From Clostridia bacterium (lineage in GTDB: Bacteria > Bacillota > Clostridia > Oscillospirales > Acutalibacteraceae): a DNA stretch of 56,690 nt. Shown piece after piece: positions 1 through 56,690 of the stretch. The first letter of the stretch is position 1; each line of letters opens with the position of its first letter. The notes beneath the pieces were generated by a model, which made no database searches, was not told the DNA's origin, and worked only from the letters and a program-made list of their open reading frames with translations. The DNA lies in contig JAFWZS010000036.1 in the NCBI GenBank assembly GCA_017522205.1, positions 1 to 56,690 on the forward strand, read 5' to 3'. Made by a program: the position numbers and the translations under genes.

Positions 1-187
1 CGCACAAAGTGTCGAACCTTGTGCGATTTTAGTATTGTTTTGACCTTTTTTTGCCCACTCGGAGTACCTTTGTACGCCTTCGGGACAAAGAAAAGGTCAT
101 CTTGTACATTTCTCGGCAGTCTGCCAGCTTGTCGAAAACTATTTTTTCGACAAGCTGAAGGCAGTTGCATTGCAACTGCCTTTTGTG
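1..187. repeat. Non-coding run of four inverted repeats at the left edge
   Basis: No convincing gene is seen here. Four inverted repeats follow one another: CGCACAA/TTGTGCG at 1-25; a large one pairing TGACCTTTT (41-49) with AAAAGGTCA (91-99); AGCTTGTCGAAAA/TTTTTCGACAAGCT at 126-156; and GGCAGTTGC/GCAACTGCC at 160-180, followed on the plus strand by TTTT. Positions 101-124 match sequences at 37560-37583 and 46734-46757, so part of this stretch belongs to a dispersed intergenic repeat. An open frame at 19-228 exists but has no ribosome site and lies across the repeats. Confidence 0.55.
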
Positions 188-199
188 TGTATATCGATT

Positions 200-1300
200 T
201 TATTTCGCAGCAGCTTCTGCACCCTTGATTGTTGTTAAGTTCGGTGCAAGAATACCGATATAGCTGTTACCGGTGTTAACCTTAATCTGCTTTCCGTTTT
301 CGTTATAGAACTTGATGGGGCTGCTTTCACTCTTTTTTGTCCAGGTGATTTTCTGAGCGCCGCCGTTTGAAATGTAGTAGCCTGTGCCGCCCTTCCAGTC
401 AATCTTCACAAGGTAGTTGTCTGTGTGGGGCTTGATTTCAGTTTCAAGCACGAAAACATTTTTGTAGTTAAGCTGCTTGTTTTCCTTTGAATCCATGTGA
501 GGCTTTCCGCAATGGGTTTTGTAGTAAACCTTCTTTTCCTTGTCATAGGTGAAGGTGCTGTAGTAAAGCTTTGAAAAGTCAAGTCTTACGTCAAGGCAGG
601 AAATATTACCTGCTTTTTTGGAAACGCCCTCTTCACGGAAGTTAAAGAAGTTCTTGTTCTTTTCTTCGAGAATATCTGTACGTGTCTTATATTCCTTAAG
701 CACAGAGGGGATTGACTGACCTTTTACATAGGCGGTATGCTCTCTGCTGTATCTTTTAAGTCTCTCAGGGTCTCTTGCGAAAAGCTTGGGGTCAAAGCTG
801 TCCGTTGCGTTGAACATGTCAATGCCTAACTTTTCAACTGTGGGACGGGCGAGAGATTCATTGATACCGAAGCAGAAGTAAATTGCATCGTAGCCGTGAG
901 CGAAAATGGGGAAATAGTAGCGGCAGCTTCTTACTGAGCATACGTTGGGAATTTTTGTGTAGTCACCGAAAAGCGCCATCATACGTGTAATTCCGCCTTC
1001 AACGGGCATTTCGAACATAATGTCAGCACCGTAAATGCCGTACTGGGGAAGTGAGCCTTTAAGGTTGTTTATCATAATTGCAACGGGACGTTTGCCTACT
1101 GCACCGTCTGAAAGATTCTCAATACCGGTCAGCTTGTTGACGTGAGAAGTGTCTTCGGGGATGGTTGTGGGTTCCGTGGTTGTAACCGGCTCGGTGGTGA
1201 CGGGAACTTTTTCACCCGTAAACATAACGAGACAAGCGGCAATTGCCACAACAACGATAACGCCTGCGATTGCAGAGATTGCAATAATTCTTTTCTTCAT
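200..1300 (-). CDS. DUF3048 (YerB-like) envelope protein
   Basis: This 366-residue protein resembles the YerB/DUF3048 family, whose biochemical role is not established. An N-terminal hydrophobic segment (residues 5-25) contains IAAC with Cys23, a possible lipobox, so the protein is either a lipoprotein or anchored by this helix. A Thr/Pro/Glu-rich linker (about 30-55) precedes the first domain, with conserved-looking RPVAIMINN and the SVRSCRYYF region. The C-terminal part (about 240-366) is rich in beta-strand-like sequence. I chose the ATG at 1300 because AGGTG lies 8 bases upstream; a GTG at 1309 would overlap that ribosome site. It is a single-gene unit with its own promoter at 1395-1423. 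Confidence 0.85.
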   Translation of the reverse strand: MKKRIIAISAIAGVIVVVAIAACLVMFTGEKVPVTTEPVTTTEPTTIPEDTSHVNKLTGIENLSDGAVGKRPVAIMINNLKGSLPQYGIYGADIMFEMPVEGGITRMMALFGDYTKIPNVCSVRSCRYYFPIFAHGYDAIYFCFGINESLARPTVEKLGIDMFNATDSFDPKLFARDPERLKRYSREHTAYVKGQSIPSVLKEYKTRTDILEEKNKNFFNFREEGVSKKAGNISCLDVRLDFSKLYYSTFTYDKEKKVYYKTHCGKPHMDSKENKQLNYKNVFVLETEIKPHTDNYLVKIDWKGGTGYYISNGGAQKITWTKKSESSPIKFYNENGKQIKVNTGNSYIGILAPNLTTIKGAEAAAK

Positions 1301-1394
1301 AAATATCACACCTGATTAAAAGTATTTGCTCTGCAGCAAAGAAAAAACAAAAGGAAAATTTACCTTGTCATATTTTGTCGATGCTACAAGAAAA

Positions 1395-1423
1395 AGTATA
1401 TCACCAATTTGTGTCTATTTCAA
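1395..1423 (-). promoter_or_regulatory. Promoter of the DUF3048 gene
   Basis: On the minus strand TTGAAA (1418-1423) and TATACT (1395-1400) are separated by 17 bp, and a TG one base before the -10 makes it an extended -10. It lies about 95 bp ahead of the start codon. Confidence 0.75.
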
Positions 1424-1477
1424 TAACGGTAAAGCACTTTCGTGAATATGACACTGCAAATTCGTCAGTATAACCAA

Positions 1478-1514
1478 AAAGTAAAAAAATAACCCTCGGT
1501 TATTCCGAGGGTTT
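1478..1514 (-). terminator. Rho-independent terminator of the secreted hydrolase gene
   Basis: A 9-bp perfect stem, AACCCTCGG (1491-1499) with CCGAGGGTT (1505-1513), is followed on the minus strand by a T-rich run (1478-1490). It sits just past the stop at 1524. Confidence 0.9.
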
Positions 1515-1523
1515 GTGAGTTGG

Positions 1524-2549
1524 TCAGCCCATAATAATTTCTATCATTCTTCTGAATAAATCGAAAATCTGCTTGAAGATGTTTCCGATAATGGGAACAA
1601 ATCCGCCTTGTGAATTGTTGCCGTTATCTCCTGAGCTGTTTTCGTCATATCCCTGAGAGCTCATCCAATAAAGAAGTCCATTGGGATAGTCCATTTTTAC
1701 GGGATAGCTGTTACCGTTGATAACGTTTATGTGCTTGTATGGTGTGTTGTCGTCCATATACAGGTCGTTGCAGGCAGCAGTCCAGGTGTCGTGGGTATAG
1801 TATATAGGCTCTGGGATAAGTCTTCCGTCCGGCTCATACATTCTCATAGTGTTGAAAAGTGCCCAACGGTTAAGGTGGGGAGCGCTTGAATACTGGTTGA
1901 GATATTTCCACACATCCTGAAGTGTAGAGTGGGAAACAAGATAGTCATATTTGTTGCTGATAAGCCAGGTGGGAACCTTTGCCATTGCCCTCAGCTCAAC
2001 ATCTGTAGGACTGTAAACGGGAGAAATTGGAAAAGCTGCGGCAAAGAAATCCGGATACTGAGCCACGACTCTCATTGTGCCTCTGCCGCCCATTGAAAGA
2101 CCACCCACATAAATTCGGTCGGTGTCAATATTTTGAGAATAACGTGAAATGAATAAGTCAATGTCACGCTTAAGCTTTGAGCTTTCACCGCTCCAGGCAA
2201 TGTCTATGTTAGGGTCACGGGGAAGATAAAGGAAAGCACCGCCGGTACCTCTGATTCTTGACTGGTATTCATCACAAGCCCAGTAAGCAATGTTGTAGCC
2301 TGTCAGCTGTTGACGCTCAAATACACTTGAAAACTGACCGTGCAGAAAGATGATAAGAGGATACTTGGTTGTGTCGTTGTCAGATTTAATGGGGGAATAG
2401 AGAACATAGTCAAAATTATAGCCGTGGCCGTCGGTGAAAAGATTCTGAAGAGCCTTAAGGCCTGCACTTTTGCTGAGTGCTGAAGCGGGCATACAGAACA
2501 TACCGAGGCAAAGAATTACGCACAGGAACACAGAAATAACTCTCTTCAT
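1524..2549 (-). CDS. Secreted alpha/beta hydrolase (esterase, PHB-depolymerase-like)
   Basis: A 341-residue exported serine hydrolase. Residues 1-25 form a signal peptide ending PASA. The nucleophile elbow is GGLSMGG with Ser152; HG at 70-71 is the oxyanion region; Asp202 and His253 (YTHDTW) are plausible triad partners. This is the architecture of feruloyl-esterase/PHB-depolymerase-like enzymes that cleave esters on polymers; the substrate is not readable. The tail from about 318 is an amphipathic, Phe/Ile-rich segment (IFKQIFDLF) after an Asn/Gly/Ser linker, and a similar tail ends the protein at 34864-35925. A paralogue with Cys in place of Ser lies at 45643-46656. ATG 2549 has AAGGAGGA upstream and its own promoter. 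Confidence 0.85.
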   Translation of the reverse strand: MKRVISVFLCVILCLGMFCMPASALSKSAGLKALQNLFTDGHGYNFDYVLYSPIKSDNDTTKYPLIIFLHGQFSSVFERQQLTGYNIAYWACDEYQSRIRGTGGAFLYLPRDPNIDIAWSGESSKLKRDIDLFISRYSQNIDTDRIYVGGLSMGGRGTMRVVAQYPDFFAAAFPISPVYSPTDVELRAMAKVPTWLISNKYDYLVSHSTLQDVWKYLNQYSSAPHLNRWALFNTMRMYEPDGRLIPEPIYYTHDTWTAACNDLYMDDNTPYKHINVINGNSYPVKMDYPNGLLYWMSSQGYDENSSGDNGNNSQGGFVPIIGNIFKQIFDLFRRMIEIIMG

Positions 2550-2579
2550 AAAGATCCTCCTTTTTTCATAATACAGCTT

Positions 2580-2609
2580 ATTATACTACTTTTTATCTTT
2601 AACAGTCAA
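2580..2609 (-). promoter_or_regulatory. Promoter of the secreted hydrolase gene
   Basis: Minus-strand TTGACT (2604-2609) and TATAAT (2580-2585) with an 18-bp spacer, about 31 bp before the start codon. Confidence 0.75.
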
Positions 2610-2679
2610 TGCATAAATGTTTAAATATTATTATAATTGAAAAAAATTGCCGGGTTTACTGATTATGTTTTCCAATTTA

Positions 2680-2726
2680 TAACAAAAAGAGTTGAAATCT
2701 GTGTGAGATAATCAGATTTCAACTCT
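2680..2726 (-). terminator. Terminator at the end of the ilv-AAA operon
   Basis: A 14-bp stem, AGAGTTGAAATCTG (2688-2701) with CAGATTTCAACTCT (2713-2726), is followed on the minus strand by TTTTTG. It follows the stop of the AAA+ gene and closes the ilv operon. Confidence 0.9.
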
Positions 2727-2735
2727 TAAATTTTA

Positions 2736-3932
2736 TTAAAGGATGATATTGCCCGATATGATATTGTCGATAAACTGACGTGCTGCTCTTGCGGAGCGTG
2801 AGCCTCTCGAAAGAATAAACCGCTCAGCTTCAAGGTCAATTTTCTCGTCTTCATACTCTATTCCGGCACTGTCGGCAAGATGATGCACAATGTCGAGATA
2901 GGTTTTCTTGTCAGGTCTGCTGAAGGTTACCCGAATTCCGAAACGCTCTGAAAGAGAAATAATCTCCTGCATTGTATCGTTGCGGTGAATGTCGTCACCC
3001 TCACGGTCGCTGAAGCTTTCCTTGACGAGATGCCTGCGGTTGCTTGTGGCGTAAATAACCACATTCTGTCCCTTTGCAGAAACCGAGCCTTCAAGAATCG
3101 CCTTGAGAGCGCTGAAATTGTCGTCATCCTTCTGAAATGAAAGGTCGTCAATGAAGATAATGAACTTAAGAGGATTGTCCGTAAGCTCGTCGAGAATCTT
3201 CGGAATTTCTCTGAGCTGCTCTTTTCTCACCTCAAGAATTCGAAGACCTTTAGAATAAAGCTCATTTACAATAGCTTTTATTGTGGAGGACTTCCCCGTT
3301 CCTGCATCACCTGTGAGCAGAATGTTTGAAGCGGGCTTGCCTGAAAGAAGAGCATTGGTGTTGTCGAGAATAATCTTCTGCTCACGCTTATAGTCGATAA
3401 GCTCTGAAAGTGTTGTTCTGTCGGGGTTTACAACGGGAACAATTTTACCCTCTGAAAGGTAGAACATACGGTACTTTGCATACATTCCGTAGCCGTATTC
3501 GTGAATGTTCTCCATACGGTGAGCATAAATTTCAGAAAGGTTCAGCTTTTCCTCCTTGAAAGAGGGGAGAAAACCACTGTAGGAGATGAGAGAGGTCAGC
3601 TTTTCAGCAGTAAGGTCGCATACCTCCTGAAGAATACTCAGCTCATTCTCAGCACTTTCGGCAACAGCATCAGGCAGCTGTGCTTTTTTTGTTTTGTATC
3701 TGATATATACATTCTCATCGCTTGAAGCCACTTCTGCAATATAGGAGCTGAGACTCTCAAAGCCGCTTTCATAAAGGCTTTTTACAAAGCTGCTGTAAAA
3801 ATCAATGGAAAGCTCTTTGTTTTCAGTGCTTGCTATGTCAAGAAAGGCGAGAAGATTTTCAATTACGGGGTCAGAAAGAAGATTTCTGAAAACTGTCAGA
3901 GAATGAAGTTTAAGAGATAAATCTTTAAGCAT
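2736..3932 (-). CDS. DUF815-family AAA+ ATPase, last gene of the ilv operon
   Basis: A 398-residue P-loop ATPase of the DUF815 family. The N-terminal half (1-185) is helical and without clear motifs. The ATPase core has Walker A GDAGTGKSS at about 207-215, Walker B FIIFIDDLSF at about 257-266, and sensor-type ATSNRRHLV at about 295-303; a C-terminal helical lid ends the protein. The cellular substrate of DUF815 proteins is not known to me. The start at 3932 lies 11 bases after the ilvD stop with a weak AAGTGA ribosome site, and no promoter or terminator separates the two, so it should be transcribed with the branched-chain amino acid genes. Whether that link is functional is unclear. Confidence 0.85.
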   Translation of the reverse strand: MLKDLSLKLHSLTVFRNLLSDPVIENLLAFLDIASTENKELSIDFYSSFVKSLYESGFESLSSYIAEVASSDENVYIRYKTKKAQLPDAVAESAENELSILQEVCDLTAEKLTSLISYSGFLPSFKEEKLNLSEIYAHRMENIHEYGYGMYAKYRMFYLSEGKIVPVVNPDRTTLSELIDYKREQKIILDNTNALLSGKPASNILLTGDAGTGKSSTIKAIVNELYSKGLRILEVRKEQLREIPKILDELTDNPLKFIIFIDDLSFQKDDDNFSALKAILEGSVSAKGQNVVIYATSNRRHLVKESFSDREGDDIHRNDTMQEIISLSERFGIRVTFSRPDKKTYLDIVHHLADSAGIEYEDEKIDLEAERFILSRGSRSARAARQFIDNIISGNIIL

Positions 3933-3943
3933 AAAATCACTTC

Positions 3944-5599
3944 TTATTTAAGTATTGCGCCCTCTGCGCCGCTTGAAACCATAGCAGCATAGCGCTTGAG
4001 ATAACCTGAAAGCTCTTTCGTTTTGGGAACGAAGTTCTTCATTCTCTCTTCGAGGATTGCCTCGTCAACCTTAAGCTGGAGGGTGTTTTCAGGAATGTTG
4101 ATGGAGATGATGTCGCCCTCTTCAACAACACCAATCATACCGCCGCTTGCAGCTTCAGGTGAAACGTGACCGATACAAGCACCTCTTGTTGCGCCTGAGA
4201 ATCTGCCGTCTGTAATAAGAGCAACGCTGTTTCCGAGACCCATACCCATAATAGCTGAGGTGGGGTTAAGCATCTCACGCATACCGGGGCCGCCCTTGGG
4301 ACCTTCATAGCGGATAACCACAACGTCGCCTGCTTTGATTTTACCTTCGTTGATAGCCCTCTGTGCATCCTCTTCGCAGTCGAATACTCTTGCAGGACCT
4401 TCGTGCACCAGCATTTCGGGAAGAACTGCTGAACGTTTTACAACACTGCCGTCGGGAGCAAGGTTACCTCTGAGAACAGCAATGCCGCCTGTTTCGCTGT
4501 AGGGATTATCAATTGTGCGGATAACCTCAGGGTCAAGGTTGAGGCATGAAGCAATATTTTCACCAACGGTCTTGCCTGTAACGGTAATGCAGTCAAGATT
4601 GAGAAGGTCTTTCTTTGAAAGCTCGTTCATAACCGCATAAACACCGCCTGCTTCATTAAGGTCTTCCATATAGGTATGACCTGCAGGAGCAAGATGGCAG
4701 AGGTTAGGTGTTTTTGCACTGATTGAGTTTGCAATGTCAAGATTGATGTCAATACCGCACTCGTGAGCAATTGCAGGAAGGTGAAGCATACTGTTGGTCG
4801 AGCAGCCCAGAGCCATATCAACAGTAAGTGCATTCTGGAAAGCTTTCTCTGTCATTATATCAAGAGGACGGATATTCTTTCTTACAAGTTCCATAACTGC
4901 CATACCTGCGTGCTTTGCAAGCTCAATTCGACTTGAGTAAACTGCAGGGATTGTGCCGTTACCCTTAAGTCCCATACCGAGAGCTTCTGTAAGGCAGTTC
5001 ATTGAGTTTGCAGTGTACATGCCTGAGCATGAACCGCAGGTGGGACAGGTTTTCTCTTCAAATTCGAGAAGCTTTTCTGCGGTGATTTTACCTGCAGAAA
5101 ATGAGCCTACTGCCTCAAACATACTTGAAAGGCTTGTTTTCTTTCCGCCCACTCTGCCTGCGAGCATAGGACCGCCTGAAACGAAAACCGTGGGAATGTT
5201 GAGTCTTGCTGCAGCCATGAGAAGACCGGGAACGTTCTTGTCGCAGTTTGGCACCATAACAAGACCGTCAAAGCCGTGAGCGAGAACCATAGCTTCAGTT
5301 GAGTCTGCAATAAGGTCTCGGGTAACAAGAGAATATTTCATACCTCTGTGTCCCATTGCAATACCGTCGCAAACTGCAATTGCAGGGAAAACGATAGGTG
5401 TACCGCCTGCCATTGCAACGCCCATTTTTACAGCCTCGGTGATTTTATCGAGGTTCATATGGCCGGGAACGATTTCGTTGTAGGAAGAAACAACACCGAT
5501 AAGAGGTCTTGCGGTTTCTTCGCTTGTAAGACCAAGTGCGTGATAAAGTGAACGGTGGGCAGCGTTGCCGGGGCCGTTAACTATTGTGTCTTTAATCAT
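3944..5599 (-). CDS. ilvD: Dihydroxy-acid dehydratase
   Basis: IlvD dehydrates 2,3-dihydroxy-isovalerate and -methylvalerate to the 2-keto acids, the third common step of valine and isoleucine synthesis. Its 551 residues match the family length. Cluster and metal motifs are visible: PNCDKNVPG (Cys119), [10 protein letters not shown] (about 185-194) and [10 protein letters not shown] near the C terminus. Residues 44-49 read VPGHMN, without the extra Cys found there in oxygen-stable [2Fe-2S] homologues, so a labile [4Fe-4S] cluster, typical of anaerobes, is inferred. AAGGTGG precedes ATG 5599. It follows ilvC after a GC-rich hairpin and is followed closely by the AAA+ gene. Confidence 0.97.
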
Positions 5600-5620
5600 A
5601 ATTAATCCACCTTAATTAAA

Positions 5621-5650
5621 CAGGGCGGGGCTAAAGAGCACCGCCCCTAA
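5621..5650 (-). terminator. GC-rich intercistronic hairpin between ilvC and ilvD
   Basis: On the minus strand GGGCGG and CCGCCC around 5623-5647 form a GC-rich hairpin followed by TGTTTAATT. The weak T-run suggests partial termination or a transcript-stability element that lowers ilvD relative to ilvC, not a full stop. Confidence 0.5.
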
Positions 5651-5661
5651 TAAATTTATAA

Positions 5662-6684
<1,023 letters not shown>

Positions 6685-6726
6685 CTACCTCTTTCTGTGA
6701 ATATATGAAATATAGTTTTTAGATTT

Positions 6727-7233
6727 TTAAAAAAGTGTAACTTTTCTTATTGTTGAAGCACCCTTTGAAAGTGAAACGATACCTGTACGGCATATTTCAA
6801 GGATTGTGTAATCTCTCATAAGATTGATGAAATCGTCAATTCTTCTGCTGTCAGCCGTAAGCTGAAAAACCATAGATTCCCTTGTGTAGTCAATAGTCTT
6901 TGCGTTGAAGGCGTCAGCTGCTGCACGGATTTCATCTCTTACATCAGGGGTGTTTTCCATTTTGATGAGAAGCAATTCTCTGCTTACAGATGTAGCTGAA
7001 TCAATCTCTTCGATTGAGATAACATCTGGGAGCTTATAAAGCTGATTTACCATCTGGTCTTTTGCCAGTTTTTCACCGTCAAACACAACGGTGATACGTG
7101 AAACCTCGCTTGATTCCGTTTCACTTACCGTAAGACTTGCAATATTGAACTGTCTTCTTCTGAACATACTTGTTACACGGTTAAGCACACCGAACTGGTT
7201 ATTTACAAGTACTGCTACTGAAAATCTTTCCAT
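6727..7233 (-). CDS. ilvN: Acetolactate synthase small (regulatory) subunit
   Basis: A 168-residue regulatory subunit that binds IlvB and normally confers valine feedback inhibition. The N-terminal ACT domain is clear (MERFSVAVLVNNQFGVLNRV, about 1-75) with a second ACT-like C-terminal domain, the usual IlvH/IlvN length. I start at ATG 7233, one base after the ilvB stop at 7235, because homologues begin at this methionine; an in-frame GTG at 7245 would add four residues and overlap ilvB. The ribosome site is weak (GGTTGGTGA inside ilvB), so translation is probably coupled to ilvB, which would keep the subunits balanced. The symbol ilvH would also be acceptable. Confidence 0.93.
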   Translation of the reverse strand: MERFSVAVLVNNQFGVLNRVTSMFRRRQFNIASLTVSETESSEVSRITVVFDGEKLAKDQMVNQLYKLPDVISIEEIDSATSVSRELLLIKMENTPDVRDEIRAAADAFNAKTIDYTRESMVFQLTADSRRIDDFINLMRDYTILEICRTGIVSLSKGASTIRKVTLF

Positions 7234-7234
7234 A

Positions 7235-8902
7235 TCAGTCACCAACCTTTACAATAATATCGTCCATTGAGCCTCCGGGAGGAAGCATGGGAAGAACGAA
7301 TTCGTCTTTGTCTATAATGCACTCAACAAGATACGGGCCGTCATTGCTGAAGGCTCTCTCGAGAGCCTTGTCAAGCTCAGCGGGAGTAGTAACTCTTTCG
7401 CCCTTTGCACCGAAGGCATCAGCAAGCTTTACAAAGTCGGTTTTTCTGTCAAGTACAGTGTTTGAAAAATGCTTTTCAAAGAAAAGATTCTGCCACTGTC
7501 TTACCATACCAAGCACACCGTTGTTGAGAAGAAGAATTACAAGGGGTACACTCTCCTTAACTGCGGTTGCCATTTCGTTAAGGCACATTCCGAAGCTGCC
7601 GTCACCTGTTACAAGAACAGCTCTTTCCTTTGTTGCTATAGCAGCACCGATTGCGGCACCCATACCGAAGCCCATTGTGCCGAGACCGCCGCTTGAAATG
7701 AAGCGTCGGGGCACTTTGAAATCTGCATTCTGTGCAGTCCACATCTGATGCTGACCTACGTCGGTTGCAACGGGTGTATTTTCATTAAGATACTTGTTAA
7801 GAGTGAGAATTGCATTTCTCGGTGTCATACCCTCACGGCTGTCGAGAGTGAGGATTTCTTCATTTTTGAAAAGTGCAATTTTTTCCTGCCACTCAGGATT
7901 TTTCTTTTCCTTGATGAGAGGCAGAAGCTTCTTAAGAGTTTCTTTAATGTCGCCGCGAAGACCGTGGTCTACATTAACTGTTTTTGAAAGCTCTGCACCG
8001 TCAATGTCAATATGTACAATTTTAGCTTTCGTTGCAAATTTTGAACGGTCACCCGTAACTCTGTCGTTGAATCTTGCACCGAGGGCAATTATAACATCAG
8101 CGTTGTGCATAGCCATTGATGAAGCGTAATGCCCGTGCATACCCTGCATACCGAGATATCTCGGATGGTCTGTGGGAATAGCTGAAAGTCCCATCATTGA
8201 GCAGCCGATAGGTGCATCAATTTTATCTGCAAGAACGAGAACTTCATCCTGAGCCTCACTTGAAAGAAGGCCACCGCCCACATATATGTAAGGTCTTTCA
8301 GCTGAGTTAATGCACTCAGCGGCAGTTTCAATCCTGATGTCTTTTGCACTCTGTCTTTCGTCGGGAAGAACAGGCTCTTTTGCGGTGTATTCACATTTTG
8401 CAATCTGAATATCCTTTGGTACATCAATAAGCACGGGGCCGGGTCTGCCAGAAGAAGCAAGACGGAAGGCCTCTCTGATTGTATCGGCAAGGTCGTTTAT
8501 ATCACCCACAAAGAAGTTGTGCTTTGTAATGGGAAGGGTGATACCCGTAATATCGATTTCCTGAAAGCTGTCCGTACCAATCTGTGAGCTCATTACGTTG
8601 CCCGTAATTGCTACAAGAGGAACAGAGTCAAGATGAGCTGTTGCAATACCTGTTACAAGGTTAGTTGCGCCCGGACCTGAGGTTGCAATTACAACGCCGG
8701 GTTTACCGGTAGCTCTTGCATAGCCGTCTGCAGCGTGAACAGCACCCTGCTCATGAGCAGTGAGAACGTGCTTCAGTTCATCTCTGTATTTATAAAGTGA
8801 ATCGTAAACGTGGATAATCTGACCGCCGGGATAACCGAAAACGGTTTCCACTCCCTGGTCGATGAGTGATTTAACGATTATATCCGCACCGGATAAGATC
8901 AT
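7235..8902 (-). CDS. ilvB: Acetolactate synthase large (catalytic) subunit
   Basis: Thiamine-diphosphate enzyme joining two pyruvates, or pyruvate and 2-oxobutyrate, at the first common step of branched-chain synthesis. Its 555 residues fit the family. Glu51 in AHEQGAVHAADG is the catalytic glutamate; SGPGATN at about 74-80 and the ThDP/Mg motif GDGSFGMCLNE (near 430) with NN about 27 residues later are intact. The downstream ilvN gene indicates the anabolic, regulated enzyme and not a catabolic one. AAAGGAGTGAG precedes ATG 8902, and ridA ends 35 bases upstream. Confidence 0.97.
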   Translation of the reverse strand: MILSGADIIVKSLIDQGVETVFGYPGGQIIHVYDSLYKYRDELKHVLTAHEQGAVHAADGYARATGKPGVVIATSGPGATNLVTGIATAHLDSVPLVAITGNVMSSQIGTDSFQEIDITGITLPITKHNFFVGDINDLADTIREAFRLASSGRPGPVLIDVPKDIQIAKCEYTAKEPVLPDERQSAKDIRIETAAECINSAERPYIYVGGGLLSSEAQDEVLVLADKIDAPIGCSMMGLSAIPTDHPRYLGMQGMHGHYASSMAMHNADVIIALGARFNDRVTGDRSKFATKAKIVHIDIDGAELSKTVNVDHGLRGDIKETLKKLLPLIKEKKNPEWQEKIALFKNEEILTLDSREGMTPRNAILTLNKYLNENTPVATDVGQHQMWTAQNADFKVPRRFISSGGLGTMGFGMGAAIGAAIATKERAVLVTGDGSFGMCLNEMATAVKESVPLVILLLNNGVLGMVRQWQNLFFEKHFSNTVLDRKTDFVKLADAFGAKGERVTTPAELDKALERAFSNDGPYLVECIIDKDEFVLPMLPPGGSMDDIIVKVGD

Positions 8903-8937
8903 TTTTCTCTCACTCCTTTCTGTGGTAGTGCTGGGTT

Positions 8938-9315
8938 TTAAGCGAGCTCTGTAATTGTTTCAATTTCAACAAGAACATCCTTGGGAAGCTCTTTAACTGC
9001 AACGCATGAACGTGCGGGCTTACCGGTAAAGTATTCTGCATAAACCTCGTTGAAAGCAGCAAAGTCGCTCATATTCTTGAGAAAGCAGGTTGTTTTTACA
9101 ACCTTTTCAATTGATGTGCCTGCCTCTGTAAGAACGGCAACAATATTATCACATACCTGCTTTGTCTGACCCTTGATGTCTTCTGCTTCAACTGCGCCTG
9201 TTTTAGGGTTAATGGGAATCTGACCTGAAGCGAAAAGAAGGTTACCGACGGCAATTGCCTGAGAATAAGGGCCGATTGCAGCAGGTGCATTTTCTGTAAA
9301 AATGACTTTACTCAT
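8938..9315 (-). CDS. ridA: RidA family enamine/imine deaminase
   Basis: A 125-residue member of the YjgF/RidA family. The protein hydrolyses reactive 2-aminoacrylate and related imines that PLP enzymes such as threonine dehydratase release, protecting other enzymes including those of the isoleucine pathway. Family hallmarks are GPYSQAI near residue 16, [10 protein letters not shown] at about 29-38, and [12 protein letters not shown] near the C terminus, which carries the conserved Arg. It is the first gene of the ilv operon, a placement that fits the protective role. AAAGGAG precedes ATG 9315; the promoter is at 9417-9445. Confidence 0.95.
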
Positions 9316-9416
9316 AGTAAAAACTCCTTTGATTGATTTGCTGAAAAACGTCGTTCTCTGAAAAAGAAAAAAGACTTTTTTCGGAAGAGGATATTAACCT
9401 CCATTATAATTCATTA

Positions 9417-9445
9417 ATTATACACTTGTTTTCTTCAAAAAGCAA
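9417..9445 (-). promoter_or_regulatory. Promoter of the ridA-ilv operon
   Basis: Minus-strand TTGCTT (9440-9445) and TATAAT (9417-9422) with a 17-bp spacer. The leader is about 95 nt; it holds GAGG/CCTC and AAAAAAG/CTTTTTT inverted repeats but no T-box sequence or leader peptide rich in Leu/Val/Ile. Confidence 0.75.
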
Positions 9446-9485
9446 CACTTTAAACGGTAAAAACGGAAAAAAGTTGTTGAATAAT

Positions 9486-9515
9486 TTGACATTATAATGT
9501 AAAATTACATACTGT
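9486..9515 (+). promoter_or_regulatory. Probable promoter of the DUF1893 gene
   Basis: A perfect TTGACA (9486-9491) is followed 18 bp later by the weak -10 TACTGT (9510-9515). It diverges from the ilv promoter, with about 40 bp between the two -35 boxes. Confidence 0.5.
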
Positions 9516-9539
9516 AGCTACTCTGGAAGGAGTGATAAA

Positions 9540-10007
9540 GTGAACAGATATACAGAAAACGCAAAGAACCAGCTTCAGAATAGCAGTGCGGCTCTTGTGT
9601 ACTGCAACGAAAATGAAATATGCACTTCTCACATAAGAGGTGTTCTCAGCCTTGTGCTGATGGTGAAGGAAAAGAAAACAATGGAAGATTTTTACTGTGC
9701 CGATAAAGTGGTGGGAAAGGCGGCAGCTTTTATGTACGCCATTCTGAAGCCCCGTGAGCTTTATGCTTTTGTGCTCAGCGAAAAGGCGAGAGAGGTTCTT
9801 GACAAATACGGCATAAAGTATTTTTATGGCGAAAAGGTTCCTGCCATAATCAACCGTAAGGGTGACGGCTTCTGTCCTATGGAAACGGCAACAGAAAACG
9901 CCGCCACTCCGTTGGAAGCTTTTTCACTTCTTGAGAAGAAGCTGAATCTTGAAGGTGAAGTGCCGGAAGGTAAAACAGTAGAGGTTCCCATACTTAAACA
10001 AGATTAA
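9540..10007 (+). CDS. DUF1893 domain protein (deaminase-fold)
   Basis: A 155-residue protein of the DUF1893 family, predicted to share the cytidine-deaminase fold; its activity is not known to me. Visible are DFYCADKVVGKAAAFMYAIL (about 50-69), which resembles the deaminase zinc-helix region, and a Cys-containing stretch DGFCPMETAT (about 110-119) in the position of a second zinc motif. Translation starts at GTG 9540, supported by GGAAGGAG 8 bases upstream; no ATG fits. It is divergent from the ilv operon and followed by pyk after 79 bases. Confidence 0.85.
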   Translation: MNRYTENAKNQLQNSSAALVYCNENEICTSHIRGVLSLVLMVKEKKTMEDFYCADKVVGKAAAFMYAILKPRELYAFVLSEKAREVLDKYGIKYFYGEKVPAIINRKGDGFCPMETATENAATPLEAFSLLEKKLNLEGEVPEGKTVEVPILKQD

Positions 10008-10086
10008 ATACACATTTTTTCGGTTTGTAATAAAAAAACGTAAATTGCAGATAATAAAAGAAAAAAGATTTACGGTGAATTTTACA

Positions 10087-11502
10087 ATGCGAAAAACTAA
10101 AATAGTTTGCACCATAGGCCCCGCCTGTGCCAATGAAAAAACATTAACAGAGCTTTGCCTTGCAGGGATGAACGTTGCAAGGCTTAATTTTTCTCACGGT
10201 ACCCACGAAGAACAGCTGAATAATATAAATCTCATTAAAAAAGTCAGGGAAAAGCTGAAGCTTCCCATAGCCATTATGCTTGACACAAAAGGCCCCGAAT
10301 ACAGAATAAAAACCTTCAGAAAGGGTAAGGAGCTTCTCAGAAAGGGAGAAACCTTCACCTTCAGATGCAAGGACGGTGAGGGTGATGAAAGGGGCGTTTC
10401 AGTAAATTATGAGGACCTTTATAAGGAGCTTAAAAAGGGTGACAGAATCCTCGTAAATAACGGACTTCTTATTTTTGAAGTAGCCGAAATCGAAGGTACT
10501 GATATTGTTACAACCGTAATTGCAGGCGGTGAAATTTCTAACAGGAAAAGTATGAGCTTTCCTGATAAGGTGCTTAAAAAAGAGTATCTCAGCGAGCAGG
10601 ATAAAAGCGATATAAAATTCGGTCTTATGCACGGTGTGGACTTTATTGCCTGCTCCTTTGTTTCCTGCAGACAGGATCTTCTTGATGTGAAAAAATTTAT
10701 CAGGTCTCAATGTCAGGATTGTTCTGCAGATATTATTGCAAAAATCGAAAACCGCTCAGGTGTGGACAACATTGAGGAAATCTGCAGTGAGTGTGACGGC
10801 ATAATGATTGCAAGGGGGGATATGGGTGTTGAAATACCCTTTGAGCAGCTTCCCGCAATTCAGAAAAAGATTATTACCAAGTGCCGCCTTTTAGGCAAGC
10901 GTTCCATTACGGCAACGGAAATGCTTGAGAGTATGATTCACAATCCCAGACCCACAAGAGCAGAGATTTCCGATGTAGCAAATGCGGTTTATGACGGCAC
11001 AAGTGCAATTATGCTTTCAGGTGAAACAGCCATGGGTGATTATCCCGTGCTGACGGTAGAGACTATGTCAAGAATTGCCGAGCAGACGGAAAATTCCATT
11101 AACTATACAAAACGCTTTCTCACCTCTGAGTTTCAGATAAAAAACACCGTTGATGCAATTTCTCACGCAACAAGCGGAATGTCCATTGACCTTGCTGCAA
11201 AGGCAATTGCGGTCTGCTCTCTTTCGGGCACCACCGTAAGAATGGTATCCCGTTTCAGAGCTCCTTGCCCTATTATCGGAATGACAGTCAACGAAAAAAC
11301 CTGGCGTAAGCTCTCGCTGAATTGGGGCGTTACTCCGGTTAAGGGTGAGATGTATCCATCCACAGAGGTGCTGTTTTATTCGGCTGTGAAGGAGGCAAAA
11401 AGTGTTCTCGATTTGAAAAAAGGGGACAGGCTCATTGTTACGGGTGGGCTTACCAACGGTAAATCAGGCAACACTAATCTGATTAAAATTGAGACGATAT
11501 AA
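10087..11502 (+). CDS. pyk: Pyruvate kinase
   Basis: Converts phosphoenolpyruvate and ADP to pyruvate and ATP. At 471 residues it is the standard form without the extra C-terminal PEP-utilising domain of some Firmicute enzymes. It starts with MRKTKIVCTIGPA; RLNFSHG (about 33-39), MLDTKGPE, AKIENRSGVDNI with the catalytic Lys, and ARGDMGVEIPFE (metal ligands) are intact. The ATEMLESM motif has Glu where Gln is usual. I chose ATG 10087 since the protein begins there in homologues; a TTG at 10045 would add 14 residues. The Shine-Dalgarno sequence is weak (ACGGTGA). A bidirectional terminator follows. Confidence 0.96.
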   Translation: MRKTKIVCTIGPACANEKTLTELCLAGMNVARLNFSHGTHEEQLNNINLIKKVREKLKLPIAIMLDTKGPEYRIKTFRKGKELLRKGETFTFRCKDGEGDERGVSVNYEDLYKELKKGDRILVNNGLLIFEVAEIEGTDIVTTVIAGGEISNRKSMSFPDKVLKKEYLSEQDKSDIKFGLMHGVDFIACSFVSCRQDLLDVKKFIRSQCQDCSADIIAKIENRSGVDNIEEICSECDGIMIARGDMGVEIPFEQLPAIQKKIITKCRLLGKRSITATEMLESMIHNPRPTRAEISDVANAVYDGTSAIMLSGETAMGDYPVLTVETMSRIAEQTENSINYTKRFLTSEFQIKNTVDAISHATSGMSIDLAAKAIAVCSLSGTTVRMVSRFRAPCPIIGMTVNEKTWRKLSLNWGVTPVKGEMYPSTEVLFYSAVKEAKSVLDLKKGDRLIVTGGLTNGKSGNTNLIKIETI

Positions 11503-11506
11503 AATT

Positions 11507-11536
11507 AAAGGAGATTGCACAGGCAGTCTCCTTTAT
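11507..11536. terminator. Bidirectional terminator between pyk and trmB
   Basis: AAAGGAGATTGC (11507-11518) pairs with GCAGTCTCCTTT (11523-11534) around a 4-base loop. A- and T-rich flanks let it serve the convergent pyk and trmB transcripts. Confidence 0.85.
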
Positions 11537-11540
11537 TCTC

Positions 11541-12206
11541 TTATTTGAACGCCTCAACCCTGTAAATCGGCTGACCTAAATCAGAAAAGCGCTTTTCATA
11601 TTCCGTTACAATATTGCCCTCAAAGTCACTGTTGTGCAAATCGAGGGAGAGATTTTTGATGGTGTACTTTGCCGCTGAATACTCCTCAAGTGAAAACTCA
11701 AAAAAGTGCATATTGTCCGTCTTCTGATGAATTTCACCCGTTTCTGTCAGCAGCTTGCGGTAGATTTCAAGAAAGAATCTGTGGGTCAGTCTGTGACGGG
11801 CATACTTTGCCTTGGGGAAAGGGCAGGAGAAGTTGAGATAGATAAGCTCAACGCTGTTTTCGGGAATGAATCTCGGCAGATATTCCGCACAGCCCGCAAT
11901 AAATTTTACGTTGGTGAGACCTTCTTCTTTTGCCTTTTCACAAGCGGCAACGATTACATTTTTCACTTTCTCAACGGCTATGAAATTCACGTCGGGATTG
12001 CGCTTTGCCATTTCGCAGACAAACTGACCCTTTCCGCAGCCGATTTCAAGTCTTACGGGGTTGCTGTTGCCGAAAAGTTCTTCATAGTTAAAAAGTGTTT
12101 TTTCAACTTCTTTTTCAAAATCCTTTTCCTCACAATCGGTAGAAAGAATATATTCTTTAACTTCCTCAAGCCTTGTTTCAAGGTTCTTCTTTTTTCTCAT
12201 TCTCAT
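11541..12206 (-). CDS. trmB: tRNA (guanine46-N7)-methyltransferase
   Basis: Methylates G46 in the variable loop of tRNA with S-adenosylmethionine. The 221-residue protein has the SAM site EIGCGKGQF (about 54-62), AVEK at 77-80, and the family signature LNFSCPFPKAKYARHRLTH (about 124-142). In TrmB the signature normally reads DPWPK; here Cys128 replaces the Asp, although the His/Arg-Leu end is kept. The C-terminal LGQPIYRVEAFK is typical. AAGGGTGAC precedes ATG 12206. It follows pth by 12 bases in one transcript. Confidence 0.94.
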   Translation of the reverse strand: MRMRKKKNLETRLEEVKEYILSTDCEEKDFEKEVEKTLFNYEELFGNSNPVRLEIGCGKGQFVCEMAKRNPDVNFIAVEKVKNVIVAACEKAKEEGLTNVKFIAGCAEYLPRFIPENSVELIYLNFSCPFPKAKYARHRLTHRFFLEIYRKLLTETGEIHQKTDNMHFFEFSLEEYSAAKYTIKNLSLDLHNSDFEGNIVTEYEKRFSDLGQPIYRVEAFK

Positions 12207-12218
12207 ATTCTGTCACCC

Positions 12219-12821
12219 TTATGAATTATACTCACTCATAGCCTTGTCAATTTTTCCGTCAACCATATATTCAACTGCACCTATAACCTTTTCTGCAACA
12301 TCTTTTATGAGCTTCGCCTCGTCCTTTGTAAAGTGTGAAATCACCCAGTCTGCAAGGTCGTATTCGGGATTGGGCTTTGCTCCTACACCTACCTTTATGC
12401 GGGGAAAGTTGTCGCTTTTAAGGTGATATATAATATTCTTCATACCTCTCTGACCGCCGTCTGAGCCTTTGCGTCTGATACGCATTTTGCCCGGGTCGAG
12501 GCTGATATCGTCACAGATTACGATAATGTTTTCTGTGGGGATTTTGTAAAATTCTGCAGCATCTCTTACAGCCTCGCCGCTTAAATTCATAAAGGTCTGA
12601 GGCTTAAGTAAAAGACAGCGTTTTCCGTTTATTCTGCCGTCACCCATAAGGGATTTGAATTTGAGCTTTGTAACCTTTATGCCGTGCTTTTCAGCCATTA
12701 AGTCAAGACAGATAAAGCCTGCATTGTGTCTTGTGGTTTCATACTGTTTTCCGGGATTTCCCAGACCTACAATCATATAGTCAAATGAGCCGCCGTATTC
12801 CTTGCTTTTTCTGAATATCAT
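12219..12821 (-). CDS. pth: Peptidyl-tRNA hydrolase
   Basis: Releases tRNA from peptidyl-tRNA that drops off ribosomes. The 200-residue protein has VGLGNPGKQYETTRHNAGF with His32 as catalytic base and CDDISLDPGKMRIRRKGSDGG with the conserved Asp. The usual start is the methionine of MIVGLGNPG, but AGGAGG lies exactly 8 bases before ATG 12821, and nothing similar precedes the inner ATG at 12776, so a 15-residue N-terminal extension (MIFRKSKEYGG) is likely real. The ribosome site AAGGAGGGCT is perfectly complementary over 10 bases to an unpaired segment of the candidate small RNA at 29895-30020. Confidence 0.95.
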   Translation of the reverse strand: MIFRKSKEYGGSFDYMIVGLGNPGKQYETTRHNAGFICLDLMAEKHGIKVTKLKFKSLMGDGRINGKRCLLLKPQTFMNLSGEAVRDAAEFYKIPTENIIVICDDISLDPGKMRIRRKGSDGGQRGMKNIIYHLKSDNFPRIKVGVGAKPNPEYDLADWVISHFTKDEAKLIKDVAEKVIGAVEYMVDGKIDKAMSEYNS

Positions 12822-12856
12822 AGCGAAGCCCTCCTTTTTGTTAAATCCAATTTCCT

Positions 12857-12885
12857 ATTATGCCAAGAAATAAAAAAATAATCAA
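12857..12885 (-). promoter_or_regulatory. Promoter of pth-trmB
   Basis: Minus-strand TTGATT (12880-12885) and CATAAT (12857-12862) with a 17-bp spacer, about 36 bp before the pth start. Confidence 0.6.
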
Positions 12886-13008
12886 GGACTTAAAGGCATA
12901 AAAATCAAACTTTTTTTGAGTATTTTTAAAGTTATTTTGAAAAAATAGAATGACGTCATATTCTAAAAGGGAATTATTCTTATTTGTAATTAAAAAGTGG
13001 AATTTATG

Positions 13009-13017
13009 TGATATAAT
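13009..13017 (+). promoter_or_regulatory. Extended -10 promoter of the rlmB operon
   Basis: TGATATAAT gives a TG-extended consensus -10 (TATAAT at 13012-13017) but no good -35. The start codon is 52 bp downstream. Confidence 0.55.
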
Positions 13018-13068
13018 GACTCCAACTGTAAAAACATATATATAGAAAAGAAACGGAGAATAAACTCT

Positions 13069-13851
13069 ATGGGTTTTGATAAAGAAAAAAACGCTGAAAG
13101 TGAAAGAGACAGTAACCTTATAATCGGCAGAAATGCTGTTTCGGAAGCACTGAGAAGCGGAAGGAATATTGACACTCTTCTTGTAGTAAGAGGTGAAAGA
13201 AACGGTTCGGTTGGCAGAATCATCTCTGAGTGCAAGGAAAAGGGTGTTGTAATCAAAGAGGTTGACAAGAAAAAGCTTGACTTTATGTGCGGTCAGGGTA
13301 ACCACCAGGGTGTTGCCGCTTATGCTGCCGTACACGAATATTCAAGCGTTGAGGATATTTTTGCTCTTGCTGAAGAAAGAGGCGAAGCACCTTTCATTAT
13401 TCTTTGCGACGAGCTTGAAGATCCACACAATTTAGGTGCAATCATTCGTACTGCAGAAACTGCAGGTGCTCACGGTGTAATCATTCCCAAAAGAAGAAAT
13501 GCCTCACTTACCTGGGCGGTAGGCAAGGCTTCTGCAGGTGCAGTTGAATATGTTCCTGTTGCAAGAGTGGGAAATCTCGCTTCAACAATTGACGACCTCA
13601 AAAAGAGAGGTCTCTGGGTTTATACTGCAGATATGGACGGAAAAAATTGGTGTGAAACCGATTTCAGCGGCCCTGTTGCTCTTGTTGTGGGCTCAGAGGG
13701 TAACGGCGTAAGCCGGCTTATCAAGGAAAAAAGCGACTTTGTTGTGTCACTTCCCATGAAAGGAAAAATCACCTCGCTTAACGCCTCTGTTGCTGCAGGC
13801 ATACTTATGTATGAGGTTTCAAGACAGCGCTCAGGCATCAAGGCAAAATAA
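13069..13851 (+). CDS. rlmB: RlmB-like 23S rRNA 2'-O-methyltransferase (TrmH/SPOUT family)
   Basis: SPOUT-fold RNA methyltransferase, 260 residues. The N-terminal RNA-binding substrate domain (about 15-95) starts IIGRNAVSEALRSG. The three SPOUT motifs follow: DPHNLGAIIRTAETAG (about 121-136), VALVVGSEGNGVS (about 203-215) and SLNASVAAGIL (about 235-245), including the trefoil-knot SAM pocket. Family relatives methylate G2251 of 23S rRNA, although some close homologues act on other sites. CGGAG precedes ATG 13069. The next gene starts 44 bases on without a terminator. Confidence 0.9.
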   Translation: MGFDKEKNAESERDSNLIIGRNAVSEALRSGRNIDTLLVVRGERNGSVGRIISECKEKGVVIKEVDKKKLDFMCGQGNHQGVAAYAAVHEYSSVEDIFALAEERGEAPFIILCDELEDPHNLGAIIRTAETAGAHGVIIPKRRNASLTWAVGKASAGAVEYVPVARVGNLASTIDDLKKRGLWVYTADMDGKNWCETDFSGPVALVVGSEGNGVSRLIKEKSDFVVSLPMKGKITSLNASVAAGILMYEVSRQRSGIKAK

Positions 13852-13895
13852 AAGAAAAGAAGAAAACAAAAAAAGAAGAAAGGACAGGCATTACT

Positions 13896-16508
13896 ATGAC
13901 AGAGTATTACAATGATCCTTCAGAGCTCTATGATGAGGAATTAATTAAAAAGCAGGAAAAAAACGACGAGCTTGCTGATTATGACATTTTTGATTTAGGC
14001 GAAATAGATGAGCTTTTTGAGGAAAGAAAGGCTCAGACTACCGAAGAGGAAAAGCCCTCGGTTGAAGAAATTGTTGAGGTTGTTCCCGTTGAGGATGAAC
14101 ACACCGAGGTTAACAACGTTACCAATGTTCTTCCGCCTTACAGAAGAGAAACAACCGAACGAAGCACCGAAGACGTTACTGAGCTTTCAAGAAAACGCAA
14201 TCAGGAAAGCTATGATATGCCCATTGAGGATAAGCCTATTGTGGAAAAGGAGCTATATGAAGAGCCTGAGCTTGAAATGGGTATTGATGAGCTGCTCGAA
14301 AGTCTCGGAATTCACGTTGACATAAATGATCTTCCGCTTCAGAATGAGGATACAGAAAAAACGCAGGTTATGGTCAGGCTTGATTATGAAAAAGCCGAAG
14401 ATAATGACGGTGCAACAAGAAACTTCAGTCTTCCCGAAAAGGAAGAAGGAGAAAGTGACATTGGCTCAACACGTCATTTCAGCCTTAAAAATCAGAAAAA
14501 GCCCGACAGAGCCGAAGCTGAACAGAAGCTGAAGGCAAGCCGGAAAAACCTGATGCAGAACTTCCGTGTGCTTTCAAGAAAGCGTGATGATGAAGCAATT
14601 CTTGAGGCCATTCCCGAGGGTGACGGCAAGGAAAGCATGATGGACAACATCTGGGCTGAAGACGGTGAGGATCTTTTTGATGCGGTTGAAAAGGCGGAAA
14701 GAAGAAAAAAACGTTACAGCCTTAAGGAAGAAAAGAAAAAGGCGGTTATCAGCGGAAAGGCTGCAGAGGAGGAGCTTAAAAAGACTCTTAAAGCTCAGAC
14801 GGTCAAGCTTATTTCTCTCGGCGTGGTTTTCCTGTTCAGCCTTATAATAAGCGTTGTTCCCTCAATTATTGCCTCTACTGATACTCCGGCGGAAAAGCTG
14901 CCGTCGGTGGGCCTTTTCGTACTTTTGAATATGGCGGCTCTCGGCGCTTCAGTTTTCATCACAAAGGATTATTACCGCAATGCGGCAATTTCACTTTACT
15001 ATATGGTTGCAGACGGTGACACCTGCCTTCTTATTTCGGCTGTGTTCACTTTTATTCAGCAGCTTTTCACTTTGATTTTCCAATCAAGATTTGACCTTGC
15101 ATCACTTAAGCTGTTCACTTCTGTTGCAGTTTTTGCCGGAGCAATGCGTGTGCTTTGCGACTATTTCCGCACAAGCACCGCCCTTTGTGGTATCAGAACT
15201 CTTATGGATAACGACGGAATCTCCTGCATAGGAGAGGTCGAAAGCAAAAACGACAGTGCCGTTCTTGCACACGGTCTCAGCAAAGACGGAAAACCAAAGC
15301 TTCTTTACTGTGCAGAGACTGAAATGAAAGAGGGCATTGCAACAGATATCACTGCAATCAAAACAGAGGAAAAGTATTACATCTATGCTTCAATTGCATC
15401 TGTTGCCGTAGCTTTTGTAAGTGCCGTTCTCTCTCTCATAAAGACGAAGGATTTTCCCTCTTTCCTTATGGCTCTTATGTCAGGTATGGCTATAACTCTT
15501 CCCGTAATGTGCGACACTGCGGCATCGGCTATGAGCTATTTTAAGAATATGAAGCTTTCAAAAATCGGTGCAGCGGCAACAAGCTATGAAACAATCAGAG
15601 AAATCGGAAAATCCAACGCCATTATTATGGATGCCGCTGATATCTTTATGGGCGTTGTATCAAAATTCAAGAGAGTGCCTTCAGGAAGAATTGCAAAAAG
15701 CGACAGCGTTGTTTTTGCTGCGGCAACTCTCAAAAAAGCAGGCTCAATCCTTTCGGGCTGCTTTGATGAAATCATTTCTCAGATGGGTATAACACTTCCC
15801 GAGGCTGAGGATTTTGCTTATGAAGAAAAGTTAGGCTATTCCTGTTGGATAGCAGACAGACGTGTTCTCGTGGGTAACAGACAGATGCTTATTGAGCACA
15901 GTATTCCTGCTCCCACAGAGTATGAAGAAAAGCAGTATGCCGGAAAGGGCAGCGTAATGTACGTTGTAGTTGAAGGTGAGCTTGTGGCAACCTTCGTAAT
16001 TTCCTACAGAGTGCTTTCAAAGGCGAGAAAGGCATCAGCTGATTTTGCTTCAACGGGTCTTGTGCTTATGCTCACATCAAAAGAACCCTGCCTTACAGAG
16101 CAAACGGTTTCGTCAGCTCTCGGCATAAGCGTCACTAAGGTAAAAATGGTTAATTCCAAAGGCACAGGTATAATGGAAAAATACAGAGAGAACAAGGCTA
16201 TGCGTAAATCGGCAGGGGTTTTCTGTTCAGGCAAAAGCGGATCACTTCTTGCTCTTGCAGCAGAGGCTCACAGAATTTATACCTCAAACAAGTTCCTCTT
16301 CATTCTTCATATTGGCTCACACGCAGTTGCGGCAGCACTTATGCTTCTGGCAGTTCTCTGGAACATCACTGCATTTATGAGTCCCATGTTTGCAATTTTT
16401 TATCTTCTTCTCTGGAGCGTGGCAACCGTTGCCTACACCCAGAAGGAAAGCATTGTTAAGCTCACGAAAGAAATCATAAAGAAAAAAGGAAAGAAGGCAA
16501 ATGCATAA
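13896..16508 (+). CDS. Degenerate P1B-type ATPase-like membrane protein with acidic N-terminal region
   Basis: An 870-residue protein I do not recognise as a named family. Residues 1-300 are charged and low in complexity, with two GxTRxFSL-type repeats (about 172-178 and 190-196) and RYSLKEE at 273-279. From 303 the layout is that of a heavy-metal P-type ATPase: four membrane helices (about 303-327, 335-356, 372-395, 400-421), an actuator-like domain, helices at 494-516 and 521-545, a P/N-like domain (550-795) and two final helices (798-846). Every catalytic motif is altered: CPC region is LPVMCD (535-540), DKTGT is DAADI (579-583), TGDN is TSKE, and GDGxND is SGKSGS. VLVGNRQML (657-665) still resembles the nucleotide domain. 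Likely a non-catalytic pseudoenzyme; the stop abuts the ABC ATPase start. Confidence 0.8.
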   Translation: MTEYYNDPSELYDEELIKKQEKNDELADYDIFDLGEIDELFEERKAQTTEEEKPSVEEIVEVVPVEDEHTEVNNVTNVLPPYRRETTERSTEDVTELSRKRNQESYDMPIEDKPIVEKELYEEPELEMGIDELLESLGIHVDINDLPLQNEDTEKTQVMVRLDYEKAEDNDGATRNFSLPEKEEGESDIGSTRHFSLKNQKKPDRAEAEQKLKASRKNLMQNFRVLSRKRDDEAILEAIPEGDGKESMMDNIWAEDGEDLFDAVEKAERRKKRYSLKEEKKKAVISGKAAEEELKKTLKAQTVKLISLGVVFLFSLIISVVPSIIASTDTPAEKLPSVGLFVLLNMAALGASVFITKDYYRNAAISLYYMVADGDTCLLISAVFTFIQQLFTLIFQSRFDLASLKLFTSVAVFAGAMRVLCDYFRTSTALCGIRTLMDNDGISCIGEVESKNDSAVLAHGLSKDGKPKLLYCAETEMKEGIATDITAIKTEEKYYIYASIASVAVAFVSAVLSLIKTKDFPSFLMALMSGMAITLPVMCDTAASAMSYFKNMKLSKIGAAATSYETIREIGKSNAIIMDAADIFMGVVSKFKRVPSGRIAKSDSVVFAAATLKKAGSILSGCFDEIISQMGITLPEAEDFAYEEKLGYSCWIADRRVLVGNRQMLIEHSIPAPTEYEEKQYAGKGSVMYVVVEGELVATFVISYRVLSKARKASADFASTGLVLMLTSKEPCLTEQTVSSALGISVTKVKMVNSKGTGIMEKYRENKAMRKSAGVFCSGKSGSLLALAAEAHRIYTSNKFLFILHIGSHAVAAALMLLAVLWNITAFMSPMFAIFYLLLWSVATVAYTQKESIVKLTKEIIKKKGKKANA

Positions 16509-17210
16509 ATGTCCAAGATTATCAATGTAACTTCACTTAAAAAGTCTTACGGCAGGAAGCTTGTTCTTGACGATATTGACTTTTCCGTTGAGGAAGGATC
16601 AATTGTGGGGCTTCTCGGTCCTAACGGTTGCGGAAAGACAACTCTCATAAAAATCCTTACCGGTCTTATCAAGGACCACGAGGGTATTGTAAAAATCGAC
16701 AACGAGGAGCCGGGTCCCTACACAAAGAGTATTGTGGCTTTCCTTCCTGACAAATCATATCTTCCTGACTGGATGCGTCCCGTTGATGCAATCGGTTACT
16801 TTGCCGATTTCTATAAGGACTTCGATAAAGAAAAGGCAATAAAAATGGTGACAGACTTTAACCTTGACCCCAAGCAGAAGCTGAAGACAATGTCAAAGGG
16901 TCAGCAGGAAAAGCTGAACCTTATTCTCGTAATGTGCAGACAGGCGAAGCTCTACATTCTCGACGAGCCTTTAGGCGGTCTTGACCCTGCGGCAAGAAGT
17001 GCCATCCTTGACCTTATTATGAAAAACTATGCAGAAAACTCAACGGTGCTTATTTCTACTCATCTTATCTCTGACGTTGAAAGAATTTTCAACCGTGTGC
17101 TTATGATAAATCAGGGCAAGCTCATTGTTAATTCACACGTTGATGAGCTGAGAGAAAAGGGCAAAACCATTGACGAGGTATTCAAGGAGGTGTTCAGCTA
17201 TGCTTGGTAA
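16509..17210 (+). CDS. ABC transporter ATP-binding protein (YtrB-like)
   Basis: A 233-residue ATPase subunit. Walker A is GPNGCGKTT (about 37-45), the signature is MSKGQQEKL (a variant of LSGGQ, about 130-138), Walker B is LYILDEP followed by the GGLDPAAR D-loop, and the switch His is in ISTHLIS. It resembles the ATPases of ABC-2 exporters such as YtrB. Its ATG follows the stop of the pseudo-P-type ATPase with no gap (16506-16508 then 16509), and its own 3' end overlaps the permease gene by 11 bases, so the three are translationally coupled. The transported compound is unknown. Confidence 0.93.
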   Translation: MSKIINVTSLKKSYGRKLVLDDIDFSVEEGSIVGLLGPNGCGKTTLIKILTGLIKDHEGIVKIDNEEPGPYTKSIVAFLPDKSYLPDWMRPVDAIGYFADFYKDFDKEKAIKMVTDFNLDPKQKLKTMSKGQQEKLNLILVMCRQAKLYILDEPLGGLDPAARSAILDLIMKNYAENSTVLISTHLISDVERIFNRVLMINQGKLIVNSHVDELREKGKTIDEVFKEVFSYAW

Positions 17211-18021
17211 GCTTCTTAAACACGAAATCAGACATTCTGCAAGATACACAATGGCAATTTACGGTGCAGCCTTTGCCGCAATGGCAGTAACGGGACTTTC
17301 ACTTCTTTTTGATTCAGGCTGGCTGGGGGCTATCTCCTGCGGTATGCTTTACATTATCGGCTTTGCCGCAGTAGTAACAACCCTTGTATCCATTATCAAG
17401 AATTTCAATGACACACTTTTCGGAAGACAGGGCTATCTCACCCTCACTCTTCCCGTAAAGGGCAGCGAGCTTCTCATATCAAAGGTGCTTGTTTCATTTT
17501 TATGGATTGTTGCTTCTTTCGGCATAATGGGACTTACCTTTTATGTGATTTTCGTTTATGGCAAGGAAAGAAGCGGCGGCACAATGGAAAGCATGTGGGA
17601 AATTATTTCCGTAAGCGGAATCCTTGATATGCTTCCGTCAAAGACGGCAATTATCGAGTTTATTGCGGTGGTGGTGATTCTTGCAATCTCAACAATTATC
17701 ACCTATGTGGGATATGTATATTTCACGGTAACCGTTGCCAACACAAGACCCTTACAAAATCATCCGAAGCTTTACGGCGGACTTATCTTCTTCGGAATTA
17801 TGAGCTTTGTAAACACTCTCGGCAATGTTCTTTCGGAGTATCTGCCGCTTACAATAAACGTCAGCACAGAAAAAGTTTTCTTCTCCTTTACACAGATGGG
17901 TGCTGATCCCAATGTACTTATTTCCTACGGAATCGGCGGAACAATTTTATCGGGTCTTGTTGCGGTGGGACTTCTTTTTGCAACAGGCTATATTATCGAA
18001 AACAAGGTAAACATCAAATAA
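17200..18021 (+). CDS. ABC-2 type permease subunit
   Basis: A 273-residue membrane protein with about six hydrophobic helices, beginning MLGKLLKHEIRHSARY, a common start for ABC-2 permeases. Start at ATG 17200 is set by AGGAGGTG 8 bases upstream, inside the 3' end of the ATPase gene. Together with the preceding ATPase it would form an exporter or a membrane-remodelling complex. A beta-galactosidase gene starts 18 bases after its stop without a terminator. Confidence 0.88.
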   Translation: MLGKLLKHEIRHSARYTMAIYGAAFAAMAVTGLSLLFDSGWLGAISCGMLYIIGFAAVVTTLVSIIKNFNDTLFGRQGYLTLTLPVKGSELLISKVLVSFLWIVASFGIMGLTFYVIFVYGKERSGGTMESMWEIISVSGILDMLPSKTAIIEFIAVVVILAISTIITYVGYVYFTVTVANTRPLQNHPKLYGGLIFFGIMSFVNTLGNVLSEYLPLTINVSTEKVFFSFTQMGADPNVLISYGIGGTILSGLVAVGLLFATGYIIENKVNIK

Positions 18022-21087
<3,066 letters not shown>

Positions 21088-21106
21088 TTAAAGGAGGGTT
21101 CTCTCA

Positions 21107-21274
21107 ATGAAAAAGAAAGGTGAACCTTTAGCAACCTTAATGGCATTCACAACTCTTGCAGTGGTGGGTGTTTCAGCAAGACGCTGTATGAAAAAATACA
21201 GCCATATAGGTATGCCTAAACATGGTGTATTTGTGCGCTTCAGAAAAAGAAGCCACGCCTGGAAAGTTGTATAA
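21107..21274 (+). CDS. 55-residue membrane microprotein
   Basis: A short gene with a strong ribosome site, AAAGGAGGG, 7 bases before ATG 21107. The product has a charged start (MKKKGEP), one hydrophobic helix (about 7-22) and a basic C-terminal half (KKYSHIGMPKHG, then FRKRSHAWKVV). The TAA at 21272-21274 abuts the ATG of the RlmD-type gene, indicating coupled translation. I do not recognise the family. It could help tether a partner to the membrane, but that is guesswork. Confidence 0.7.
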   Translation: MKKKGEPLATLMAFTTLAVVGVSARRCMKKYSHIGMPKHGVFVRFRKRSHAWKVV

Positions 21275-22465
21275 ATGAAAAAGCAGCAAGGCACAAAAGG
21301 TGCAACCCCAAAAATTGCAAAAGGTAACGGCTGTGAGCATTACAAAAAATGCGGCGGCTGTCAGCTTCTCAATATGAGCTATGAAGAGCAACTCAGCTTC
21401 AAGCAGGTGAAGACCATTCGCCTGCTTGGGCGTTTTTGTCACGTTGATGAAATTATAGGTATGGATAAGCCCTACCATTACCGCAACAAGGTTCAGGCAG
21501 CCTTTGGATGCACAAGAGGCGGAAAAATAATTTCAGGTGTTTATCAGTCCTCCACTCACAATATAGTGAGTGTGGATAAGTGCTTTCTTGAAGACGAAAA
21601 AGCCGACGAAATCATCGTCAGCATCAGAAAAATGCTGCCCGAGTTCAAGCTTACTGCCTACAACGAAGATACAGGCAGAGGGTTTCTCCGTCACGTGCTT
21701 GTAAAGCGCGGTTTTTCAACGGGAGAGATTATGGTTGTGCTTGTAACGGGTACCAATATCTTTCCCTCAAAGGCAGCTTTCGTGAAAGCGCTTCTTAAAA
21801 AGCACCCTGAAATCACAACGGTAATCTGGAATATCAATGACAAGAGGACAAGCCTTGTGCTTGGTGAAAAACAGCAGGTGCTTTTCGGTGACGGTTATAT
21901 CGAAGATATACTCTGCGGAAAACGTTTCAGAATTTCTGCAAAATCCTTTTATCAGATAAATCCCGTGCAGACTGAAAAGCTTTACGGCACAGCAATTGAA
22001 TTTGCCAAACTAACAGGCAAGGAACGTGTTTTCGATGCTTATTGCGGAATCGGCACAATCGGACTTGTTGCCTCAGACAAGGCAAAAGAGGTAATCGGCG
22101 TTGAGCTTAATCCCGATGCAGTAAAGGACGCAAAAATCAACGCAAAGCTGAACGGTAAAGAAAACATCAGCTTTTACTGTGACGATGCAGGAAAGTTTAT
22201 GGTTGCAATGGCAAAGGAAAAAGAAAAGGTTGATGTGCTTTTTATGGACCCACCCAGAGCCGGAAGCGACCTGCCATTTCTTAAAAGCGTTGCAACCCTT
22301 GCACCGAAAAAGGTGGTATACATCTCCTGCAACGTGGAAACTCAGGCGAGGGATATAGCCTTCCTTTGCAAGAACGGATATAAGGTGAAGAAGATTCAGC
22401 CCGTGGACATGTTTCCGCATACGAATCATGTGGAATGTGTGGCACTTTTGGAGAGAAAAGGGTGA
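21275..22465 (+). CDS. RlmD/RumA-type 23S rRNA (uracil-C5)-methyltransferase
   Basis: A 396-residue TrmA/RumA-family enzyme that makes 5-methyluridine with S-adenosylmethionine. Cys20, Cys26 and Cys29 (CEHYKKCGGC) plus a Cys near 107 supply the [4Fe-4S] cluster of the RlmD branch. The SAM site is FDAYCGIGTIGL (about 252-263), then DPPRAGSD and the nucleophile loop ISCNVETQARD (about 351-361) with the catalytic Cys. The usual N-terminal TRAM domain is absent, giving a shorter enzyme. Whether the target is U747, U1939 or another site cannot be read. It abuts the preceding microprotein gene. Confidence 0.9.
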   Translation: MKKQQGTKGATPKIAKGNGCEHYKKCGGCQLLNMSYEEQLSFKQVKTIRLLGRFCHVDEIIGMDKPYHYRNKVQAAFGCTRGGKIISGVYQSSTHNIVSVDKCFLEDEKADEIIVSIRKMLPEFKLTAYNEDTGRGFLRHVLVKRGFSTGEIMVVLVTGTNIFPSKAAFVKALLKKHPEITTVIWNINDKRTSLVLGEKQQVLFGDGYIEDILCGKRFRISAKSFYQINPVQTEKLYGTAIEFAKLTGKERVFDAYCGIGTIGLVASDKAKEVIGVELNPDAVKDAKINAKLNGKENISFYCDDAGKFMVAMAKEKEKVDVLFMDPPRAGSDLPFLKSVATLAPKKVVYISCNVETQARDIAFLCKNGYKVKKIQPVDMFPHTNHVECVALLERKG

Positions 22466-22469
22466 AGGC

Positions 22470-23264
22470 ATGAAAAAAACTACAGAAATCGGATACATAA
22501 ATAAGAATAATCAGAAAAATCTGGGATATGCAGGGGGTTCGGAAACCCACTATAATCAGAACTTTTTTGAAATGGAATGTCTTGATTGCGGTCACAGATA
22601 TTTTGCTAACGGTTGCGATGTATGGCAGAGAAAATGCCCTGCATGTCAGGTAGACAAGAAAAGTGTATATTCTAAGGTGGCAGAGGAAATAAAATTGACT
22701 TTTCAAAATGCAGAAGTGGGAAGAGAATATACTTCTGCAGAAATTAAAGAAAAAGTTAATATGACTTTTGGTAGAAATAAATCAAGTGTGATACCAAGTG
22801 ACTATTGCTACAATAGAGATAATGATGGAATAAATTACAAAAACAGTATTCACTTATTTAGATATATAGAAAGTGGAAAATACGAATATTTAGGTGAAAA
22901 CTATCCGTATAACGGCAAAATATATCATAGAGCAAAAGGTGAAAAATTTGATATAGCGGTTGGCGAAGTTGTCGATGGAGTTGCAACTTTTTTTGATTCG
23001 GATAACCGTTTTAATGAGAATAAAAAAATTGAAATACGGAAAGAAATACACAAAACAAAACGTGAAATAGGTTTGCAGTTAAGATTTAAAGTTTTTAAAC
23101 GAGACAATTTTAAATGTTGTATTTGTGGTGCTTCACCCGCAAAAGATCCTGACGTAGAATTACATGTAGACCATATAATACCTTGGTCAAAAGGTGGAGA
23201 AACTGTTTATGAAAATTTGCAGACTCTATGTTCGAAATGCAATATCGGTAAAAGTAATTTGTAA
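22470..23264 (+). CDS. HNH endonuclease with N-terminal zinc-ribbon domain
   Basis: A 264-residue three-part protein. Residues 1-60 (GYINKNNQKNLG, then four zinc Cys: Cys37, 40, 56, 59) resemble a small stand-alone domain known from restriction-linked genes. Residues about 62-160 form a middle domain with a SSVIPSDYCYNR motif, of the type often found beside HNH domains. Residues 205-264 are an HNH nuclease: CxxC pair (216-219), VDHIIPWSKGG (His235), EN at 248-249, and a second CxxC (254-257). From about 22660 the gene is clearly richer in A+T than its neighbours, suggesting recent acquisition. No methylase is adjacent, so a solitary nuclease or a phage-defence role are both possible. The start overlaps no strong ribosome site (AGGGTGAAGG). 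Confidence 0.82.
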   Translation: MKKTTEIGYINKNNQKNLGYAGGSETHYNQNFFEMECLDCGHRYFANGCDVWQRKCPACQVDKKSVYSKVAEEIKLTFQNAEVGREYTSAEIKEKVNMTFGRNKSSVIPSDYCYNRDNDGINYKNSIHLFRYIESGKYEYLGENYPYNGKIYHRAKGEKFDIAVGEVVDGVATFFDSDNRFNENKKIEIRKEIHKTKREIGLQLRFKVFKRDNFKCCICGASPAKDPDVELHVDHIIPWSKGGETVYENLQTLCSKCNIGKSNL

Positions 23265-23311
23265 ATCGCTTAAATCAAACATTTTGTAGTATAGATAAAG
23301 GACTGACAACT

Positions 23312-24259
23312 ATGACTCTTATTAACGAACAAACCTACATAAAAACAATGACCGAGGAAGTTGAACCTTTCCTCAAAAGCAAAAGAAATGACGGAGGCTT
23401 TCTCTCCTTTGACGGAAACAAAATCTGCTATGAAGAGTATCTTCGCCCTGAAGAAAAGGCGGCAGTTATAGTTATTCACGGCTTTACGGAAAGTGCCGAA
23501 AAGCTCCGTGAGGCGTCATACTATATTTATAACGAGGGCTACAGCGTTTATGCACTTGACCTGCGTGACCACGGCAAGTCTTTCCGCACCTCTGATAAGG
23601 TAGGCAGAGTTGATACTGACGATTTTCATAAGTATTCGGAAGATATTGAATATCTTGTTGAAAAGGTTATAAGAGCTGAAAATCCTCAGAGAGAGGTTTG
23701 CATTTTTTCTCACTCTCTCGGAAGTACGGCAGCACTTCTTTATATGATAAACAATCCTGACAGTATCAGAAAAGCGGTGCTTTCTTCACCTATGATTTGC
23801 GGGAATATGGGTATGCCCGTCCCTGTTGCAGGTACGGTTGCAAAGGTGCTTTCAGCTATTGGCGGAAAGAAAATACCTGCTTCCGGCAGATGTAATTTTA
23901 ACCCCGACCTTCCCTTTGAAAAAAGCGATGCAACAAGCCCTGAGCGTTTCAGCTACTATCATGAAAAGCGAAAAGGGAATAAACGTCTTCAGACAAACGG
24001 TCCTTCTTTCGGTTGGGTAAAGGCCTCTGTAGAAGCAAGGGATGAAATCCTTTCTTCCTGTGACAAAATTAAAACTGAGCTTCTTGTGCTGAAGCCTCAG
24101 GAAGATAAGCAGCTTCTTATGAGCTATACAGATATGTTCATAGAAAAAACAAAGGCTCAGAACGCGACAATTGAAAGCTCAAAGCACGAGATTTTTATGA
24201 GTGAAAACGAAGTGCTGGAGAGGTACTATAAAAAGATTTTTGAGTTTTATGAAAGATAA
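23312..24259 (+). CDS. Alpha/beta hydrolase, monoacylglycerol-lipase/lysophospholipase-like
   Basis: A 315-residue serine hydrolase without a signal peptide. VIHGFTESAEK (about 53-63) gives the oxyanion loop, DLRDHGKS (about 85-92) is typical of PldB/MGL-type enzymes, and the nucleophile elbow is FSHSLGSTAA with the Ser at about 133. A late Asp and a His in SSKHEIFMS (about 290) complete the triad. Substrates are probably lipid or carboxyl esters; no neighbour refines this. AAAGGA precedes ATG 23312. A terminator follows. Confidence 0.85.
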   Translation: MTLINEQTYIKTMTEEVEPFLKSKRNDGGFLSFDGNKICYEEYLRPEEKAAVIVIHGFTESAEKLREASYYIYNEGYSVYALDLRDHGKSFRTSDKVGRVDTDDFHKYSEDIEYLVEKVIRAENPQREVCIFSHSLGSTAALLYMINNPDSIRKAVLSSPMICGNMGMPVPVAGTVAKVLSAIGGKKIPASGRCNFNPDLPFEKSDATSPERFSYYHEKRKGNKRLQTNGPSFGWVKASVEARDEILSSCDKIKTELLVLKPQEDKQLLMSYTDMFIEKTKAQNATIESSKHEIFMSENEVLERYYKKIFEFYER

Positions 24260-24264
24260 GGCAG

Positions 24265-24302
24265 AGCTGCTGCATTTTAAATGCGGCAGCTTAATTTTTT
24301 TA
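24265..24302 (+). terminator. Terminator of the lipase-like gene
   Basis: AGCTGCTGCATTT (24265-24277) pairs with AAATGCGGCAGCT (24279-24291) with one mismatch, followed by a T-run ending near 24302. Confidence 0.9.
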
Positions 24303-24314
24303 GTTCCTTTAAAG

Positions 24315-24343
24315 TTGATGAATTATATTTAATAGTGTATAAT
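24315..24343 (+). promoter_or_regulatory. Promoter of the two-component operon
   Basis: TTGATG (24315-24320) and TATAAT (24338-24343) with a 17-bp spacer, 30 bp before the response regulator start. Confidence 0.8.
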
Positions 24344-24372
24344 AGTCAAAAAAGCTAAAAGGAGGACACGCT

Positions 24373-25050
24373 ATGCGACTTTTACTTGCTGAAGATGAGC
24401 AGGATTTATCCAAGGCTCTCTGTGCAATTTTAAAACATAACAATTATTCCGTTGATGCGGTTTATAACGGTCAGGACGCTCTCGACTACGGCCTTTGTGA
24501 AAACTATGACGGAATTATTCTCGATATAATGATGCCGAAGAAAAACGGAATAGAGGTACTCACAGAACTGAGAAAAAGCGGTGTTGATACGCCCGTTCTT
24601 ATTCTCACCGCAAAAAGTGAGGTTGACGACAAAATTCTCGGCCTTGACTCAGGTGCAGACGACTATCTTACAAAGCCCTTTGCAATGGGTGAGCTTCTTG
24701 CAAGAATCAGAGCACTCACAAGAAGAAAGGCAGATTTTACGCCAAACCTTCTCACTTCGGGAAATCTCTCTCTCAACAGAGAGTCCTTTGAGCTTTCTGT
24801 GGAGGAGGAGTCAATCCGTCTCGGTAACAAGGAATTCCAGATGATGGAAATGCTTATGAGTAATCCGGGCAGGCTCATTTCTACAGAGCAGTTTATGGAA
24901 AGAATCTGGGGATATGAAACGGAAGCTGAAATCAACGTTGTGTGGGTATACATATCATACCTGAGAAAAAAGCTCTCTTCTCTTAAAGCAAACCTTGAAA
25001 TCAAGGCAGTAAGAGGCGTGGGCTACACATTGGAGGAAATAAAATGCTGA
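24373..25050 (+). CDS. OmpR/PhoB-family response regulator
   Basis: A 225-residue regulator: receiver domain (1-120) with acidic pocket Glu7-Asp8, phospho-acceptor Asp51 in IILDIMMP, Thr79 and Lys101 (TKPF); then a winged-helix DNA-binding domain (about 128-222) ending RGVGYTLEE. It is the partner of the kinase gene, which starts 7 bases before its own stop. AAAGGAGGA precedes ATG 24373. Targets cannot be read; the gene at 26320 in the same direction is a candidate. Confidence 0.95.
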   Translation: MRLLLAEDEQDLSKALCAILKHNNYSVDAVYNGQDALDYGLCENYDGIILDIMMPKKNGIEVLTELRKSGVDTPVLILTAKSEVDDKILGLDSGADDYLTKPFAMGELLARIRALTRRKADFTPNLLTSGNLSLNRESFELSVEEESIRLGNKEFQMMEMLMSNPGRLISTEQFMERIWGYETEAEINVVWVYISYLRKKLSSLKANLEIKAVRGVGYTLEEIKC

Positions 25051-26279
25051 AAAAGCTGCAGCACCGTTTCGTAGCAATTGCGATGTTCGCTCTTTCCATA
25101 ATGTTTCTTGTGCAGCTTGTGGCGGTTAATATAATCAACCTTTATCAGCGTGACTCGGAAACAAGGGCAATTCTTCAGATAATTGCAGACAATAACGGTG
25201 TGCTTCCCGGCGGAATTGACAACGACAGTACTCTTGCAGATTTTCTCAATCCCTTCGGAAAGCTTGAAATAAATATTGAAACACCGTATTCCACCCGATA
25301 TTTCGTTGTTGAACTGAGAGAGAACGTTGTTACCAAAATTTCAACGGATCATATTGCGGCGGTTACGGACAAGGCTGCTTATGAATATGCTTCAGAGGTT
25401 TACCGCAACGGACCGGGTTTCGGTGTTATCGGCTCTTACAGATATTACTATAAGCAGGGCGCAGAAAAAGCCATAATGGTCTTTATAGACGTAACACGTG
25501 ACCTTCAGCTCTCCTTTGCTCTTATGTCAATTTCTGCCACGGTTATGTTTATCACCCTTTGTATTATTCTTGTGCCGGTGTGGTGGCTTTCGAAAAAAGC
25601 CCTTAAACCCGTTGAAGAAGCAATGGATAAACAGAAGCAGTTTATTACCGACGCAGGACACGAGCTGAAAACACCCATTGCAATCATCAGCGCCGATGCT
25701 GAGGTTATGGAGCTTTGTCAGGGTGAAAACGAGTGGCTGACGAGTATAAAAAAGCAGACTGTAAGAATGAACACTCTTGTAAAAAACCTTGTTGAGCTTT
25801 CAAAGATGGGTGAAGTGGCAGACAAGAAAAAACATATTGTTTTTAATATAAGTGAGGCTGTGCTTGACACTGCATCGAACTTTGAAACAACGGCCAAAGC
25901 GATGGGCAAGACCTTTACCTATTCTGCCGCAAGAGACCTGAGATATAACGGCAACGAGGAAGAAATAAGGCAGCTTATTTCAATCCTCTGCGACAATGCT
26001 ATGAAATATGCAAATGAAAACGGCACAATAAAGCTGAATATGTACAAGGTGGGAAAGAATATACAGATTGATGTATATAACACCTGCGATTATGTAGACC
26101 CCGCATCCGTTACAAAGCTCTTCGACCGTTTTTACAGAGCCGACTCTTCACGCTCAAGAGATACAGGCGGTTACGGAATAGGTCTTTCGGTTGCTAAGGC
26201 AATTGTTGAAAGACACAAGGGGAAAATCCGTGCAGTTACTGACGGTACGACAGCTATTACATTCAGAATCACACTTTAA
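25044..26279 (+). CDS. Membrane sensor histidine kinase
   Basis: A 411-residue kinase. Helices at about 9-31 and 157-181 flank an extracellular sensor region of about 125 residues with no recognisable fold. HisKA follows, with phospho-acceptor His206 in DAGHELKTPIA, then an ATPase domain: N-box CDNAMKYA (Asn318), F-box region FDRFYRAD, and G-box GGYGIGLSVAKAI (375-387). No separate HAMP domain is obvious. Its ATG overlaps the regulator gene by 7 bases, giving coupled expression. The signal is unknown. Confidence 0.94.
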   Translation: MLKKLQHRFVAIAMFALSIMFLVQLVAVNIINLYQRDSETRAILQIIADNNGVLPGGIDNDSTLADFLNPFGKLEINIETPYSTRYFVVELRENVVTKISTDHIAAVTDKAAYEYASEVYRNGPGFGVIGSYRYYYKQGAEKAIMVFIDVTRDLQLSFALMSISATVMFITLCIILVPVWWLSKKALKPVEEAMDKQKQFITDAGHELKTPIAIISADAEVMELCQGENEWLTSIKKQTVRMNTLVKNLVELSKMGEVADKKKHIVFNISEAVLDTASNFETTAKAMGKTFTYSAARDLRYNGNEEEIRQLISILCDNAMKYANENGTIKLNMYKVGKNIQIDVYNTCDYVDPASVTKLFDRFYRADSSRSRDTGGYGIGLSVAKAIVERHKGKIRAVTDGTTAITFRITL

Positions 26280-26319
26280 TAAAAAGCAGATGACTTCGTG
26301 AGAAAGGAGGATGAGACCT

Positions 26320-27723
26320 ATGTTTATTTTCAGAAAAATAAGAAAGAAAATCAAAGAAATTTTTGCAATTCTTGCAGCGCTTACCGTTGCTTTTTCTGTT
26401 GGCGGAAATGAAGGTCAGAGTGAACCTGCTTCGGAAACAAAGGGCCTCATTTTTTCCACAACGCGAACTGAAACTACAAAAGAATCCGTAGCAGAAAGCT
26501 CTGCTTCTTCAGCTGAAACGGAAACATATATTCTCCTTGCTGACGAAATGACATTCATAAGGGGTAAGGGAGCTTCTTTTTCTGACGGTGTTGTAACTGT
26601 AGACAAAGGCGGCACTTATATTTTCAAGGGTGAGCTTAATGAGGGCAGAATAGTCGTTGACCTTAAGGAAAGGGATGAAGAGGCCACTTTGAAATTTTAC
26701 GGAGTAAGGATTAATTCCTCAATGGGTGCACCTATCTCTGTACGGAAATCTAAGGAACGGACCGTACTTGACTTTGAAAAAGGAACAGTAAATACCTTTT
26801 CCGATACCGACGAAAGGGTGCTCAGCTATAACGAGGAGGAGGGCGACTCTGCCGTTATTTTCTCAAAGGGTGACCTTGTGATTACGGGTGAAGGATCAGT
26901 CAACATTGAGGCCAAGTTCAATAAGGGGATTTTTTCAAGAAAAGATATTACTCTCAAAGGCGCAAACCTTAACATAGTCAGCTTTGATGACGGTATACGA
27001 AGCAATGACAGTACCCTTATAGAAAGAAGTAAGCTTCACATTGTGTCAGGCGGTGACGGCATACATATCGGTGACAACAACCGTGACATAAAAGGGAAAA
27101 TACTTGTATACGACAGCGATTGTTCAATTCTCAGTGAATATGACGGAATTGAATCTGCAGGAGATGTATTTCTTTGCGGCGGAAAAATCGATATAACCGC
27201 AGCAGGAGGAAGTACAGGCAGATATTACAAGAAAAATCACGCAGGTGTCTTTTCTGAAAGCAGCGGTCCCGACAAAAATAAAAACGATATTCTTGCAACG
27301 GGAAGAGCAACTGCAGACAGCAGTACACTTGAAAGACTGATGGAAAAAAAGGCCTCCTTTACGGGTATCAGCGCAAAGGGCTCAGCAGTTTTAAGAGATG
27401 TGATTATGAGTATAAGCTCCGTCCATAACGGACTTGATTCAAAAAGCATAGAAATAGAAAACGGACACTATTCCGTAAAAAGTGACGGCGACGGTTTCTA
27501 TGTAACTGAGGATATTTCTGTGGATGGCGGAGATATTAACATTACTTCCTGTCATAACGGAATGGATTGCAAAAAAGCACGTTTTACCGACGGAAAGATT
27601 TTTATAAGTGCGCATAATGAAGGTGTAGTCTGCAGAGAAGAAAGTGAAGGAGCTTTTATTGATTCAGCAGAGGTGCAGATTGAAAAAACAGCAAGGGATA
27701 AAGCCATCCTTCCTATACCTTGA
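26320..27723 (+). CDS. Cthe_2159-like (DUF4353) carbohydrate-binding beta-helix protein
   Basis: A 467-residue surface protein. An N-terminal anchor (about 10-30, after a basic FRKIRKKIK) is followed by a Ser/Thr/Glu linker and, from about 75, repeated short beta-strand motifs such as DGIRSNDS, DGIHIGDN and DGIESAGD, which mark the right-handed beta-helix of the Cthe_2159/DUF4353 family. Family members bind polysaccharides, cellulose among them; catalysis is not established. Start at ATG 26320 because AGGAGG ends right before the earlier ATG (26311). It follows the kinase gene closely and may be in its regulon. A new promoter begins inside its stop codon. Confidence 0.82.
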   Translation: MFIFRKIRKKIKEIFAILAALTVAFSVGGNEGQSEPASETKGLIFSTTRTETTKESVAESSASSAETETYILLADEMTFIRGKGASFSDGVVTVDKGGTYIFKGELNEGRIVVDLKERDEEATLKFYGVRINSSMGAPISVRKSKERTVLDFEKGTVNTFSDTDERVLSYNEEEGDSAVIFSKGDLVITGEGSVNIEAKFNKGIFSRKDITLKGANLNIVSFDDGIRSNDSTLIERSKLHIVSGGDGIHIGDNNRDIKGKILVYDSDCSILSEYDGIESAGDVFLCGGKIDITAAGGSTGRYYKKNHAGVFSESSGPDKNKNDILATGRATADSSTLERLMEKKASFTGISAKGSAVLRDVIMSISSVHNGLDSKSIEIENGHYSVKSDGDGFYVTEDISVDGGDINITSCHNGMDCKKARFTDGKIFISAHNEGVVCREESEGAFIDSAEVQIEKTARDKAILPIP

Positions 27724-27748
27724 CAAAAGAACGCAAAAGTGATAGAAT
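27720..27748 (+). promoter_or_regulatory. Promoter of yebC
   Basis: Perfect TTGACA (27720-27725), which overlaps the upstream stop codon TGA, and TAGAAT (27743-27748) with a 17-bp spacer. Confidence 0.8.
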
Positions 27749-27786
27749 CTTCTGCGGTAATATAGAAATAAGGACAGGTGAATATA

Positions 27787-28527
27787 ATGTCAGGTCATTC
27801 AAAATGGAGCACCATTAAAAGAAAAAAAGAAAAGACCGACGGTGCAAGAGCAAAGGTCTTTACAAAAATCGGCAGAGAAATAGCAGTTGCAGTGCGTGAC
27901 GGCGGTCCCGACCCTGCTTCAAACTCAAAGCTCAAGGACGTAATTGCAAAGGCAAAGGCAAACAACGTGCCTAACGATAACATTGAAAGAATTATCAAAA
28001 AAGCTTCAGGTGAAGGCAACAGTGCAAACTATGAGGAGATTATGTATGAAGGCTACGGTCCCTCAGGTATTGCTGTTATCGTTGAAACTCTTACAGATAA
28101 CCGTAACCGTACTGCAGGTGAAATGCGTCACTATTTTGACAAGAATAAGGGTAATCTCGGTCAGCAGGGCTGCGTATCCTTTATGTTCACACGCTACGGT
28201 GTAATCGTAATCGAGGCTGAAGATGTTGATGAGGATAAGCTCATGGAAGACGCACTTGAAGCAGGTGCAGTTGACTTCATCACAGATGAAGAGGATATCT
28301 ATGTTGTACGTACAGAGCCCAACGATCTCGGCGCTATTCGTGACGACCTTGAAGCTAAGGGCTACAGCTTTGTTTCAGCAGAGGTTGAATATGTACCCAA
28401 CACAGAAACTGCTCTTACAGATGCAGACGACCTTAAGATGATGGGCAGACTTCTTGAAATGCTCGAGGATAACGATGACGTACAGAATGTATGGCATAAC
28501 CTTGAAAACGAAGACGACCTTCCCTGA
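27787..28527 (+). CDS. yebC: YebC/PmpR family regulator (TACO1-like)
   Basis: A 246-residue member of the YebC/TACO1 family, beginning MSGHSKWSTIKRKK and carrying the KNVPNDNIERAI-like helix as NVPNDNIERIIKKA (about 58-71) and YEGYGPSGIAV. Members are described as DNA-binding regulators and as translation factors helping ribosomes at proline-rich stretches. I use ATG 27787, not GTG 27778, because the protein starts MSGHS in relatives and AGGTG lies 6 bases upstream. It has its own promoter and terminator. Confidence 0.94.
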   Translation: MSGHSKWSTIKRKKEKTDGARAKVFTKIGREIAVAVRDGGPDPASNSKLKDVIAKAKANNVPNDNIERIIKKASGEGNSANYEEIMYEGYGPSGIAVIVETLTDNRNRTAGEMRHYFDKNKGNLGQQGCVSFMFTRYGVIVIEAEDVDEDKLMEDALEAGAVDFITDEEDIYVVRTEPNDLGAIRDDLEAKGYSFVSAEVEYVPNTETALTDADDLKMMGRLLEMLEDNDDVQNVWHNLENEDDLP

Positions 28528-28566
28528 TAATGATTTTAAGTTAATCCTTAAAATAAAAAGTGTGCG

Positions 28567-28608
28567 GAAATGCCGGCGGATTTATATCCGTCGGTGTTTC
28601 TGTTTTTT
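28567..28608 (+). terminator. Terminator of yebC
   Basis: GAAATGCCGGCGGAT (28567-28581) pairs with ATCCGTCGGTGTTTC (28586-28600) around TTAT, followed by TGTTTTTT. Confidence 0.9.
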
Positions 28609-28653
28609 AGAATAAAAATGAGCTTGCCTTCATATCATATACAGGGTGATAAT

Positions 28654-29127
28654 ATGGATAAAAGCAAACTCAAAGTATATGGAATTTTTGTGCTCATAAC
28701 AGAGGCAATCGGTGCAGTTGCAGGAATGCTTACATCTCTCGGCATGTCAGCTTATGAAGCCGTGGAAAAGCCTGCCCTTACACCGCCGCCAATTGTGTTT
28801 CCCATTGCATGGACCATACTCTATGCTCTGATGGGCATCGGTGCGGCGAGAATATGGATGAGTGATGAAAGCGGCGAAAGGTCAAGAGGTCTGAGACTTT
28901 ACGGTGTTCAGCTCTTTATGAATTTTCTGTGGAGCATATTCTTTTTCAATTTTCAGGCTTACGGCTTTTCGTTTTTCTGGCTGCTGCTTCTTCTTGCCGC
29001 AATCATTTTTATGACCTATTCTTTCTACAGAACAGACAAAATAGCAGCATATATGCAGATTCCGTATATTCTGTGGGTGTCTTTCGCGGCATATCTCAAT
29101 TATATGGTGTGGATGCTGAACAGGTAG
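28654..29127 (+). CDS. tspO: TspO/MBR family membrane protein
   Basis: A 157-residue tryptophan-rich sensory protein with five predicted helices. Family marks are KPALTPPPIVFPIAWTIL (about 38-55), LFMNFLWSIFFF (about 90-101) and NYMVWMLNR at the end. Members bind porphyrins and cholesterol-like ligands; the role in Clostridia is unclear. The start ATG 28654 follows AGGGTGA. Its stop (29125-29127) touches the stop of the convergent gene at 29128, with no terminator between them, so the two mRNAs may overlap at their 3' ends. Confidence 0.9.
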   Translation: MDKSKLKVYGIFVLITEAIGAVAGMLTSLGMSAYEAVEKPALTPPPIVFPIAWTILYALMGIGAARIWMSDESGERSRGLRLYGVQLFMNFLWSIFFFNFQAYGFSFFWLLLLLAAIIFMTYSFYRTDKIAAYMQIPYILWVSFAAYLNYMVWMLNR

Positions 29128-29799
29128 TCAGGACTTGATTTCACCTGAAATGAATGAAGCACTTACCCAACCGTAGATGTCTTCAGCTGCAACATAGACA
29201 TAAACCCAGCTTTCATTTTCTGCTGAGCCACCCGTTACCTGAACCTCCGTGCCGGATTTAAGTGCAGAAATCTGTCCGTAGGCTTCAGAGGGGCCTTTTC
29301 TGAGGGCGATGCTTTTCGCTGACGAAACGGTACAGTTGACGGGTGCATAGTTTATCTGAGGCATAACAGTGCCTGAACTTATGCCGAAATTACTTTCGGT
29401 TGTTGATGCACTTTCCGTTGTGGTTTCTCTCTGCTCGAAAAAGTCAGCTACTGCAGGAGCAATGTCGAAATAATCGGCTGCAGTGAAAACTGCCGTGCAG
29501 AAAAGAAGAATACACAGTATCGATAAAAACGCCAGAAGGCCTCTTGATGAGGCTTTTTCTTTTTTGCGCGGTTTTTCCTTGCGAGAGACCGATGTGTCCT
29601 CAAAAGTGTCTTCAGGCTGAAAAATCCGCCCTTTTGTCATTATGTCCTCGTATGCTGTGTCACGGGAAATGAAAATAGGTTTGGGCTCGGATTCAGCCTT
29701 GTGTTCAGAGGGCGTTTCTTCGCTCTTGCACTTTTCGCCGCAGTGGGGACAGTAGTTTTCAGAGCCGTAGAGGATGTAGCTGCATTTTTTACAAGTCAT
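29128..29799 (-). CDS. Zinc-ribbon, single-helix membrane protein with C-terminal SH3b domain
   Basis: A 223-residue protein. The N terminus is a zinc ribbon (Cys3, Cys6, Cys17, Cys20: CKKC and CPHC). A charged linker precedes one membrane helix (about 86-108), a Thr/Ser-rich stretch follows, and a bacterial SH3 domain ends the protein (about 155-218; IALRKGPSEAYGQI, then DIYGWVSASFI). Bacterial SH3 domains usually bind cell-wall peptides, so a cytoplasmic metal-binding end would be linked to a wall-facing end. Start ATG 29799 has AAGGAG upstream; the in-frame extension to 29868 lacks one. No enzyme domain is seen. Confidence 0.78.
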   Translation of the reverse strand: MTCKKCSYILYGSENYCPHCGEKCKSEETPSEHKAESEPKPIFISRDTAYEDIMTKGRIFQPEDTFEDTSVSRKEKPRKKEKASSRGLLAFLSILCILLFCTAVFTAADYFDIAPAVADFFEQRETTTESASTTESNFGISSGTVMPQINYAPVNCTVSSAKSIALRKGPSEAYGQISALKSGTEVQVTGGSAENESWVYVYVAAEDIYGWVSASFISGEIKS

Positions 29800-29894
29800 A
29801 ATTAAAACTCCTTTTTTTGAGATTTGCTTAAGGAGTTTACCACAGCCAAGGTGTGAAGTTTGTCGCAATATAAAACCTTATTAAATCTAAAGGC

Positions 29895-29934
29895 AAAAAA
29901 CACAAGAAGCCCACCGAAGTGAGCTTCTCTTGTG
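29895..29934 (-). terminator. Intrinsic terminator of the candidate small RNA
   Basis: On the minus strand a stem of CACAAG with CTTGTG plus GAAGC/GCTTC around a CAC-TTCG-GTG cap (29901-29934) is followed by six T (29895-29900). The loop and T-run are ideal only on the minus strand. Confidence 0.88.
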
Positions 29935-30020
29935 CATATTTGAAAGGAGAGGGGAGTGCAATGGGAAGGAGGGCTGAAATGTGAAAAATCGGAAAAAACA
30001 CACTTCATTTCCCACTGCAC
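29895..30020 (-). ncRNA. Candidate small RNA with CU-rich anti-Shine-Dalgarno segments
   Basis: A 126-nt leftward RNA is proposed. A TATACT -10 (30027-30032) places the start at G30020. The 5' end GUGCAGUGGGAA (30020-30009) pairs fully with UUCCCAUUGCAC (29967-29956), counting one G-U pair; the plus strand would have an A-C mismatch here, which points to the minus strand. Inside, GAAGUGUG (30006-29999) pairs with CACAUUUC (29983-29976). This leaves AGCCCUCC (29975-29968) unpaired opposite AU, and the linker UCCCCUCUCCUUU (29955-29943) unpaired before the terminator. Both segments complement ribosome sites. No open reading frame fits. Bacterial sRNAs of the C-rich type (such as RsaE/RoxS) work in this way, but this RNA matches none I recall. 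Confidence 0.62.
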
Positions 30021-30026
30021 AATTAG

Positions 30027-30032
30027 AGTATA
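30027..30032 (-). promoter_or_regulatory. -10 box of the candidate small RNA
   Basis: Minus-strand TATACT lies 7 bases before the first base of the proposed 5' stem. The -35 region (about 30047-30055, TTGGTT or GCTTGG) is weak. Confidence 0.5.
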
Positions 30033-30121
30033 ACTGCTTTACTTAAAACCAAGCTAAAACAGTTTATAAGATTTTATTAAGATACGGTGTAATCTGTGTG
30101 AAAAATTCTTCACACTACAAA

Positions 30122-30148
30122 CTAAAAAAGCCCCGAAGGGCTTTTTTT
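30122..30148 (-). terminator. Terminator of the NCS2 permease gene
   Basis: AAAAAGCCCC/GGGCTTTTT around GAA overlaps the stop codon of the leftward permease gene and works in both directions. Confidence 0.88.
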
Positions 30149-31526
30149 ACGCTTTTTTCTTGGAGAGTACAAGGTTTGTAATGATACCGAGGATAAGTGC
30201 ACAAGCAATTGCTGTGATTGTAATCTTGCCGAAGGTAAGAGCGAGACCGCCGATACCTGCAATAAGAATTACTGAAACTGTGAAGAGGTTTCTGTTATCC
30301 TCAAGGTCAACTGACTGAACCATCTTAAGACCTGAAACTGCGATGAAGCCGTAAAGAGCCATGCAGATACCACCCATTACGCAAGAGGGAATTGAGTTAA
30401 CAAAAGCAACGAAGGGTGAGAAGAATGCAATAAGCATTGAAAGAACAGCTGCAGTGATAATTGTGTAAACTGATGCGTTTCTTGTAATAGCAACGCAAGC
30501 AACTGATTCGCCGTAGGTTGTGTTGGGGCAGCCGCCGAAAATTGCACCTACCATTGAGCCTACACCGTCACCTAAAAGTGTTCTGTGGAGACCGGGATCT
30601 CTGAGAAGGTCCTTTTCAATGATTGATGAAATGTTCTTGTGGTCAGCGATGTGTTCAGCGAATACAACGAAAGCAACGGGAATGTAAGCTACTGCAAGTG
30701 AGCCGATGTATGCGCCGTCAATTTCCTTGATGCCCTTTATAGCTGTAAGGAATGTGAAATCGGGAAGAGCAAAAATTGAAAGGTTGTTGAATACTGAAAA
30801 GTCGATAATTCTGAGTGCATCGTTACCTGTTTTGATACCGATTACTGTAAAGATTGCTGCTACTGCATAGCCTGAGAGAATACCGATAATAAAGGGGATG
30901 AGCTTAATGCCTTTTTTACCGTAGGTTGAGCAGAGCATAGTTACGAAAAGAGCAATAAGACCGCAGAGGATGCAAATAAGGGGATTTGCTGTCTGAACCA
31001 TTGAAACAGTTTCTACGATTGCGCCGTTTTCAATTGCCTGACCGATTGATTCTACCATATATTCGCCTGACTTGAGGTCGCCGATTGCGTTACCTGCAAG
31101 TGAAAGACCGATGATAGCAACTGTGGGACCGATTACCTGCTTGGGCATAAGTTTGTCAATCCAGTTAACGCCTGCAAATTTAACAACAAGAGCGATAACT
31201 ACATAAACAAGACCTGCAAAAATTGCACCGATAATAAGACCTGCATAGCCCGCCTGCACGGAAACTGCACCTGCAAAAGCTGCAGCCATTGAGCCGAGGA
31301 AAGCGAAGGATGAGCCAAGGAAAACAGGTGAACGCATTTTTGTGAAAAGCACATAGCAGAGTGTACCGATTCCTGCGCCGAAGAGAGCTGCTGTGGGCTG
31401 CATTCCGTTACCTATAATGATAGGAACAACAAGAGTAGCTGCCATAATAGCAAGAAGCTGCTGGAAAGCGTAGATGATGAGTTGTCCGAATTTTGGTTTG
31501 TCATGAATGTCATAGTAAAGTTTCAT
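30147..31526 (-). CDS. NCS2 family nucleobase permease (uracil/xanthine type)
   Basis: A 459-residue membrane protein of the nucleobase-cation symporter-2 family with about 14 helices. MKLYYDIHDKPKFGQ at the start and FAEHIADHKNISSI (about 273-286) with the conserved Glu are typical of UraA-like uracil permeases; VGAIFGGCPNTTYGESVA carries the second conserved motif. Uracil is the likely substrate, by analogy, with xanthine as the alternative. ATG 31526 is chosen because AAGGAGG lies 8 bases upstream; the leader is only about 20 nt, leaving no room for a purine riboswitch. Single-gene unit. Confidence 0.9.
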   Translation of the reverse strand: MKLYYDIHDKPKFGQLIIYAFQQLLAIMAATLVVPIIIGNGMQPTAALFGAGIGTLCYVLFTKMRSPVFLGSSFAFLGSMAAAFAGAVSVQAGYAGLIIGAIFAGLVYVVIALVVKFAGVNWIDKLMPKQVIGPTVAIIGLSLAGNAIGDLKSGEYMVESIGQAIENGAIVETVSMVQTANPLICILCGLIALFVTMLCSTYGKKGIKLIPFIIGILSGYAVAAIFTVIGIKTGNDALRIIDFSVFNNLSIFALPDFTFLTAIKGIKEIDGAYIGSLAVAYIPVAFVVFAEHIADHKNISSIIEKDLLRDPGLHRTLLGDGVGSMVGAIFGGCPNTTYGESVACVAITRNASVYTIITAAVLSMLIAFFSPFVAFVNSIPSCVMGGICMALYGFIAVSGLKMVQSVDLEDNRNLFTVSVILIAGIGGLALTFGKITITAIACALILGIITNLVLSKKKA

Positions 31527-31554
31527 TGAAAAAACCTCCTTATTTATTAAGAAA

Positions 31555-31583
31555 ATTTTATCACAAGAAAAAGCCAAAGTAAA
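31555..31583 (-). promoter_or_regulatory. Promoter of the NCS2 permease gene
   Basis: Minus-strand TTTACT (31578-31583) and TAAAAT (31555-31560) with a 17-bp spacer. Confidence 0.55.
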
Positions 31584-31658
31584 TAGAAATATAACAAGAA
31601 TAAAAAAGAACGATGTAGAAAATATGTGCTGAAACTTGTTGAAAATGGTGAAAAACTG

Positions 31659-31687
31659 TTGAATATTGCAAAATGGAGTGATATAAT
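31659..31687 (+). promoter_or_regulatory. Promoter of the ATC-hydrolase-like gene
   Basis: TTGAAT (31659-31664) and TATAAT (31682-31687) with a 17-bp spacer, 30 bp before the start codon. Confidence 0.7.
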
Positions 31688-31717
31688 CGTATTACCAAAA
31701 TATCGGAGATGATAAAT

Positions 31718-32203
31718 ATGATTAAAAACGAAGCAAAAATTAAAAACCCCATTCTTGATGCAGTAAGAGAACAGCTTGAACACAGAGCACTCTGGCTTTA
31801 CTATCTTACCGATGAAGCAAAGAAAAAGGGACTTGACCCTTATGATTTTGCAGCTGATGCAATCAAGCGCTGCGGACATTTCAACGGGCAGAACCTTGTA
31901 AACAAGGGCAAGACAGATTCACTCAAGGGTCTTAAGAAAACTCTCTTTACTCTTCCAGCGCAGATGGTTTTTGAAATGAAAATCATTGACGTAAAGGACG
32001 ACAGATTTGAGCTTAAGTTCCACTACTGTCCTCTTGTAAAAGCCTGGCAGAAGGCAGGCTGTACAGACGAAGAAATCAGAGTTCTCTGCGACCTTGCAAT
32101 GTGCGGCGACAGAGGTATCGGTGAAAAATACGGCGCTGTTCTTGACCTTCCCGCTACAATCGGTAACGGAGATGACATCTGTCACCTGATTTATCATAAG
32201 TAA
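31718..32203 (+). CDS. L-2-amino-thiazoline-4-carboxylate (ATC) hydrolase-like protein
   Basis: A 161-residue protein resembling the ATC hydrolase family, in which the founding Pseudomonas enzyme opens a thiazoline ring during cysteine formation. The C-terminal part is most telling: HYCPLVKAWQKAGCTDEEI (about 105-123), CDLAMCGDRGI (about 127-137) and a final GNGDDICHLIYH. Most Firmicute relatives are untested, so the reaction is uncertain. Start ATG 31718 has GGAG 9 bases upstream, while the earlier ATG 31709 touches that GGAG. It stands alone, with its own promoter and terminator. Confidence 0.75.
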   Translation: MIKNEAKIKNPILDAVREQLEHRALWLYYLTDEAKKKGLDPYDFAADAIKRCGHFNGQNLVNKGKTDSLKGLKKTLFTLPAQMVFEMKIIDVKDDRFELKFHYCPLVKAWQKAGCTDEEIRVLCDLAMCGDRGIGEKYGAVLDLPATIGNGDDICHLIYHK

Positions 32204-32223
32204 GATTTATCACAATTACAAAA

Positions 32224-32252
32224 ACCACTTGACTCAGGTCAAGTGGTATTTT
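32224..32252 (+). terminator. Terminator of the ATC-hydrolase-like gene
   Basis: ACCACTTGAC (32224-32233) pairs with GTCAAGTGGT (32238-32247), followed by ATTTT. Confidence 0.85.
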
Positions 32253-32260
32253 CGTTAACA

Positions 32261-32290
32261 ATAAAAAAGGACTGCACACGGCAGTCCTTA
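32261..32290 (-). terminator. Terminator of the alkaline phosphatase gene
   Basis: AAGGACTGC and GCAGTCCTT pair around ACACG; on the minus strand the hairpin is followed by TTTTTTATT (32262-32270). It lies beyond the repeat at 32309-32353. Confidence 0.8.
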
Positions 32291-32308
32291 ATTTTGCATT
32301 TTGCTAAG

Positions 32309-32353
32309 CCTTCCCCTTCAGGGGAAGGTGACTGCGAAGCAGTCGGAAGGGGC
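32309..32353. repeat. Double-hairpin intergenic repeat
   Basis: CCTTCCCC/GGGGAAGG (32309-32328) is followed by GACTGC/GCAGTC (32330-32344) and GGAAGGGGC. This CTTCCCC-TCA-GGGGAAG pattern resembles dispersed intergenic elements of gut Clostridia. Only one copy lies in this window, so its repetitive nature is from general knowledge. Confidence 0.5.
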
Positions 32354-32358
32354 AGGAT

Positions 32359-33474
32359 TTATCTTGCAGCAGGGAACTGATCCTTTTCGTAGCCCATTAC
32401 ACGAGCAATCTGAACGGGGATTTCACGGTTCTTAACCTTGTCGCCTGATTTGAAGCCTGCATCTGCAGCTGATACAAATACAGGAACATCAACATTGGTG
32501 TGGCTGCCTGAGGTGTAGTAGTATTCGTCCTTGTCTGCGTTATACTTGATGCCGCCTGTTTCGTGGTCAGCTGTTACAACAACAAGAGTTTCGCCGTCTG
32601 CTGCCGCAAATTCAAGAGCAGCTGCAACAGCCTTGTCAAATTCTACTGTGCTCATTGTTGCACCTTCGAATTCGTTGTCGTGTGAGAATTTGTCAATGCA
32701 TGCGCCCTCAACCATAAGGAAGAAACCGTCTTCATCAGCGGAGAGAATTTCAATTGCCTTTTCTGTCATTTCCTCAATTGTGGGGGTATTGTGGTTGTTA
32801 GTGCAGTGCTTGAGATCGTCAAAGCTGAACTGAGCGAAGCTTCTGCTGCCGGCAGTGAGAGCCATAAGCTCATCTTCATTGTCAACATAGGTAAAGCCGT
32901 TTGCCTTTGTATTCTCCTCGTTGATGCTTTCGCTTGAAGCACCCCAGATAAGGTCAAGATCTGAAGCAAGCTGATCCTTTGAAATATCCTTTTCCATTGT
33001 TCTTGAAAGAGCATGGGCTGAGAATGAAGAGGGAGTAGCACCGCTTGTCTTGTCAGTTGTAACAACACCTGCAGCTTTGCCGTCTCTCTTTACAAGCTCG
33101 CAGAGGTTGATAGGCACATTGAAATCATTGATTGTGAACGGATCAAAGGGGAAAAGTCCGAGAGAGTTAATCCACACTCTGCAGCCTGTTGAAAGGGCTG
33201 TACCGCCTGCAGCTGAGTCTGTTGCGGGGATAAGGAATGAGTGGGTCTGTGACTGTGCCTTTACGGGCATAGTTTCCATAGTGAGAGATACGCCTCTCTG
33301 AGCCTTTGTAGCATCAAGAGTATTAAAGCCCATGCCGTCACCAATCATAAGAATAACGTTTTTGTACTTGCCTTCTGTGTAGTCGTCGCTTACGTTGCCT
33401 GTCATACCGATAAAGCCGTAAACAGCCATAAAGATTGCCATTGCAGTTGCGACTGCCTTTTTGATTACTGCCAT
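32359..33474 (-). CDS. Alkaline phosphatase (PhoA family), exported
   Basis: A 371-residue phosphomonoesterase of the PhoA superfamily. An N-terminal signal or anchor (about 5-25) leads to MIGDGMGFNT (metal-binding Asp, about 44-53), the nucleophile Ser in ATDSAAGGTAL (about 84-94), TDKTSGATPSSFSAH, EGACIDKFSHDNE and TADHETGG, giving the two-zinc/magnesium ligand set. It would free phosphate outside the cell. ATG 33474 follows AAGGAG by 9 bases. No PhoB-type site was recognised in the promoter. Confidence 0.92.
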   Translation of the reverse strand: MAVIKKAVATAMAIFMAVYGFIGMTGNVSDDYTEGKYKNVILMIGDGMGFNTLDATKAQRGVSLTMETMPVKAQSQTHSFLIPATDSAAGGTALSTGCRVWINSLGLFPFDPFTINDFNVPINLCELVKRDGKAAGVVTTDKTSGATPSSFSAHALSRTMEKDISKDQLASDLDLIWGASSESINEENTKANGFTYVDNEDELMALTAGSRSFAQFSFDDLKHCTNNHNTPTIEEMTEKAIEILSADEDGFFLMVEGACIDKFSHDNEFEGATMSTVEFDKAVAAALEFAAADGETLVVVTADHETGGIKYNADKDEYYYTSGSHTNVDVPVFVSAADAGFKSGDKVKNREIPVQIARVMGYEKDQFPAAR

Positions 33475-33507
33475 AATAATTTCTCCTTTTCTTTTTGGAA
33501 TGAATAA

Positions 33508-33536
33508 ATTATACACTCTGCCTTAGCTTTTTGCAA
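33508..33536 (-). promoter_or_regulatory. Promoter of the alkaline phosphatase gene
   Basis: Minus-strand TTGCAA (33531-33536) and TATAAT (33508-33513) with a 17-bp spacer. Confidence 0.7.
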
Positions 33537-33565
33537 GATTTTTCCTCATAAAAAATCTTAGATGC

Positions 33566-33593
33566 TTGACTTTTAAAATCTCTGTGGTAGAAT
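33566..33593 (+). promoter_or_regulatory. Promoter of the MFS transporter gene
   Basis: TTGACT (33566-33571) and TAGAAT (33588-33593) with a 16-bp spacer, divergent from the phosphatase promoter. Confidence 0.65.
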
Positions 33594-33624
33594 TTTCAGA
33601 GTAATACTTTCAGGAGAATTCAAA

Positions 33625-34809
33625 ATGGCAATCAGAAATAATTTCAAGCATACATTTTACGCTTCATACGGCGGATATTTTGTTCAGGCAATAATCAATA
33701 ATTTTTTACCCCTTTTATTTCTGACTTTTCAAAGGGACTTCAGTCTGCCTTATGACAAAATATCGCTTCTTATTGTAATAAACTTCGGATTTCAGCTGGT
33801 GGTGGATTACTTCTCGGCATACTTTATTGACAGAATCGGCTACAGAAGATGCACAATAATTGCACACGTTCTCGCTTCTGCAGGTCTTATGAGCCTCAGC
33901 GTTCTGCCCTACATAATGTCGCCTTATATAGGCATTATCATTTCTATTATTATATATGCAACGGGCAGCGGCCTTATTGAGGTTATTGTAAGCCCCCTTG
34001 TTGAAGCTTGTCCGAGTGAGCGAAAAGAGGCAGCAATGAGCCTTCTCCATTCATTTTACTGCTGGGGACATATGTGCGTTGTGCTTTTATCCACCTTGTT
34101 CTTTACCGTCTTTTCGGTAAACAATTGGAGAATTCTTGCCGTTTTGTGGGCGATTATTCCAATGCTCAACGGAATTTATTTCTGCTTCGTACCCTTCCCT
34201 GATATTCTTGACGAAAGCAAGGGAATGAGTATGAAGGAGCTTTTCAAAACAAAGCTTTTTTACGTTTTTGCTCTCGTTATGCTCTGCTCAGGAGCAAGTG
34301 AGCAGGCTATGAGCCAGTGGGCATCAGCCTTTGCCGAGTCGGGACTTCAGGTTTCCAAAACCATGGGCGATTTGCTCGGACCTTGTATGTTCGCTTTTCT
34401 CATGGGCAGTGCGAGACTGCTTTACTCAAAAATAAGCGAAAGGTTTTCTCTTTCTGCAGTTATGGTAGCAAGCGGTGCACTTTGCGCGGTCAGCTATCTC
34501 GTTGCGTCACTTTCACCTTTTCCTATTGTGTCGCTTATCGGCTGTGCAGTCTGCGGCTTTTCCGTAGGCGTAATGTGGCCCGGCACCTTCTCTCTTGCGG
34601 CACTGAAAATGCCAAAGGGCGGAACAGCTCTTTTTGCAATGCTTGCCCTTTTCGGCGACAGCGGCTGCTCTCTCGGCCCTGCAGTAGTGGGAGGCGGTAT
34701 CACACTTTTCGACGGAGATTTCTCAAAGGGGCTTCTTCTTGCCCTTATGTTCCCCATCCTTCTTGTTGTGGGTGTTGTTCTTCAGAGAAAAAGCAAAGCC
34801 ACAGATTGA
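33625..34809 (+). CDS. MFS transporter (FHS/FucP-like)
   Basis: A 394-residue permease with 12 predicted helices in two sets of six. The region after helix 2, YFIDRIGYRRC (about 66-76), is the MFS loop motif, and VCGFSVGVMWPGTFSLA (about 311-327) resembles the sugar-transporting FHS branch. The substrate cannot be read and neighbours do not help. AGGAG precedes ATG 33625. It carries its own promoter, as does the next gene. Confidence 0.8.
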   Translation: MAIRNNFKHTFYASYGGYFVQAIINNFLPLLFLTFQRDFSLPYDKISLLIVINFGFQLVVDYFSAYFIDRIGYRRCTIIAHVLASAGLMSLSVLPYIMSPYIGIIISIIIYATGSGLIEVIVSPLVEACPSERKEAAMSLLHSFYCWGHMCVVLLSTLFFTVFSVNNWRILAVLWAIIPMLNGIYFCFVPFPDILDESKGMSMKELFKTKLFYVFALVMLCSGASEQAMSQWASAFAESGLQVSKTMGDLLGPCMFAFLMGSARLLYSKISERFSLSAVMVASGALCAVSYLVASLSPFPIVSLIGCAVCGFSVGVMWPGTFSLAALKMPKGGTALFAMLALFGDSGCSLGPAVVGGGITLFDGDFSKGLLLALMFPILLVVGVVLQRKSKATD

Positions 34810-34835
34810 CAGAAATATGTAAATCGTGGTAAAAT
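34806..34835 (+). promoter_or_regulatory. Promoter of the secreted protein gene at 34864
   Basis: TTGACA (34806-34811) overlaps the preceding stop codon; TAAAAT (34830-34835) follows after 18 bp. Confidence 0.7.
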
Positions 34836-34863
34836 ATCCTAAATAATAAAAGGAGACAGAACA

Positions 34864-35925
34864 ATGAAAAAATTTGTTGCAATTTTACTTTCAATACTTA
34901 CTGTTGTTTCTCTTTTAGGAGGAGTGACAGCTTTTGCTGAGAACGAGAGGGCATACCTTGCTTTGGCAGACGATACTCCCATATCCTATAAGGAAGTGCA
35001 TGATGCAAAGGCATATATGTCGGTTTTTTATCTTGCAAACTCAATCTTCAGTTATGAATTTGATGTGATTCTTCCCGACGGAAGCGTAAGACCTCTCAAA
35101 GCAGAAAAGGATATTACGGCAGAAGACAGAAAGAATGTACAGTATTTAAGCTACGGTGAACCGTATATTGATTTTGCTGAGCTTGAAGAAGCAAAAAAGA
35201 ACGGTGAAAGCACAGTTCCGGTACATGTTTATCTTACTCTCAGCGAGAAAGATGCAGACTCGGATACATTCTCCGTTCTTTATAAAAGAGATGTAACTGT
35301 TGAAAAGCCTATGGTTTCTACCGTTATTGCATCAATCACCCCTACCAAAAATCTTCCCGCTTACGCTTATGAAGGCTCTGAATCAGCAGTTCTCGACGCA
35401 ACAGTTTTTGAGGTTAAGTATTGGGACGGAACCCCAAAAACTCTCACCCCCGTGAAAACTGCCACTGACGAGAAGGCTCACTATACGCTTGACGGCAAAG
35501 AGCTCTCTTATGATGTAAACCATGACAGCAAAAGAATTTTCATTTCTTATCTCGATTCAAGCTGCTTTATTGAAATTCCGGAAATCAAGGAATTTCCTTT
35601 TGAGTCCATTGAGCTCATTGAATGTGAGCTTCAGGGTGATATGCCGGTGAAACTGACTTACAAAATTTTACGTAAGGGCAGTATGCAGGCTGAAAAATAT
35701 GTAAAAGAAGTAAACGCATACAGCGGTTACATTGATTCAATTGACGGATATCCCGTTGAATACTTCACAGAAGGCTCGAAATATACAAGCACTGTTGAAA
35801 TTTCATTGGGTAACAGCCTGAAAGATTCAAAAACCTACGAAATGGAGCAGCAGAGCTTTCTGCAGAAGCTCATTGCGAAAATAGTCTGGTTCTTCAAGCA
35901 GATTTTTGAAGCAGGTATATTTTAA
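34864..35925 (+). CDS. Secreted protein with amphipathic C-terminal tail, unknown family
   Basis: A 353-residue exported protein that I do not recognise. The signal peptide runs to about residue 24 (GGVTAFA). The mature part is rich in charged and beta-type sequence with no catalytic motif visible, and may be two or three beta-sandwich domains. The end, from about 332, is an aromatic/aliphatic amphipathic stretch (FLQKLIAKIVWFFKQIF) similar in character to the tail of the secreted hydrolase at 1524-2549. Such tails may hold proteins at the membrane. AAAGGAGA precedes the start, and a strong terminator follows. Confidence 0.75.
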   Translation: MKKFVAILLSILTVVSLLGGVTAFAENERAYLALADDTPISYKEVHDAKAYMSVFYLANSIFSYEFDVILPDGSVRPLKAEKDITAEDRKNVQYLSYGEPYIDFAELEEAKKNGESTVPVHVYLTLSEKDADSDTFSVLYKRDVTVEKPMVSTVIASITPTKNLPAYAYEGSESAVLDATVFEVKYWDGTPKTLTPVKTATDEKAHYTLDGKELSYDVNHDSKRIFISYLDSSCFIEIPEIKEFPFESIELIECELQGDMPVKLTYKILRKGSMQAEKYVKEVNAYSGYIDSIDGYPVEYFTEGSKYTSTVEISLGNSLKDSKTYEMEQQSFLQKLIAKIVWFFKQIFEAGIF

Positions 35926-35927
35926 TA

Positions 35928-35962
35928 GCTAAAAAGTGGTCGGCGAACCGACCACTTTTTTA
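35928..35962. terminator. Bidirectional terminator
   Basis: AAAAAGTGGTCGG (35931-35943) pairs with CCGACCACTTTTT (35948-35960) around CGAA. It serves the rightward secreted protein gene and the leftward liaG-like gene. Confidence 0.92.
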
Positions 35963-36781
35963 CTTGCTATAAAACTCGATTTTTACGTTACCTATTCCGG
36001 CATCAACGTCAAGCTTATTTTCACCGTCTCCGTAGCTTCCTTCATCAGCAATACTGTTGCCGTTTACGGTTAAAAGTCCTATGCCTTTTTCTGCGTGAAT
36101 AGAGTAGGTTTCCGGCTTGCCCTTAAGAGTAATGTCCGTCTGACCTATACCGCAGTCAATTTCACTTTTGCCGAGAATGTAGGAGGTCATTGTAAGCTTA
36201 CCCATACCGATATCCAGATCAAGATTTCTCAGCGAACAGCCTTCGATTGAAGCCTTGCCCATTCCCGTGTCAATATCTGTTTCCTTGGTGGATTTGCAGC
36301 CTTCAATTTTTAATTCGCCTGCACCAAGGTCGAGTTTGACTTTTTCTGAAGAAATGCCGTCAAGAAAAACGTTGCCTGCAGCTGAAGAAACAGTAAGCTT
36401 CTGAAGCTTCAAATCTTTCGGAATATATATAATTAAAGAGTTGTTGCCGTCGCTGTCGAGGAAGTTTAAACTCTTCTGAGTTACAGTTAGCTTTTCTTTT
36501 GTAATTTTGCTTTTTATACTTTCGTTGTTGGTTTCAAATTTGAATTTGTCTCCCGATTTAATCCAGACACTGACACTGTTTACTTCAATATCAATTGTGT
36601 CTACATTTGTGTCGATGTCTCCCTCAAGAAATGAGCCGGTCTGCTGAAGTTCCACTTCGTCTCCTGAGAAAATATTTGAAACAATTGTAAGTGCGCCCAT
36701 AGCACCCGAGGCAATACTGAAAATAATCATAACCGCAAGAGCTATGGCGAAATATTTAATTACTTTTTGAAAGGCTGTCAT
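35960..36781 (-). CDS. DUF4097 beta-strand repeat protein (LiaG-like)
   Basis: A 273-residue membrane-anchored protein. One helix (about 10-33) is followed by an outside part built of repeated short beta-strands (for instance DIDTGMGKASIEG, LDIGMGKLTM, DCGIGQTDI), the mark of DUF4097/LiaG-like adhesin-type beta-solenoids. Its ATG overlaps the stop of the preceding liaF-like gene (ATGA at 36778-36781), so the two are coupled. In Bacillus liaG and liaF lie together in the operon that answers cell-wall antibiotics; a similar envelope role is inferred here. Confidence 0.85.
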   Translation of the reverse strand: MTAFQKVIKYFAIALAVMIIFSIASGAMGALTIVSNIFSGDEVELQQTGSFLEGDIDTNVDTIDIEVNSVSVWIKSGDKFKFETNNESIKSKITKEKLTVTQKSLNFLDSDGNNSLIIYIPKDLKLQKLTVSSAAGNVFLDGISSEKVKLDLGAGELKIEGCKSTKETDIDTGMGKASIEGCSLRNLDLDIGMGKLTMTSYILGKSEIDCGIGQTDITLKGKPETYSIHAEKGIGLLTVNGNSIADEGSYGDGENKLDVDAGIGNVKIEFYSK

Positions 36782-37455
36782 TTGATGTCAATACCTCCGA
36801 ACAGACAAGTTGCATTGATGTAAAGCGTTACCGGTGCATCAATAACCTTTGATGCTCTTTTGTCAGAAACTCCGCCGAAAATAGGGGTTGCGGCAACCTT
36901 AACGTTCACATTGTCAGGCACGTGAATTGTTACACCGCCAAAAATTGCACTTGCATGTACAGCACAGTCCGCTGTCATAATTACATTTTTAAGGTTGCAG
37001 TTCACTGAACCGAAAATACCGCTGAGTGTGCAGCCGTCAAAAACCTCACCGCCGAAATCTACATTCTGTTCTGAAAAGGTTGCACAGATTTCTCTGTCGC
37101 TCTTTTTAAAGCTGCGAATCTTTTTTGCAGCTTTGCCGCCGAGAAAATCCTTGAAAATAAAAGCAAGACCCAATACAACAAGAATAGCGGGCACCATAAG
37201 CTTCATAAGAATTTCAAAGTCAATAAGATCCTGACAGGCGAGCAGAAGAAACACACCTACACCGCAACCGATAAGGTTGAAGGTTTTGTTGCTGTCTCTA
37301 AAAAGACCGATAAAGCAGGGAACAATAATAAAAAGTGTCCACCAACCGTCAAAGAAAAGATCTATGTTCGTAATTTCGAGGGCGTTAAGTCCTAAAATCA
37401 AGCCTACCGCTACAAGGACAAGACCCCAGAGAATATTAGTGATTTTATTATTCAT
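36778..37455 (-). CDS. LiaF-like membrane protein
   Basis: A 225-residue protein. Four N-terminal helices (about 8-105, DUF5668-like) precede a C-terminal beta domain with LSGIFGSVNCNL, ASAIFGGVTIHV, ATPIFGGVSD and CLFGGIDI repeats, as in LiaF and related envelope-stress proteins. LiaF restrains the LiaS kinase in Bacillus, but no liaRS-type kinase or regulator is adjacent; the nearest two-component pair is 11 kb away. ATG 37455 has AAAGGAG 8 bases upstream. Confidence 0.85.
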   Translation of the reverse strand: MNNKITNILWGLVLVAVGLILGLNALEITNIDLFFDGWWTLFIIVPCFIGLFRDSNKTFNLIGCGVGVFLLLACQDLIDFEILMKLMVPAILVVLGLAFIFKDFLGGKAAKKIRSFKKSDREICATFSEQNVDFGGEVFDGCTLSGIFGSVNCNLKNVIMTADCAVHASAIFGGVTIHVPDNVNVKVAATPIFGGVSDKRASKVIDAPVTLYINATCLFGGIDIK

Positions 37456-37487
37456 TTTATACACTCCTTTGTGTTTTTCTTGGTTTC

Positions 37488-37517
37488 AGTATATCACCCA
37501 TAGCGAAATTTTGTCAA
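37488..37517 (-). promoter_or_regulatory. Promoter of the liaF/liaG-like pair
   Basis: Minus-strand TTGACA (37512-37517) and TATACT (37488-37493) with an 18-bp spacer and a TG before the -10. Confidence 0.8.
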
Positions 37518-37518
37518 G

Positions 37519-37543
37519 AAAAAGCACCCACAAAAATGTGGGT
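37519..37543 (-). terminator. Terminator of the His-rich microprotein gene
   Basis: ACCCACA (37526-37532) pairs with TGTGGGT (37537-37543); on the minus strand it is followed by GCTTTTTC. It lies directly before the -35 box of the liaF-like gene. Confidence 0.75.
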
Positions 37544-37545
37544 AC

Positions 37546-37583
37546 TCGGTATTGCTGTTCTTGTGCATTTATCGGTAGGCTGA
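37546..37583. repeat. Dispersed intergenic repeat, copy B
   Basis: TCGGTATTGCTGTTCTTGTG and the following CATTTATCGGTAGGCTGA match copy C at 46720-46757 with few differences and copy A at 101-124 over the last 24 bases. It ends at the stop codon of the microprotein gene. Confidence 0.65.
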
Positions 37584-37802
37584 TCAGTGCTCGTCGTAGT
37601 GAGTTACACCGTCCTCGTGTACATGATAGGTGGGTTCATAACCCTCGTCATAATGGGTTGAGCCGTCCTCGTGTACATGGTAACCGGGATTTGTTGAGCC
37701 TGAATTGTTGCTCATAATTACTGCAACAATTGCGAGAATAAGCACAACAATTGCAACGGGGATAAAAATATGCTTCATGGTAAGCTTCTTTTTGCTTCTC
37801 AT
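37584..37802 (-). CDS. 72-residue membrane-anchored His/Asp repeat protein
   Basis: A small protein with a basic start (MRSKKKLTMKH), one helix (about 11-30) and an outward tail of two near-identical repeats: YHVHEDGSTHYDEG (about 41-54) and YHVHEDGVTHYDEH (about 59-72). Each repeat carries three His and three or four acidic residues, a strong hint of metal (zinc, nickel or copper) binding. AAGGAG precedes ATG 37802, and a near-perfect promoter drives it, so it is a real gene. I do not know a named family. It might buffer or pass metal at the cell surface. Confidence 0.8.
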   Translation of the reverse strand: MRSKKKLTMKHIFIPVAIVVLILAIVAVIMSNNSGSTNPGYHVHEDGSTHYDEGYEPTYHVHEDGVTHYDEH

Positions 37803-37836
37803 TTTTATTTCTCCTTATATTAATCTGTTGAGCAAT

Positions 37837-37866
37837 ATTATAGCAGAAAACCATACTGATTGTCAA
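37837..37866 (-). promoter_or_regulatory. Consensus promoter of the His-rich microprotein gene
   Basis: Minus-strand TTGACA (37861-37866) and TATAAT (37837-37842), both perfect, with an 18-bp spacer. Confidence 0.88.
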
Positions 37867-37867
37867 A

Positions 37868-37897
37868 CAAAAATTCTCCCACGCTCAGGTGGGAGAA
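37868..37897 (-). terminator. Terminator of the DUF2804 gene
   Basis: TTCTCCCAC (37874-37882) pairs with GTGGGAGAA (37889-37897); the minus strand continues TTTTTG. Confidence 0.88.
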
Positions 37898-37902
37898 AAA
37901 AT

Positions 37903-38997
37903 TTACCACTTATTTTCAACGTATTCGCAGAAAGCGTACATATCCTTGATTTCCAGCTTTGTGCCGTCGTCAAGAGTTACGTCGCCGCTCCAGAGACCGT
38001 GCACCTGATGGGTGTGCATTCTTGCAACGCCAAGGTTCATATCTGAATGGTGGTCAAAGAAGGGCTTCATTGTAAGGTTGAATCTGCCGTCCTCTGAAAC
38101 GAACTTCCAATCGTCCATAAACTTGTCAGGCTTCGGGAAAACCTCAACGTCAACCGCGCCGAACTTGTGAGCCTTTCCGTCGTAGAAAATAGCTGTTTCT
38201 GTTGCATTGCTTTCGTCACCGATTGCCCAGGTGATTTCGAAGCCGAAAACGTGCTTTTCACCCTTTTCGTCGGTGATGTACTGTGAGCCGTTACCCCAGT
38301 ACCATACCATTTTGTGGGGAGTATTAACTCTGCCCCAGTCAAGAGCACAGAAGGAATCCTCTTTCTTGAAGGTGTAGCAGTAGTCACCCCATTTGAATGT
38401 ACCTTCGCAGGGCATACAGTTCTGTTTTGTGGTCATGAAATATTTTGTGTTGTCGCCTTCAAAGGGAAGAACTGTTGTAATATTTTCAAGGTCGTGAGGA
38501 ATATCCATTGTGAAATCGCACTCAACCATTTTACCTTTGTAGGGCTTTTTGAATTTGAGAGTTCTGTATGTAACCTTTGTGTCAAAGTCAAATTCAGCAT
38601 TGCCGATTTTGTCCTTGTATCTGTTGGGTACATCGCCCTTTGGGGGAGGAAGGTGCTTCTTTCCGCCGAGATAAAGCTGAGTTGCGTCGGCAACAGTCTT
38701 GCCTTCCAGAAGGTTGATGAGCTTTGCAGCAACGTAACCGCCGATGCCGATATTTGCAAATGAAAGCTGAAGCATATACTTGCCGTCAGAAATCTGATAG
38801 AAGTCCCATTCCTTTTTGCTCATGGGTGAGCCTTTTTTAACGAGAGTTCTGTCATAATCGAAAACGTTGTGTCTTGCCCAACCCTTAGCGTTGAGTGTAC
38901 CGTCTTTGTTGAGAAGTGGAGTTGCTTCGGTGTACTCTGTCTGCTTTGAGGGAGCTTTCCAATCCTTATAGGGGACATAGGTGCGTGGTGTTTCCAT
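37903..38997 (-). CDS. DUF2804 family protein
   Basis: A 364-residue soluble protein matching DUF2804, a family with a lipocalin-like double beta-barrel fold and no settled activity. Typical are the opening LLNKDGTLNAKGWARH (about 27-42), DYDRTLVKKG, the middle CALDWGRVNTPHKMVWYWGNGS (about 220-241, here split by the fold) and the end TLDDGTKLEIKDMYAFCEYV. No signal peptide is present. I start at ATG 38997, 9 bases after AAGGAG; an ATG at 39003 is too close to it. It diverges from the Ntn hydrolase gene. Confidence 0.82.
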   Translation of the reverse strand: METPRTYVPYKDWKAPSKQTEYTEATPLLNKDGTLNAKGWARHNVFDYDRTLVKKGSPMSKKEWDFYQISDGKYMLQLSFANIGIGGYVAAKLINLLEGKTVADATQLYLGGKKHLPPPKGDVPNRYKDKIGNAEFDFDTKVTYRTLKFKKPYKGKMVECDFTMDIPHDLENITTVLPFEGDNTKYFMTTKQNCMPCEGTFKWGDYCYTFKKEDSFCALDWGRVNTPHKMVWYWGNGSQYITDEKGEKHVFGFEITWAIGDESNATETAIFYDGKAHKFGAVDVEVFPKPDKFMDDWKFVSEDGRFNLTMKPFFDHHSDMNLGVARMHTHQVHGLWSGDVTLDDGTKLEIKDMYAFCEYVENKW

Positions 38998-39026
38998 ATT
39001 CATTTTCTCCTTTATATAATTGTTTA

Positions 39027-39054
39027 GGTATATTGTAATGCTTTTCCGTTTCAA
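39027..39054 (-). promoter_or_regulatory. Promoter of the DUF2804 gene
   Basis: Minus-strand TTGAAA (39049-39054) and TATACC (39027-39032) with a 16-bp spacer. Confidence 0.5.
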
Positions 39055-39101
39055 ATGCAACAGTTTTAATAAAATTCGATGAATTAAAAACTTTCGTTAT
39101 A

Positions 39102-39130
39102 TTGCTATCATTTGAAAACTGTGTTATACT
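39102..39130 (+). promoter_or_regulatory. Promoter of the Ntn hydrolase gene
   Basis: TTGCTA (39102-39107) and TATACT (39125-39130) with a 17-bp spacer. Confidence 0.55.
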
Positions 39131-39161
39131 ACAGAAAAACTAATGGAGAGAAGAGATAAAA

Positions 39162-40211
39162 ATGTCTGTTATGACAAAAGAACAAAAGGCAGAAGCCGCA
39201 AAAAAACGTGACGAAACCCTAAGTACCTTCAAAAAGCTTGACAACAATGTCTGGATTATGGAATATAAATGCTCCTACGGTCTTGATGCACTTTTAGAAA
39301 AGGGTGTAAGCAACATTATGGATGCAGTAACCTTTCTGCAGAAGGAGGTTCAGCTTCCCCACCTTTATGCTAACGTTTTTCATCCCGGTGCAGGCTGTTC
39401 AACCTTCAACGCAAGAACAGAAGACGGTCAATACCTGCTGGGCAGAAACTTTGACTATAAGGAAGCTCCCTGCGTTGTGTGCTGGACTGCACCCGAAAAC
39501 GGCTATCGCAGCTTAGCGGTAATCGACACAACCTTCGGGCTTTACGGCACAAAGTATCTCAGTTTCAAAAACAAAAATAAGCCTCTTCGTTTTATGGGTG
39601 CACCCTATATCGGTATGGATGGCATAAACGAAAAGGGTTTTACCTGCGCTGTACTTGAAATCAAGAGTAAGGCAACAAAGCAGAATACAGGCAAAAAGCC
39701 TATTATCACAACTGTTGCTCTGCGTGCTGCTCTTGATAAGTGCGAAACCGTTGACGAGGCAATTAACCTTTTTGCTTCATTTGATATGCACGACTCACTT
39801 TTCATCAACTACCACTATCAGTTTGCTGATGCAAGCGGCAAGAGTGCCATCATTGAATATGTAGATAACAAAATGTACGTAATTGAACAGAAGAAGGAAA
39901 ACGACAACCTTATTCTTACCAACTACTTCCTTACACCCGGCGGCGACAACCACGACGGCAGAGGCTATGACCGTTATGAGAGAATTGAAAAAAGACTTCA
40001 GCTTACCGACGGCAAAATCTCTGAGGAGGATGCAATGAAGCTTCTTTCCGAGTGTACTCTTAACTACCGTCACAAAACCCTTAAGCACATGGTTATCACT
40101 CTCTGGAGTGCAGTATATAACTGCACCGAAAAATCAATGCTCCTTTCAGCAGGGATGGACTACAGCACACAGTATAAGTTCTATGTTGATAAGCCGGGTG
40201 AGGTTTTTTAA
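39162..40211 (+). CDS. Linear amide C-N hydrolase (choloylglycine hydrolase/C45 type Ntn hydrolase)
   Basis: A 349-residue Ntn hydrolase precursor. The nucleophile should be Cys79 in HPGAGCSTF, followed by GRNFDY (about 92-97), GMDGINEKGF and NYHYQFADASGKSAIIEY. Family members cut amide bonds in penicillin V, bile salts or acyl amino acids after self-cleavage in front of this Cys. Here the Cys lies behind a 78-residue charged pro-segment instead of directly after Met1, so proteolytic self-processing is required for activity. No signal peptide is present. Bile-salt hydrolase should not be assumed. Confidence 0.85.
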   Translation: MSVMTKEQKAEAAKKRDETLSTFKKLDNNVWIMEYKCSYGLDALLEKGVSNIMDAVTFLQKEVQLPHLYANVFHPGAGCSTFNARTEDGQYLLGRNFDYKEAPCVVCWTAPENGYRSLAVIDTTFGLYGTKYLSFKNKNKPLRFMGAPYIGMDGINEKGFTCAVLEIKSKATKQNTGKKPIITTVALRAALDKCETVDEAINLFASFDMHDSLFINYHYQFADASGKSAIIEYVDNKMYVIEQKKENDNLILTNYFLTPGGDNHDGRGYDRYERIEKRLQLTDGKISEEDAMKLLSECTLNYRHKTLKHMVITLWSAVYNCTEKSMLLSAGMDYSTQYKFYVDKPGEVF

Positions 40212-40805
40212 ATGTAAAATGCAAAATTCAAAATGCAAAATAACTGACGAATTGGCAAGTCTCCCTCTTTGAGGGAGATTTGTTGATTTTCGCAAAAAAC
40301 TCACTGCCCTTACCCGTTTGCAAAACAGAACAATATAGCGGTAGCGAATGTCGGGAGTTAAAAATCGAGACAGGGAAAGAGATAAAGCAGACGAGAGCTT
40401 TGATTGGAATACACCGCTCAACAGCGGACAGGCTCAGGCAAACCGCTTAAAAGTTAATCTGTAAAGCACTTGGCTGCCGTTATTCTGAGCAACAGAACTT
40501 CAAAATTGTCGATTGGAAACTCTTACCGATCATAGAGATGGTGAGCAGAAAATGGAGCATAAAGAAATCTGTGAAACTCTTCTGAACGACAATTTTGTGA
40601 CTTCGGAGTAGTGTGGAGCCAAGCGTGTTTTTGTTTACTTTTGTCACAACCGACAAAAGTAAAAGCCTTGCGGCTCGAGCAAAATTTAACACTGCACTAT
40701 CGGTTGGCTTTTTAAAATTAACACCACCTTTACAATGTTTTGTTGACTTTAATACTTGGTAGTTGTATAATTTTAGGGACATAAAAATAAAAGGAGAAAA
40801 ATGTT
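40212..40805. other. Gene-free stretch with several inverted repeats
   Basis: No supported gene in 594 bases. It holds TCTCCCTC/GAGGGAGA (40260-40278), a distant pair AAAATTGTCG (about 40502-40511) with CGACAATTTT (about 40587-40596), and a perfect TTTACTTTTGTC/GACAAAAGTAAA hairpin (40634-40663). It looks like a patchwork of intergenic repeats or a decayed element. The GH31 promoter is at its right end. Confidence 0.5.
40743..40771 (+). promoter_or_regulatory. Promoter of the GH31 gene
   Basis: TTGACT (40743-40748) and TATAAT (40766-40771) with a 17-bp spacer, 35 bp before the start codon. Confidence 0.8.
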
Positions 40806-43205
40806 ATGGATAGTTTTGCAAAGCGATTTAAAATTGACTGCTCACCCGTAGCACCCGAAGAAAACGTAATAATCCGTGGCAACACACGCTTCACCGTTCT
40901 CACTCCCTGCCTTCTCCGTGTGGAGAATCAGAGAAACGGCGCTTTCTGCGATGAGCCTACTCAGAGCGTTTGGTTCCGTGATTTCTCTAAGCCTCAGTTT
41001 GAAGTAAGAGAAAACGAGGATACAGTTATCATCAAGACAACAAAGGCTAACTTTATGTACTGCCTTAAAACTCAGAAAATGCTTCGTATCAAGCTCCTTG
41101 ACGGAAGAACCGTAACCGATTACAGCAAAGGCAACCTTAAGGGTACTTGCCGTACACTTGACATCACTGCAGGTATTATCACTCTTACCGACGGTGTGTG
41201 TTCACGTGGCGGTGTAGCTGTTCTTGACGACAGCGACACTCTTGCCATAAAAGAGGACGGTTCAATTCTTCCGAGAGAAAACAAGGAAAGCGACAAGTAC
41301 TACTTCGCTTACGGCAACGACTATATCGGTGCAACAAGCGACCTTTATAAGCTGACCGGTAAAGTGCCCCTTATTCCCCGTTATGCTCTTTCAAACTGGT
41401 GGAGCCGTTATAAGGCATACACTCAGGAGGAATATCTCAACCTTATGGATAAATTCAAGGAAGAGGAAGTGCCTATCACCGTTGCAACTGTTGACATGGA
41501 CTGGCACTGGGTTGACATCAAGTCAAAATTCGGTAAGGACAGCCATAAGATTTCAATGCACAAGAACTTTATGGAGTTTGTTTATGACTTCTGGTCAACA
41601 GGCTGGACAGGCTACAGCTTCAATACTGACCTTTTCCCCGATCCCGAAGGCTTCCTTAAAAAGCTGAAGGACGATAACTATAAAGTTACCTTTAACATTC
41701 ATCCCTCAATGGGTGTTCGTTGGTTCGAGGACCAGTACGAAGAAATGTGCCGTGCTATGGGACAGAATCCTGAAGAAAAAAAGCCTGTGGAGTTTGATAT
41801 CACCGACAAGAAGTTCACCGAAAACTACTTCGATATACTTCATCACCCCTTTGAAAAAATGGGTGTAGACTTCTGGTGGATTGACTGGCAGCAGGGTACA
41901 AGAACAAATACTCCCGGTCTTGATCCTCTTTGGGCACTTAACCATTACCACTTCCTTGACAACGCAAAGGACAACCACAGACCTCTCATTCTCTCCCGTT
42001 TCTGCGGTGCAGGCAGTCAGCGTTATCCCTTGGGCTTCTCAGGCGACACAACTCAGACCTGGGCAAGCCTTGACTTCCAGCCCGGCTTTACAGCAACTGC
42101 ATCAAACATCGCATATCCCTGGTGGAGCCACGACATCGGCGGTCACTGTATGGGCAAGAAGGACGACGAGCTTTACCTCAGATGGGTGCAGCTTGGTGTG
42201 TTCAGTCCCGTTATGCGACTTCACTCAACAAACAATGAGTTTGCAGGTAAAGAGCCCTGGAATTACAGCGGACCCGTTGAAAGAATTGCAAAGGACGCTC
42301 TTCGTCTCCGTCATAAGCTTCTTCCCTACATCTACACAATGAACTACCGTACACATATGGACTGCAGAGCAATCTGCGAGCCTATGTACTACGCATATCC
42401 TGAGGATGAAAGCGCATATAACTGCAAGAACGAGTTCTTCTTCGGCACAGAGCTTATTGTAGCTCCCATTACAGAGCATACCTCAGCTGATACAAACCTT
42501 GCTTCAGTAAACGTATGGATTCCCGAGGGCAGATATACCGATATCTTTACCGACAGAATTTATGAGGGCAATCAGTTCGTAAAAATGTACAGAGATGTTG
42601 AAACAATTCCCGTTCTTGCAAAAGAGGGCGCAATTATTCCTATGAGTGCCAACGACAGAACGAACGATTGCAGCAACCCCGAAGTTCTTGAAATTCTTGC
42701 GTACAGAGGTAAGGGCAAGTTCACTCTTTACGAGGATGACGGTGAAACCCTTTCATACAAAGACGGTAAGTTCCTCAAAACTGCTTTCACAATTGATGAA
42801 AACGGCGCAGATGTAACCTTCAGAATTTCAAAGGAAGAGGGTGACAGCAGCGTTGCTCCCGCTAAGAGAACCTATATTGTTAAGTTTAAGGATATAGTAA
42901 AGGCTGACGTAACCGTAACAGTAAACGGCAAAGAAGTAGAGCCTAAGCTCAGAAAGTGCGGAAAGTCACTTGAGCTTACCGTTTCAGCAAGAAACACACA
43001 GACTGTTGAGGTTAAGCTTTCAGACTGCACATATCTTCAGAACGAGGATAAAAAGCAGACGCTTACAAGAGTTATTTCAAAGTTCCAGATGTCAACGGAT
43101 TACAAGGGTTTACTTTTCAACGGCTTCGTTAAGGGCGAAAAGGATATTCCCAATGTATCTGACGATTTCAAAGGACCCATTGAAGAAATTCTCAAAATGA
43201 AATAA
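40806..43205 (+). CDS. GH31 family alpha-glycosidase
   Basis: A 799-residue cytoplasmic GH31 enzyme: N-terminal beta-sandwich (about 1-190), TIM barrel (about 195-545), and C-terminal beta domains. The nucleophile is Asp360 in DFWWIDWQQGT and the acid/base Asp414 in GFSGDTTQTW; YPWWSHDIGGH follows. The WIDWQQG version, in place of the common WxDMNE of alpha-glucosidases, indicates a subgroup whose substrate (alpha-galactoside, alpha-xyloside or other) I cannot assign. An extra tail of about 60 residues after the last beta domain is unusual. AAGGAG precedes the start; a strong terminator follows. Confidence 0.92.
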   Translation: MDSFAKRFKIDCSPVAPEENVIIRGNTRFTVLTPCLLRVENQRNGAFCDEPTQSVWFRDFSKPQFEVRENEDTVIIKTTKANFMYCLKTQKMLRIKLLDGRTVTDYSKGNLKGTCRTLDITAGIITLTDGVCSRGGVAVLDDSDTLAIKEDGSILPRENKESDKYYFAYGNDYIGATSDLYKLTGKVPLIPRYALSNWWSRYKAYTQEEYLNLMDKFKEEEVPITVATVDMDWHWVDIKSKFGKDSHKISMHKNFMEFVYDFWSTGWTGYSFNTDLFPDPEGFLKKLKDDNYKVTFNIHPSMGVRWFEDQYEEMCRAMGQNPEEKKPVEFDITDKKFTENYFDILHHPFEKMGVDFWWIDWQQGTRTNTPGLDPLWALNHYHFLDNAKDNHRPLILSRFCGAGSQRYPLGFSGDTTQTWASLDFQPGFTATASNIAYPWWSHDIGGHCMGKKDDELYLRWVQLGVFSPVMRLHSTNNEFAGKEPWNYSGPVERIAKDALRLRHKLLPYIYTMNYRTHMDCRAICEPMYYAYPEDESAYNCKNEFFFGTELIVAPITEHTSADTNLASVNVWIPEGRYTDIFTDRIYEGNQFVKMYRDVETIPVLAKEGAIIPMSANDRTNDCSNPEVLEILAYRGKGKFTLYEDDGETLSYKDGKFLKTAFTIDENGADVTFRISKEEGDSSVAPAKRTYIVKFKDIVKADVTVTVNGKEVEPKLRKCGKSLELTVSARNTQTVEVKLSDCTYLQNEDKKQTLTRVISKFQMSTDYKGLLFNGFVKGEKDIPNVSDDFKGPIEEILKMK

Positions 43206-43208
43206 TAG

Positions 43209-43238
43209 AAAATCGCCCGGAATACGGGCGATTTTTTT
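43209..43238 (+). terminator. Terminator of the GH31 gene
   Basis: AAAATCGCCCG (43209-43219) pairs with CGGGCGATTTT (43225-43235), continuing into a T-run. Confidence 0.92.
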
Positions 43239-43259
43239 GTAGAGTATTAAAATAAGGTG

Positions 43260-43281
43260 TAGGGGCGACCATTGGTCGTCC
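43260..43281. repeat. GGGGCGACC-type intergenic repeat
   Basis: GTAGGGGCGACCATTGGTCG forms an inverted repeat (GGGCGACC/GGTCGTCC). The same kind of short element is common between genes of gut Clostridia. It directly precedes the consensus promoter at 43290. Confidence 0.5.
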
Positions 43282-43289
43282 TTTTCGAG

Positions 43290-43318
43290 TTGACACCGTC
43301 ACAAGAAAAGTGTATAAT
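43290..43318 (+). promoter_or_regulatory. Consensus promoter of the A+T-rich membrane protein gene
   Basis: Perfect TTGACA (43290-43295) and perfect TATAAT (43313-43318) with a 17-bp spacer, giving a leader of about 58 nt. Confidence 0.88.
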
Positions 43319-43382
43319 TTTGTCAGATAATAGGTTGAAATATTGATATTTAACTAATTTTGATGATGGGATAACTAATATC

Positions 43383-44060
43383 ATGAATATAGAGTTTTTT
43401 AATAATAGCAATAAAACAGTTCTTGTAAGAATTGCATCAAAATCTTTTACAAAGATAGAGCCGCATAATAGAATTTTTATGTCTTGTGAAGAAACTAAAT
43501 TTATTTCTGTTAAGGTTTGTGAGCCAAGTCATATAGAAAAAGGCAAATACGTTTTATCTATCGAAACAAAGTATTGTTTTGACAATTTAAATGAAAATGT
43601 AATATTTACGATTACCAGAGAAAAAATTCGTGTCGGAGCAGATGTGTATTTCGAACGCTTATTTATAATTCCGGATAAAGACATCTGCTTTATTGAAGAA
43701 TTCAGTGTGCCTGATGCAGAAGAAATGAAGAAACTTTTCAAAAAAAAGAGACGAAAACAAATATTGCTTATAAGACCTTTGGAATATTTTACAGGTTTAG
43801 TTTTGATTTCATTGGTTTTATTTTTCTTCGCATTAAAGAGAATAGGGCTTATATATACAATTTTATGTTATATGTGCGTATATATTTTTATGGTTTGTTT
43901 ATCTTGCATTGTTGAATGGTTTTGGAATGCTGTTTTTAAAAAAATATTCAAAGCAAAAAGTGAAAAAGACAAATTTTATAGTTATTTCGATAATAGTTTT
44001 ATTTTTAATTATTATTCAAACTCAAACAGGGAACCTTTTATTGGCGAAGTAGAGAACTAA
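43383..44060 (+). CDS. A+T-rich two-helix membrane protein, unknown family
   Basis: A 225-residue protein I do not recognise. Residues 1-115 look like a soluble beta-rich domain; a very basic stretch KKLFKKKRRKQ (about 119-129) precedes two hydrophobic helices (about 137-155 and 160-183), then a basic and aromatic tail. Codon use is far richer in A and T than in neighbours (for example ATA, AAT and TTT runs), a sign of transfer. The ribosome site is weak, although the promoter is a perfect consensus. No partner gene is next to it. Confidence 0.65.
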   Translation: MNIEFFNNSNKTVLVRIASKSFTKIEPHNRIFMSCEETKFISVKVCEPSHIEKGKYVLSIETKYCFDNLNENVIFTITREKIRVGADVYFERLFIIPDKDICFIEEFSVPDAEEMKKLFKKKRRKQILLIRPLEYFTGLVLISLVLFFFALKRIGLIYTILCYMCVYIFMVCLSCIVEWFWNAVFKKIFKAKSEKDKFYSYFDNSFIFNYYSNSNREPFIGEVEN

Positions 44061-44120
44061 ATTATAACACAGGTTGCTACAATTAAATACCCACCTGCGC
44101 TCCTCTTGAAAATCAAAAAG

Positions 44121-44157
44121 GCTCAGCACTCCTTCGGGGTGCTGAGTTGTTTTTTTC
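44121..44157 (+). terminator. Terminator of the A+T-rich gene
   Basis: CTCAGCACTCC (44122-44132) pairs with GGGGTGCTGAG (44136-44146), followed by TTGTTTTTTT. Confidence 0.9.
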
Positions 44158-44214
44158 ACGAATTTGCTGGATAGTCTTTCTTGCTGGGGGAGGTTTTTTA
44201 TTGTTTTAATAACC

Positions 44215-44796
44215 TTAATCTGCTTTTACAAGGGGCGTGAAATTAATCACAAAGAGGAACACTTCCATCATTGCAATTGGCACCATTTCCATAAGAGAGC
44301 TCTTACCTACTACTGCAAAAATTACAAGGAAGGTTGCGAGAATCAGGAAAGAAATTGCGGTAAACAGACCGAAATGCTTTTGTTTTTTGATGTTTACAAT
44401 AAAGAAAAGCACAATAGGAGCCAGAGTGAACGCAATAAAAAGACCTGTTGCTACCCAATGAGCAATTCTCTTGGGATTCCAGTCGGCAATACTGTGGCCG
44501 AGAGTGAGAGCGACAGTGCACACACTGAGAAAGCCGAGAATACAAAGAGTGTCAAAAAATTTGTTCCTGTAATTGTACTTTCTGTACATAAACTGAGTGT
44601 TGAGAATAATGCTTCCCGAGGTGAGAATACCCCAAAGCCAGAAGAAGATTTTTCTGTTCTCACAAAGAAGTGAAAGGGTGCCAAGCTCTGAACAGGGATT
44701 GTTACCCCAACAGAAGGGTAGAACGAGTCCGTACACAAAGGAGACGAAGAGAACGGTAATGCAAAGAGGTTTCATAAGTTCCGACTTTTTTGCCAT
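44215..44796 (-). CDS. Six-helix membrane protein, unknown function
   Basis: A 193-residue integral membrane protein with about six helices (near 10-27, 47-67, 83-101, 114-133, 142-162, 167-186). GHSIADWNPKRIAHWVA (about 100-116) with its His and Trp residues looks like the most conserved part and recalls DUF998-like proteins, but I would not assign a family. Its ATG 44796 lies 24 bases after the stop of the secreted protein gene with AAAGGAAC upstream, so both are probably in one transcript. Confidence 0.7.
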   Translation of the reverse strand: MAKKSELMKPLCITVLFVSFVYGLVLPFCWGNNPCSELGTLSLLCENRKIFFWLWGILTSGSIILNTQFMYRKYNYRNKFFDTLCILGFLSVCTVALTLGHSIADWNPKRIAHWVATGLFIAFTLAPIVLFFIVNIKKQKHFGLFTAISFLILATFLVIFAVVGKSSLMEMVPIAMMEVFLFVINFTPLVKAD

Positions 44797-44820
44797 TTTT
44801 AAAATTTGTTCCTTTCTTTT

Positions 44821-45468
44821 TTATGCGTCGAGAGATTTCTGTCCTACAAGCTGAAGATAAGCTCCGTCACCCTTGCCCTTGTGCTTGAAGCAGTGTTCGG
44901 GAGGCTGATATTCCATTTCGCAGGGTGTATTGCCGCCCTTGGATTTTATCTGAAGTCTTGCAACGGGCGGAATAAAGAACGGAATGATTTTTTTGTCTGA
45001 TGCCTTATTCCATACTCCGCAGGCAAAATATACACAGTTATTAAAAAGATCCCAGTGGTTTGATGAAAGAATCTTTTTGCTTACCGCAGAAAGCTCGTCT
45101 CTTGTAAGGTCATCTGAAATTGAAATACAGCTTGCGTCACAGTATTTGTCATTTCGGTAAGCTTCCATATTGTAATAGATTCCTATACCGTCATATCTTG
45201 TAAGACCGAAGGTGGCAAGAGAAACACCTTCATCAGGCTGAAGATTATAAAGTCCTACATCGTAGGCCTCGTCAGAGGTGTTGAGAATGTATACCCAGAG
45301 ATGCCCGGTGGTGGTGATGCTGCTCCAGCGTGAACAAAGATAAATTTTGCCTACAACCTCATTTCCTGAAGTGACTTCATCCTGTGCCGCTGAACTGAAA
45401 ACAGCAAGACTGAGCAGCATAACAACGGCAAGTAAAAGGGATAACGGCTTTCTGAGTGAATTTTTCAT
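44821..45468 (-). CDS. Secreted protein, possibly with a permuted papain-like fold
   Basis: A 215-residue exported protein; the signal peptide ends near residue 28 (FSSAA). TGHLWVYILNTSDEA (about 54-68) and HWDLFNNCVYFACGVWN (about 138-154) give a His early and an NC-x-x-FA motif late. That order is seen in permuted NlpC/P60 and LRAT-type cysteine enzymes, which act on wall peptides or acyl groups. The match is by eye only, and the role is unproven. AAGGAGAGA precedes ATG 45468, and the promoter is just upstream. The six-helix protein gene follows. Confidence 0.68.
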   Translation of the reverse strand: MKNSLRKPLSLLLAVVMLLSLAVFSSAAQDEVTSGNEVVGKIYLCSRWSSITTTGHLWVYILNTSDEAYDVGLYNLQPDEGVSLATFGLTRYDGIGIYYNMEAYRNDKYCDASCISISDDLTRDELSAVSKKILSSNHWDLFNNCVYFACGVWNKASDKKIIPFFIPPVARLQIKSKGGNTPCEMEYQPPEHCFKHKGKGDGAYLQLVGQKSLDA

Positions 45469-45497
45469 AAAATCTCTCCTTTGCGTTTTACGGCATA

Positions 45498-45525
45498 ATT
45501 ATACCATATCCTGATACAAATACAA
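45498..45525 (-). promoter_or_regulatory. Promoter of the secreted protein gene at 44821-45468
   Basis: Minus-strand TTGTAT (45520-45525) and TATAAT (45498-45503) with a 16-bp spacer, 30 bp before the start. Confidence 0.7.
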
Positions 45526-45642
45526 GGAGATAAGCAGATTTTTAAGTAATAAGTTTTATGTATTTTAATTTTATTTAATAATTACATAACAAATGTATGA
45601 TAAAATTGCACCGAATGGAATAACACAGTGGGGGAAAATACT

Positions 45643-46656
45643 ATGGCATATAAAGCGGCGCATAACAAATACCGTGAACTCTGGAAAAGAGATAACGGGC
45701 CTATGATAGGAAAATGGGATATAGACTACAGCTATTATTCACCTGTTGACTACGGTGCAGATAAAAAGAAAAAATATCCTCTTTGTATAGTTCTTGTGGG
45801 TGCTCTGGAGGGAGCGTTTGAAGGACTTGAAATTCAGGCTAACGAAATGCCGGTATGGTGTGATGAAAAATATCAGTCACGCTTTACTAACGGCGGCTCA
45901 TACCTTATGATTCCCCGTGCACCTGAAGAAGACGGAATTTATTGGGATCAGAGCTGTCTTGTGGATAGCCTTAAGGCGGCAATTGTTGATTTTTGCGACA
46001 AGCACGAAAACGTTGACAGAAGCAGAATCTATCTTCTCGGCTGGTGCTTAGGCTCACTGGGTGCAATGAATCTTGCCTCAGCTTATCCCGAGCTTTTTGC
46101 GGCAACGGTGCTTATGGCTCCCGATAGAGCAATTACCAAAAGTGAAGCTGAAAGACTGAGAGAAATGCCCGTATGGCTTATGGCTGCAAAGACCGACACT
46201 CATTCCTTTTATCATTTCAATGCACTTCCTACATGGAAACTGCTTTGCTCAACCACTAACAATAAGCTGAATCTGAGACTTACAACATATCTCCGTGCGG
46301 TTGACGTTTACCTTGTACATAATGTTGTTTCAATGTGCAACCACAATTTGTGGGACAATGTTTCTGAAGACCTTCATTTTGAAGGTGTACCATATGACAG
46401 AGACAAGATTATCTCAGGCTCATATAAGGGAATGAAAACAGTTGACGGTACAGGAGCTGTTTTATATGACCCGTACATAATCAGCTGGATGTGCAAATTT
46501 ACAAACGACGGCAGATCAGCACTCAGAACTCCCGAGCTTAACAAGACCGCCTCAGAAAAAGCATACATCCGTTTCAACGAAGGTTTTATGCACAAGGCAC
46601 ATCAAAAGACCTTTGAGGTTTTAGGTGTTATCTACAGAAAGCTTGGTTGGCTTTAA
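45643..46656 (+). CDS. Alpha/beta hydrolase with Cys nucleophile elbow
   Basis: A 337-residue cytoplasmic protein related to the secreted hydrolase at 1524-2549: both share CDE-x-YQSR (about 73-79 here), the strand before the elbow and the late His. The elbow reads GWCLGS with Cys135 in place of Ser, as in dienelactone hydrolases; Asp185 and His234 could complete the triad. The oxyanion segment VGALEG lacks the usual HG. Activity on esters or lactones is inferred. ATG 45643 is preferred over GTG 45628, because the GGGGGA ribosome site lies between them. Confidence 0.78.
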   Translation: MAYKAAHNKYRELWKRDNGPMIGKWDIDYSYYSPVDYGADKKKKYPLCIVLVGALEGAFEGLEIQANEMPVWCDEKYQSRFTNGGSYLMIPRAPEEDGIYWDQSCLVDSLKAAIVDFCDKHENVDRSRIYLLGWCLGSLGAMNLASAYPELFAATVLMAPDRAITKSEAERLREMPVWLMAAKTDTHSFYHFNALPTWKLLCSTTNNKLNLRLTTYLRAVDVYLVHNVVSMCNHNLWDNVSEDLHFEGVPYDRDKIISGSYKGMKTVDGTGAVLYDPYIISWMCKFTNDGRSALRTPELNKTASEKAYIRFNEGFMHKAHQKTFEVLGVIYRKLGWL

Positions 46657-46668
46657 ATGATATTATTG

Positions 46669-46707
46669 ATGCACAGTTGCGTTTTACGTATCTGTGCATA
46701 GTTTTTT
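46669..46707 (+). terminator. Terminator of the Cys-type hydrolase gene
   Basis: ATGCACAG (46669-46676) pairs with CTGTGCAT (46692-46699), followed by AGTTTTTT. Confidence 0.82.
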
Positions 46708-46719
46708 GTCGTTGTCAAA

Positions 46720-46782
46720 TCGGTATTGTTGCTCTTGTGCGTTTATCGACAGTCTGAGGGCAGTGCATTTTTTGCACTGCCC
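46720..46782. repeat. Dispersed intergenic repeat, copy C, with hairpin
   Basis: The first 38 bases match copy B at 37546-37583 and part of copy A at 101-124. They are followed by a 10-bp hairpin, GGGCAGTGCA (46758-46767) with TGCACTGCCC (46773-46782). Copy A is also followed by hairpins, of different sequence. Confidence 0.65.
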
Positions 46783-46798
46783 ATATTTTGTGGAAAAT

Positions 46799-47320
46799 TT
46801 AATCTTTTTCCTTTTTTCTGTACCGTATCATAGCAATAATTATAGACACAATTGCAATCACTGAACCGAGTGATGCACCGTAGGCCTGAGAAATGAAGTT
46901 GTATATGAGCCAGAAGGGTGCGCTGCAAAGACCGAATTTACGGATAGTCTGTTCGTTGTTGCACCATAGTCCGCCCGTTTGAAAAAGAGCGCCTGCAATA
47001 GGAAGAAGCTCAAGCCATTCACGTTGAACAAAAGCTGAAATAAGACCGACTGCAGTAATTGCAATCATATTCGAAAAAGCTAACCAATTGGCATGCTTTC
47101 TGAATGGCGGGTCGTTTTTCTTGGCAGCAAAAAATGAAGAAACCGTGGACATAAAATCCATAACCGCACCTGAATATGCGCCGAGAAGAATATACTGCAG
47201 AACATAAAGGACGTTAGAAATGCAGGTGGTCCAGACTATATGACTGCGTTTTTTTAACTGATAGCTGAGAAGATAAAGACCCACAGCGGCAAGTCCGATA
47301 ATCTGCGAAGCAATAAGCAT
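46799..47320 (-). CDS. YgjV family inner membrane protein
   Basis: A 173-residue protein with about six helices like E. coli YgjV, whose function is unknown. IGLAAVGLYLLSYQLKKR (about 8-25) and the loop NNEQTIRKFGLCSAPFWLIYN (about 121-141, split here) are the family landmarks. It stands alone with its own promoter. CTTTCTTTT-type sequence upstream gives AAAGGAGTG as ribosome site. Confidence 0.8.
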   Translation of the reverse strand: MLIASQIIGLAAVGLYLLSYQLKKRSHIVWTTCISNVLYVLQYILLGAYSGAVMDFMSTVSSFFAAKKNDPPFRKHANWLAFSNMIAITAVGLISAFVQREWLELLPIAGALFQTGGLWCNNEQTIRKFGLCSAPFWLIYNFISQAYGASLGSVIAIVSIIIAMIRYRKKEKD

Positions 47321-47356
47321 TTCAGAACACTCCTTTCTTTTATTCCTGACTGCTAT

Positions 47357-47385
47357 ATTTTACATTACTAAATCACTTTTGTAAA
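47357..47385 (-). promoter_or_regulatory. Promoter of the YgjV-like gene
   Basis: Minus-strand TTTACA (47380-47385) and TAAAAT (47357-47362) with a 17-bp spacer. Confidence 0.6.
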
Positions 47386-47402
47386 GCGAATGCAGTGTTT
47401 TG

Positions 47403-47432
47403 TTGAAAGTTACACCGGAGTTGTGATATAAT
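47403..47432 (+). promoter_or_regulatory. Promoter of the sulfatase gene
   Basis: TTGAAA (47403-47408) and TG-extended TATAAT (47427-47432) with an 18-bp spacer. Confidence 0.72.
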
Positions 47433-47476
47433 GTTCTAAAATAAAATTAACTACTTAGCAAAACAGGTGATGCTTT

Positions 47477-48883
47477 ATGAGTAAAAAACCTAACGTATTA
47501 TTCATCGTTACCGATGATCAGCGTTTTGACACAATCCACGCTCTGGGAAACAATGAAATCATTACGCCAAATCTTGACAAACTTGTTTCAAGAGGTACAT
47601 CTTTTGTTCGTGCGCACATTGCAGGCGGTACCTGCGGTGCAGTGTGTATGCCAAGCCGCGCAATGATTCTTTCAGGACGAAATCCCTTTCATCTGGAGGA
47701 GCTCGGCGGAAACATTCCGAATGAGCACAAAACAGTTGCTGAAACCTTTAAGAATAACGGCTACGAAACAATAGGTCTCGGTAAATGGCACAACGGCTGT
47801 CCCTCTTATGCACGTAGCTTTACTCAGGGTGCAAAGATTTTCTTCGGCGGAATGTGGGACCATTGGAATGTGCCTACCTGCCGTTTTGACCCTACGGGTA
47901 AGTATGACAATGTGATCAACTTTGTTATAGATTTCTATAACGATAACCACCCTCAGCAGCAACATTGCGACGAATTTGACCCGGGCAAGCACTCAAGCAC
48001 GTTGCTTACTGATTCAGCAATTGAACTGCTTAGAAAGAATGCAAATAAAGATAAGCCTTTCTTTATGTACCTGGCTTATCTTGCACCTCACGACCCACGG
48101 ACAATGCCCGATGAATTCCGTAAGATGTATGACGAAGAAAAAATCACCTTGCCGCCGAATTTTCAGGAAATTATCGACACTAACTATCCACTTATGGTGC
48201 ACCGTGACGAAAGCCTTGCGGCATATCCCAGAGACGAAAAAGAAATCAGACGCCACATTGCAGAGTATTTTGCAATGATAACCCATCTTGATTATGAAAT
48301 CGGAAGACTTCTTGATGCTCTTAAGGAATCGGGTGAAGAAGATAATACCATCATTGTCTTTACGGGTGATAACGGTCTTGCAATCGGTCAGCACGGATGG
48401 CTCGGCAAAGAGGATATTTATGAGCATGGTGTCCGCATCCCTCTTATTATGGCAGGCCCGGGAATTGCAAAAAATCAGCAAAATGACGCCTATGTTTACC
48501 TTTACGATATTTTCCCCACACTTTGCGAAAAGGTGGGAATCGACGTGCCATCTTCTGTTGACGGCAAGAGCTTTGCTCATCTTCTCGACGGTGAACACGG
48601 AGATGAATTCCGTAATGAGCTTTACCTTATTTTTGATAAGTTTGTCCGTGGAGTGAAGGATGAAAACTATAAGCTTATTGAATACCGTAACGGTGACGGA
48701 GAAGAGGATAAATGGACTTTCCTCTATGACATCAAAAATGACCCTTGGGAAACAAAAAACCTTGCAGATAATGAGATTTATAAAGACAAGGTAAGTGAAA
48801 TGAGAGAGAGAATGCTCAGACACCGCGATGAATGGGAAGAGCAGTCTCACCCCTGGGGCGTGGATTTCTGGAAGAGATTCTGA
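47477..48883 (+). CDS. Type I sulfatase, cytoplasmic
   Basis: A 468-residue arylsulfatase-superfamily enzyme. Metal ligands are in VTDDQRFD (Asp13-Asp14), and the signature is C-M-P-S-R with Cys57, which must be converted to formylglycine. TGDNGLAIGQHGWLGKEDIYEHG (about 296-318, key residues Asp297, Asn298, His306, Lys310) completes the site. No signal peptide is present, so it acts inside the cell on small sulfated sugars or aryl sulfates. No anaerobic maturase (anSME) gene lies in this window. It has its own promoter and a strong terminator. Confidence 0.92.
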   Translation: MSKKPNVLFIVTDDQRFDTIHALGNNEIITPNLDKLVSRGTSFVRAHIAGGTCGAVCMPSRAMILSGRNPFHLEELGGNIPNEHKTVAETFKNNGYETIGLGKWHNGCPSYARSFTQGAKIFFGGMWDHWNVPTCRFDPTGKYDNVINFVIDFYNDNHPQQQHCDEFDPGKHSSTLLTDSAIELLRKNANKDKPFFMYLAYLAPHDPRTMPDEFRKMYDEEKITLPPNFQEIIDTNYPLMVHRDESLAAYPRDEKEIRRHIAEYFAMITHLDYEIGRLLDALKESGEEDNTIIVFTGDNGLAIGQHGWLGKEDIYEHGVRIPLIMAGPGIAKNQQNDAYVYLYDIFPTLCEKVGIDVPSSVDGKSFAHLLDGEHGDEFRNELYLIFDKFVRGVKDENYKLIEYRNGDGEEDKWTFLYDIKNDPWETKNLADNEIYKDKVSEMRERMLRHRDEWEEQSHPWGVDFWKRF

Positions 48884-48894
48884 TAAAAACAATT

Positions 48895-48946
48895 AAGGGA
48901 GCAAGCACGAGTTTAAGTGTTGTGTTGCTCCCTGATTTTTTTTTTG
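48895..48946 (+). terminator. Terminator of the sulfatase gene
   Basis: AGGGAGCAAGCAC (48896-48908) pairs with GTGTTGCTCCCT (48922-48933) with a single bulge, followed by eleven consecutive T. Confidence 0.92.
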
Positions 48947-49220
48947 TAATGAAAAAAGGCTACATTAAGATACCGTACACTTTTTTATTACTATAACGGT
49001 GAAAACTACCGGTATGCCTTGAAAAAAGTATTCAGCCACACCGAAAGTAAACCAAGAAAGAACTTCTGAAACCTTTAAGTGCAAAATGTATGCAGGTATG
49101 ACCGCTATAGAGATGTCGAAGTCCGCCTTTTTTGTGAAAGTGGCGGCAAATGCTATTATAATGAGCTCCGGAACATAAGGGGGAGTTTAAGTGATTAATC
49201 TGTGAAGTGATTAAAATATT
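48947..49220. other. Gene-free stretch between sulfatase and AraC genes
   Basis: No supported gene. A broken inverted repeat, AAGGC plus ATACCG (48957-48975) with CGGTAT plus GCCTT (49010-49020), is the only structure seen. The rest shows no reading frame above background. Confidence 0.4.
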
Positions 49221-50444
49221 CTATTGCAAGTTGATTGCTTCGGCACGGAAGGCTGAGGGTGTCATTCCTGTTTTTTGCTTGAAAAGCTTTGAAAAATAAT
49301 GGACGTCCATAATTCCGCAGTGCAGAGAAACAGTCTGAATCTGAAGAGAGGTAGTTCTCAAAAGGTGCTTTGCGTAGGAAATGCGTTTTTCATTTATATA
49401 TTCGGTAAGAGTTTTTCCCGTTTCTTTTTTGAATACGGTTGAAAGGTAAACGCTGCTGACATTAAGCTCAGAGGCAAGAGCGCTTAGGCTGAGCTCTGCA
49501 GAAAGGTCGGAATCAATTGCAGTTACCACTGATTTTACAAGAGGGGAATATGATGAAGCTTTTTCTCTCACCAGTCTGCAGTAGGCTTTGAACATTTCTG
49601 TCATCAGTTCATTTCCTTGCTCCACGGATGTGAAAAGCTCAATTTTTAATGCAAATTCAGATGAAATCTTGTCCAGTTGTACGGGGTGAACTCCGCCACG
49701 CTCAGCTGCCTTTCTAAGAAGGGTATTCATAATAATGCCGTAGTTTTTAGCATTTCTTACGGGGTCAGCAACACGCCTTTCAAAGAAGGATTCATTAAAA
49801 ACTGCAAAAAGCTTATTAAGTTTGCTTTCAGAACCCATAGCTACAGCATCTAAAATTTCGTTTTCAAAGGCGTAACGGCGCTCCATTGCTTTTGTTTCTG
49901 AAAAAATCTTATCAAGCTCACGGCCTGAGCTTTCGGTGATAGAAGTGTTGGCAAAGGAAGCATCACTTACAATGTCAGAAACAGCGTATTTTCTTCCCCA
50001 CATTCTTTCGCAAAAGGAATCCAGAAATACGTATATAGGGCTGTAGGTTGATAAAATCGGCAGAACAGAGCAAAACTCATTTATGTTTTTCTGATATTTA
50101 GGTTCAATTTTATTTTTCTGACAAAGCTCAAGTATATGGGTTTCGGTCAATCTTTCCTGCAGAAACGGCCCGATTACTACAACTTTTCTTCCTGTGCTGT
50201 GAGGGATAAGAAAGGCGTTGTATAAAAGAGAAAAAGGGTCCTTGAACTTATAAAGGGTGTTAGGCTTCATACCGCCGAACATATTATCAAGAGTGGTGTT
50301 CGATGAAAAAATCTTTTCAAAAAAAGAAATATCTCTCTCGTCTACCACATCAAAGATAGTGTCGTACGGAGATACTACCGTAACATTCAGACCGCATTTT
50401 TCTAAGGATTCTTTCAAAAAAGAAAATTCATTTTCCTGAAACAT
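49221..50444 (-). CDS. AraC family transcriptional regulator
   Basis: A 407-residue regulator. The N-terminal 290 residues hold a sensor region without a recognised fold (possibly PocR-like, given its Cys and aromatic content). The C-terminal AraC domain (about 300-402) has two helix-turn-helix motifs: LSALASELNVSSVYLSTVF and the end GIMDVHYFSKLFKQKTGMTPSAFR. ATG 50444 follows GAGGTG; a start at 50468 lacks a site. It faces away from the sugar symporter and GH2 genes and most likely controls them, activating on a sugar signal. A palindrome inside its own promoter suggests self-control. Confidence 0.9.
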   Translation of the reverse strand: MFQENEFSFLKESLEKCGLNVTVVSPYDTIFDVVDERDISFFEKIFSSNTTLDNMFGGMKPNTLYKFKDPFSLLYNAFLIPHSTGRKVVVIGPFLQERLTETHILELCQKNKIEPKYQKNINEFCSVLPILSTYSPIYVFLDSFCERMWGRKYAVSDIVSDASFANTSITESSGRELDKIFSETKAMERRYAFENEILDAVAMGSESKLNKLFAVFNESFFERRVADPVRNAKNYGIIMNTLLRKAAERGGVHPVQLDKISSEFALKIELFTSVEQGNELMTEMFKAYCRLVREKASSYSPLVKSVVTAIDSDLSAELSLSALASELNVSSVYLSTVFKKETGKTLTEYINEKRISYAKHLLRTTSLQIQTVSLHCGIMDVHYFSKLFKQKTGMTPSAFRAEAINLQ

Positions 50445-50479
50445 TGTACACCTCAACAAAACCATCATTTACTTTACAC

Positions 50480-50508
50480 ATTTTACCATAATTTTTGTAC
50501 AAAAACAA
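50480..50508 (-). promoter_or_regulatory. Promoter of the AraC-type regulator gene
   Basis: Minus-strand TTGTTT (50503-50508) and TAAAAT (50480-50485) with a 17-bp spacer that contains most of the palindrome at 50492-50505. Confidence 0.55.
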
Positions 50509-50549
50509 CCACTGTTTTTGGTGTTATATTAAAAAATTACAAAAACAGT
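50492..50549. promoter_or_regulatory. Candidate operator: palindrome plus inverted repeat
   Basis: A perfect 14-bp palindrome TTTTTGTACAAAAA (50492-50505) is followed by ACTGTTTTTG (50511-50520) and its inverse CAAAAACAGT (50540-50549). All share a TTTTTG core and lie between the divergent regulator and symporter genes, the expected place for AraC-type binding. Confidence 0.55.
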
Positions 50550-50668
50550 TTAAAATATTACTCACGAAAGAAAGGGAGAATATTTTATACTTATATTGTA
50601 GGTATTTGCGGGTATTTTTATGAAAAAACACCTTATACTAAAATTTATATAAGAAAAGAGGAAACATT

Positions 50669-52123
50669 ATGGCAAAAAAGGTTAAAGAAAAGGCGCTCGA
50701 TGCCAACGGCTTTCGTAAATTCGGAATACGAGACAGCGTAGCCTATGCTGCAGGTGACCTTGGCTGTAACATGAGCTTTGCGCTCAAAGGCACAATGGCA
50801 CTTTTCTGGACTCAGGTTATGGGTATGGGTCTGTGGTACTCACTTCTTCTCATTATCGTTCAGGTGTGGGACGCAATCAACGATCCACTTATCGGCACAA
50901 TCGTAGACTCAGACAAGCGTAAATATAAGAGAAACAAGTTCCTTCAGTACATCTGGGTAGGCTCAATTGGTCTTATTGTAGGCGGTGCTTGCTGCTTCCT
51001 TCCTTTTCCCTCAGCACCCACATGGGCTAAGTTCATAATCTTTATTGCAGGCTATGTTATCTGGGACGCTTTCTACACAATTGCAAATGTTCCCTATGGC
51101 TCACTTCTTTCGCTTATTTCCGACGACCCTGCAGACAGAGCTTCTCTTTCGGCGTGGCGTTCAATCGGCTCAATGGTAGGTAATATGCTTCCCATGGTTA
51201 TCCTTCCCTTTATCATTTACAACGAAGACAAATCTCTCAACGGTCCCAGAGTTTTCCTTGCGGCTCTCATTATGGGTGTGCTTGGCTTCATCTGCTTCCA
51301 GTTTATGATAAAAAACACAGAAATCCGTGTTGACACAGAAATCACTCTCAAGGAAGACCAGCCCAAGTTCAACGTTTTCAAGGCTCTTGGCAACTTTGTA
51401 AAAAACCGTCCCGCTGTTGGTGCTACAATCGCCGCTATGGGTATGTTCATCGGTATGCAGGGTGCAGCAACTGCTGTTTCTGTTGTTTTCCAGATTTATT
51501 TTAAGAATCCTAAGATTTCAGGTATCGTTCAGCTTTTTGCAATGATTCCTATTGTATTCTTCACTCCTCTTGCACGTAAGATGGTTACAAAATACGGCAA
51601 GAAAGAGCTTTCAGTTGTTGGTGCAATATGCTCAATCGTAGGCGGTCTTGGACTCTTCATTATCACACCCGACAACACAAACATGGACCTTATTATCTAC
51701 ATCCTTTGTCAGCTTATTTACAGCCTTGGTCTCGGTATTTACTCAACAGTTTCATGGGCTATGATGGGTGACGCAATTGACTACAACGAATGGAAAACCG
51801 GTAACCGTGAAGAAGGTATTGTATATTCACTTCACTCATTCTTCCGTAAGCTCGCTCAGGGGGTTGGCCCCGCTGTGGCTCTTGTTATTATGAACAGCCT
51901 TGGCTATGTAAACAACACAGTTGACGAATTCGGCAACGCAAGCATAGACGTTACTCTCCTTTCATGGGACGTTGCAGTTAAGCTTCGTGTGCTTGTTGCT
52001 GTTCTCTTCTTCGTTGCTGCTGTTCTTCAGTTTGTTGGTCTTGGTCTTGTGTATAACCTCGACAAGAAGACTCTTGCAAAAATGAACTCAGAACTTCAGG
52101 AACGCCGTGCTGCAAACAAATAA
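50669..52123 (+). CDS. GPH family sugar:cation symporter (MelB-like)
   Basis: A 484-residue transporter with 12 helices of the glycoside-pentoside-hexuronide family. VWDAINDPLIGTIVD (about 66-80) carries the cation-site Asp residues, and the loop DSDKRKYKRNKF after it is typical; DAIDYNEWKTGNREEG (about 369-384) is the second landmark. It imports an unidentified glycoside with Na+ or H+. Placed between the AraC regulator and a GH2 hydrolase, it is the uptake part of one sugar unit. AAGAGGAAA precedes ATG 50669. Confidence 0.93.
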   Translation: MAKKVKEKALDANGFRKFGIRDSVAYAAGDLGCNMSFALKGTMALFWTQVMGMGLWYSLLLIIVQVWDAINDPLIGTIVDSDKRKYKRNKFLQYIWVGSIGLIVGGACCFLPFPSAPTWAKFIIFIAGYVIWDAFYTIANVPYGSLLSLISDDPADRASLSAWRSIGSMVGNMLPMVILPFIIYNEDKSLNGPRVFLAALIMGVLGFICFQFMIKNTEIRVDTEITLKEDQPKFNVFKALGNFVKNRPAVGATIAAMGMFIGMQGAATAVSVVFQIYFKNPKISGIVQLFAMIPIVFFTPLARKMVTKYGKKELSVVGAICSIVGGLGLFIITPDNTNMDLIIYILCQLIYSLGLGIYSTVSWAMMGDAIDYNEWKTGNREEGIVYSLHSFFRKLAQGVGPAVALVIMNSLGYVNNTVDEFGNASIDVTLLSWDVAVKLRVLVAVLFFVAAVLQFVGLGLVYNLDKKTLAKMNSELQERRAANK

Positions 52124-52134
52124 TCAGTAAATCT

Positions 52135-52168
52135 CAGCCGGCAGCAAACTATGCCGGCTGTTTATTTT
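52135..52168 (+). terminator. Hairpin between the GPH symporter and GH2 genes
   Basis: CAGCCGGCA (52135-52143) pairs with TGCCGGCTG (52152-52160), followed by TTTATTTT. It may give partial termination, lowering GH2 relative to the symporter. Confidence 0.8.
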
Positions 52169-52182
52169 AAAAGGAGTAACTT

Positions 52183-54438
52183 ATGAGACAGATTTTAAAC
52201 TTTAACAGAAAATGGGCTTTCACAAAGCAGGCAAATGAAATTCCTGCAGTGATGCCGACAGATTGGAATTTCGTTAATCTTCCCCATTCCTGGAATGCAA
52301 TTGACGGACAGGACGGAGACAACGATTACTTCCGAGGAACAGCTTACTATGCAAAAGCATTTGCTAAAATGGATCTCCCCACGGCAGAGCAGTACTATCT
52401 TGAAATCAAGGGTGCAAACTCCTCAGCAGATGTTTATCTCAACGGCAAAAAGCTTGCTCACCACGACGGCGGATACTCCACCTGGAGAGTTAACCTTACA
52501 GATGCTCTTGAAAGTATGAACCTGCTTGTTATTTCTGTGGATAACTCAGCCAACGAAACAGTATATCCCCAGATGGCAGACTTCACCTTCTACGGCGGTC
52601 TTTACAGAGATGTAAATCTTATTTGTGTAAATGAAAGCCACTTTGACCTTGATTACTACGGTGCTCCCGGTATTGCAGTTACCCCCACAGTTGAGGGTGA
52701 AAATGCAAAGGTGCATGTTGAAACTTATCTTACAAATGCAAAAGACGGTCAGACCATCCGCTACACAATTTATGATGCAGACGAAAAAGCTATTGATACC
52801 GTTGAAACAAAGAACACCTCTGCTGATTTTGTAATCAATGGCGTTCATCTATGGAACGGCAGAATTGATCCTTATCTTTACTGCTGCGAGGCTGAGCTTA
52901 TTGAAGACGGTAACGTAATTGATAATGTTTGCACACGTTTCGGTTGCCGCAGCTTTGAAATTGACCCTGAAAACGGCTTTATCCTTAACGGCAAGGAATA
53001 CCCGCTTCGTGGCGTTTCACGTCATCAGGACAGATGGGGCTTCGGTAACGCTCTTCTTCCCGAGCATCACGAGGAGGATATGGACCTTATCTGCGAGGTA
53101 GGTGCAACAACAATCAGACTTGCACACTATCAGCACGATCAGTACTTCTATGACCTTTGCGATGAAAAGGGTCTTGTTATCTGGGCTGAAATTCCCTATA
53201 TTTCAAAGCATATGCCTACAGGCAGAGAAAACACGATCTCACAGATGAAGGAGCTTATTTATCAGAATTATAACCATCCTTCAATCGTTGTATGGGGACT
53301 ATCAAATGAAATCAGCATCGGTGGCTCTGATGATGATCTTCTCGAAAACCACAGAATTCTCAACGATCTTTGCCACGAGCTTGACAAAACACGTCTTACA
53401 ACCATTGCAGCAGTTTCTATGTGTAAAATGGACGACCCCTATCTTCAGATTCCTGACGTAGTTTCATATAACCACTACTTCGGCTGGTATGGCGGAGAAA
53501 CCTCAATGAACGGCCCCTGGTTTGACAAATTCCATGAAATGCATCCCTCAATTCCCATAGGCTGCTCCGAATATGGTTGTGAAGCTCTTGACTGGCACAC
53601 ATCTGACCCCAGGCAGGGAGACTATACTGAGGAATATCAGGCTTACTATCACGAAGAGCTTATCAAACAGCTTTTCACAAGAAAATATATGTGGGCAACA
53701 CACGTGTGGAATATGTTCGACTTCGGTGCTGACGCAAGAAATGAAGGCGGCGAAAACGGTCAGAACCACAAGGGTCTTGTAACCTTTGACCGTAAGTATA
53801 AGAAGGATTCCTTCTATGCTTATAAGGCATGGCTTTCAGACGAGCCCTTCGTTCACCTTTGCTCAAAGCGTTATATCGACAGAGCAGAGGACGAAACCGT
53901 AGTTACCGTTTACTCAAATCTCCCCGAGGTTGAGCTTTTTGCAAACGGCGTTTCCGTAGGCAAAAAGACTGCTGAAGACCACTTCTTTAAGTTCACGGTT
54001 AAAAATGAAGGCGAAACCGAGCTTGTTGCTGTAGCAGGCGAGTGTAAGGATAAGAGTGTAATCCGCAAGGTTGACACCTTCAACGAAGCTTACAGACTGG
54101 TTGAAAAGGGTGCAATTCTCAACTGGTTTGATATTGATGCTCCCGAGGGCCGTCTTTCACTTAATGATAAGATGAGCGATATCATCTCCACTCCCGAGGG
54201 ACAGAAGCTCTTTATGGGTATGTTCTCAAAAATGATGGGTGGCAACAAGGACGGCGAAGAGCCGAAAATGGAAGCTATGGGCTTTGAAATCAACGCCGAT
54301 ATGATGAGTATGATGGGAGGCTTCACTGCACTCAGACTCTTTACTCTTATGGGCGGTATGATGGACGTTAAATTCACAAAGGAAGAGCTTTTAGGACTGA
54401 ACGCAATGCTCAATCAGATTGAAGCTCCGAAGAAATAA
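52183..54438 (+). CDS. GH2 beta-glycosidase with Met-rich C-terminal domain
   Basis: A 751-residue cytoplasmic GH2 enzyme with sugar-binding (about 1-150), Ig-like (about 155-255) and TIM-barrel (about 258-560) domains, then an Ig-like domain. The acid/base is Glu376 (WGLSNEIS) and the nucleophile Glu463 (GCSEYGCE). Beta-galactosidase or beta-glucuronidase action are the main options. Residues about 640-751 form an extra helical, Met-rich domain (SKMMGG, ADMMSMMGG, GGMMD) beginning SLNDKMSDIISTPEGQ, which I have not seen as standard in GH2; helical tails of this kind occur on other gut glycosidases. AAAAGGAG precedes the start. It works with the symporter just upstream. Confidence 0.9.
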   Translation: MRQILNFNRKWAFTKQANEIPAVMPTDWNFVNLPHSWNAIDGQDGDNDYFRGTAYYAKAFAKMDLPTAEQYYLEIKGANSSADVYLNGKKLAHHDGGYSTWRVNLTDALESMNLLVISVDNSANETVYPQMADFTFYGGLYRDVNLICVNESHFDLDYYGAPGIAVTPTVEGENAKVHVETYLTNAKDGQTIRYTIYDADEKAIDTVETKNTSADFVINGVHLWNGRIDPYLYCCEAELIEDGNVIDNVCTRFGCRSFEIDPENGFILNGKEYPLRGVSRHQDRWGFGNALLPEHHEEDMDLICEVGATTIRLAHYQHDQYFYDLCDEKGLVIWAEIPYISKHMPTGRENTISQMKELIYQNYNHPSIVVWGLSNEISIGGSDDDLLENHRILNDLCHELDKTRLTTIAAVSMCKMDDPYLQIPDVVSYNHYFGWYGGETSMNGPWFDKFHEMHPSIPIGCSEYGCEALDWHTSDPRQGDYTEEYQAYYHEELIKQLFTRKYMWATHVWNMFDFGADARNEGGENGQNHKGLVTFDRKYKKDSFYAYKAWLSDEPFVHLCSKRYIDRAEDETVVTVYSNLPEVELFANGVSVGKKTAEDHFFKFTVKNEGETELVAVAGECKDKSVIRKVDTFNEAYRLVEKGAILNWFDIDAPEGRLSLNDKMSDIISTPEGQKLFMGMFSKMMGGNKDGEEPKMEAMGFEINADMMSMMGGFTALRLFTLMGGMMDVKFTKEELLGLNAMLNQIEAPKK

Positions 54439-54470
54439 AAAACAGAATCAGTATATTAAAACCAAACAGC

Positions 54471-54534
54471 AAAATGCCCCACCGAGAAAAATCGGTGGGG
54501 CAAATTCATTTATAGATGAATTACTTATTTGCAA
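54471..54534. repeat. Direct repeat, distal copy: duplicated ppdK 3' end and terminator
   Basis: Positions 54493-54534 match 56251-56292 at 41 of 42 bases, beginning CGGTGGGGCAAATTCATTT. The copy includes the last codons of ppdK (ANK and stop on the minus strand) and the terminator hairpin CCCCACCGA/TCGGTGGGG, here at 54477-54500. Only the hairpin loop differs. No ppdK frame continues beyond this copy, so it is a detached 3' end. Confidence 0.85.
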
Positions 54535-54576
54535 GCTCTACGTGAAGGTTAATTTACTTTTGGTTTTCTTATTAAA

Positions 54577-54625
54577 CATAAAAATGACCTCCTTGTATTT
54601 GGTAACACCATTTTACAAGGAGGTC
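54577..54625 (-). terminator. Terminator of the HNH_2 gene
   Basis: GACCTCCTTGTA (54586-54597) pairs with TACAAGGAGGTC (54614-54625), a perfect 12-bp stem; on the minus strand ATTTTTATG follows. Confidence 0.85.
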
Positions 54626-54647
54626 TGTGTTTTGTCGAATGTGTGGA

Positions 54648-56171
54648 TTATCCGTTTTTAAATCTTTTTTGTCTGTGATGCTTAAGATAGCCTTTATTTG
54701 CATCAGTTAAATCAATGACCATATTCTCATTAATTCCAAATGCTTCTCGATCTGCTTCACTAAGTTTGTCTGAAATCATAATTTTTCCGTCATTTTCGAA
54801 AGAAATCAAGCCTGAATCAAATAATTTGTCGTGATTAGGACAAAGCAGAAAACCATTTTCAATGTCGAGTTTTTGATTGGGTTCACTTTCACACCAAGGT
54901 CTAATATGACTTGCTATTAACAAATCAGGGTTGCTCGCAGAACATAAACAACACTTTTTATATCTATCTAATAGTTGTTGCCTGAATTTGCTTTGATTGA
55001 CTCTTGATTTAATGATAAGTTCTTGCTCTTTGCCTTCTAAACCACTATCTAGCAAACCTTTTTCGATAGATTCAATATCATCAAATTTATTCGGATAATC
55101 TTGCTGCAGTGGCTCTTCTGGAAACATAGAATTGTGTGTTTCTTTGCTTTCAATATGTACATCTAAAATATCTAAAAACAAGTCATCACTGAGATTATCG
55201 AATTTCTCATCATCAAAAACATCGAGATGACCTTTTACTCGTTCTCTAAAACTGCTAACACTCATCGTACTATGACATCGATTGAGTTCTTTTGAAATTA
55301 TTGAATGTACTAAACTATTGCGATTATTATCAGCGAAAGCACTTTCTAAAGAGATATTATTTTTTACGAGTTCGTGCTTAATTCTATACATCATTCCACT
55401 TACATAAAAATTTGATGGTGAGAGATTAGATCCTATATACTCCATACTTTTTTCTCTTATTTTAGTATAATACGGATGATGCTTATATGAATCTTTAGCT
55501 TTACTTTCTCTATTTCTGTATTCTGTTTTAAAAACGCTGTCTGTATAAAGTCCTTGTGCATCAACCTCAAAAACCCCAAATCTATTAGCACGTTCTAGTG
55601 TGTTTTTCAATGAAAGCTCTTTTAAATCTTGTGCAAGTTGGTTAGAAACAGTAAGTTTATATGAATCTCCGTTATCATCATGCAAAGTAAGAATATTATT
55701 ATTAATATCAGAAGCCCTTAAATTTTTTATAACACTTAAATTATTATTATAAACACCTTCATAAATACATCTAAATAATGCAGAAAAGTATAATGTATTG
55801 AGTTCTTCGTGGTGACTAATACAATACAATAGATTTTGGTATTCCGCATAGGAAATATATTTTTTCTTTGCATTTGGTTTTGCTGCTTGCCACAGGATTT
55901 TTTCATCTATACTATTAATGGTATCGTATAATTCGTTTGTGCTAACGATGTTATTAACAAATAACCATTTTGCATACATCCTAAGAATATAACAGATAGT
56001 CGTAATATCTCTTGGACTGTTTGGTTTTAAGTTTAGAATGAATTGTTCAAATTTTGTAATGTCAAAATCAATTATATCTTCATTGAAGTTTTTAAAAACA
56101 CTTTTAACAACTTTAGCTGAATTATGACTTTGCAATTCTATCGCTTTGATAAAAGCTTCTATATTACTCAT
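54648..56171 (-). CDS. HNH_2 endonuclease with integrase-like N-terminal region
   Basis: A 507-residue protein. The C-terminal nuclease (about 395-460) is of HNH_2 type: Cys407/Cys410, ASHIRPW (His422), DIENGFLLCPNHDKLFD (Asn439, Cys444, His447). Residues about 15-90 look like the helical core-binding domain of tyrosine recombinases, and 105-190 (ISYAEYQNLLYCIS to SVIKNLRASDINNN and KLTVSNQLAQDL) resemble the start of their catalytic domain, but Tyr/Asn stand where box I Arg is expected, and no HxxR or Tyr site is clear. Very A+T-rich, and flanked by direct repeats. It is thus probably a mobile or defence gene; the integrase reading is by eye. Confidence 0.72.
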   Translation of the reverse strand: MSNIEAFIKAIELQSHNSAKVVKSVFKNFNEDIIDFDITKFEQFILNLKPNSPRDITTICYILRMYAKWLFVNNIVSTNELYDTINSIDEKILWQAAKPNAKKKYISYAEYQNLLYCISHHEELNTLYFSALFRCIYEGVYNNNLSVIKNLRASDINNNILTLHDDNGDSYKLTVSNQLAQDLKELSLKNTLERANRFGVFEVDAQGLYTDSVFKTEYRNRESKAKDSYKHHPYYTKIREKSMEYIGSNLSPSNFYVSGMMYRIKHELVKNNISLESAFADNNRNSLVHSIISKELNRCHSTMSVSSFRERVKGHLDVFDDEKFDNLSDDLFLDILDVHIESKETHNSMFPEEPLQQDYPNKFDDIESIEKGLLDSGLEGKEQELIIKSRVNQSKFRQQLLDRYKKCCLCSASNPDLLIASHIRPWCESEPNQKLDIENGFLLCPNHDKLFDSGLISFENDGKIMISDKLSEADREAFGINENMVIDLTDANKGYLKHHRQKRFKNG

Positions 56172-56231
56172 TTCTTCACATCCTTTTACATTATTCTACC
56201 ACGTTTTAACGATATTCTCAACCTACAAACA

Positions 56232-56262
56232 AAAATCCCCACCGATTTCTCGGTGGGGCAAA
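56232..56262 (-). terminator. Terminator of ppdK
   Basis: CCCCACCGA/TCGGTGGGG hairpin (56237-56259) followed on the minus strand by ATTTTTG. It belongs to the proximal copy of the direct repeat. Confidence 0.88.
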
Positions 56263-56292
56263 TTCATTTGTAGATGAATTACTTATTTGCAA
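56251..56292. repeat. Direct repeat, proximal copy, at the intact ppdK 3' end
   Basis: The 42 bases match 54493-54534 with one mismatch (G56270 against A54512). It spans the last codons and stop of ppdK and one arm of its terminator. The 1.76 kb between matching points holds the HNH_2 gene only. Confidence 0.85.
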
Positions 56293-56690
56293 TTGCTGCC
56301 TGAGCTGCAGCAAGTCTTGCGATGGGCACACGGAAGGGTGAGCATGATACATAGTCGAGGCCAATCTTGTGGCAGAACTCAACTGATGAGGGGTCACCGC
56401 CGTGTTCACCGCAGATACCGCAGTGGAGCTTAGCGTTAACGGGCTTACCAAGCTTGATGGACATTTCCATAAGCTTACCAACACCTGTCTGGTCGAGCTT
56501 AGCAAAGGGATCGTTTTCGAAGATCTTTGCATCGTAGTAAGCATCGAGGAACTTACCGGCGTCGTCACGGCTGAAGCCGAATGTCATCTGAGTAAGGTCG
56601 TTTGTACCGAAGCAGAAGAAGTCAGCTTCCTTAGCGATCTCATCAGCTGTGAGACATGCTCTGGGAATTTCGATCATTGTACCAACTTCA
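56279..56690 (-). CDS. ppdK: Pyruvate, phosphate dikinase, C-terminal part (runs off the window)
   Basis: The last 136 or so residues of PPDK, which interconverts pyruvate, ATP and phosphate with PEP, AMP and pyrophosphate. The 5' end lies beyond the right edge. The PEP-site motif [16 protein letters not shown] with its catalytic Cys, [11 protein letters not shown], and the end [18 protein letters not shown] are intact. The residues just before MIEIPRA continue in frame (EVGT), so the methionine at 56677 is internal. Together with pyk it allows pyrophosphate-linked glycolysis or PEP supply, as is common in anaerobes. Confidence 0.96.

Follow-up and report, generated by a model that had tools for sequence, protein, structure and literature searches.

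The window analysed here, a stretch of 56,690 nucleotides of Clostridia DNA, is the entire contig (C31) of an assembly that is 73.67% complete, and one end of this contig falls inside ppdK. Read along the minus strand, the truncated ppdK is followed by a terminator-like hairpin, a promoter-like site and a single long gene, which together with that hairpin and site is bracketed by two copies of the ppdK 3' end, with a GH2 gene on the distal side of the distal copy (Table 1). The ppdK and GH2 labels come from an earlier note on this DNA, made from its letters, together with our reading of the translations; labels assigned by eye are those of aroQ, the tyrosine recombinases P0001 and L244:6452-7729 and the serine recombinase in L280, and the terms 'prophage-like' (G007) and 'lipoprotein-like' (G006). 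The long gene differs in composition from its surroundings, with a GC content of 30.1% compared with 42.5% in positions 1-54470, and a GC3 of 0.21 against 0.46 (positions 52183-54438) and 0.53 (ppdK part). In the interval from ppdK to the GH2 gene, just two other open reading frames reach 60 aa; one has 80 aa and the second, with 116 aa, overlaps ppdK. The promoter-like site is a match to consensus of a quality reached 15 times in positions 54400-56400, compared with 10.0 +/- 3.1 times in shuffled sequences.

Table 1 Features at the ppdK end of the window, in minus-strand order.
Feature	Position	Strand	Remark
ppdK 3' part, ends ..AQAAIANK*	56279..56689	-	Cut by contig end; label from earlier note/by eye
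Proximal ppdK 3'-end repeat (last codons, stop, 3' UTR, terminator arm)	56251..56292	-	
ppdK terminator-like hairpin, T-rich tail	56237..56258	-	
Promoter-like site upstream of nuclease gene, TTGAGA-17-TAGAAT	56193..56221	-	10/12; TG ahead of second hexamer; consensus match only
MrpR-like/HNH_2 fusion gene	54648..56171	-	507 aa
MrpR-like domain coding region	55137..56171	-	Residues 1-345; MrpR homology shown for 27-273
HNH nuclease coding region	54657..55049	-	Residues 375-505; H422, N439, D448, D452
Small gene X, first 13 codons (MFNKKTKSKLTFT*)	54538..54579	-	Truncated at distal junction
Distal ppdK 3'-end repeat	54493..54534	-	Without CACAGGC core
Distal terminator-like hairpin	54475..54502	.	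Found on both strands

The earlier note had described one A+T-rich gene between 42-bp direct repeats of the ppdK 3' end, and both parts of that description stand: the gene has 507 codons, and our recount of the repeats, both on the minus strand, again gave 41 of 42 identical bases. At 89% identity the match can be prolonged to 54492-54545/56250-56303. Within the window, blastn recovered the pair at E ~9e-17, and a chance origin can be excluded, the longest exact repeat in positions 53500-56690 being 22 nt long as compared with a maximum of 17 nt in 500 first-order Markov sequences. Common to both copies are the last three ppdK codons (A-N-K), the stop, ~20 nt of 3' UTR and one arm of the terminator hairpin, past which the two hairpins diverge. 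The unit shares with integrative elements these att-like direct repeats at a site used by mobile DNA, though the distal copy lacks the CACAGGC core found at other ppdK insertions.

Simple tandem duplication is an unlikely source of the repeat, because the distal copy comes directly after the first 13 codons of a small gene, which we call gene X and of which three other genomes (G005, G007 and G011) have a longer version, located downstream of ppdK. Positions 54559-54643 are 98% identical to G005, whose copy of gene X had no match in Pfam or NCBIfam. Gene X (MFNKKTKLKLTDFECNLLINGMNEFRNML...; window 54538-54643, L086:6050, L244:5881-6087) recurs near mobile DNA, and the gene-X-like ORF elsewhere in the window's own genome (L244:5881-6087) adjoins a gene judged by eye to encode a tyrosine recombinase (L244:6452-7729).

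The C-terminal part of the 507-aa protein was assigned to HNH_2 in the earlier note, and this assignment is sound: residues 407-459 match PF13391 at E 2.6e-12, and residues 375-505 match VcaM4I (PDB 6yex) at E 7.3e-20. A PADLOC HNH model matched at E 7.2e-28, the best PADLOC stretches falling within residues 377-506 and model PDLC03529 giving a second stretch. All four active-site positions of the HNH_2/VcaM4I type (H, N, D and D) are kept, with H422, N439, D448 and D452 aligning to H224, N241, D250 and D254 of VcaM4I. They are invariant in 52 of 52 aligned proteins (alignment A7), which comprise the window protein, two proteins from phage or plasmid records and 49 of 64 viral ORFs, the remaining 15, mostly look-alikes or cut ones, having been kept out by choice; MrpR_N_CB was found in one of the 52, that of the window. 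In the full-length model (mean pLDDT 62.4, pTM 0.33), residues 391-500 have block pLDDT values of 88-96, whereas the other residues and the way the parts are arranged are modelled with low confidence.

The HNH part is also like that of the phosphorothioate-DNA restriction enzymes of NCBIfam NF045808, which we take to be of the ScoMcrA type, at E 1e-10 and a score of 41.3 of 180 bits that leaves the window protein far under the family cut-off; our scans of the window protein showed no SBD or SRA domain. More generally, the Pfam and NCBIfam scans reported no known modification-sensing domain (EVE, SRA, YTH, SBD, wH) with the nuclease, and residues 1-345 showed none of the known modification readers. 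The C-terminal domain is likely to be a nuclease of the HNH_2 type whose closest match is the modification-dependent restriction enzyme VcaM4I. According to the available part of PMC7897488, the latter is an EVE-HNH modification-dependent restriction endonuclease; like the window protein it has a C-terminal HNH domain with the same active-site residues and unites a (in the window protein, putative) reader with a nuclease in a single chain, whereas its reader is an EVE domain, of the PUA superfamily, in place of the MrpR-like recombinase fold of the window protein.

At the N-terminus, residues 22-276 match PHROG 5830 (integrase) at E 8.1e-13. The Pfam scan of the window protein gave MrpR_N_CB at E 3.5e-4, under the Pfam cut-off, and did not report MrpR_C_cat. 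Homology to both the core-binding and the catalytic-like domain of the MrpR family was found by profile comparison, in which hhalign scored an alignment of the window protein and its relative from G077 (see below) at 98.4% against an MrpR alignment (E 8.2e-15, 233 columns, residues 27-273). The same profile scored 1.3% against one tyrosine recombinase of a relative, a contrast that carries little weight, since MrpR itself scores 0.13% against that recombinase. In tblastn, residues 29-263 matched four SPbeta-type phages at 25% identity, and the one match checked, a protein of SPbetaL4, has both Pfam MrpR domains (MrpR_C_cat at 1.9e-145). Residues 1-358 were modelled with AlphaFold at modest confidence (mean pLDDT 66.3, pTM 0.58), giving helices through the first 150 residues and a mixture of helices and beta strands after them, which would be compatible with a core-binding domain followed by a catalytic-like one. 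It is from the sequence profiles that we assign the recombinase fold, and by the same measure the N-terminal part is homologous to MrpR, with a tyrosine-recombinase fold predicted to act without recombination.

MrpR (YopR), the master repressor of SPbeta (PDB 8A0A), is the homologue of residues 27-273, and recombinase catalysis has been lost in both proteins. As the available text of PMC10516654 describes it, MrpR, whose solved structure has the fold of a tyrosine recombinase, acts as a stand-alone repressor, gave no recombination when assayed in vitro and keeps three of the seven catalytic residues, whereas the window protein, aligned to the MrpR positions in Table 3 of that paper, keeps none of the seven and carries a nuclease. 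For the set tested (R, D/E, K, H, R, H/W, Y), the window residues are V140/Y141, V147, N167, S253, Y256/V257, V305 and V318; a second alignment, with R311 in the Tyr column and a gap in the H/W column, still gives 0/7. The full catalytic set of an active tyrosine recombinase is thus missing, and the loss of the box I Arg from a recombinase-like N-terminus, which had been noticed before, turns out to be part of a wider one.

Seven of 147 genomes, the window's own included, matched the window protein, and the N-terminal domain was matched, besides the own genome, only in G077. With an N-domain relative in one of 146 other genomes, the outcome that had been named as speaking against an insertion, namely that all relatives carry the same arrangement, is not what is found. 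G077 belongs to the same family as the window genome, and its relative, of 455 aa, is ~43-44% identical in the N-domain (44% over residues 3-335) and ends in a different HNH (PF01844, E 1.2e-6), for which the best PDB match, a weak one, is 6ghc (EcoKMcrA; E 0.061). The G077 gene adjoins aroQ, not ppdK, and lacks flanking repeats of the window's kind. A search with PHROG 5830 matched 52 of 398 genomes of the phylum, own included; besides our own we examined G525, the best match, and G225. The G525 protein (L250:901-2409; 502 aa) combines MrpR_N_CB, above the Pfam cut-off, with NOV_C (5.4e-13), presumably a PD-(D/E)XK-type nuclease domain, and scored 97.8% against the MrpR profile in hhalign; its N-domain gives no plain BLAST alignment with that of the window protein (E 0.91). 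Since a serine recombinase gene (by eye) lies 3.4 kb away and genes for an HTH protein and an M78 peptidase are near, the G525 fusion gene is probably part of a mobile element.

Three MrpR-like proteins thus bear three different nuclease-type ends, HNH_2 in the window, a PF01844 HNH in G077 and NOV_C in G525, and because of this the MrpR-like domain looks like a shuffled recognition module; the failure of the window and G525 N-domains to align in plain BLAST speaks against this view. Such fusions are rare: the two besides the window's came one from the 146 relatives and one from the few examined matches of the 398-genome search. When those 398 genomes were searched with the window protein, 24 besides our own matched, all from residue 352 on only, and an order-level profile search found two of 394 genomes, the own one and G787, the latter by a weak 39-residue match with stops. 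Relatives of the G525 protein were present in two of 248 genomes including G525, the other one in the nuclease part only. An alignment scan of genome contigs gave one locus, judged to be that of G077, and a one-sequence scan of them no match. No viral contig was found that encodes a relative of the whole protein or of its parts, and in a profile search of the 64 viral ORFs and the ORFs of 32 other loci, an MrpR-like N-terminus was seen in L002 alone (next best E 0.013 and 0.11).

We then consider the ppdK 3' end itself. A search of 59 genomes, the own one among them, recovered the gene in 40, and the sequence downstream of it, read in 29 of the 39 others (for less than 500 bases in 7 of these), is highly variable; behind ppdK, 11 of the 29 have a short coding tail whose stop is preceded by a D-[IL]-[TE] motif. 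In G007, ppdK is followed by a prophage-like stretch, at the far end of which, ~31 kb after ppdK, a large serine recombinase gene (L233:12239-14050; Resolvase 2.9e-31, Recombinase 1e-23) continues directly into another copy of the ppdK 3' end. With this recombinase as query, six copies were found in 5 of 34 genus genomes; judged by eye, four of them run into ppdK 3'-end copies, one runs into an altered core and one is cut by a contig end. Phage contigs L245-L248, which to judge from their 3' ends represent two distinct sequences, carry the recombinase gene uninterrupted, with a similar tail and with a CACAGGC ppdK-like core within its own 3' end, while the gene of L249 runs into a ppdK-like end. 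Because the genes of L245-L248 are intact and contain the core, and those of G007 and L249 run into ppdK ends, ppdK-type large serine recombinases appear to carry attP within their own gene, integration leaving the tail beside ppdK. Integration would also swap the C-terminal tail of the recombinase, which could act as a directionality or expression switch.

In the accessible portion of PMC11005914, conjugative transposons of Bacteroidota use the corresponding ppdK codons as their attB. PvCTn and its relatives resemble the window in these codons, in imperfect direct repeats and in the restored stop, and differ from it in being conjugative and having integrases, where the window unit has one gene and no recombinase. 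Because large serine recombinase genes of the same genus lead into copies of the ppdK 3' end, and because an attB in ppdK has been published, the proposal that the ppdK 3' end is a hotspot for mobile DNA in the genus is supported. Other cargo, which the note had recommended looking for, was also seen. G023 has a GmrSD_N type IV restriction gene (L090:2947-3324), cut by the contig end, ~0.3 kb behind ppdK, and G006 (L235; C31:17500-20934) has a ~1-kb unit with the window's layout, in which one long lipoprotein-like gene lies between ppdK-tail repeats and no recombinase was seen.

Taken together, these analyses favour, with a probability of roughly 0.62, a solitary, modular, type IV-like endonuclease of restriction type with an MrpR-like reader, carried as cargo at the ppdK hotspot in what would be a recombinase-less remnant. 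Of the options raised before, the one kept is a defence gene in a hotspot, given an HNH of restriction-enzyme type and the use of the hotspot, with a putative role in defence. The N-terminal MrpR-like domain, a recombinase fold without recombination, would recognise the target DNA, which the HNH domain would cut, probably as a dimer like VcaM4I. Because there is no adjoining methyltransferase gene, the enzyme would most likely be type IV-like (modification-dependent), or its target would be confined to invading DNA. The gene, with its own promoter-like site, would be cargo in a variable region behind ppdK that large-serine-recombinase elements appear to use repeatedly. The restriction-type reading draws on the HNH subtype, the kept active site, the module swaps, the mobile context and the lack of an adjoining partner gene; counting against it are the lack of a known modification reader in the protein, the rarity of the fusion and the modest N-domain model.

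The 1.76-kb unit would on the preferred reading have arisen by insertion and a later deletion with its junction inside gene X, a history suggested because the distal repeat lacks the core and gene X is truncated. The distal junction may accordingly mark a deletion inside gene X after insertion at ppdK; an assembly fault at this junction may be another source of the distal repeat. A recombinase of its own is absent from the unit, and no relative of the G007 recombinase was found in the own genome, which is 73.67% complete, with the query that matches 5 genus genomes. An empty site with both flanks, for which a search had been proposed, was not found: in the 13 loci where the 420 bases behind GH2 were read, among 24 genomes with a GH2 match, no ppdK end lies within that distance.

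The best-surviving alternative, which we regard as improbable though well ahead of those that follow, is that the unit is no dead remnant but a cassette that, though not autonomous, is mobilised in trans by a large serine recombinase specific for ppdK. The similar one-gene unit of G006 and the ppdK-type recombinase relatives in 5 of 34 genus genomes speak for such movement; the incomplete own genome yielded no ppdK-type recombinase, however, the distal copy is without the core, and the truncated gene X better fits a deletion. It is quite unlikely that the protein descends from a phage repressor and acts as a regulator, its HNH domain being inactive or of secondary importance: MrpR is itself a repressor (PMC10516654, available text), but all four HNH active-site positions are kept and MrpR-like N-domains occur with three different nuclease-type domains. 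It is more improbable still that a single protein integrates the unit at ppdK, as a minimal integrative element. Direct repeats that restore the ppdK 3' end, a recombinase-like N-terminus (PHROG 5830) and a real insertion site would be in keeping with self-integration, but the protein keeps none of the seven catalytic residues, the related MrpR failed to recombine in vitro, the nearest relative (G077) is not at ppdK and the distal copy lacks CACAGGC; the recombinases that reach ppdK 3' copies are separate, large serine ones. A homing-type nuclease spreading by cutting ppdK 3' ends, to which the HNH domain and the location at a conserved gene end might point, has an equally slight chance, since the one close relative found adjoins aroQ, the HNH is of restriction-enzyme type and homing is not expected to give long flanking repeats. 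On this evidence the plain repressor was rejected, along with the self-integrating element and the homing unit that the earlier note had entertained.

A bolder version of the nuclease reading, which we hold only tentatively, is that dead MrpR-like domains have been recruited as target readers of modular nucleases (HNH_2, McrA-like HNH, NOV_C), so that the enzyme, needing no methyltransferase, would cleave phage DNA where the phage's repressor or integrase binds. Operator repeats or attachment sites of phages, the natural ligands of such a fold, would then be its target, and a phage repressor would have been turned into a phage-specific nuclease. HNH-type restriction enzymes occur with several reader domains, and one descended from a phage repressor or recombinase would direct nuclease activity in a new way. 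The nuclease and the fold are each known, and their combination appears to be new as far as the literature surveyed goes: no MrpR-like/HNH fusion is described in the titles and abstract openings among the matches listed, subscription papers and preprints lying outside this coverage, and a single paper was found on MrpR with tyrosine recombinase. If its reader has this origin, the fusion would supply a DNA-reading domain for further study and a candidate for a defence gene that acts alone, and would allow one to test whether phages are countered with regulatory proteins of their own.

The ppdK hotspot is likewise a place in these bacteria in which to seek further cargo genes. On one contig (G031:C13), where a recombinase runs into a ppdK copy, a further ppdK-tail copy with a terminator (L234:6053-6132) is located ~3.7 kb past that recombinase; the insertions here may be nested or in tandem.
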